A DNA stretch of 36,780 nucleotides from Actinomycetota bacterium (GTDB lineage: Bacteria; Actinomycetota; Actinomycetes; Nanopelagicales; Nanopelagicaceae). The stretch is taken from assembly GCA_947450175.1 (NCBI GenBank), contig CANFUR010000003.1, forward strand, positions 1-36,780, read 5' to 3'. The notes beneath the pieces were generated by a model, which saw only the letters and a program-made list of their open reading frames with translations, was not told the DNA's origin and did no database searches. Position numbers and translations under genes: made by a program. This document shows, piece after piece, positions 1 through 36,780 of this stretch (positions are counted from its first letter, which is position 1; every line of letters starts with the position of its first letter).

Positions 1-398
1 ACCATTCCAAGCCATGCTTTAGAAGGTATGTGACCGCCGCTAAGCTTTACAAAAATTGCGGCAAAGATTGGTTGCAGAGCTACAAGTGCAGTTCCTGCTG
101 CAACACTTGTCCAACGCATTGCTAAGAAAAATCCTACAAAGTGAATAGCTAAAACAAATCCTGCAAGTATCGCCCACTTAATTCCTTCGCGATGGCGTGG
201 GTGTCGCAGAGCAAAGGGCAATGTCAGTAATGAACCACCAAGATTTCTCCAAAAAATAAGTGTGGGGATAGGCATCGCGCTCATCGCGATAAGTGGGCCA
301 GAAGTTCCAATACCCATAATTCCAACACCTAGTCGGATTAGATCTGGCTTTGCTGGGATCGCGGTGTGACTATCGCGCGAATCTTCCTGCGATTTCAA
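1..398 (-). CDS. EamA/DMT-family permease, partial (3' end outside window)
   Basis: Open minus-strand frame translated by hand: LKSQEDSRDSHTAIPAKPDLIRLGVGIMGIGTSGPLIAMSAMPIPTLIFWRNLGGSLLTLPFAL...AGFVLAIHFVGFFLAMRWTSVAAGTALVALQPIFAAIFVKLSGGHIPSKAWLGM, typical EamA repeat. Putative TTG start overlaps the mrp stop (TTGA). Confidence 0.8.
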   Translation of the reverse strand, partial: MKSQEDSRDSHTAIPAKPDLIRLGVGIMGIGTSGPLIAMSAMPIPTLIFWRNLGGSLLTLPFALRHPRHREGIKWAILAGFVLAIHFVGFFLAMRWTSVAAGTALVALQPIFAAIFVKLSGGHIPSKAWLGM

Positions 399-1525
399 TT
401 GCTCTCCGGAGATATACCCAGTCGTACGCCTACTAATGACTTGCTTCGCTTGACTAATTTTTCTGCAATTTCAAAGATTGTTTTAGCTGGATCAGTTTCT
501 GGTGCAGCTTCTACTAGCGGGACTCCGTCATCTCCACCCGTGCGTAGCGCTGGATTAAAAGCAATTTTGCCCAATAGTGGAACATCAATGCCGACAAGTG
601 CTGACAATCGCCGAGAAGTTTCTTCTCCTCCACCAGTTCCAAATAAAGCAATTTTTTCACCACATGTAGGACAAGTGAATTCAGACATGTTCTCGATAAC
701 GCCAATCACGCGTTGATGAATTTGGTGTGCAATTCTTCCCGCACGTTCAGCAACTTCTGCAGCAGCAATTTGTGGTGTAGTTACAACGACGATTTCAGAG
801 TTAGGAATAAGTTGGCCGAGGGAAATTGCTAAATCTCCGGTGCCAGGTGGCAAATCGATGAGTAAGACATCTAAGTCACCCCAGTAAGCATCTGAAAGAA
901 GTTGTTCGAGTACGCGATGTAAGAGCGGGCCACGATAGGCCACTGGATCAGAGCGTTCTGGTTTAAACATCTCCATCGAAACAACTTTTACCCCAAAGGA
1001 TTCAAGAGGTATAAATAGCTGATCGATGGCGGTGGGACGTTGACCCATTAAACCCATTAAACGCGGAATTGAGTGTCCGTAAACATCGGCATCTAAGATT
1101 CCGACTTGTAAACCCTTCTTAGCAAAAGCAATAGCAAGATTTGCAGTTACTGATGATTTACCTACACCGCCTTTTCCTGAAGCAATGCCTATAACTCGTG
1201 TTAAAGACTCTGGCTGAGCAAATGGAATGGTTTTTTCACGGCCCCCACGAACTACTTTTTTAACATGATCGCGCTGATCTTGGGTCATAACACCAAAAGT
1301 TAAATTTACGTTTTTCACGCCTTCAATATTTGTTAATGCGGTAGTAATGTCGTTGCGCAAACGATCTTGCATGGGGCAACCGGAAATTGTAAGCAAGACT
1401 TTTACGGTAACAACGCCATTTTCTTCAGAAAGATCTTCAACCATTCCAAGATCTGTGATTGATCTGTGTAGCTCTGGATCTTGAACTGTGGTTAATGCTT
1501 GTGAAAGTGTGTCAATTAGGCTCAT
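395..1525 (-). CDS. mrp: Mrp/NBP35-family P-loop iron-sulfur carrier ATPase with N-terminal DUF59/MIP18 domain
   Basis: GIASGKGGVGKSSVTANLA deviant Walker A; DLPPGTGD; CPTCGEK; N-terminal DPELHRSITDLGMV. Confidence 0.95.
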   Translation of the reverse strand: MSLIDTLSQALTTVQDPELHRSITDLGMVEDLSEENGVVTVKVLLTISGCPMQDRLRNDITTALTNIEGVKNVNLTFGVMTQDQRDHVKKVVRGGREKTIPFAQPESLTRVIGIASGKGGVGKSSVTANLAIAFAKKGLQVGILDADVYGHSIPRLMGLMGQRPTAIDQLFIPLESFGVKVVSMEMFKPERSDPVAYRGPLLHRVLEQLLSDAYWGDLDVLLIDLPPGTGDLAISLGQLIPNSEIVVVTTPQIAAAEVAERAGRIAHQIHQRVIGVIENMSEFTCPTCGEKIALFGTGGGEETSRRLSALVGIDVPLLGKIAFNPALRTGGDDGVPLVEAAPETDPAKTIFEIAEKLVKRSKSLVGVRLGISPESN

Positions 1526-1827
1526 ATAAGGTCTGGATCAATCTTTGCAGTTGGGCGAATTGATTGTGCTGCTGGTTTTTCATCTAGCAATTCACCTAAT
1601 TGCTTCTTCACAAAAGTTTTTGGGTGCAGATCTGCTGGTTGTAAGTTTTCAAAGCCTGGTCCTAAGTTTTCCCGCAATTCAGATGTAGCTGTTTGAGACA
1701 ATGCTCTAAGTTTCTTAACCCACTGTGCAGCTTCTGCGGCCGCTTTAGGTAAGCGCTCAGGACCCATCAAAATCATTCCAAGGATAGCTAAGCCTAGAAT
1801 TTCACCCGCGCCGATGTCGAAGAACAT
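1522..1827 (-). CDS. tatB: Sec-independent protein translocase TatB-like
   Basis: Short N-terminal TM followed by GPERLPKAAAEAAQWVKKLR; ATGA overlap with mrp. Confidence 0.88.
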   Translation of the reverse strand: MFFDIGAGEILGLAILGMILMGPERLPKAAAEAAQWVKKLRALSQTATSELRENLGPGFENLQPADLHPKTFVKKQLGELLDEKPAAQSIRPTAKIDPDLI

Positions 1828-1833
1828 GAGCCA

Positions 1834-1839
1834 AGCCTA
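1834..1839 (-). promoter_or_regulatory. -10-like element TAGGCT, 6 bp before the tatB ATG (leaderless geometry)
   Basis: Minus strand reads TAGGCT TGGCTC ATG. Confidence 0.5.
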
Positions 1840-1855
1840 CCTACAAAATGAATGT

Positions 1856-2977
1856 TTAGTTCTTGGCAGCATCTAAGGTCACAGAGACCGTGACCTCTTT
1901 ACCGTTCCGGGTATATGTCAGAGTGACCTTATCGCCAACGTTTTTAGCACGAATTGCCACAATCAATTCCTCGGGAGCATTAATTGCTTTGCCTTCAAAT
2001 TTAGTGATGATGTCACCGGCTCGAAGGCCTGCCTTTGCTGCTGGTCCACCAGTTAAAATTGCGCTATTTGATTTCGCAACTAGTGCACCGGTTCCAGTGA
2101 AGTTCATATCCAATGAAACTCCTAGAACTGGATATGTGGCTTTCCCAGATTTGATTAGCTGGTCAGCGGTTTTTTTGGCTTGATTTATTGGAATTGCAAA
2201 ACCCAAACCAATAGATCCGGTCTGTGAAGTTGATCCAAGTGAAGCAATTGCAGAGTTAACTCCAATTACTGCACCTGTTGCATCTACAAGTGGGCCTCCA
2301 GAATTTCCTGGGTTGATCGCCGCATCAGTTTGAAGTGCGTTAATAAATGAACTTTCGGTTCCTGATTCACCAGCAGTTACAGGTCGATTTTTTGCACTAA
2401 TGATTCCTAAAGTTACGGTACCTGAAAGTCCAAGAGGTGAACCAATTGCTATTACCGGATCACCAACTGCAACTGTGTCACTATTGCCAAACTCTAAAGC
2501 TGGAAGATTAGTTGCGCTAATTTTAACTATCGCTAAATCATATGATGAGTCGCGACCTATGATGGTTCCATCATAGACATCGCCATTATTTAAGGTTACG
2601 CGAAGTGTTCCAGTGCCATCGGCTACATCAGCAATTACGTGGTTGTTAGTTAAAATATATCCGTTGCTATCAAATACAAATCCAGATCCAGTTCCTCCGC
2701 CAGTGGCTGAACGAGTGTTGATCGATACAACTGAAGGTAAAACTCTTTGAGCAATACCAGCAACTGAGTCAGGTGCACGTTCAATTGTGCTTGAAGAATT
2801 AACGATATTGGCATTGCTAAATATTGTTCCGCCTGTTGCAGTTACTCCAAGGAATCCGCCTAGGCAACTTGCAAGGAGAGCGGTAATAAAGATTTTACTT
2901 TTTGCAGACTTAGGCGGGGTACTTGTTTCCCACCAAGGTCTTACGGTTTCCACTGAGTGCTTCTTAGGAAAAATCAT
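1856..2977 (-). CDS. Trypsin-like serine protease with PDZ domain (HtrA/DegP family)
   Basis: Catalytic motifs TNNHVI (His), YDLAIVKI (Asp), GNSGGPLV (Ser); C-terminal PDZ GPAAKAGLRAGDIITKF; N-terminal TM. Confidence 0.95.
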   Translation of the reverse strand: MIFPKKHSVETVRPWWETSTPPKSAKSKIFITALLASCLGGFLGVTATGGTIFSNANIVNSSSTIERAPDSVAGIAQRVLPSVVSINTRSATGGGTGSGFVFDSNGYILTNNHVIADVADGTGTLRVTLNNGDVYDGTIIGRDSSYDLAIVKISATNLPALEFGNSDTVAVGDPVIAIGSPLGLSGTVTLGIISAKNRPVTAGESGTESSFINALQTDAAINPGNSGGPLVDATGAVIGVNSAIASLGSTSQTGSIGLGFAIPINQAKKTADQLIKSGKATYPVLGVSLDMNFTGTGALVAKSNSAILTGGPAAKAGLRAGDIITKFEGKAINAPEELIVAIRAKNVGDKVTLTYTRNGKEVTVSVTLDAAKN

Positions 2978-2989
2978 GTGCCTATCTTC

Positions 2990-3634
2990 CTACAATTTTG
3001 TAGCAACTAACAATCCATCTCCCGCTGGAATCAAGGTACTCACCCAATGTTCTGTGTCATTCTTAATGATTTTCCCAGCATCGCGAAGGGCTACCGTCTT
3101 GGCATCTCTTTGAGCAGGGTCATTTACTTTTGAGCCGCCAAAAAAGCCATCAATAACTAGACATCCACCGCTCCGCAAAATTCGGTGTGCTTCATTAATA
3201 ATGAAAGCTAAATCCTCTGGATCATGTCGAACTACAACTAAGTCATATGCATGATCAGTTAATTTAGAAATTACATCGAGGACGGAGTTAGTAATAAGGC
3301 GGTATCGGGTAGGTGAAATATCGGCATCAGTCAGTGCGGTTTTTGCAGCTTGCGTGTGCTCCATCTCATCATCGATTGAAGTTAAAGTTCCGCTGTTTAA
3401 CATTCCATCAAGAAGCCACAAACTGCCAACGCCTGCTCCTGTGCCAATCTCTACAACTGATTGTGCAGAAAGAGTAAAAGCCAAATGGCGAAGATAGGCA
3501 CCGGTTCCTGGGCTGACATCGAGAGTCCCAAGTTCAATACCCCGTGCACGGGCATGTGATTTAAATGGATCTTCGGCGATAAAGGTTTCAGAATATGCGT
3601 GTGGATCTAATTTCATTGTAGAGTCATAATCCAC
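2990..3634 (-). CDS. SAM-dependent O-methyltransferase family protein
   Basis: VVEIGTGAGVGSLWLLDGM motif I; DLVVVRHDPEDLAFIINEAHRILRSGGCLVIDG. Confidence 0.88.
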   Translation of the reverse strand: MDYDSTMKLDPHAYSETFIAEDPFKSHARARGIELGTLDVSPGTGAYLRHLAFTLSAQSVVEIGTGAGVGSLWLLDGMLNSGTLTSIDDEMEHTQAAKTALTDADISPTRYRLITNSVLDVISKLTDHAYDLVVVRHDPEDLAFIINEAHRILRSGGCLVIDGFFGGSKVNDPAQRDAKTVALRDAGKIIKNDTEHWVSTLIPAGDGLLVATKL

Positions 3635-5103
3635 TGGGTTAAAAGACGGACTCCGTAACCAGTCCCGCCTTTTGGATTTTCACCTGAGTCACTATCGCTT
3701 CGCCCTGAACCTGCAATATCTAAATGCACCCAACGACGATTACCCGCAAAATGCTCAAGGAAAAGGGCGGCAGTTACTGATCCAGCTGAGTACTTGGCTT
3801 TCTTAGCGTTGTGATTAAAATCAGCGACATCACTTACTAATGCATCTTTGTAATCATCTATAAGAGGCATATGCCAGACGCGATCACCAGATTCATATCC
3901 TGCAGTTTCAAAATCACGAGCAAGTTTTTCATCGCGGGTATACATCGCGGCATATTGTCGGCCTAAGCCTAAAGTCGCTGATCCAGTTAGTGTGGCAATA
4001 TCTACTAAATAATCGGGATCAAGGTTTTTATCTGCATATGCAAGACCATCGGCTAGAACAAGGCGTCCTTCAGCATCAGTATCAAATACTTCTACAGTGG
4101 TTCCGCCGTAGTGTGTAATGACATCGCTGGGGCGTTGGGCGCTTCCTGAAAATGCATTTTCAGCGCACATCATTAGCGCTGTAACACGAATATTTGGTTG
4201 TAATTCTTCTAGCGCAGTCAAAGTCGCAAGAATTGCAGCTGCACCTGCCATGTCACTTTTCATAGGAATCATTAAGTCATATGGGCGTTTAAGATTTATT
4301 CCACCCGTGTCGTAAGTTATTCCTTTGCCTACTAAAACAACATGGGGCAATGCTTTAACTGAATTTTTCTTTTTTGAAGGAGAATATTCAACTTCAATGA
4401 ATCGTGGGCCAGGCTTAGGCGAAGACATACCTACAGCTAGTAGTCCTCCAAACTCTTTCAATTCTTTTCCAGCCCGTACTTTTACTTTGAGTCCGGTGCC
4501 TTTGGCGAACTCTTGAGCTTGAGAAGCCATCCACGCAGGATTCTTAATATTAGAAGGCGTATGAACCATATTACGAGCATGCGTAATCGCTTTTGCAATA
4601 GTGTGCGCATCATTGATAATTTCCTTTTCATTTGTTGCAACTAAGAAATTTGGCTTCCCTGCCGGTTCGCCAGTTTTTAAATTCCAAAGAAAAGCTCCAA
4701 GTGTTAAAGCGATGGCATGTGCTTTGACATCTGCCGGTTTTATAGCGCAAGCAGAATAAACTGATGTATTTTTTCCACGTACTTTTCTCGCAATAGTTGT
4801 GGCGGCAACGCGGAATGATGCAGTCGATGCATCTCCAATTCCAACAAGAAAGATTCGATCAGCCTGTGCATCTTGCGCGCTAACTGGAATTTCAAATAGT
4901 TCACCAGCTTTACCGGTAGGTGAAAAAAATGAGAGTTCATCTTGAAGTACTACTTGGAAATATTTTTCGATTTCAGAAATCAATGATGCTGGGGCAGAAA
5001 ATACATAACTTCCTGAAAGATCTTTGGCAAAAGCGACGGCAATTGAGTTAGCACTAATTGCGGCGCTAAGTTGGGGCTTTGCAGCTTTAAGTGTCCAGAA
5101 CAT
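3613..5103 (-). CDS. pepA: Leucyl aminopeptidase (M17)
   Basis: VGKGITYDTGGINLKRPYDLMIPMKSDMAGAA and DTDAEGRLVLADGLAYA metal-site motifs. Confidence 0.95.
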   Translation of the reverse strand: MFWTLKAAKPQLSAAISANSIAVAFAKDLSGSYVFSAPASLISEIEKYFQVVLQDELSFFSPTGKAGELFEIPVSAQDAQADRIFLVGIGDASTASFRVAATTIARKVRGKNTSVYSACAIKPADVKAHAIALTLGAFLWNLKTGEPAGKPNFLVATNEKEIINDAHTIAKAITHARNMVHTPSNIKNPAWMASQAQEFAKGTGLKVKVRAGKELKEFGGLLAVGMSSPKPGPRFIEVEYSPSKKKNSVKALPHVVLVGKGITYDTGGINLKRPYDLMIPMKSDMAGAAAILATLTALEELQPNIRVTALMMCAENAFSGSAQRPSDVITHYGGTTVEVFDTDAEGRLVLADGLAYADKNLDPDYLVDIATLTGSATLGLGRQYAAMYTRDEKLARDFETAGYESGDRVWHMPLIDDYKDALVSDVADFNHNAKKAKYSAGSVTAALFLEHFAGNRRWVHLDIAGSGRSDSDSGENPKGGTGYGVRLLTQWIMTLQ

Positions 5104-5110
5104 GCGTTGA

Positions 5111-5116
5111 AGGCTA
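5111..5116 (-). promoter_or_regulatory. -10-like TAGCCT, 7 bp before the pepA ATG
   Basis: Minus strand: TAGCCT TCAACGC ATG. Confidence 0.5.
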
Positions 5117-5131
5117 TCGCCTGCAGGTCAT

Positions 5132-5311
5132 TTACTTCTTAACTAATGCAACCGCTGCATGAAGTGCGGCGCTGAGATTATTGGCTTCTTCAGAGTTGAG
5201 TTCGACTACTAAACGGCCGCCGCCTTCAAGAGGAATGCGCATCACTAGTGAACGAGCTTCCTTTGTTACCTCCATTGGACCATCACCGGTACGAGGTTTC
5301 ATGGCTGCCAT
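5132..5311 (-). CDS. DUF3117 domain-containing small protein
   Basis: Not in the ORF track (short). Translation MAAMKPRTGDGPMEVTKEARSLVMRIPLEGGGRLVVELNSEEANNLSAALHAAVALVKK*; SD-like GAAGGAG about 9 nt upstream of ATG; matches the conserved actinobacterial DUF3117 family as I recall it. Confidence 0.88.
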   Translation of the reverse strand: MAAMKPRTGDGPMEVTKEARSLVMRIPLEGGGRLVVELNSEEANNLSAALHAAVALVKK

Positions 5312-5397
5312 GTGGAGACTCCTTCAAAGATTGATGGGGAAAGTTCAAGAGGAGAAGTATCTCGCATTTAGCGTGCCAGTGCGAAATCGTGCAGGAC

Positions 5398-5589
5398 TTA
5401 TAAGCCCAAAAGCGCGCTCAGTCTGGCTTTGCCCGTAGAAATCACCGCGTCAACTGCGCGCTCTGGCACCGAAAGCATTGTTGCAATCTCTGCTGATGAC
5501 AATCCTCGTAAGTAATGCAAGGTCAGAATGATCCGCTCTTCTTCGGGCAACGCAGCAAGCACCTGGGCCAATGTGGTGGGCTTGTTCAT
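5398..5589 (-). CDS. Stand-alone sigma-70 region-4-like HTH protein (63 aa)
   Basis: LAALPEEERIILTLHYLRGLSSAEIATMLSVPERAVDAVISTGKARLSALLGL is a sigma region 4 (type 2) signature. An in-frame TAG lies 10 codons upstream, so no region 2 is attached. Confidence 0.82.
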   Translation of the reverse strand: MNKPTTLAQVLAALPEEERIILTLHYLRGLSSAEIATMLSVPERAVDAVISTGKARLSALLGL

Positions 5590-5596
5590 GGAACTA

Positions 5597-5602
5597 AGGC
5601 TA
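5597..5602 (-). promoter_or_regulatory. -10-like TAGCCT, 7 bp before the ATG of the region-4 protein
   Basis: Minus strand: TAGCCT TAGTTCC ATG. Confidence 0.5.
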
Positions 5603-5636
5603 CTGGCATTGAATGCCTAATACCGTGACGTCGGGT

Positions 5637-6071
5637 TTAGCCGAATGTTCGAGCAAAGCGGGCTAGTGAGATGCGCACACCTATATATAGCGCAGGCCAC
5701 AAAAGGAAGAAGAGCAGGCGTGGGGCAATTATTTCTTCAGACCAATCAAAAATTGTTGTTTTAGTACCGACTTCACGCAAATGAAATCTGCCGCTACCTT
5801 TGATAATTTTTCCAGTATGAACCACATCGCAGGTGTGCGGTGGTTGCCAAGTTGTAATTACCATAGTGTCAAGAATTCCAAGTTTTTTAATTCCAGTAAA
5901 TGCAGAAATTTGCGTACCGACACCTTCAGTAATTTCAGATGTAACCCAGACTTTTGTCTGCAACATCCAATCACCTTGTTTTTCCCACTGAGCTAGTGAA
6001 TCCCAAACATTTTGAATAGGTGCGTTAATTTTTAAGGAGATAGCGATGTGATTATTAGACATCATGAACAA
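5637..6071 (-). CDS. SRPBCC-family (polyketide cyclase/dehydrase-like) protein
   Basis: INAPIQNVWDSLAQWEKQGDWMLQTKVW... and GRFHLREVGTKTTIFDWSEEI; small START-like fold protein. Confidence 0.8.
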   Translation of the reverse strand: MFMMSNNHIAISLKINAPIQNVWDSLAQWEKQGDWMLQTKVWVTSEITEGVGTQISAFTGIKKLGILDTMVITTWQPPHTCDVVHTGKIIKGSGRFHLREVGTKTTIFDWSEEIIAPRLLFFLLWPALYIGVRISLARFARTFG

Positions 6072-6592
6072 CCTTTAATTGCATCATTAACATTAGTTGT
6101 CCATAAAATTAAATCACGCATTCCTGGCTTAATAAAGTTTTCAACTTCTAAGTGCTCAACTAATTCGTGCAAAGGACCATAGATACCAAATGGATCTAAA
6201 ATAACTACGGGTTTGTTATGAAATTTCAGATAACGACCAACCCAAATTTCAAAAAACTCTTCCAAAGTTCCGGCACCGCCTGGCAAAGTAATAAATGCAT
6301 CTGCAATATCTGTAATCATCGCTTTGCGCTCACCCATTGTTTGAACTACATGCAGCTCGTCATTATCGTGATCAGCAAATTCAATATCTACAAGTGCCTG
6401 TGGGATAACCCCTATAGTTCGCCCGCCCGCCTCACGTGCACCACGCGATACTGCGCCCATCATTGAAATGTGTCCGCCGCCCGTGACTAATTCCCATGAT
6501 TGGGATGCGATAGCTGTACCGAGTTCAAAGGCAAGGTCAACGTACTTTGGGTCGATTGTTGGTGATGATGAACAGAAGACTGCAATGCGCAT
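6062..6592 (-). CDS. LOG family / TIGR00730 Rossmann-fold protein
   Basis: VTGGGHISMMGAVSRGAREAGG and LPGGAGTLEEFFEIW (PGGxGTxxE motif). Confidence 0.93.
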   Translation of the reverse strand: MRIAVFCSSSPTIDPKYVDLAFELGTAIASQSWELVTGGGHISMMGAVSRGAREAGGRTIGVIPQALVDIEFADHDNDELHVVQTMGERKAMITDIADAFITLPGGAGTLEEFFEIWVGRYLKFHNKPVVILDPFGIYGPLHELVEHLEVENFIKPGMRDLILWTTNVNDAIKGCS

Positions 6593-6599
6593 GCGGGTA

Positions 6600-6605
6600 A
6601 GGATA
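6600..6605 (-). promoter_or_regulatory. -10-like TATCCT, 7 bp before the LOG-family ATG
   Basis: Minus strand: TATCCT TACCCGC ATG. Confidence 0.5.
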
Positions 6606-6610
6606 GGGGT

Positions 6611-6616
6611 TAGGCT
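6611..6616 (+). promoter_or_regulatory. -10-like TAGGCT, 6 bp before the dapD ATG
   Basis: Plus strand: TAGGCT TAGGAC ATG. Confidence 0.5.
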
Positions 6617-6622
6617 TAGGAC

Positions 6623-7540
6623 ATGACGACTCTCGCATCAGGCCATGGAATTGCAACTGTTGCTTCAGGCAAAGTTCTCGATGTCTGGTTTCCTTCACCA
6701 ACGTTGAGTGCACTTACTGCAGAAATTCCAAGTGAACTAATGCTTTTGGTTGGAAATGATGATGCGCGCGCGATTACTAGGGAAATAGTGAGTCTTGAGA
6801 TTGACATCACCCAAGCTCCAAAAGATGCTGCGGATGCATACTTGCGATTGCATTTACTTTCACACCGCCTGGTCAAACCACATGGTTTGGCACTTGATGG
6901 AATATTTGGATTGCTCAATAACGTCGTGTGGACCTCGTTTGGACCATGCGCAGTTGAAGGTTTCGAATTAACACGTGCACGCTTAAAGGCCAAGTACGGT
7001 CATGTCACTGTTTTCTCAGTAGATAAATTTCCTCGAATGGTGGATTACGTAATTCCAAGTGGAGTTCGTATTGCCGATGCAGATCGAGTTCGTCTTGGTG
7101 CACATTTAGCGTCGGGTACAACGGTGATGCACGAAGGTTTTGTTAACTTCAATGCTGGCACACTCGGAACTTCTATGGTTGAAGGTCGAATTTCTGCTGG
7201 TGTTGTAGTTGGTGACGGTTCCGATATTGGGGGCAGTGCTTCAATTATGGGAACTTTAAGCGGTGGAGGTAAAGAGGTAATTTCAATCGGTGAAAAGACT
7301 TTACTTGGAGCAAACTCTGGATGTGGAATTTCCCTTGGTAATAACTGTGTCATCGAAGCTGGTACGTACATAACTGCTGCCTCAAAGATTCGTCTACCTG
7401 ATGGTGCAATCGTTAAAGCTGCAGCTTTATCTGGGGGACATAATTTACTCTTTCGCCGTAATTCACTAGATGGAGCACTTGAAGCTATTAATCGCACCGG
7501 TGCTTGGGGTGGGCTTAATTCAGTTTTGCACGCTAACTAA
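6623..7540 (+). CDS. dapD: 2,3,4,5-tetrahydropyridine-2,6-dicarboxylate N-succinyltransferase
   Basis: Hexapeptide-repeat region GASGTTVMHEGFVNFNAGTLGTSMVEGRISAGVVVGDGSDIGGSASIMGTLSGGGKEVISIGEKTLLGANSGCGISLG, typical of actinobacterial DapD. Confidence 0.93.
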   Translation: MTTLASGHGIATVASGKVLDVWFPSPTLSALTAEIPSELMLLVGNDDARAITREIVSLEIDITQAPKDAADAYLRLHLLSHRLVKPHGLALDGIFGLLNNVVWTSFGPCAVEGFELTRARLKAKYGHVTVFSVDKFPRMVDYVIPSGVRIADADRVRLGAHLASGTTVMHEGFVNFNAGTLGTSMVEGRISAGVVVGDGSDIGGSASIMGTLSGGGKEVISIGEKTLLGANSGCGISLGNNCVIEAGTYITAASKIRLPDGAIVKAAALSGGHNLLFRRNSLDGALEAINRTGAWGGLNSVLHAN

Positions 7541-8755
7541 AGTAAACCAAGCAGAAGGAATCTTCGTTCTGCTTCTAAATGTTTCACCTCTTAAAACTAC
7601 TTTCATACCATCACTCGAAGTTGCTTGAATTTGAGCGACAGTCCCACTTTCATTTGTATTAAGAATTTCAAGAGATTCAACGTCAGGTAAAGCAAAAGCA
7701 GCTGCAACGACGCTTTGTGGTACCTCTCGATTCCACGTTACAAAGCGTGGATTTAAAGTCAGATCAAGTGAACCAGGATCATCAACTATTTGGGTATAGG
7801 CCTTTGTACTCCCCCACGCATTTTCTGCCAACTCAGTCTTTCCCCCAGAGGATGAAAAGAAATATGCAGTAATCGGTGCTCCGCCTTGTGTAATAGTTAG
7901 ACCAGCTGTGCGCGTAACTGTATCTTTCCAAATCGCTCCATACTTTTTTTCAATCTCTTTTGCATAACCTAGAAAAGTTTGATCAGTAATAACTCCATAT
8001 AAATCACAATCGCAGGCATTTCGATAAACTCCTGCCTTACTTAATGCATACGTTCTTGAAGCGATTGCTTGAGCCTCTAATGCAGCTACCGGCCAATAAG
8101 AGGGCATTTCACTGACACCCCATAAATATTCATCTGCAAGCCGCACTGAATTAGTCATTTCGATTCGGTATCCAGCAGGGCTCTTAACTGCCTTCAATTG
8201 AATCTGCCCGTAGCGATATTTTTGTGTCAACCCAGAACTATTAACGGCTACTACTGTGTCAGGACCTTCTAGATAACGTGTACCGCTCCAGCGAACTGTA
8301 AAAAACTTATTTCTTGCAAATACGACAGAAGTGTTTCCAATCGTTACTTTTGGACTGATTGTCGAACCAATAATTGAAAAACTAAGTGAAGTGCCCGATG
8401 CGATAGGAAGAACGTCGCTTTGATTTGATATGTCACCTTGATATATCTGTATCAGACTATCTTTTGTTGAACTAGTAATTTTTGCGGTATTTAACAAATG
8501 CCCAATATTTACACGCAAGATTTTTGAATCATCTAGCTGTTCTATGGCGATATCTTTATAGAAATATTTAAGAATTTGATCAGAACTTTGTCCTGCAAGT
8601 GCCATAGATCTAGCACCCATTTGGCTCAAGCCAACTCCGTGGCCATATCCCGAACCAGTAAATGAAAAAGATTGAGGAATATCAATGGCATGAGCTTGAG
8701 GAATCACATTAGTAAATAAAAAAAGAAGAGTTAGAAAAGCTTTATACGTCCTCAT
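7520..8755 (-). CDS. SpoIID/LytB domain-containing protein (putative lytic transglycosylase)
   Basis: SFTGSGYGHGVGLSQMGARSMA; EYLWGVSEMPSYWPVAALEAQAIASRTYAL; signal-peptide-like N-terminus. Confidence 0.9.
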   Translation of the reverse strand: MRTYKAFLTLLFLFTNVIPQAHAIDIPQSFSFTGSGYGHGVGLSQMGARSMALAGQSSDQILKYFYKDIAIEQLDDSKILRVNIGHLLNTAKITSSTKDSLIQIYQGDISNQSDVLPIASGTSLSFSIIGSTISPKVTIGNTSVVFARNKFFTVRWSGTRYLEGPDTVVAVNSSGLTQKYRYGQIQLKAVKSPAGYRIEMTNSVRLADEYLWGVSEMPSYWPVAALEAQAIASRTYALSKAGVYRNACDCDLYGVITDQTFLGYAKEIEKKYGAIWKDTVTRTAGLTITQGGAPITAYFFSSSGGKTELAENAWGSTKAYTQIVDDPGSLDLTLNPRFVTWNREVPQSVVAAAFALPDVESLEILNTNESGTVAQIQATSSDGMKVVLRGETFRSRTKIPSAWFTLVSVQN

Positions 8756-9575
8756 CTATGGCTGCGCTCTTTCCTACCTGCAAGAATTCACGATAAGCAT
8801 TAATTACAGTGTTGGGCTCACCGCGCATAACAAGTTTACCTTTGTGAATCCAGGCAACATCATTACAAACATCCAGCAGGGTTGCCATTGCATGGCTGAC
8901 CAAAATCAAAGCACGATCATCACTACGAAGCTCTTTGATTCGATTCAACGATTTTTCTTTAAACTTTGCATCTCCGGTGCTTAAAGCTTCGTCAACAATC
9001 AAAATATCTGGACGAACAGTTGCGGCAACAGAAAAAGCTAGACGTGCATACATTCCTGATGAATAAGTGCGCATTGGTGCATCAATTGCTTCTCCTAGCT
9101 CTGAAAATGCAGCTATTTCTTCAAAGTGGGTATCAATTTCCTCACGTGACATTCCCGCAGCTAAGCCGCCAAGGTAAACATTATCTCGACCAGTTAATGA
9201 AGGATTAAAACCCACACCTAGAGCCAACAAAGTGCTTACGCTTCCGTAGACCTCAACACGACCAAGCGTTGGCGGAACAATTCCCGCCATTACTCGCATC
9301 AGCGAAGACTTACCTGCTCCATTTGTTCCGATAATTCCTAGTACATGACCATACTCAACATCAAGATTTACGTGATCTAAAGCATTGATTACACGAGTTT
9401 GTTTTCCGCCACGACCCATCGCTTTAAGCCGAGCTTTTAAAGTTGGACGGCGATCAATCGCAGTTGTGTACGTAAGGCTGAGATCACGAACTGAAACCGC
9501 AATTTCATTTGTCTTATGTGGTTTAGAGACGGACGGCAAATTCACGCTCCCTTGATAAGAAGAAGTAAGTGCCAA
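8742..9575 (-). CDS. ABC transporter ATP-binding protein, polysaccharide/teichoic acid export type (TagH/Wzt-like)
   Basis: GTNGAGKSSLMRVMAG Walker A; TYSSGMYARLAFSVA; ILIVDEALSTGDAKFKEK. Confidence 0.92.
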   Translation of the reverse strand: MALTSSYQGSVNLPSVSKPHKTNEIAVSVRDLSLTYTTAIDRRPTLKARLKAMGRGGKQTRVINALDHVNLDVEYGHVLGIIGTNGAGKSSLMRVMAGIVPPTLGRVEVYGSVSTLLALGVGFNPSLTGRDNVYLGGLAAGMSREEIDTHFEEIAAFSELGEAIDAPMRTYSSGMYARLAFSVAATVRPDILIVDEALSTGDAKFKEKSLNRIKELRSDDRALILVSHAMATLLDVCNDVAWIHKGKLVMRGEPNTVINAYREFLQVGKSAAIDEDV

Positions 9576-10350
9576 TTAAAAAGATCCCAACAGCCCAACC
9601 AAGAGCAATCAGCAAATGTGAAATATGGGGAACCTGGCCATGAACTAAGGCACGAGACCAGCTATCAAGAATTGGAAAGAGTGGGTTGAATAATTCGAGG
9701 GTTTTTAATTTTGACTTCAAATCGCTTGCTTCATAAAGAATCGGCGACAGATAAAGGAGCGTACGATTCATGTAAGGCAAGAAATTTGTTATATCTCTAA
9801 AATAAACATTGACACATGAAATCGTGATTGCAAGCCCAAGCGCCAAGAGCATGGCTATAAGTAACACTGGAATAGCCCATAACATTTCCCATGAAAAGGC
9901 GAGTCCCAAAATACTTCGAATCACTAAAAAGACGGCCAGAGTTGGCAAGAATTTAATTACTGCAATCACAACAGCAGAAATTGGGAGCATGATACGAGGG
10001 AATGCAGTATTTAAAATCAAACGCTGTCCAGCAGTAATCGACTTCACGCCACCAGTCAGAGAGTTTGATACTAAGTAAAAAAGAAACAATGTGGCGGTTA
10101 AGTGTGCATACCGTGTGCTATCAGAAGAGCCTCGAATGATAACGATGAGCAAGAAATACACTGCAGACAAGAGAAGTGGATTCAAAATTAACCATAACTG
10201 GCCAAATGCTGAATCAAAATGCTGTTCACGTAGTTCAGATCGTGAGTACTCAGAGATAAAAGTTCGACGTGCCCACAAGGATTTCCAGTATGTGCGAAGT
10301 GGCGGCAGGCCAGCGCGAAACGGCTCGTATACCTGCAGCGGCGTGCTCAC
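9523..10350 (-). CDS. ABC-2 type polysaccharide export permease (TagG/Wzm-like)
   Basis: RTFISEYSRSELREQHFDSAFGQLWLILNPLLLSAVYFLL; six-TM profile; adjacent to a TagH-like ATPase. Confidence 0.9.
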   Translation of the reverse strand: MSTPLQVYEPFRAGLPPLRTYWKSLWARRTFISEYSRSELREQHFDSAFGQLWLILNPLLLSAVYFLLIVIIRGSSDSTRYAHLTATLFLFYLVSNSLTGGVKSITAGQRLILNTAFPRIMLPISAVVIAVIKFLPTLAVFLVIRSILGLAFSWEMLWAIPVLLIAMLLALGLAITISCVNVYFRDITNFLPYMNRTLLYLSPILYEASDLKSKLKTLELFNPLFPILDSWSRALVHGQVPHISHLLIALGWAVGIFLIGTYFFLSREREFAVRL

Positions 10351-11357
10351 GGTCGTAAGGCTACCTTAGGCGCCAATGACTTTGGTGATGTTAGAAAGCC
10401 AATACCCCATGTCATATGCATAGTGAGCAATATAAGTGGCAGTGAGACAAACTCTGTAAGTGATTTCCCAATTCTCGCCGATGCAATAAGAATAAATAAC
10501 GCATATGTCAACGCTGGAATGAAAAGGACTGGAGAAACTAGAGAACCCAAAATAACAGATGTCAGAACTCCAAGTACTGTAAATGGAGGCGCTAAATATC
10601 TGTAATTGATTGTGCCTTCGTGTCTGCGAGAGACGACTCGACGCCAGCGACCATATTCAAAATATTGTTTGGCGAGCGCACGTACAGTTCCGCGTGGTCG
10701 ATACGTAACAACTAATCGTGGATCAAAGTAAATAATTCCCCCGGAAGCCCTTAATCGAAAATTCAACTCCCAATCTTGTGCGCGCGTAAATCTTTCATCG
10801 AATCCGCCAACGGCTAACAAAGCTTGCTTCCTAAAAGCACCTAGATAGACCGTATCGACTGGCCCTGCACCACCTCCAGTGTGAAAACGAGAAGCTCCAA
10901 CACCTAGTGAGCTTGTCATTGCTCGTGCAACACTATTTTCAAAAATACTTTGTCCTTCAGCAGCCATAATGCCGCCAACATTTACCGCACCGCTCTCCTT
11001 TAAAATTTCGTAAACAAGTGAGAGATAGTTGTTTGGAATCTTAGAGTGTCCATCAACGCGAACAATGATTGAGTAACGTGTTTGAGCCAACGCACAATTT
11101 AATCCAGCTGCGGTACGTCCGGATGGATTAGCAACCACGACAATACGCGAATCCTTTTTTACCAATGCCTGGGCAATTTTCTCGGTCCCATCTTGTGATG
11201 GTCCAACTGCCAGAATAATTTCCAAATCACCAGCGAAATTCTGGTCAAGAATTGCATTCACAGCCTCTTCTAAATATTTGGCTTCATTGAGAACCGGCAG
11301 GATGACAGAGATTTTAGGCTCCGGTGAGCCATATAACTCATTTGCTGATGTCGTCAT
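10347..11357 (-). CDS. Family 2 glycosyltransferase with C-terminal TM segments
   Basis: ISVILPVLNEAKYLEEAVNAILDQNFAGDLEIILAVGPSQDGT; GRTAAGLNCALAQTRYSIIVRVDGHSKIP; FTRAQDWELNFRLRASGG. Confidence 0.92.
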   Translation of the reverse strand: MTTSANELYGSPEPKISVILPVLNEAKYLEEAVNAILDQNFAGDLEIILAVGPSQDGTEKIAQALVKKDSRIVVVANPSGRTAAGLNCALAQTRYSIIVRVDGHSKIPNNYLSLVYEILKESGAVNVGGIMAAEGQSIFENSVARAMTSSLGVGASRFHTGGGAGPVDTVYLGAFRKQALLAVGGFDERFTRAQDWELNFRLRASGGIIYFDPRLVVTYRPRGTVRALAKQYFEYGRWRRVVSRRHEGTINYRYLAPPFTVLGVLTSVILGSLVSPVLFIPALTYALFILIASARIGKSLTEFVSLPLILLTMHMTWGIGFLTSPKSLAPKVALRP

Positions 11358-11381
11358 AACCCCTACACCGTATCGCCCAAG

Positions 11382-11387
11382 TAGTCT
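11382..11387 (+). promoter_or_regulatory. -10-like TAGTCT, 6 bp before the LCP GTG start
   Basis: Plus strand: TAGTCT TACCCG GTG. Confidence 0.48.
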
Positions 11388-11393
11388 TACCCG

Positions 11394-12509
11394 GTGAAAG
11401 CGACGCGGCCCATACGAATTATTACATCGCTGTCCCTTGCTGTCGTTGCGATCTCTGCCTTTTCTTGGCTGGGTTTAGGCCAAGTCAGCGGAGCAATTAA
11501 TCGAGTCGATGTCTTCGGTTCACTTACCAAACGGCCCGACAAACCTACTTCTGCACTTAACTATTTATTAGTCGGTTCGGACACACGTGTTGGATTAACC
11601 AAAGAACAATCGAAATTATTACGAGTGGGTACTACTAAGTCTGCAGCTGGTGCACGCTCTGACACCATGCTTCTTGTTCACATATCTAAGGCACGTGATA
11701 AAGCCACAATTATTTCTATCCCTAGAGATTCACTAGTAACAATCCCTGAACATGAATCTTCTTCCTATAAGGGCAGAATAATTCCAGCAGCTCAAGGCAA
11801 AATAAATGCAGCCTTTTCCTGGGGTGGTGCACCATTGTTAATTCAAACTATTGAGCAAGAAACTAATGTAAAGATTGATCACTACGTTGAAATTGGTTTT
11901 GCTGGATTTGCCGGAATGGTTGATGCATTAGGCGGCATCCAGGTTTGCTCAAAGAGAGATATTAACGATCCAAATAGCCACTTAGTAATGAGCGCTGGAA
12001 TTCATACTCTTGATGGAATTGAAGCTCTCAAATATGTGCGAACTCGTGACTTTGACGGAATGGGCGACTTAGGGCGCATGCAACGTCAGCAACAGTTTAT
12101 GAGCGCGGTATTGCGCAAGGTGACTAGCACTGGCATACTTCTTAATCCAATTAAATTAGTGAATTTTTTTAACGCTGCAATTGCCACAGTTCAAACAGAC
12201 TCGGAGCTCAATCGTAATGACCTGATTGTTTTAGCTAAGCAGCTAAAAAATCTTTCCCCTAGTAAAGTCCGTACTTTGACTATTCCTTTAGGTAATGCCA
12301 ACGCGCGCGTACCCGGACTTGGATCAGTCGTGACCTGGGATTCAGTCTTAGCACCGGATTTATTTAATCGATTACGTGAGGATTTGCCAATTATCGATGA
12401 AGTAACCCCATCTCCATCAGCTTCATCGAGCGCCTCAGCTACTCCAACTGTGATTGATAAATTTAAGACTCGTACCGCCGATGAAAATCCTTGCGGAGCA
12501 CTGAAGTAA
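11394..12509 (+). CDS. LytR-CpsA-Psr (LCP) family protein, putative glycopolymer transferase
   Basis: LLVGSDTRVG; ARSDTMLLVHISKARDKATIISIPRDSLVTIPEH; GGIQVCSKRDI; LKYVRTRDFDGMGDLGRMQRQQQFMSAVL; N-terminal TM anchor. Confidence 0.93.
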   Translation: MKATRPIRIITSLSLAVVAISAFSWLGLGQVSGAINRVDVFGSLTKRPDKPTSALNYLLVGSDTRVGLTKEQSKLLRVGTTKSAAGARSDTMLLVHISKARDKATIISIPRDSLVTIPEHESSSYKGRIIPAAQGKINAAFSWGGAPLLIQTIEQETNVKIDHYVEIGFAGFAGMVDALGGIQVCSKRDINDPNSHLVMSAGIHTLDGIEALKYVRTRDFDGMGDLGRMQRQQQFMSAVLRKVTSTGILLNPIKLVNFFNAAIATVQTDSELNRNDLIVLAKQLKNLSPSKVRTLTIPLGNANARVPGLGSVVTWDSVLAPDLFNRLREDLPIIDEVTPSPSASSSASATPTVIDKFKTRTADENPCGALK

Positions 12510-12512
12510 ACT
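12507..12512 (+). promoter_or_regulatory. -10-like TAAACT overlapping the LCP stop codon, 7 bp before the downstream ATG
   Basis: TAAACT CACGCCT ATG; the first TAA is the LCP stop. Confidence 0.4.
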
Positions 12513-12519
12513 CACGCCT

Positions 12520-13830
12520 ATGACTTTGACTCTCTCAGTAGTTGGTTGCGGATATTTAGGCGCCACGCATGCGGCTTGTATGTCCTCACTCGGCTTCACC
12601 GTAATCGGGGTAGACACAGATCCAAACAAAGTTGCAATGCTTCAAAGAGGCGAGCTTCCTTTTTATGAACCAGGTCTAGATACATTACTGGCCGATCAGA
12701 TGAAAACTGGTCGCCTCTCATTTACAACGGATTTTTCTGCAGTTAAAGATGCAGATATTCATTTTGTTTGTGTGGGAACACCACAAAGTAAAGATGGTCT
12801 AGCTGCAGACTTAACCTATGTTCGCTCTGCCGTGGCCGAGATAGCTCCATATTTAAAAGATGGATCACTTGTAGTTGGGAAATCAACTGTTCCAGTTGGT
12901 ACCGCGCAGTCGCTGCGTGATCAACTTGCAAAGACTGCTCCTCAGGCAGATTTAGCGTGGAATCCCGAATTTTTGCGTGAAGGCTTTGCAGTCGAAGATA
13001 CCTTGACACCAAATCGTTTAGTTGTTGGTGTTGCCAATGATCGTGCAGAAGAAATTCTAAAACAGGTTTATGAACCGATCATTGCTTTAGGTACGCCTTG
13101 GATTCGAGCAGATCTGCCTACGGCTGAACTTGTAAAAGTTGCTGCAAACTCGTTTCTTGCAACAAAGATCTCATTTATTAACGCAATGGCTGAAGTTTGT
13201 GAAGCAGCAGGCGGGGATGTAACTGTTCTTGCAAAAGCCATTGGTTATGACCCACGTATTGGAAATAAATTTTTGCAAGCAGGAATTGGATTTGGTGGCG
13301 GGTGCTTGCCAAAAGATATCCGTGCATTTATGGCGCGTGCCGAAGAATTGGGAGCCAAGCAAGCTCTCGAATTCCTACGTGAAATCGATGCAATTAACTT
13401 GCGCGCACGCCACCGTGTTATTGATGTTGTCCGCTCAGAACTTTCAGAAGATCTAACTAAGTACAAAATTGCTGTCTTAGGTGCGACTTTCAAACCAGAC
13501 AGCGATGACGTACGTGACTCTCCAGCTTTAGATATTGCTGCACAATTGCAAGCAGCCGGTGCAGCAGTGGTTGTTCATGACCCTAAGGGTATTGAGCCTG
13601 CCCGCAAGCGTTTCCCAAAGCTTGAGTACACAGAAGTAGTCAACGACGCAGTTAAAGGTGTGGATTTAATACTTCACTTAACTGAGTGGAAGGAATACCG
13701 CGCTATTGATCCCTCAGTTATTTCAGGATTAGTTAAAAACAAAATCATTATTGATGGCCGCAATATGCTCGACCGTGATTTATGGCGAAATGCTGGTTGG
13801 AAATTCCATGCTTTAGGACGTAGTGATTAA
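12520..13830 (+). CDS. UDP-glucose/GDP-mannose dehydrogenase family protein
   Basis: VVGCGYLGATHAACMSSLGFTVIGVD; NPEFLREGFAVEDTLTPNRLVVG; GFGGGCLPKDIRAF catalytic Cys motif. Confidence 0.93.
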   Translation: MTLTLSVVGCGYLGATHAACMSSLGFTVIGVDTDPNKVAMLQRGELPFYEPGLDTLLADQMKTGRLSFTTDFSAVKDADIHFVCVGTPQSKDGLAADLTYVRSAVAEIAPYLKDGSLVVGKSTVPVGTAQSLRDQLAKTAPQADLAWNPEFLREGFAVEDTLTPNRLVVGVANDRAEEILKQVYEPIIALGTPWIRADLPTAELVKVAANSFLATKISFINAMAEVCEAAGGDVTVLAKAIGYDPRIGNKFLQAGIGFGGGCLPKDIRAFMARAEELGAKQALEFLREIDAINLRARHRVIDVVRSELSEDLTKYKIAVLGATFKPDSDDVRDSPALDIAAQLQAAGAAVVVHDPKGIEPARKRFPKLEYTEVVNDAVKGVDLILHLTEWKEYRAIDPSVISGLVKNKIIIDGRNMLDRDLWRNAGWKFHALGRSD

Positions 13831-14224
13831 CGAGCAAAACACCATCGATCAAGTCCTAGCCATGAAAACTTGGGCGGTAGTTGGTCTTGGAAATAATCCA
13901 GATCGCGCAGCCTTTGGTGTTGCCAAACTATTGCAAGATAAAGGACATCGAATAATCCCTGTTTATCCTCGTGCCGAAATGGTGCATGGTGAAACTGGAT
14001 ACAAAACCCTCGGAGAGATTCCAGAATCAATAGATGTTGTGGATTGCTTCGTTAATTCATCCCATGTCGGAAAAGTAGTTGATGAAGCGATAGCAATCGG
14101 TGCAAAGGCCGTGTGGTTACAATTAGACGTCATCGATCATGAAGCAATAAATCGTGCACAAGAGGCTGGTTTACTCACAATTATGGACCGTTGTCCTGCA
14201 ATTGAGTATCGAAAGAAAAACTAG
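13823..14224 (+). CDS. CoA-binding domain protein (YccU-like)
   Basis: [67 protein letters not shown]; ends in DRCPAIEY. Confidence 0.88.
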
Positions 14225-14739
14225 AAACCTGTCTTGTTTGTACGGCGAGCGTTTAGGTTCGCACCTTTTGCTTTAGCCTCACTATTTATTTCTTTTAATG
14301 CTTCGCTAACCTTTGTGCTAATTACAGCATCAGAAATACCTAGAATGCGCGCAGCTAATAATGCGGCATTTTTTGCATTACCCACTCCTACTGTTGCAAC
14401 TGGAACTCCTGCTGGCATTTGAACAATGGAAAGCAATGAATCCATTCCGTCAAGATTTTTTAATGCTACTGGAACTCCGATAACGGGCAATGTAGTCAAA
14501 GATGCAACCATGCCTGGCAAATGTGCCGCCCCACCTGCACCAGCGATAATTACTTTAAAACCTCTTGTCTTTGCGGTTTGTGCAAACTCAACCATTTCAA
14601 GTGGCATGCGATGGGCGGAAACAACATCTGCTTCATAAGAAATTCCAAGTTGGTCCAAAGTTTTTGCTGCCTCTTCCATTACAGGCCAATCAGAGTTTGA
14701 ACCCATGATGATTGCTACATCACTCATCAATTTCTCCAC
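14221..14739 (-). CDS. purE: 5-(carboxyamino)imidazole ribonucleotide mutase
   Basis: [62 protein letters not shown]. Confidence 0.96.
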
Positions 14740-15832
14740 TCATGTAATCAAGGGCATGTTGAACTTCTTGAGTTAATTCTACGAGGTTATCGCCAAGCAA
14801 ATTAACATGGCCAATCTTGCGCCCTGGGCGTACATCCTTCTTGTAGTGATGAAACTTCAAGTTCGGTGTTCGAGCCATTAAGTGGAGATAGGGGCGATAC
14901 ATATCCTTTTTTTCTGCACCCAAGATATTTCCCATGACAGCAATCGGCGCGGTCATAGCGGGATTGCCTAGAGGTAGATCTAGAACTGCACGCAGGTGCT
15001 GTTCAAACTGAGAAGTAACTGAACCTTCAATTGTCCAGTGGCCCGAGTTATGTGGACGCATTGCCAACTCATTAAGAAAGAACTCGTCACCTTTAACAAA
15101 GATTTCAACTGCCATCACGCCAACAACACCAATCTCATTGGCTATATCAAGTGCAAGTTTTTGCGCTTTTTCACTCATCTCGTTGGAAAGCTGAGGCGCT
15201 GGGGAAATCGTCATTGTGCAAATACCATCCTGCTGCACAGTTTGTGTTGGTGCCCACGTTGTTGCTTGACCATGTGGTGAACGAGCGACCATTACGGCAA
15301 TTTCAAAGTCAAAATCTATTAGTTCTTCAATTAATACTTTCCCAACTTCTTTGAGAATGCTTGCTAATTCCTCATATGAATTTAATTTCCAAACACCACG
15401 TCCGTCATATCCGCCTGTAATAGTCTTAGCAATAACCGGGAATTCTGTGACTTCTTGGGCATTTGTAACCACTGCATACTTTGGCGAAGGAAAATTAGCT
15501 AAACGATCACGCATTGCCGCTTTATCTTGAGAATATATAAAACTTGCAGATCCTGGGCGAACAACTACACCATCAGCCTCTAGAGTTTTAATGATGCTCA
15601 GCGGAATAAGTTCGTGCTCAAAAGTTATTACGTCGCACTTTTTTGCAAATGCTCGAACGGTTTCCAGATCTCTGTAATCTCCAACAATATGATTAGTTAT
15701 TTGCGCAGCACTGTCATCAGAATTATTTGCAAGTAATAGCAGATTAACGCCTAGGGCTGCAGCTGGTGCAACGCTCATGCGGGCAAGTTGCCCAGCACCG
15801 ATTACTCCAACAGTCGGAAATTGATTGCTCAC
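14720..15832 (-). CDS. purK: 5-(carboxyamino)imidazole ribonucleotide synthase
   Basis: [30 protein letters not shown]-grasp domain; [35 protein letters not shown]. Confidence 0.96.
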
Positions 15833-15836
15833 AGCC

Positions 15837-16595
15837 TTATCGTAGATGAACTACGTCACCAGCCTGAACATGTGTACCGGAGTCCAGAATCAACTCACCT
15901 AGGGCTGAAATATCGACTGCTACTCCTTTTTCAATTAAATCATTTGGGTAGTGGATCTGAACTTTGGTTCCAAGGGTTCCGCACAAAGATTTGTATATAC
16001 CGCCCACAGAATCTTCTCCTTGATCCCAAGCGGTAAAAATACTTTCAAACTCGGTTAGCACGTTGGCTAATAGATGATTTCTATCAATATCAGTTACACC
16101 TTCGATTGCAAGTGATGTTGCCGTTGGTACTGGTAATTCATCGTGCGTCATTCCCACGTTAATTCCAATACCAACTACAACTCCATCACCTGTAACTTCA
16201 GCAATCAATCCTGATACTTTCTTTTCATTGATCAAAATATCATTGGGCCATTTCACGCTTGCGTTATATTTCTTAAGAGATTGCGTAACAGATACACCTG
16301 CGATTAAGGGAATCCAACCCCAATCTTCTTTTTTTCTCGCAGGTTTCAAATAAAAGGAAAACAAGAGCGCAGTATTTTTTGGTGCTTCAAAAGTACGGGA
16401 CATTCTTCCGCGTCCAGCTCTCTGAAAATTAGCAGTAATGACATCACCTGGTTTTACTTTTCCGGCAGCTGCTCGTGTCACCAATGTGGTCTGAGTCGAT
16501 GCGGTGACATCAACCACGCTTACTCGCCAGTACTGCGTAATTAATGAGTTGATCAGAGCCTTATCCAGCGCCGCTCTTAGCATTTGCTTGCCCAT
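15837..16595 (-). CDS. birA: Biotin--[acetyl-CoA-carboxylase] ligase
   Basis: [66 protein letters not shown]. Start set at the internal ATG (MGKQMLRA) because the longer ORF to 16718 runs into the divergent accD coding region. Confidence 0.92.
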
Positions 16596-16601
16596 GACAT
16601 G

Positions 16602-16608
16602 TACCGTA
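16602..16608. promoter_or_regulatory. Shared symmetric -10 (TACCGTA) for divergent birA and accD
   Basis: Plus: TACCGT AGGGGT ATG (N6, accD at 16614). Minus: TACGGT ACATGTC ATG (N7, birA at 16595). Confidence 0.55.
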
Positions 16609-16613
16609 GGGGT

Positions 16614-18185
16614 ATGAGCCGTGATCTGCATACAACTGCCGGAAAAATTCAGGATCTTCAAGCGCGAATTGAGGAAGCCGTGCACGCTGGCTCTGCTCGC
16701 GCCGTTGAGAAGCAGCATGCCAAGGGTAAAAATACCGCCCGCGAGCGAATAGAAATGTTGGTTGACCCAGATTCATTTACAGAAATTGATGAGTTTGCGC
16801 GCCACCGTTCAACACAATTTGGAATGGAAAATAATCGTCCTTATGGTGATGGTGTTGTGATTGGTACAGCCACAGTCGATGGGCGACCAATAGCTTTGTA
16901 TTCACAGGACTTCACAATCATGGGTGGCTCTTTGGGTGAGGTTCATGCAGAAAAAATTGTAAAGATTGCGGAGTTTGCGTTAAAGAGCGGAATTCCACTT
17001 ATTGGAATCAATGACTCTGGTGGGGCGCGTATTCAAGAAGGTGTTGCATCTCTTGCTGGTTACGGAAAAATCTTCCGACTTAACACTCGATCATCTGGGG
17101 TGATTCCTCAAATCTCTTTGATTCTTGGGCCTTGTGCAGGTGGTTCGGCTTATTCACCAGCTCTTACTGACTTTACCGTGATGGTAAATGAAACTTCACA
17201 TATGTTTATTACTGGTCCAGATGTAATTAAAACTGTGACAGGCGAAGAAGTGGGAATGGAAGAACTCGGTGGAGCTCGTACTCACAATGTACGTACTGGT
17301 AATTCACATTATTTGGCAGAAAATGAAGCTGATGCTATCGATTATGTAAAAGCTCTACTTTCTTATTTGCCTTCAAATAACATGGATAGAGCGCCGCATC
17401 TTCCACCAACGGAGCTTTTAGAAAAGAAAGCTACGGATATTGCACTCGATACTTTGATTCCAGATAGCCCAAATCAGCCATACGACATGAAGGTTTTGAT
17501 TCAAGCCTTAGTTGATGAAAGTGAATTCCTAGAAGTCCATGCCCTCTATGCGCCAAATATAGTTGTTGGTTTTGCCCGTATCGAAGGTGAAACCATTGGA
17601 ATAATTGCAAATCAGCCTAATCAATTAGCTGGAACTCTTGATATTAACTCCAGCGAAAAAGCTGCTCGTTTCTTGCGCTTTTGCGATGCGTTCAATATCC
17701 CAATCCTCACTCTCGTTGATGTTCCAGGCTTCCTGCCGGGAACTGAACAAGAGTGGGATGGAATTATTCGTCGTGGAGCGAAATTGCTCTATGCCTATGC
17801 AGAAGCATCTGTGCCACTAGTAACACTTATTACACGGAAAGCTTATGGCGGTGCGTTCATCGTCATGGGGTCTAAATATCTTGGTAGCGATATTAACTTT
17901 GCGTGGCCAACTGCTGAAATCGCAGTAATGGGAGCACAGGGAGCAGTTAATATTTTGTATCGTAAGGAAATCGCTGATGCAAAAGATCCTGTAGGCAAAC
18001 GTGCTGAACTCGTTGACGACTACAACGCTTCTCTAGCTAATCCATATTTAGCGGCTGAGCGCGGCACTATCGATACAGTTATTGAACCAAATCAATCACG
18101 CGCATACATCACCAAAGCATTTAGAACTTTACGCACTAAGCGCGACACTTTGCCAGCTCGCAAACACGGAAATATTCCGCTCTAA
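16614..18185 (+). CDS. Acyl-CoA carboxylase carboxyltransferase (beta) subunit
   Basis: Start [115 protein letters not shown]. Confidence 0.95.
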
Positions 18186-18367
18186 TGGAGTTTTCAATTA
18201 TTAAAGGGAATCCCACTCCTGAAGAATTAGCGGCAATTGAATTTGCTATGTCACAACACAATCGTCAAGAGTTAAAGCCAGTCATGCGCCGAAGTGTTTT
18301 TGGCTTACCGCAACTTCGTCAAGCACTGCCTCATCAAATTACTTTCGGCTCACGAAAGAACGCATAA
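18185..18367 (+). CDS. Acyl-CoA carboxylase epsilon subunit
   Basis: Short ORF with IIKGNPTPEELAAIEFAM signature, between the beta subunit and maf as in other actinobacteria. Confidence 0.88.
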   Translation: MEFSIIKGNPTPEELAAIEFAMSQHNRQELKPVMRRSVFGLPQLRQALPHQITFGSRKNA

Positions 18368-18370
18368 ATC

Positions 18371-18973
18371 ATGCCAAGAATTGTTTTAGCTTCTGCATCT
18401 ACGTCTAGGCGCCGCTTGCTTGAATCTGCGGGATTAAAGCCAACTATTATGGTCAGCCATGTTGATGAAGAAACTGAATTTTTTAACTCAATGACCCCTG
18501 CCGACATGGTCATTGCCCTTGCTATTACTAAGGCACACACAATTCGTGAACAAATCGATTTTCCAGCAATAATTATCGGGTGCGATTCTACTTTTGAGTT
18601 TGAAGGCTTATCACTGGGCAAACCAGCAACACCAGAAATCGCAATAGAGCGTGCATCACGCGTGCGGGGAAATTCTGGACTGCTGCATACTGGTCACTGC
18701 ATCATCGACACTTCAAAAGACAAAGAAATTTCCAGCATCGTCACAACCAAAGTTACATTTGACGATATGACTGACTCTGAAATTAAAGACTACGTAGCAA
18801 GTGGTGAACCACTGCATGTTGCTGGTGGTTTTACTCTCGATGGTTTTAGTTCGCCATTCATTCCTTCAATTGAAGGCGACTACACAAATGTCGTTGGAGT
18901 TTCGATGCCATTTTTGCGCAAAGCTTTTGATCAACTTGGATATTCATGGCCAGAGGTTAAGGTGATGCAATGA
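18371..18973 (+). CDS. maf: Maf family nucleoside triphosphate pyrophosphatase
   Basis: [63 protein letters not shown]. Confidence 0.93.
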
Positions 18974-20688
18974 AACGCGTTCTGATTGCTAACCGAGGCG
19001 AAATCGCCGTCCGTGTCATTCGGGCCTGCAAAGATCATGGTTTGCAAAGTATTGCTGTTTATTCGGAAGAAGACCGCACTGCAATTCATGCACAAATGGC
19101 TGATGCTGCATATTCACTTCAGGGAACAACTGCAACACAAACCTATTTAAATATTGAAAAACTCATTGCAGTTGCAAAAGAATCAGGCGCTGACGCTGTT
19201 CATCCTGGATATGGATTTTTATCTGAAAATGCAAGTTTTGCTCAAGCTGTAATTGATGCTGGGTTGATTTGGATTGGGCCTCCACCGTCTGCCATTCGAG
19301 CACTAGGTGACAAAGTTTCTGCCAGAAAAATTGCGGCAAAAGCTGGAGCGCCACTTGTTGCAGGCACGCAGGATCCAGTTGCAGGTCATGAAGAAGTTCT
19401 AGCTTTTGCGAAAGAGCACGGTCTGCCTGTTGCGATTAAAGCTGCTCATGGTGGTGGTGGGCGTGGATTAAAAGTTGCTCGCACAATGGAAGAAATTCCA
19501 GAGTTGTTTGCCTCAGCCGTTCGTGAAGCAATCAGCGGATTTGGTCGCGGAGAATGTTTCGTTGAGCGCTATTTAGATAAACCACGTCACGTTGAAACCC
19601 AAGTTTTAGTTGATAAACATGGTCATGCAGTTGTTGTCAGTACGCGCGATTGTTCACTTCAGCGTCGTCATCAAAAACTAGTGGAAGAAGCTCCTGCTCC
19701 CTTCTTGACGCCAGCTCAAGAGCAAGAACTATATCGCTCAAGTAAAGCAATCATGAAAGAAGCTGGATATATTGGCGCCGGTACATGTGAATTCTTAGTT
19801 GGCATGGATGGAACTATTTCATTCTTAGAAGTTAATACTCGCTTACAAGTGGAACACCCAGTCAGTGAAGAAATTACAGGCATTGACTTGGTACGTGAAC
19901 AGTTCCGTATCGCTTTGGGAGAATCTCTCGGATTTAATGATCCGATAATACGAGGACATTCAATTGAATTTCGTATTAACGGTGAAGATCCTGGCCGCTC
20001 ATTTTTACCAGCACCAGGTCGAATCACGCAATGGACAATTCCAACTGGTCCTGGTGTACGTGTTGATGCGGGCTTTAAAAATGGTGACACAATCGGAGGA
20101 AACTTTGATTCCTTGCTTGCTAAATTAATTGTTACTGGCGCTACTCGCGAACAAGCTATTGAACGTGCCCGCCGAGCATTGGCAGAATTTACTATTGAAG
20201 GTCTAGCAACCGCGCTCCCATTCCACCGTGCAATAGTTGAAGATCGAGCATTCACACAAGATTTCTCAATCTATACAAGTTATATTGAGAATGAATTTAA
20301 CAATGAAATAGCGATGTACCAGGCAACTGCACTTCCTCTAGAAACTCACATGGCGCCAGAGCACCTGATCACTGAAGTAAATGGCAAACGCTTTGAAGTT
20401 CTAGTTCACGCGCCAAAACCAGTTGTTAAGCGCCACCGTGCAAAGCAATCAATGATCGGCGGTGCTGCCGGCGCATCTTTAACTAGTCCAATGCAGGGTA
20501 CCGTAGTAAAGGTCGCAGTTAATGAAGGTGACCGGGTTGAAGTTGGTGACTTAATTTTCGTCCTTGAAGCTATGAAAATGGAACAGCCATTAATGGCACA
20601 TAAAGCTGGTGTTATCTCTAATTTAAATGCTGTCATTGGTGCCACGGTTTCAAGTGGGACCGCACTTTGTGACATCATTGATGCATGA
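18970..20688 (+). CDS. Acyl-CoA carboxylase alpha subunit (biotin carboxylase + BCCP)
   Basis: [50 protein letters not shown]-terminal [15 protein letters not shown] biotinylation site. Confidence 0.97.
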
Positions 20689-21515
20689 CAAATAGCGAAC
20701 TCCTATACACAGATCCTTTAGCGGCCGCTACTTCTGCGGCCAAAGAAATCGCAGAGCGCACAGGTGTTGCAGCCCATGATGTTGCACTTGTAATGGGATC
20801 AGGCTGGGTGAGCGCCGTTGATGCACTTGGTACTCCTGCATACGAATGCAACGCGCAAGATCTAACTGGTTTTCTTCCTCCCACTGTTGAGGGTCACTCA
20901 GGCAAAGTGCGCTCGTATGAAATTGATTCAAACGGTAAGAAATTGCGCGCACTCGTATTTCTTGGCCGCACGCATCTTTATGAAGGTAAAGGTGTTGAAC
21001 CAGTTGTGCATAGTGTGCGGGCGGCAGTAAAAGCTGGATGCAAAGTTGTTATTCTCACTAATGCCTGCGGTGGAATTAATAAAAGCTTTACAGTTGGTCA
21101 GCCTGTTTTAATTCGTGACCATATTTCTTTAACGGCAGTATCGCCTCTTTCAGGTGCAACATTTGTAGATTTGACAGATCTTTATAGCAAGCGCATCCGT
21201 GAAATTGTTAAGTCAGAAGACGCTTCACTTCAAGAAGGTGTTTATGTACATTGGCGCGGACCGACATATGAAACTCCTGCTGAGATTTTAATGATGCGCA
21301 CAATGGGCGCAGATTTAGTTGGTATGTCCACTGTTCCCGAAGCAATTGCGGCTCATGCACTTGGCGCTGAAGTTCTTGGTATCTCATTAGTTACTAATGC
21401 TGCAGCTGGTGTGACCGGTGAAAAACTTAATCATGAAGAAGTTATTGCCGCTGGAAAGGCCGCTGCAGATCGAATGGGCGCTCTTCTCAAAGGGGTAATT
21501 CCGAAGTTATTCTAG
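20685..21515 (+). CDS. Purine-nucleoside phosphorylase (trimeric class)
   Basis: [68 protein letters not shown]. Confidence 0.94.
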
Positions 21516-21519
21516 GAAC

Positions 21520-23130
21520 ATGGATCTCTTACAAGAAGTTAAGGCGTGGATTGCTGATGATCCAGATCCAAAAACTGCTGCCCAACTACAGCAGTGGCTT
21601 GATTCAAATAATGAAGTAGAACTAGCTACTTCATTTTCTGGGTTTCTACAGTTTGGAACCGCAGGCCTGCGTGGCCCAGTTCGCCCAGGACCTTCAGGAA
21701 TGAATCGCGCTGTTGTCGGCCGCGCAGCTGCGGGAATTGCCGCATATATGAAGGAGCGCAATTTAACTACAGTCGTTATAGGGCGTGATGCCCGACATGG
21801 GTCCGAGGATTTCACTTTTGAAACTGCAGAAATAATGAATGGCGCAGGGATGAAGGTTTACGTACTTCCACGCCCACTTCCAACACCAGTTCTAGCTTTT
21901 GCAACAAATTATTTAAAGTGTGATGTCGGCATCATGGTCACAGCGAGCCACAACCCGCCGCAAGATAATGGTTATAAAGTTTACTTAGGTGGAACTGTCG
22001 ATGGCATTCTCTACCGGGGCTCACAAATAGTTTCTCCTACTGATGAATCAATTGCAGCAAAGATTGATGCTATTGCCTCGCTTGCATCACAACCGCGCGG
22101 CAAAGAATGGACAACTTTAGATGAGGAAGTCGTTCATAAATATGTAAGTATCACTGCCGGGCTTGCACATCGCCCAGGAAATTTAAAGATTGTATACACA
22201 GCAATGCATGGTGTTGGAACCGAAACGTTACAGCATGTTTTTCATAAGGCTGGCTTTGCTCAACCCATCTTGGTTGATGCGCAAGCAAAACCTGACCCAG
22301 ATTTTCCAACCGTTGCATTCCCAAACCCTGAAGAACCCGGCGCTATAGATCTTGCGCTAGAAACTGCCCGTACTTTTGATGCCGATTTAGTTATAGCAAA
22401 TGACCCTGACGCAGATCGTTGCGCCGCTGCAGTTAAAGATCCTGTTACAGGATGGAGAATGTTGCGCGGTGATGAGCTAGGAGTTGTGTTAGGCGAATCA
22501 ATCGCGCGCAATATTTCTGAAGGAATCTTTGCTAATTCCATTGTTTCATCATCAATTTTGCGCAAAATTGCAGCGCACTACAACCTTGATTATAAGCAGA
22601 CGTTAACGGGCTTTAAGTGGCTAGCCAAGATAGATGGTTTAACTTTTGGATATGAAGAAGCTCTGGGTTACGCCGTAGATGCGATTACTGTAAATGATAA
22701 AGATGGAATCTCGGCGGCAATTAAATTGGCACAAATTGCCACTGATTTAGCAGCTGAGAATAAGACGATTTTAGATTTGCTTGATGAGGTGTGGGCGCGG
22801 CACGGTTTTCATGCCACTGAGCAAATATCAATTCGCTTGACACAGCTTTCACAAGTTAATGAAATCATGGGCAAATTACGGGCGTATCCACCGAAAGAGA
22901 TTGCCGGTCGCCTAGTTGAATCCATAGATGATTTAGCTACACCAACCGATGGATTACCACCAACCGATGGATTACGAATGTGGCTTAACGGTGGTATTCG
23001 AATTATTATTCGTCCAAGTGGCACTGAGGCAAAAATGAAGTGTTACATTGAGGTTATTGCAAAAGATTCATCTACTGCACAATTAGTTTTAGATCAATTA
23101 CGAGCCCCGTTGAAGGAATTGCTATCGTGA
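21520..23130 (+). CDS. Alpha-D-phosphohexomutase family (PGM2/phosphopentomutase-like)
   Basis: GTAGLRGPVRPGPSGMNRAVV; VTASHNPPQDNGYKVY; IANDPDADRCAAAV; GFKWLAKI; RPSGTEAKMKCYIEV. Confidence 0.93.
   Translation: MDLLQEVKAWIADDPDPKTAAQLQQWLDSNNEVELATSFSGFLQFGTAGLRGPVRPGPSGMNRAVVGRAAAGIAAYMKERNLTTVVIGRDARHGSEDFTFETAEIMNGAGMKVYVLPRPLPTPVLAFATNYLKCDVGIMVTASHNPPQDNGYKVYLGGTVDGILYRGSQIVSPTDESIAAKIDAIASLASQPRGKEWTTLDEEVVHKYVSITAGLAHRPGNLKIVYTAMHGVGTETLQHVFHKAGFAQPILVDAQAKPDPDFPTVAFPNPEEPGAIDLALETARTFDADLVIANDPDADRCAAAVKDPVTGWRMLRGDELGVVLGESIARNISEGIFANSIVSSSILRKIAAHYNLDYKQTLTGFKWLAKIDGLTFGYEEALGYAVDAITVNDKDGISAAIKLAQIATDLAAENKTILDLLDEVWARHGFHATEQISIRLTQLSQVNEIMGKLRAYPPKEIAGRLVESIDDLATPTDGLPPTDGLRMWLNGGIRIIIRPSGTEAKMKCYIEVIAKDSSTAQLVLDQLRAPLKELLS
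22940..22975 (+). repeat. Perfect 18-bp tandem duplication (2 x CACCAACCGATGGATTAC) inside the phosphomutase CDS
   Basis: caccaaccgatggattac|caccaaccgatggattac; in frame, giving ..TPTDGLPPTDGLR.. Confidence 0.95.
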
Positions 23131-24074
23131 GTTATTACGGTTTAGTCGATGGCACTGAAGCTTCCCTGAAAAAATACTTAGCTTCTTTTTCCGGTGTCGA
23201 TCAAGTTGGAGCCGATGCCCGTGCTGCAATACTGGCTACGCGCAGTATCAAAGCAGCATCAAAACGTTGGGCGATCGATACAGCGATTTCGATGGTGGAC
23301 TTAACAACGTTAGAAGGTGCAGATACACCTGGAAAAGTTCAAGCACTCTGTTCGAAAGCAGTTCGCCCGGATCCCACAGATTCAAGCGTTCCAAGTGTTG
23401 GTGCAGTCTGTGTTTATAACGACATGGTTGGCATTGCTAGAGCGCATCTAGATCAAATTGGCGGAGAACACGTTGGTGTTGCTGCAGTTTCTACGGCTTT
23501 CCCATCAGGGCGCGCATCAATGCCAGTAAAAATTCAAGATACTCAAGATGCCATTGATGCCGGTGCATCTGAAATTGATATGGTCATAGATCGAGGCGCT
23601 TTTCTTTCAGGACGATACATAGAAGTTTTTGATGAAATCGTAAAAATCCGCGAAGTATGTGGAAACAAAGCACATCTAAAAGTCATCTTTGAAACTGGAG
23701 AGCTTGTCACATATGACAATGTTCGAAAAGCTTCGTTTTTGGCAATGGCTGCAGGTGCGCACTTCATTAAAACTTCTACCGGCAAAGTTGCACCTGCTGC
23801 GACGGCTCCTGTTGTCCTTGTGATGCTTGAAGCAGTACGTGATTTTTATGCCATGACCAATGTACGAATTGGCGTTAAACCTGCGGGCGGTATAAGAAAT
23901 ACTAAGGATGCAATCAAACAGCTAGTCCTAGTAAATGAAACTGCCGGACCAGAGTGGCTAAAACCGTCTCTATTTCGAATTGGTGCAAGCGCCTTGCTTA
24001 ATGACCTATTAATGCAACGCATGAAAATGGATGATGGCTACTACGCTAGCCCTCAGTACGTAACGATTGATTGA
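23127..24074 (+). CDS. deoC: Deoxyribose-phosphate aldolase
   Basis: EIDMVIDRGAFLSGRYIEVFDEIVKIREVCG; LKVIFETGEL; FIKTSTGKVAPAATAPVVLVMLEAVRDF; VGVKPAGGIRN-like motif (IGVKPAGGIRN). Confidence 0.95.
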   Translation: MSYYGLVDGTEASLKKYLASFSGVDQVGADARAAILATRSIKAASKRWAIDTAISMVDLTTLEGADTPGKVQALCSKAVRPDPTDSSVPSVGAVCVYNDMVGIARAHLDQIGGEHVGVAAVSTAFPSGRASMPVKIQDTQDAIDAGASEIDMVIDRGAFLSGRYIEVFDEIVKIREVCGNKAHLKVIFETGELVTYDNVRKASFLAMAAGAHFIKTSTGKVAPAATAPVVLVMLEAVRDFYAMTNVRIGVKPAGGIRNTKDAIKQLVLVNETAGPEWLKPSLFRIGASALLNDLLMQRMKMDDGYYASPQYVTID

Positions 24075-25525
24075 TGGAGGAAAAATTGTCTTTTGAATAT
24101 GCGCCGGCTCCGGAGTCGCGCGCGATCGTTTCGATTAAGCCAAAATATGGCCACTTCATTGGTGGCAAATTTATATCAGGTAATAAGCACTTCCCCACTA
24201 TTAATCCAGCGACAGAAGAAGTACTTTCACGGATCGCACTCGGCGGAAAAGCTGATGTAGACGCGGCCGTTAAAGCTGCGCGTCAGGCATACACAACAAC
24301 ATGGTCAAAAATGAGCGGCAAAGAGCGCGGAAAATATCTTTTTCGCATTGCTCGCATCATGCAGGAGCGTTCACGTGAATTTGCCGTATTGGAAACTTTG
24401 GATAATGGAAAACCTATTCGTGAATCACGCGATGTCGATGTTCCACTAGCGGCGGCACATTTCTTTTATCATGCTGGCTGGGCCGACAAGCTTGAATATG
24501 CTGGCTTAGGTACGACGCCAAAACCACACGGGGTTGCCGGACAAATCATTCCTTGGAACTTTCCACTATTAATGTTGGCCTGGAAAGTAGCACCAGCTTT
24601 AGCTGCTGGAAATACAGTTGTCTTAAAGCCTGCAGAAACAACATCTCTAACTGCGCTCCTATTTGCAGAAGTCTGCCAGCAAGCCGAATTACCTGCAGGC
24701 GTTGTCAATATTGTTACTGGCGATGGTTCAACTGGCGCTCTCATTGTTAATCACCCTGGAATTGATAAAATCGCTTTTACTGGATCAACTGAAGTTGGAA
24801 AATTAATCGCCCGAGCAGTTGCTCCTACAAATAAAAGTGTGACTTTAGAATTAGGTGGTAAAGCCGCCAATATCATCTTTGAAGATGCAGCTATCGATGA
24901 AGCGGTAGAAGGTATAGTCAATGGAATATTCTTTAACCAAGGTCACGTCTGTTGTGCAGGTTCACGTCTGATATTGCAAGAGAGCGTTGCTGATGAAGTA
25001 CTCCAAAAGCTTAAATACCGAATGGCAACGATTCGTGTCGGTGATCCCATGGATAAAAATACTGATCTAGGTGCAATCAATAGCAAAGAACAACTTTTAA
25101 AGATTCGAGAACTAACTGCTGCTGGTGATTCAGAAGGAGCCGAGCGTTGGAGTGCACCTTGTGATTTGCCTGGCAAAGGTTTCTGGTTTGCACCAACTAT
25201 TTTTACTGGAGTAACACAAGCCCACCGCATCGCCCGTGAAGAAATCTTCGGTCCCGTGCTTTCGGTTCTAACTTTTAGAACTCCCCAAGAGGCTATTGAT
25301 AAAGCAAATAACACACCGTTTGGCTTATCTGCGGGCATTTGGAGCGAGAAAGGCTCAAAAGTTTTATGGGCAACACAGCAATTACGTGCCGGTGTCATCT
25401 GGGCAAATACATTTAATAAATTTGATCCTACGTCACCTTTCGGTGGCTACAAAGAATCTGGCTGGGGTCGCGAAGGCGGACGACATGGCTTATCTGCTTA
25501 TTTGAAGGGGGTCTCACATGAGTAA
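24071..25525 (+). CDS. Aldehyde dehydrogenase, catalytic ALDH16-like half
   Basis: FEYAPAPESRAIVS N-terminus; LELGGKAANIIF (Glu); NQGHVCCAGSRL (Cys); PFGGYKESGWGREGG. Confidence 0.93.
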   Translation: MMEEKLSFEYAPAPESRAIVSIKPKYGHFIGGKFISGNKHFPTINPATEEVLSRIALGGKADVDAAVKAARQAYTTTWSKMSGKERGKYLFRIARIMQERSREFAVLETLDNGKPIRESRDVDVPLAAAHFFYHAGWADKLEYAGLGTTPKPHGVAGQIIPWNFPLLMLAWKVAPALAAGNTVVLKPAETTSLTALLFAEVCQQAELPAGVVNIVTGDGSTGALIVNHPGIDKIAFTGSTEVGKLIARAVAPTNKSVTLELGGKAANIIFEDAAIDEAVEGIVNGIFFNQGHVCCAGSRLILQESVADEVLQKLKYRMATIRVGDPMDKNTDLGAINSKEQLLKIRELTAAGDSEGAERWSAPCDLPGKGFWFAPTIFTGVTQAHRIAREEIFGPVLSVLTFRTPQEAIDKANNTPFGLSAGIWSEKGSKVLWATQQLRAGVIWANTFNKFDPTSPFGGYKESGWGREGGRHGLSAYLKGVSHE

Positions 25526-26360
25526 TCGCATAGATGTCAAAAAGACGTACAAGCTTTTTATTAATGGAGCATTCCCACGGACAGAATCTGGCCGAACCTA
25601 TGAAGTAAAAAATGCTAAAGGTGCATTCATCGCACATCCTTGCTTAGCTTCTCGAAAAGATTTAAAGGATGCAGTCGTTGCAGCTCGAGCTGCCCAGGCG
25701 GGGTGGAATAAGGCCAGTGCTTACAACAAGGGGCAAATTCTTTATCGAATTGCAGAAATGTTAGAAGGACGCCGTGCGCAGTTTGTAGATGAAATTGTTA
25801 ACGTTACGGGAGTAACTAAAGCTAAGGCCGAGAAAGAAGTTACTGATTCAGTTGATCGGTTGGTCTGGTATGCGGGTTGGACTGACAAGATTTCATCACT
25901 TTCAGGTGCACTTAATCCAGTTGCAGGCCCATATTACAACTTCACGATTCCTGAAAGTATGGGAGTCATTGCAGCGATAGCTCCAGAGACACCTTCTCTA
26001 CTTGGCTTAATTGATGCCATTGCACCAATCATTGTCGGTGGTAACACTGTTATTGTCTTAGCAAGTACTAAGGCACCACTATCTGCCATGAGTTTCGCTG
26101 AGGTAATTGCAACGAGTGATGTACCTGCCGGAGTTATTAATATTTTAACTGGCAAGAAAGATGAAATTGCACCGTGGATGGCATCGCATATGGATATCGA
26201 TGGTTTTGATATTTCTGGGCTAAGTGCAAAGAAGCACGCAGAGCTAAAAACTGTTGCCACTGAAAATCTCAAGCGCGTCTACAGTTTTAATTCAGCTGAT
26301 CCGGCACGCATTCTGGCCTTCATGGAAAATAAGACTGTCTGGCATCCGATAGGGCTATAA
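25518..26360 (+). CDS. Truncated aldehyde dehydrogenase-like protein, non-catalytic ALDH16 C-terminal-like half
   Basis: ALDH N-terminal/NAD-domain homology (YKLFINGAFPRTESGRTYEV...; GNTVIVLASTKAPLSAMSFAEVIATSDVPAGVINILTG) but no ELGGK and no catalytic Cys block; ends ENLKRVYSFNSADPARILAFMENKTVWHPIGL. Confidence 0.85.
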   Translation: MSNRIDVKKTYKLFINGAFPRTESGRTYEVKNAKGAFIAHPCLASRKDLKDAVVAARAAQAGWNKASAYNKGQILYRIAEMLEGRRAQFVDEIVNVTGVTKAKAEKEVTDSVDRLVWYAGWTDKISSLSGALNPVAGPYYNFTIPESMGVIAAIAPETPSLLGLIDAIAPIIVGGNTVIVLASTKAPLSAMSFAEVIATSDVPAGVINILTGKKDEIAPWMASHMDIDGFDISGLSAKKHAELKTVATENLKRVYSFNSADPARILAFMENKTVWHPIGL

Positions 26361-27308
26361 CCAGCCTTTTTCAATGGTTTCAAACCATAGTTGCTGCACC
26401 GCTTCAACATCTAAATCAAGGACTACGCGAACTGATGCTGCATCTGTCAGGTCATTTGGCTCTAATGCCTTTAGAAACGGTGCACGTCGATCACAAATAG
26501 TTTGACCACGGGCTGGCCCTTGTGAAGTATCAACAACGACATCGAAAATTTCGGTAGTAAAGAGTTCAGGACGTATCGCACAAGCAACAGCGCCATAGTC
26601 TCCCAGGGTTATTGGTGATACATGAAGGCGTTCAATGAATGCGGCAATCAAAGTTCCTGCAAATTGTCCTGCCGGCTCTTTAGATTGTAAAAGTTTTGCA
26701 GCATCTTCACTTGTTGCCCCAGGACGCATGAAGACATCAAGGCCGTACATAGTGATTGGAACTCCACTTTGGAAAACAATTGCTGCGGCTTCTGGGTCAT
26801 GCCATACATTAAATTCAGCAGCAGCTGTTGCATTGCCTGCAGATGCCGAGCCCCCCATCAAAACAATTCGATGTAGTTTCTTGGCTGTTTCTGGAAAAGC
26901 GCGCAAAAACAAAGCGATATTTGTTAAAGGGGCAATTGGAATTAAAGTAACTGGATCTTTAGATTCTTCAATTAAATCCCTGAGAAGTTCGATCGCCGAA
27001 CGTGGATCAACTTTTCTATGAGATGGAGCTATGCCCAAATCTCCCATGCCGTCAGCACCGTGTACATATTCGGCATACTCTGATTTGCCAAGTAAGGGTC
27101 TGACTGCGCCGCGTGCAACGGGAATGTCACCAACACCAGCTGCATCCAAAACTTTAAATGTGTTTGCAATTACTTGATCAACATTTGTATTGCCATCAAC
27201 ACATGTTATGCCCAACAAATTGATTTGAGGGTGTCGGGCAGCAAAGAGCACCGCGAAAGCGTCATCAACACCGGTATCAACATCAAGAATGATTGAAGTT
27301 TTTTCCAT
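26355..27308 (-). CDS. Nucleoside hydrolase (inosine-uridine preferring family)
   Basis: IILDVDTGVDDAFAVLFAARHP; GITCVDGNTNVDQV; HGADGMGDLG; FNVWHDPEAAAIVF. Confidence 0.94.
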   Translation of the reverse strand: MEKTSIILDVDTGVDDAFAVLFAARHPQINLLGITCVDGNTNVDQVIANTFKVLDAAGVGDIPVARGAVRPLLGKSEYAEYVHGADGMGDLGIAPSHRKVDPRSAIELLRDLIEESKDPVTLIPIAPLTNIALFLRAFPETAKKLHRIVLMGGSASAGNATAAAEFNVWHDPEAAAIVFQSGVPITMYGLDVFMRPGATSEDAAKLLQSKEPAGQFAGTLIAAFIERLHVSPITLGDYGAVACAIRPELFTTEIFDVVVDTSQGPARGQTICDRRAPFLKALEPNDLTDAASVRVVLDLDVEAVQQLWFETIEKGWL

Positions 27309-27314
27309 AAGCGA

Positions 27315-27321
27315 TAGCCTA
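27315..27321. promoter_or_regulatory. Shared symmetric -10 (TAGCCTA) for divergent nucleoside hydrolase and ribokinase
   Basis: Plus: TAGCCT AGCGGT ATG (N6, 27327). Minus: TAGGCT ATCGCTT ATG (N7, 27308). Confidence 0.58.
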
Positions 27322-27326
27322 GCGGT

Positions 27327-28223
27327 ATGGGTAAAGCAGTCATAGCGGTAGTTGGCAGTGCGATGATCGATTTAACTGCCTATGTAAAAACTATTCCTGT
27401 TGCTGGACAAACTTTAGAGGGTGATTTATTCACAACTGGATTCGGTGGAAAAGGGGCTAACCAAGCCGTTATTGCCGCTCATTGCGGCGCCGAAGTCCAC
27501 TTTATTGGCAAGTTGGGAAACGATCTTTTTGGTGATTCGATTGCAGAAAACTTTAATTCTCTGGGTATACGTTCTAATTTTGTAGACCGAAGTGATACCC
27601 CCAATGGAGTTGCCCATATCTGGGTCGATAGCAATGGTGAAAATAGAATTGTGATTATTCCTGGTGCCAATTATGAAATTGAAAGTGACCGAGCTGTTGA
27701 AGCAATCACCTCAATTAAGGATTTAGCTGTAGTAGTTGCACAGTGTGAGATAAGACAAGAAGTTACATTAGCTGCATTTAGTGCGGCTAAGAAGCGTGGG
27801 TGCCTAACTATTTTAAATCCTGCCCCATATCAGCCACTTAGTAAGGAGCTACTTGAGCTTACTGATTGGATTATTCCTAACGAAACCGAGTTCAAAGAAC
27901 TCTGCGGAGAGTTACCAACAAATGATGAGATTTTAAGCGGTTTTAGACCAGGGAAGAATTCAATTGTAACTTTAGGTTCAGAGGGAGCTGTTTTAATTGC
28001 AGATGATGGTGCAATTACACGATTGTCTGCACCAAAAACTGGTGCTGTTGACACAACCGGTGCCGGTGATGCATTTGTTGGAACTTTTGCTTTTGCCTTA
28101 GCAAGTGGAAAAAGTAGTATCGAAGCCATGAATCTGGGAATCAAAGTTGCCTCGATGACCGTGACACGAAAAGGTGCACAATCCTCATATCCTTCTCAAA
28201 CTGAAATAGCTACACTTTCATAA
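27327..28223 (+). CDS. rbsK: Ribokinase (PfkB family)
   Basis: GSAMIDLTAYVKTIPVAGQTLEGDLFTTGFGGKGANQAVIAAHCGAEVHFIGKLGNDLFGD; DTTGAGDAFVGTFAFALASG. Confidence 0.92.
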   Translation: MGKAVIAVVGSAMIDLTAYVKTIPVAGQTLEGDLFTTGFGGKGANQAVIAAHCGAEVHFIGKLGNDLFGDSIAENFNSLGIRSNFVDRSDTPNGVAHIWVDSNGENRIVIIPGANYEIESDRAVEAITSIKDLAVVVAQCEIRQEVTLAAFSAAKKRGCLTILNPAPYQPLSKELLELTDWIIPNETEFKELCGELPTNDEILSGFRPGKNSIVTLGSEGAVLIADDGAITRLSAPKTGAVDTTGAGDAFVGTFAFALASGKSSIEAMNLGIKVASMTVTRKGAQSSYPSQTEIATLS

Positions 28224-29383
28224 CCCCGTAAAACAAAAGTTGGTCTACGGATCGGCTCACTCGCTAAAGCCATTGTGGGATATTTTTCCCAAAGAGCTGG
28301 CAATGAAACACTCATTTCTAATCGAGCAAGCGGTGCACCTAGACAAAAGTGAATCCCAGCACCAAAACCAATGTGTGGATTTGGATCACGCATTAAATCC
28401 ATATCATCTGGATTTTCAAAGACTGTCTCATCGCGATTAGCTGAGCCAATAAGGGCAGCAATCTTTTGCCCCTTCTCAATTTTCACTCCGCCAACTTCAG
28501 TATCTACGGTGGCTGTGCGCTCAAATAAGTGAAGCGGAGCGTCAAAGCGCATGAATTCTTCTAGAGCCGTATCCGTTACGCCTCGTGGGTCATCTTGTAG
28601 CAGCGCGACTTGTTCTGGGCGTTTAAGAACGGCAACCATTCCATTTCCAAAAGCGTTCACGCTTGCCTCATGTCCAGCGTTTAGCAGTAAGACACATGTT
28701 GCTACTAACTCATGTGAATTTAGTTTTTCACCATTTTCTTCAACCATTGCTAAATCAGTGATGAGATCCTGACCTGGATTAGTTTTTCGATACTCGGCTA
28801 AATCGCGAACATATTCAGCAAACTCACCTGCAGCTTTTTTCGCTTCAATTTGATACTGCTCTGAGGGGTTAACTTCATACATTTTGACAATTGACTGTGA
28901 CCAAGGTCGAAGCAAATGTTCTTCTGATTCAGGAAACCCTAAGAGGTCAGCAATTATCTTCACTGGCAGAGGTTCTGCGTAATCAGAAATGAGATCGAAA
29001 TTTTCTCCAGAATTAACTTTTACGTCTATGGCTGCTAGAAGTTGTTGTGTGATTCTTTCAACGGCAGGTCTCATACCCTCAATCTTGTTTCGATTAAATG
29101 CCTTCGCTACGAGAGAGCGTAATCGAGTGTGCTTGGGCGGTTCGCTATCTAAAATTGAATCTGAGTGAAGCCAATTAAATGTCTCCCATTCAAAATCTGG
29201 TTTCTTGTCAATAAAGATTCGCCCTAATGACTTGTTTCTAAAAACATCATTAGCATCACTATGCCGAGCGGCCAAAAAGAGCTGCATAGCATCGTGCCAA
29301 ACTGGTTTGCCGATATCTCGAAGTTCTTTTAACTGTTCATATGGATCAGCAACAAAAGTGGGATTATTAAAATCAATCATCAC
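28196..29383 (-). CDS. Cytochrome P450
   Basis: [17 protein letters not shown] heme-Cys loop; EEFMR (ExxR); [18 protein letters not shown]-helix. Confidence 0.96.
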
Positions 29384-30510
29384 TCAGTAGAAATTTTCGT
29401 ATAGCCTGGTTTGATGACGCCATCAATAATCTTTAAGCGCTCTGGGTAAGGAATGAATGCACTCTTCATGGCATTAATTGTTACTCGCTGCAGTTCAGCA
29501 AAATCCCAACCAAAAGCTTTAACTGCCTCTTCCATCTCAAATGACATTGATGTCTGGCTCATTAGGCGATTATCAGTATTGATGGTGACTCTAAAACGCA
29601 GGCGGGCTAGAGCTCCAATTGGGTGCTCGGCATAACTCTTGGCAGCACCAGTTTGCAGATTAGAAGTTGGGCAGAGCTCTAATGGAATTCGACGATCACG
29701 AACATATGAAGCAAGTTGGCCCAACTTTGGTTCTGATCCAGAGAAATCAATGTCATCAATAATGCGAACACCGTGGCCTAAACGTTCTGCCCCGCATAAT
29801 TGAATAGCTTCCCAAATAGAGGGCAACCCATAAGCCTCACCAGCATGAATCGTGAAATGTGCGTCTTCTTTACGCAAATAATCAAAAGTATCTTTCTGAT
29901 CACTTGGCGGAAATCCATCTTCAGGTCCAGCAATATCAAAACCAACTACGCCTTGATGACGATACTTAACGACGAGTTCGGCAACTTCTTGGGAAAGTTT
30001 ATTCTGACGCATGCCGCATAATAGTGAGAAGACTTTAATCTCATAACCTTCGGCTTTAGCTTCTGCCATCCCTTGCTTATAACCTTCAAGAGTAGCTTCG
30101 ACTACATCGGCCATTGAAAGACCCTTTTCGGTAAAGAGTTCAGGAGCTCCACGAACTTCAGCGTAGACAACTCCATCGCGTGCAAGATCTAGTGCACATT
30201 CGCGTGCTACTCGGATAATGTCTTCACGGCGCTGCATAACGGCGATAGTGTGAGAAAAAGTCTCTAAGTATCTAACTAATGATCCAGAATCACATGATTC
30301 ACGGAACCAGATCGCAAGTTCTGCTGCATCATGAGTAGGTAGAGCGGTATAACCAATTTCGCCAGCAATATCAATAATAGTTTGTGGGCGTAATCCACCA
30401 TCCAAGTGATCGTGCAATAAAACTTTTGGGACGCGTTTAATCTGTGCGGGTGATGGCGTACTTGTAAGGCTCAACGTATGGCTCTCAATCAGTAATTCGT
30501 TCGAGTACAA
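29380..30510 (-). CDS. add: Adenosine deaminase
   Basis: [69 protein letters not shown]. Start (TTG at 30510) uncertain. Confidence 0.93.
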
Positions 30511-31789
30511 GTGGCAATCTATCTATTTTTGCATCCTTTGGTAAATCGCCAATTGTCACTGAGTTAGTTAAAGATTCTTGCGCGCGAGCAAATGCTGCCG
30601 GTGTATCAGTATGCAATGTATAAAGTGGGGCTCCGGCAGCAATGAGATCGCCTGGTTTGGCGTGAATTTCGATCCCAGCACCGGCTTGAACGGCTTCTCC
30701 TTGGCGCGAGCGGCCCGCACCTAATCGCCATGCTGCCAATCCTACTTTCATTGCATCCATAGAAAGAATAGTTCCACTTGATTGGGCAGTAACTGTCAGA
30801 TTCTCTTGTGCTGTTGGAAGTTTTGCGTCGGGGTCTCCGCCTTGCGCACTAATCATTTGGCGCCAGACATCCATAGCTTTACCGTTTTTCAACATATCCG
30901 CTGGATCAATATTTGTAATACCAACTATTTCTAGCATTTCGCGCGCAAGTAAAACAGTGAGCTCAACAATGTCTGCGGGTCCACCACCTGCTAAAACTTC
31001 TACAGATTCTCGAACTTCAAGGGCATTTCCTGCAGTCAGACCTAATGGGATATCCATTGCTGTAACAAGAGCAATTGTCTTTACCCCAGCACGCTTACCG
31101 AGTCCGACCATGACATGCGCTAACTCTGTAGCTTTTTGCGGGTCACTCATAAAAGCACCCCCACCAGTTTTAACATCTAATACCAATGCGCTAGTTCCTT
31201 CAGCAATTTTTTTACTCATAATTGACGATGCAATTAGTGGAATTGCCTCAACTGTTGCCGTGACATCTCGCAATGCATAGAGTTTTTTATCTGCCGGTGC
31301 TAAACCGGCCCCAGCTGCACAAATGACTGCGCCACAATCCTGCAAAACTTTAAGCATCTCTTCGTTTGATAAGGCTGCGCGCCAACCTGGAATTGATTCC
31401 AACTTATCTAAAGTTCCGCCGGTATGGCCGAGTCCTCGACCAGATAATTGCGGTACCGCCGCACCACATGCTGCAACAAGTGGAGCTAGGGGCAAAGTAA
31501 TTTTGTCGCCAACTCCTCCGGTTGAATGCTTATCAACTGTTGGTCGAGACAGTGCTGACCAACTCATGCGTTCGCCACTGTTGATCATTGCATCGGTCCA
31601 CCGTGATATTTCACGAGATTCCATGCCATTGAGTAAAATCGCCATTAATAATGCAGACATCTGTTCATCGGCAACTGCTCCGCGTGTGTATGCCTCAATT
31701 ACCCAATCAATTTGTGGGTCTGTTAACGAATGTCGGTCTCGTTTTGCAGCAATGATTTCAGCTGCGGAAAATGCCTCAAACTGCGACAT
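30485..31789 (-). CDS. deoA: Thymidine/pyrimidine-nucleoside phosphorylase
   Basis: [50 protein letters not shown] signature. Confidence 0.95.
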
Positions 31790-32191
31790 TTAACGCTCGT
31801 TGCGGTCTAAATCATCAGGACCAAAAGCCCATGGCAACATAGCAGCCATAGTCTGCGGCCCATCATCGGTCATCAATAGCGCATTGGATCCACCGTGCTC
31901 AAATAACAACTGGCGACATCGTCCACATGGTGCCAAATGATTTCCCTGCCCATCAACACAAGAGATTGCAACTAATCGTCCACCGCCGGTGGCAATCAGA
32001 TTTGAAACTAAACCACACTCTGCACAAAGACCTAAGCCATAGCTCGCATTTTCAACATTGCAACCAGAAACGATTCGACCGTCATTTACTAAAGCTGCAA
32101 CCCCAACAGGAAATTTTGAATATGGTGCATAAGCTGTTTTCATGGCAGCTACCGCTGCGGTATGCAATGCATCCCAATCAATTATTGTCAT
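31790..32191 (-). CDS. cdd: Cytidine deaminase
   Basis: GCNVENASYGLGLCAECGLVSNLIATGG; HLAPCGRCRQLLFEHG zinc motifs. Confidence 0.95.
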   Translation of the reverse strand: MTIIDWDALHTAAVAAMKTAYAPYSKFPVGVAALVNDGRIVSGCNVENASYGLGLCAECGLVSNLIATGGGRLVAISCVDGQGNHLAPCGRCRQLLFEHGGSNALLMTDDGPQTMAAMLPWAFGPDDLDRNER

Positions 32192-33423
32192 CGCAATCCA
32201 CCGCGGCGATATGGGATTCCATCTGCTGCCGGCATACGCAGGCGTTGTGAAGCCAATGACATGATGAGCAAAGTAGCAATATATGGGGTCATAGTTACTA
32301 GCTGCCCTGGAAGTTCCTTAACTGCCATGAAGTACCACAGTGATAAACCAGCAAATGCGAAAGTGAGTGCAGCTTTAACAATCTTTCCCTTACGGATATC
32401 CCGAATAATAAGTACGGCTAAGACAACAACAATCAGAAGAATTAATGCATGCACTGACGCTGAATCACGAAGTTGGAGAGCATCGGCAAAACCAAATAAA
32501 CCAGCACCCATCAAAATTCCGCCTGGGCGGTAATTTCCAAAGAGTAAAGCGGCAAGACCAATGTATCCACGGCCAGCGATCTGGTTTTCTTGGTAGTGAT
32601 TTGCAGCAACAATTGCCAAGAAACCCCCACCTAGACCAGCAAGACCGCCAGAGATTAATACGCCTGCGTACTTCATTGCATAAACATTGACACCTAAAGA
32701 TTCAGCAGCAATTGGCGCTTCACCAGCACTACGAAGTCGCAAACCAAATGCGGTCTTCCATAAAACAAAGAGTGATAGAGGCACCATTGCGATTGCAAGT
32801 ACAGTCACATAAGAAAGATCGCCTGTAATTCCTCGAAGGATGGAAGCTAGATCGGATATGAAAAACCAGTGTTTTTCAGCTAAAGAGTTCAATAAATCAG
32901 GGCTCTTCCAACCAAAGTAGTCGCCACCAGAAAGTACCGGGAGAGAGTTTGTACCAATTGAGTCCACATCAGGAGATTGAGAAGGACCTTTCCATGCTCC
33001 GCTCTTGTAAAGAATTGTAGAAAGGTATCGAACAAGTCCCATAGCAATAATATTTATAGCAACACCAGAAACAACATGATCAACACCAAAAGTAATTGTG
33101 GCAATTGCATGTACAAGTGCGCCTACTGCACCAAAGATTATGGCCGCAAGTAAACCTAACCAAGGGCCATGTTTATATCCAATCATTCCCCCAGCCCAAG
33201 CACCCATAACCATCATGCCTTCAAGGCCAATGTTTACAACGCCTGAGCGTTCAGAGAAGAGTCCCCCAAGTCCAGCTAAAACAATTGGCACTGATAAAAG
33301 CAAAGCTGCAGATGCAGTACCAACACTTGTTAAATCGCTCGCACCAGTTATCTGACGAATCACTGCAAGCACAAAAACTAAAATGGTGGCATAGCGCAAG
33401 AACTTCAAGGCCTTAATTTTCAT
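32188..33423 (-). CDS. Nucleoside-type ABC transporter permease (NupQ-like)
   Basis: LAGLGGLFSERSGVVNIGLEGMMVMGAW; GEAPIAAESLGVNVYAMKYAGVLISGGLAGLGGGFLAI; adjacent BMP system. Confidence 0.92.
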   Translation of the reverse strand: MKIKALKFLRYATILVFVLAVIRQITGASDLTSVGTASAALLLSVPIVLAGLGGLFSERSGVVNIGLEGMMVMGAWAGGMIGYKHGPWLGLLAAIIFGAVGALVHAIATITFGVDHVVSGVAINIIAMGLVRYLSTILYKSGAWKGPSQSPDVDSIGTNSLPVLSGGDYFGWKSPDLLNSLAEKHWFFISDLASILRGITGDLSYVTVLAIAMVPLSLFVLWKTAFGLRLRSAGEAPIAAESLGVNVYAMKYAGVLISGGLAGLGGGFLAIVAANHYQENQIAGRGYIGLAALLFGNYRPGGILMGAGLFGFADALQLRDSASVHALILLIVVVLAVLIIRDIRKGKIVKAALTFAFAGLSLWYFMAVKELPGQLVTMTPYIATLLIMSLASQRLRMPAADGIPYRRGGLR

Positions 33424-34523
33424 TCAGCTACCGCCTTTGCTAGCTCTTTACTTTGCAGCGTTATCTTGTATCTGCGCACAACTTCATATGCAATTACAGA
33501 TGAAAGAAGAATTGAACCTTGCATGATCACATACGTCTCTGGTGCAATATCAATGAGCTCTAATGAGCGGGAACTTACTTCAAGGAAACCAAAGAGCATT
33601 GCACTGATGCCCATTCCGACTGGATTATTGCGACCCAATAGAGCTACTGCGATTGCCGAAAATCCGATTCCAGTGCGAAATCCCATATTGAATGCATGCG
33701 TTTCACCTAAAACTGCGGGTAGTCCGGCAAGACCAGCAACGGCACCAGAAAGCGCCATGGCAACAAAAACCATTCGCTTTGAATTAACACCACTGAATCT
33801 AGCTGCAATCGGATTTGATCCTGATGCCCGCAGTTCAAAACCAAAACGCGTACGGTTAATAACAAACCAAAAAACGAAACCTAGAGCAATTGCAAAAATT
33901 AACATTCCATAAACGCCGCCGCCGGGTTGATTTTCCACACCGAATTTATTCAATAAAGGCATTAAATCCGGGAACTGGCCTGATTTAGGCAGAGTCTTTG
34001 TAGACATGTTATTTGAATTCGTCGTGCGATCTACAAAGTAATTAGCGAGTAAATATGATGAAAGTCCACCAGCTAAAGAGTTGAGCATAATTGTTGAAAT
34101 TACTTCACTTACTCCACGCTTAACTTTTAAATATCCAGCAATTGCCGCCCAGAGCCCACCAATAGTCATTGCAATAACCATGATTGCAATAATGTGTAGA
34201 ACTGGTGGAAGAATAAATTTTGCTCCTAAGTAAGCACCAAAGATTGCACCAAGACGAAGTTGACCTTCAACACCGATGTTAAATAAGCCAGCTCGAAATG
34301 TGATGGCGATTGCTAGTGCAGCAATGTAATAAGGAGTCGCGGTATTGAGCATCTGCATTAAGGAGCTAGATGTAGTGCCGAAGTCCCACATGGTTTTGTA
34401 GGCATCAAATGGGGACTTATGTGACGCAAGAACTGCTAGTGAAGAAATAGTTATTGATACAACTGCTGCGGCTAGAGGAGCAGCAATTGCAAGTGCAATA
34501 GTAGAAAACTTTAGTTTTTTCAT
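33420..34523 (-). CDS. Nucleoside-type ABC transporter permease (NupP-like)
   Basis: TFRAGLFNIGVEGQLRLGAIFGAYLG; SGSNPIAARFSGVNSKRMVFVAMALSGAVAGLAGLPAVLG. Confidence 0.92.
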   Translation of the reverse strand: MKKLKFSTIALAIAAPLAAAVVSITISSLAVLASHKSPFDAYKTMWDFGTTSSSLMQMLNTATPYYIAALAIAITFRAGLFNIGVEGQLRLGAIFGAYLGAKFILPPVLHIIAIMVIAMTIGGLWAAIAGYLKVKRGVSEVISTIMLNSLAGGLSSYLLANYFVDRTTNSNNMSTKTLPKSGQFPDLMPLLNKFGVENQPGGGVYGMLIFAIALGFVFWFVINRTRFGFELRASGSNPIAARFSGVNSKRMVFVAMALSGAVAGLAGLPAVLGETHAFNMGFRTGIGFSAIAVALLGRNNPVGMGISAMLFGFLEVSSRSLELIDIAPETYVIMQGSILLSSVIAYEVVRRYKITLQSKELAKAVAE

Positions 34524-36025
34524 GCTGCACCTGTCATAGCCGAACCTAATTGATCGGGAGTCGTTTTGGCTGGATCTAGTTCGGCAGTTATGACTCCGCG
34601 CAACATCACCAATAAGCGATCAGACATACCAATGAGCTCTTCTAGATCGGCAGAGATAAGGACAATAGCCATACCTTTTTCGCGCGCCCGCCGAAGCTCT
34701 TCCCAAATTGCACCTTGTGCTCCAACATCAACGCCACGCGTTGGATGTGAGGCAACTAAAAGTGAAGGCGCCTTGCTCATTTCACGTCCAACGATAAATT
34801 TCTGTTGATTTCCACCAGATAACGCTGCGGCCAAAGTTTGTGGACCTGGGGCACGAACATCAAACTCTTCCATGATTGATTTGGTGTCAGTCATAATTGT
34901 TTTCATATCAAGAACAAAACCATTCATTACTGGCTTTCCGCGCTGATGTCCCAAAATTCTGTTTTCCCATAATGGAGATTCCATCATCATTGCTTGACGT
35001 TGGCGATCTTCTGGAATCAAACCGATACCTAAATCGCGTCGATGAGCTACGGATAAATCGTTGATATTTGCCCCTGAAAATTCAATCTCGCCTGTGTAAT
35101 CACGCAAGCCCATGATTGCTTCTACTAGTTCGGCCTGACCATTGCCTTCAACGCCAGCAATACCGACTACTTCTCCGGCATGTAAATTGAATGTGACATG
35201 TGAGATTAGATCGCGGCTACCTGATTTAGTAGAGATAGAAACATCTTTAAGCGCCAAAGTAATCTCTGGTCTGCGAGTATCTCCATGTGTGGATGGTTGA
35301 GGCAGTTCACTGCCCACCATAAGTTCGGCTAACTGACGAGCAGTTACATCTTTTGATTTAACTTCTGCAACTGTTGATCCCGCACGAACGACTGTTACGT
35401 CATCGGCAACGCGCAAAACTTCATCTAGTTTGTGTGAAATAAAAATAATAGCCATACCTTGTGCGCGCAAACCTTTGAGTGCATTAAAGAGATCGTCTAC
35501 CTCTTGAGGAACAAGCACTGCAGTTGGCTCATCAAAAATCAAAATTCGAGCACCACGATATAAAACCTTTAAAATCTCAACCCTCTGGCGTTGGCCTACG
35601 CCTAATTCTTCAACTAAAACATCTGGGTCAATTTCAAGACCATATTGGGCTGCCATCTCCACAACCTTTGTGCGTGCAGCAGCAAAATCAATTGTTATTC
35701 CATGCTGTGGTTCTGAACCTAAAATTACATTTTCCAATACGGTGAAATTATCGGCCAACATAAAATGCTGGTGAACCATTCCAATGCTGGCTTCAATAGC
35801 ATCATTTGGATTTTTAAAATGAACCGTTGTGCCATTCACTAAAATTTCGCCACTATCTGGGCGTTGCATTCCATACAAAATCTTCATCACTGTAGATTTT
35901 CCAGCACCGTTTTCGCCTACTAAGGCGTGGACCGTTCCAGTTTCAACGCTCATAGAAACATCTTTGTTGGCGATGACTCCTGGGAAGCGTTTAGAGATGT
36001 GTCGCAGTTCTACAGCTACTGACAC
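34520..36025 (-). CDS. Nucleoside-type ABC transporter ATP-binding protein (two NBDs, NupO-like)
   Basis: VGENGAGKSTVMKILYG; VGQRQRVEILKVLYRGARILIFDEPTAVL; second NBD with LSGGNQQKFIVGREM and HPTRGVDVGAQ. GTG start preceded by an AAAGGAG SD. Confidence 0.94.
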   Translation of the reverse strand: MSVAVELRHISKRFPGVIANKDVSMSVETGTVHALVGENGAGKSTVMKILYGMQRPDSGEILVNGTTVHFKNPNDAIEASIGMVHQHFMLADNFTVLENVILGSEPQHGITIDFAAARTKVVEMAAQYGLEIDPDVLVEELGVGQRQRVEILKVLYRGARILIFDEPTAVLVPQEVDDLFNALKGLRAQGMAIIFISHKLDEVLRVADDVTVVRAGSTVAEVKSKDVTARQLAELMVGSELPQPSTHGDTRRPEITLALKDVSISTKSGSRDLISHVTFNLHAGEVVGIAGVEGNGQAELVEAIMGLRDYTGEIEFSGANINDLSVAHRRDLGIGLIPEDRQRQAMMMESPLWENRILGHQRGKPVMNGFVLDMKTIMTDTKSIMEEFDVRAPGPQTLAAALSGGNQQKFIVGREMSKAPSLLVASHPTRGVDVGAQGAIWEELRRAREKGMAIVLISADLEELIGMSDRLLVMLRGVITAELDPAKTTPDQLGSAMTGAA

Positions 36026-36054
36026 TTAATTGACTCTCCTTTGAGTTGATGAAT

Positions 36055-36105
36055 AAAAAACATTTGGCCCAACAAGGAGATTTAACTCCAATGTTGGGCC
36101 AAATG
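36055..36105 (-). terminator. Rho-independent-type terminator/attenuator hairpin between the BMP gene and the ATPase gene
   Basis: Perfect 14-bp arms CATTTGGCCCAACA (36061-36074) and TGTTGGGCCAAATG (36092-36105), inner GGAG/CTCC complement in the loop; on the minus strand followed immediately by TTTTTT. Confidence 0.88.
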
Positions 36106-36123
36106 CCACTTTTTACTGTGTGA

Positions 36124-36780
36124 TTATGGCTTTGTTGGAACTACGATCTTTCCAGCCTTAATCGCTGCTGCAGCCTTATCGATTGCAGCCTTGTACTTAG
36201 TGATGTAACCGCCAGAGTATGAAACGCCAACGCCATCAAGTGCTAGGTCATAGTGACGACCGTAGATACCAGCCTTGGCATCTAGAACGTCGTTAACAGA
36301 TGAACCAGCAACTGAAGTTGCGATTACGTCATAAACAGCACGGTCAACGCGCTTGACCATTGATGTAAGCATGTTCTTCTTCTCAGCTGCTGAAGCTGTG
36401 AGGTACTGATCAGAGTCAACTCCGATAGTCCAAACCTTCATACCAGCCTTTGCTGCATCAGTTGCAGCTGCGAAGTTACCCGCACCTGAACCACCAGCAG
36501 CTGAATAAATAACATCTGTGCCCTTATCGATCATTCCCTTAGCAATAACCTTTGCCTTAGCTGGGTCATTGAAGCCAGAGAAATCTGGGAACTCGGTTAC
36601 GTACTTAACATCAACTGAAGCCTTCTTGTTTGTTGCCTTAACACCAGCAACGAATCCTGCTTCAAACTTCTGTAGTAGTGGAATACGTACTCCACCGATG
36701 TAACCGATCTTTCCTGACTTTGTTGCAAGTGCTGCAGCAACGCCAGCAAGGTATGAACCTTGTTCTTCAGCGAATACAAG
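36124..36780 (-). CDS. BMP-family ABC transporter substrate-binding protein, partial (5' end outside window)
   Basis: Continuous minus frame LVFAEEQGSYLAGVAAALATKSGKIGYIGGVRIPLLQKFEAGFVAGVKATNKKASVDVKYVTEFPDFSGFNDPAKAKVIAKGMIDKGTDVIYSAAGGSGAGNF...VVPTKP*, BMP/PnrA-like. The ORF-track start at 36534 is internal. Confidence 0.94.
   Translation of the reverse strand, partial: LVFAEEQGSYLAGVAAALATKSGKIGYIGGVRIPLLQKFEAGFVAGVKATNKKASVDVKYVTEFPDFSGFNDPAKAKVIAKGMIDKGTDVIYSAAGGSGAGNFAAATDAAKAGMKVWTIGVDSDQYLTASAAEKKNMLTSMVKRVDRAVYDVIATSVAGSSVNDVLDAKAGIYGRHYDLALDGVGVSYSGGYITKYKAAIDKAAAAIKAGKIVVPTKP

Follow-up and report, generated by a model that had tools for sequence, protein, structure and literature searches.

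In the 36 780-nucleotide window (the whole stretch of DNA that was analysed), the biotin ligase gene birA and an acyl-CoA carboxylase operon diverge from start codons separated by only 18 bp, and this gap holds one −10 element, TACCGTA, that can be read on either strand. The junction is very probably a dual-leaderless bidirectional promoter, in which a single −10 is used both ways and each transcript starts at, or at most 1 nt from, its start codon. This reading draws on the geometry of the sequence, the conservation of the start codons, the enrichment seen in the counts and a leaderless −10 signature across the genus, from which we infer the actual transcription start sites (TSSs), leaderless translation and mutual exclusion of the two directions. 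The same 18-bp layout is repeated at other gene pairs, and its repetition is not due to chance. Coordinates are given in Table 1.

The birA–carboxylase junction

Gene identities were assigned by profile search. The 252-residue BirA matches only ligase-domain families, with no N-terminal helix–turn–helix (HTH) family match in Pfam. Its substrate, the biotin carboxyl carrier protein (BCCP), is encoded in the divergent operon; the first-pass annotation had placed it three genes downstream of the carboxylase start, which is correct since an accE-like ORF and maf lie between the carboxyltransferase and biotin carboxylase–BCCP genes. The ATG of the accE-like ORF overlaps the carboxylase stop codon. 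Gene order and divergence are the same as in the actinobacterial birA-accD5-accE5-maf-accA3 neighbourhood (Rv3279c–Rv3285 in M. tuberculosis).

Table 1. Features of the birA–carboxylase region and of a second junction with the same layout
Feature	Position	Strand	Evidence
birA, biotin-[acetyl-CoA-carboxylase] ligase, 252 aa, ligase domain only	15837..16595	−	TIGR00121 2.8e-44; Pfam BPL_LplA_LipB
birA start codon, CAT (ATG on −)	16593–16595	−	Sequence
Predicted leaderless birA TSS: A of ATG (16595) or 1 nt earlier (16596)	16595..16596	−	Inferred from −10 position; N7 is the second commonest spacing
Whole intergenic region between start codons, 18 bp	16596..16613		Sequence; same length in 30/30 genus relatives
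Shared −10 element, TACCGTA	16602..16608		Sequence; TACC[G/T]TA in 30/30 relatives
Carboxylase ATG	16614–16616	+	Sequence
Predicted leaderless carboxylase TSS, A of ATG	16614	+	Inferred from −10 position (7 bp past −7T); N6 is the spacing most often seen ahead of divergent starts
Acyl-CoA carboxylase carboxyltransferase (AccD5/PccB type), first gene of operon	16614..18185	+	PF01039 8e-195; TIGR01117 6e-235
Small accE-like epsilon subunit ORF	18185..18367	+	PF13822 E = 1e-4, 23.2 bits, under its 25-bit cut-off
maf	18371..18973	+	TIGR00172 2.9e-44
AccA3-type biotin carboxylase fused to BCCP, biotin motif AMKM	18970..20688	+	Profile matches
Second instance, 18 bp with TAGCCTA at 27315–27321, rihC-type hydrolase (−)/rbsK (+)	27309..27326		Sequence

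On inspection, the junction (16593–16616) reads CAT-GACATG-TACCGTA-GGGGT-ATG, with birA on the minus strand and the carboxylase operon on the plus strand. The element appears as TACCGT on the plus strand and as TACGGT on the minus strand, giving TACCGT-N6-ATG and TACGGT-N7-ATG, respectively; these arrangements and the 18-bp separation of the starts are as first annotated. The element is symmetric in that the −11A and −7T of each strand form reciprocal pairs with the −7T and −11A of the other, and a TANNNT placed N6 and N7 from the two starts puts the predicted TSS on the start codon. On the minus strand, the computed +1 (7-bp rule) is 16596, one base ahead of the A of birA, and the purine at 16595 is probably favoured. 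The predicted TSSs of birA and the carboxylase are thus 18–19 bp apart. No Shine–Dalgarno site was found before the carboxylase: the five bases ahead of its ATG (GGGGT, 1 nt from the ATG) are swapped for TGTTC, CGCCT or AGCGC in relatives and are therefore too variable to be one. Classic bidirectional promoters are reported to have a T at −18 from each TSS. With the TSSs exactly on the start codons the two sides are not both in register: the T sits at −19 on the plus side, and the minus side is in register only if birA starts at 16596. A −35 or a regulator site, if there is one, has to be within the two coding sequences or on the −10 itself. The 6/7/5 layout is shared, with different sequence, by the junction near 27.3 kb, as the first-pass annotation had observed; there, 27306–27329 reads CAT (27306–27308)-AAGCGA-TAGCCTA-GCGGT-ATG (27327).

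Conservation, recurrence and gap length

Thirty sequences from the genus (acI/Planktophila-type Actinobacteria), the window's own included, were selected by BirA protein similarity alone (45–100% identity); the relatives in which the junction occurs bear the labels Candidatus Planktophila, Candidatus Nanopelagicaceae or other uncultured freshwater actinobacteria. The 18-bp gap and TACC[G/T]TA are retained in all 30 (29 distinct sequences), with the T, A, C, C, T and A columns invariant, and TA…TA is present in every one. Many species carry TACCTTA at this junction, so that of the symmetric −10 originally proposed for two leaderless genes the shared TA…TA stands, whereas full TAC-C-GTA symmetry is dispensable. 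The inner CC[G/T] and the left-flanking C(T/A)(A/T)G are conserved in the genus beyond the needs of a bare −10, and this excess could reflect an additional bound factor or a tuned promoter strength. Six further genera of the family keep the 18-bp layout between birA and the carboxylase, with cores CCG, CGG or CCT; one genus (two species) has a gap of 17 bp, and three have the leaderless distance only on the birA side, the carboxylase carrying a leader. TA…TA stays constant while the −10 core varies, both between junctions (CCG, GCC, TTT, TCC and AAC) and between genera (CCG, CGG, CCT and TCT). Of 20 genomes examined from other families of the class, 13 have birA and the carboxylase side by side and divergent. 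Seven of these 13 have TANNNTA 5–7 bp ahead of a birA start, and in six of the seven the carboxylase has a longer leader. Most of these neighbourhoods differ from that of the window in their longer carboxylase leader, with TANNNTA at the leaderless distance only from birA. The pattern suggests that the shared −10 is old and that the acI lineage lost the carboxylase leader, although an existing TANNNT is a single added base away from TANNNTA; in this genus that base is usually T and not A.

At rihC/rbsK, the ten closest relatives (67–81% ribokinase identity) retain the junction, which is altered or lost farther out. A third junction of the window's own genome lies between genes for a Crp/Fnr-family regulator and endonuclease III (crp/nth; L328, G000:C34, match 5603–5626, minus strand), with TACTTTA in 18 bp. 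Several Planktophila-type genomes (L331, L311 and L379) have an 18-bp gap with TATCCTA in common between mobA and a TIGR03767 metallophosphoesterase gene. In genus g29 (L335, 1504–1521), the menaquinone-pathway genes menE and menB diverge from GTG starts across 18 bp with a common TAGCCTA. Another 18-bp junction, with TAGACTA (L330, 1504–1521), separates an OmpR-type response regulator from a small thioredoxin-like protein that has no match in NCBIfam. The suggestion that such divergent genes are functional partners fits birA/carboxylase, rihC/rbsK and menE/menB. As a universal idea it was rejected, since crp/nth are not partners and neither are mobA and the metallophosphoesterase, which have no obvious functional link.

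In the genus, TANNNT stands at N6 before 26.4% and at N7 before 10.7% of 140 divergent starts, and at most other distances before ∼1–2%, the hallmark of leaderless transcription known from mapping in M. tuberculosis (PMC3898074). Because TANNNT lies 6–7 nt ahead of 37% of these starts, leaderless mRNA is predicted to be the norm in the genus. A shared TANNNTA with N6/N6, N6/N7 or N7/N7 spacing forces a gap of 17, 18 or 19 bp, respectively, and the 18-bp gap follows from the mixed N6/N7 case. Ten genomes were searched for 17- and 19-bp gaps; real 17-bp pairs were found, principally crp/nth in three congeneric species, and no 19-bp pair with open ORFs on both sides was found in these ten. In congeners with the 17-bp crp/nth gap the element is TAAACTA, and the junctions of the three species are a single base away from the 18-bp layout. 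The recurrence of 18 bp noted in the first-pass annotation holds, but the number has no special status and is not unique: an exclusive 18-bp rule was rejected because crp/nth spans 17 bp around a shared −10 of this kind. Eighteen base pairs is what a shared −10 usually yields, and no separate rule is involved. Other divergent pairs, in an 836-kb census sample, have leaderless −10s back to back with gaps of 22–38 bp, and the 17–18-bp junctions are the most compact end of this range. The window itself has such a pair at 6592–6623, with two separate −10s (TATCCT-N7 and TAGGCT-N6) and a gap of 30 bp.

Alternative explanations

If two unrelated promoters merely overlapped, the 18-bp agreement with the 27-kb junction would be an accident. 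The bare pattern is not rare by itself: its ATG-only form has three matches in the window's own genome, one of them inside a coding ORF, and over 59 genomes the backwards control is high (151 pattern matches compared with 225). Raw counts being weak alone for these two reasons, open ORFs were required on both sides; many matches, such as CACTTGCGCTAGCGTATGGCCATG, were dropped because only one side was open. The census sample (the window together with 400 kb from each of two complete congeneric genomes; 97 divergent ORF pairs) was gridded by placing every TANNNTA according to the left and right distances (0–20) of start codons of open ORFs of at least 100 residues, giving 21 × 21 = 441 cells. 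Seven of the 15 both-open matches fall in the mirrored cells (6,5) and (5,6) and eight are spread across the other 439. The seven represent four junction families (birA/carboxylase, rihC/rbsK, crp/nth and mobA/metallophosphoesterase), all of which pair an N6 side with an N7 side; N6/N6 is absent, although N6 is the commoner spacing, and these numbers are too small to press. When TANNNTA was moved by 2 bp within the 18-bp gap, the 225 matches at (6,5) spacing fell to 102 at (4,7) over the 59 genomes. The base after a leaderless −10 in the genus is usually T (82 of 153; A in only 24), so the A that completes TANNNTA does not simply come with the ordinary promoter. The near genome-wide search for 18-bp divergent pairs with TANNNTA that had been proposed as a check gave five pattern matches in the window's own genome, three of them real divergent pairs (birA/carboxylase, rihC/rbsK and crp/nth), and the finding survives it. 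With the enrichment that emerges once real divergent ORFs are required, and with the gap kept in the 30 relatives and the six further genera, the earlier argument against coincidence is borne out, and the probability of an accident is close to negligible.

The gap would be illusory if the start codons were mis-assigned and birA began upstream within the opposite gene, so that the two genes overlapped. Mechanical ORF calls do overrun the proposed starts (birA to 16718, the carboxylase to 16584 with TTG), and most relatives have a start-like codon 12 codons upstream of the birA start; this codon, however, is conserved because it is the antisense of a conserved His codon of AccD. The comparative data favour the shorter starts: the proposed birA triplet is an in-frame start codon in 30 of 30 relatives while switching between GTG, ATG and TTG (CAC in 24, CAT in five and CAA in one, as read on the plus strand). 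The BPL domain match opens at residues 25–28 of the short form, and an in-frame stop for birA lies at most 44 codons upstream in 65 of 107 junctions. Such an error is thus very improbable. Slightly less so, though still unlikely, is that the near-palindrome is primarily an operator, with a repressor on TACCGTA and its flanks controlling both genes and the fit to a −10 being secondary. TAC-C-GTA is indeed an inverted repeat, and across species whose BirA proteins are only ∼45–50% identical there is almost no variation in the inner CC[G/T] or in the C(T/A)(A/T)G to its left. Against this, other junctions of identical geometry carry different cores, the core becomes CGG, TCT or CCC in other genera of the family, and the distances to both start codons are those that leaderless promoters require. 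BirA, lacking a DNA-binding domain match, is therefore not an E. coli-type repressor, and BirA autoregulation through a BirA-repressed biotin operator was rejected on the absence of an HTH match. An operator and a −10 can coexist at TACCGTA.

Proposed mechanism and relation to known promoters

Under the shared-promoter reading, the housekeeping sigma–RNA polymerase would bind TANNNTA in either orientation, the element being usable from both sides through reciprocal base pairing between the strands (−11A with −7T and −7T with −11A). In the plus orientation transcription would begin at the A of the carboxylase ATG, and in the minus orientation at the birA start codon or one base ahead of it. Both mRNAs would be leaderless and translated without a Shine–Dalgarno site, and −35-like and discriminator bases flanking the element in both coding sequences may decide the direction. 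Steric hindrance is expected to make the two directions mutually exclusive; with one polymerase at a time on the element, we propose that birA and the biotin-carboxylase operon are under one switch.

Bidirectional promoters with a symmetric −10 were reportedly described in bacteria and archaea by Warman and colleagues in 2021. Their TSSs are most often 18 bp apart with reciprocal −7T/−11A (PMC10268837; PMC12825309), and it is this reciprocal pairing that makes 18 bp the commonest spacing. The birA–carboxylase junction is alike in having one −10 on both strands, reciprocal −7T/−11A and predicted TSSs at 18–19 bp. In those two papers, by contrast, the spacing is that between TSSs, and the word leaderless is absent from both. 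At the present junction the start codons lie at the predicted TSSs, so that the intergenic region measures 18 bp in all; each product is an mRNA, and conservation of the element extends across the genus and beyond. Leaderless mRNAs of M. tuberculosis, in the parts of the account drawn on here, have TANNNT ∼7–12 nt before the TSS, lack a conserved −35 and begin directly with the start codon (Cortes et al., 2013; PMC3898074), and the junction resembles them in its TANNNT −10 and predicted 5′-terminal start codons. The same parts describe prpD/Rv1129c as a divergent pair with both mRNAs leaderless and call juxtaposed divergent promoters common (PMC3898074); the birA–carboxylase junction differs from what is set out there in its single shared −10 with an 18-bp gap. 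A literature search, conducted mostly outside subscription papers, returned nothing on leaderless transcripts together with Warman-type bidirectional promoters, leaderless transcripts in Planktophila or birA–accD5 divergence. The junction is best read as a dual-leaderless form of a known promoter class and not as a new kind of system.

It is possible, if somewhat doubtful, that a two-way leaderless −10 has been under selection at birA–carboxylase since before the family diversified, because exclusive polymerase binding fixes the ratio of the ligase to its substrate enzyme, and that the 17–18-bp module was later adopted at other gene pairs in streamlined actinobacteria. If the dual-leaderless reading is true, the junction would come close to the minimum size for a complete divergent control region, with two promoters, two start sites and no leader in 18 bp, and it would link two facts that have been studied separately, bidirectional −10 elements and actinobacterial leaderless mRNA. 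Two-way promoters are already known; the no-leader form, which dozens of related species keep unaltered, stands out as uncommonly compact and amenable to testing. It would offer a natural system in which to ask whether mutually exclusive promoter use balances two genes, and would give a start-site annotation rule for the divergent genes of streamlined actinobacteria.
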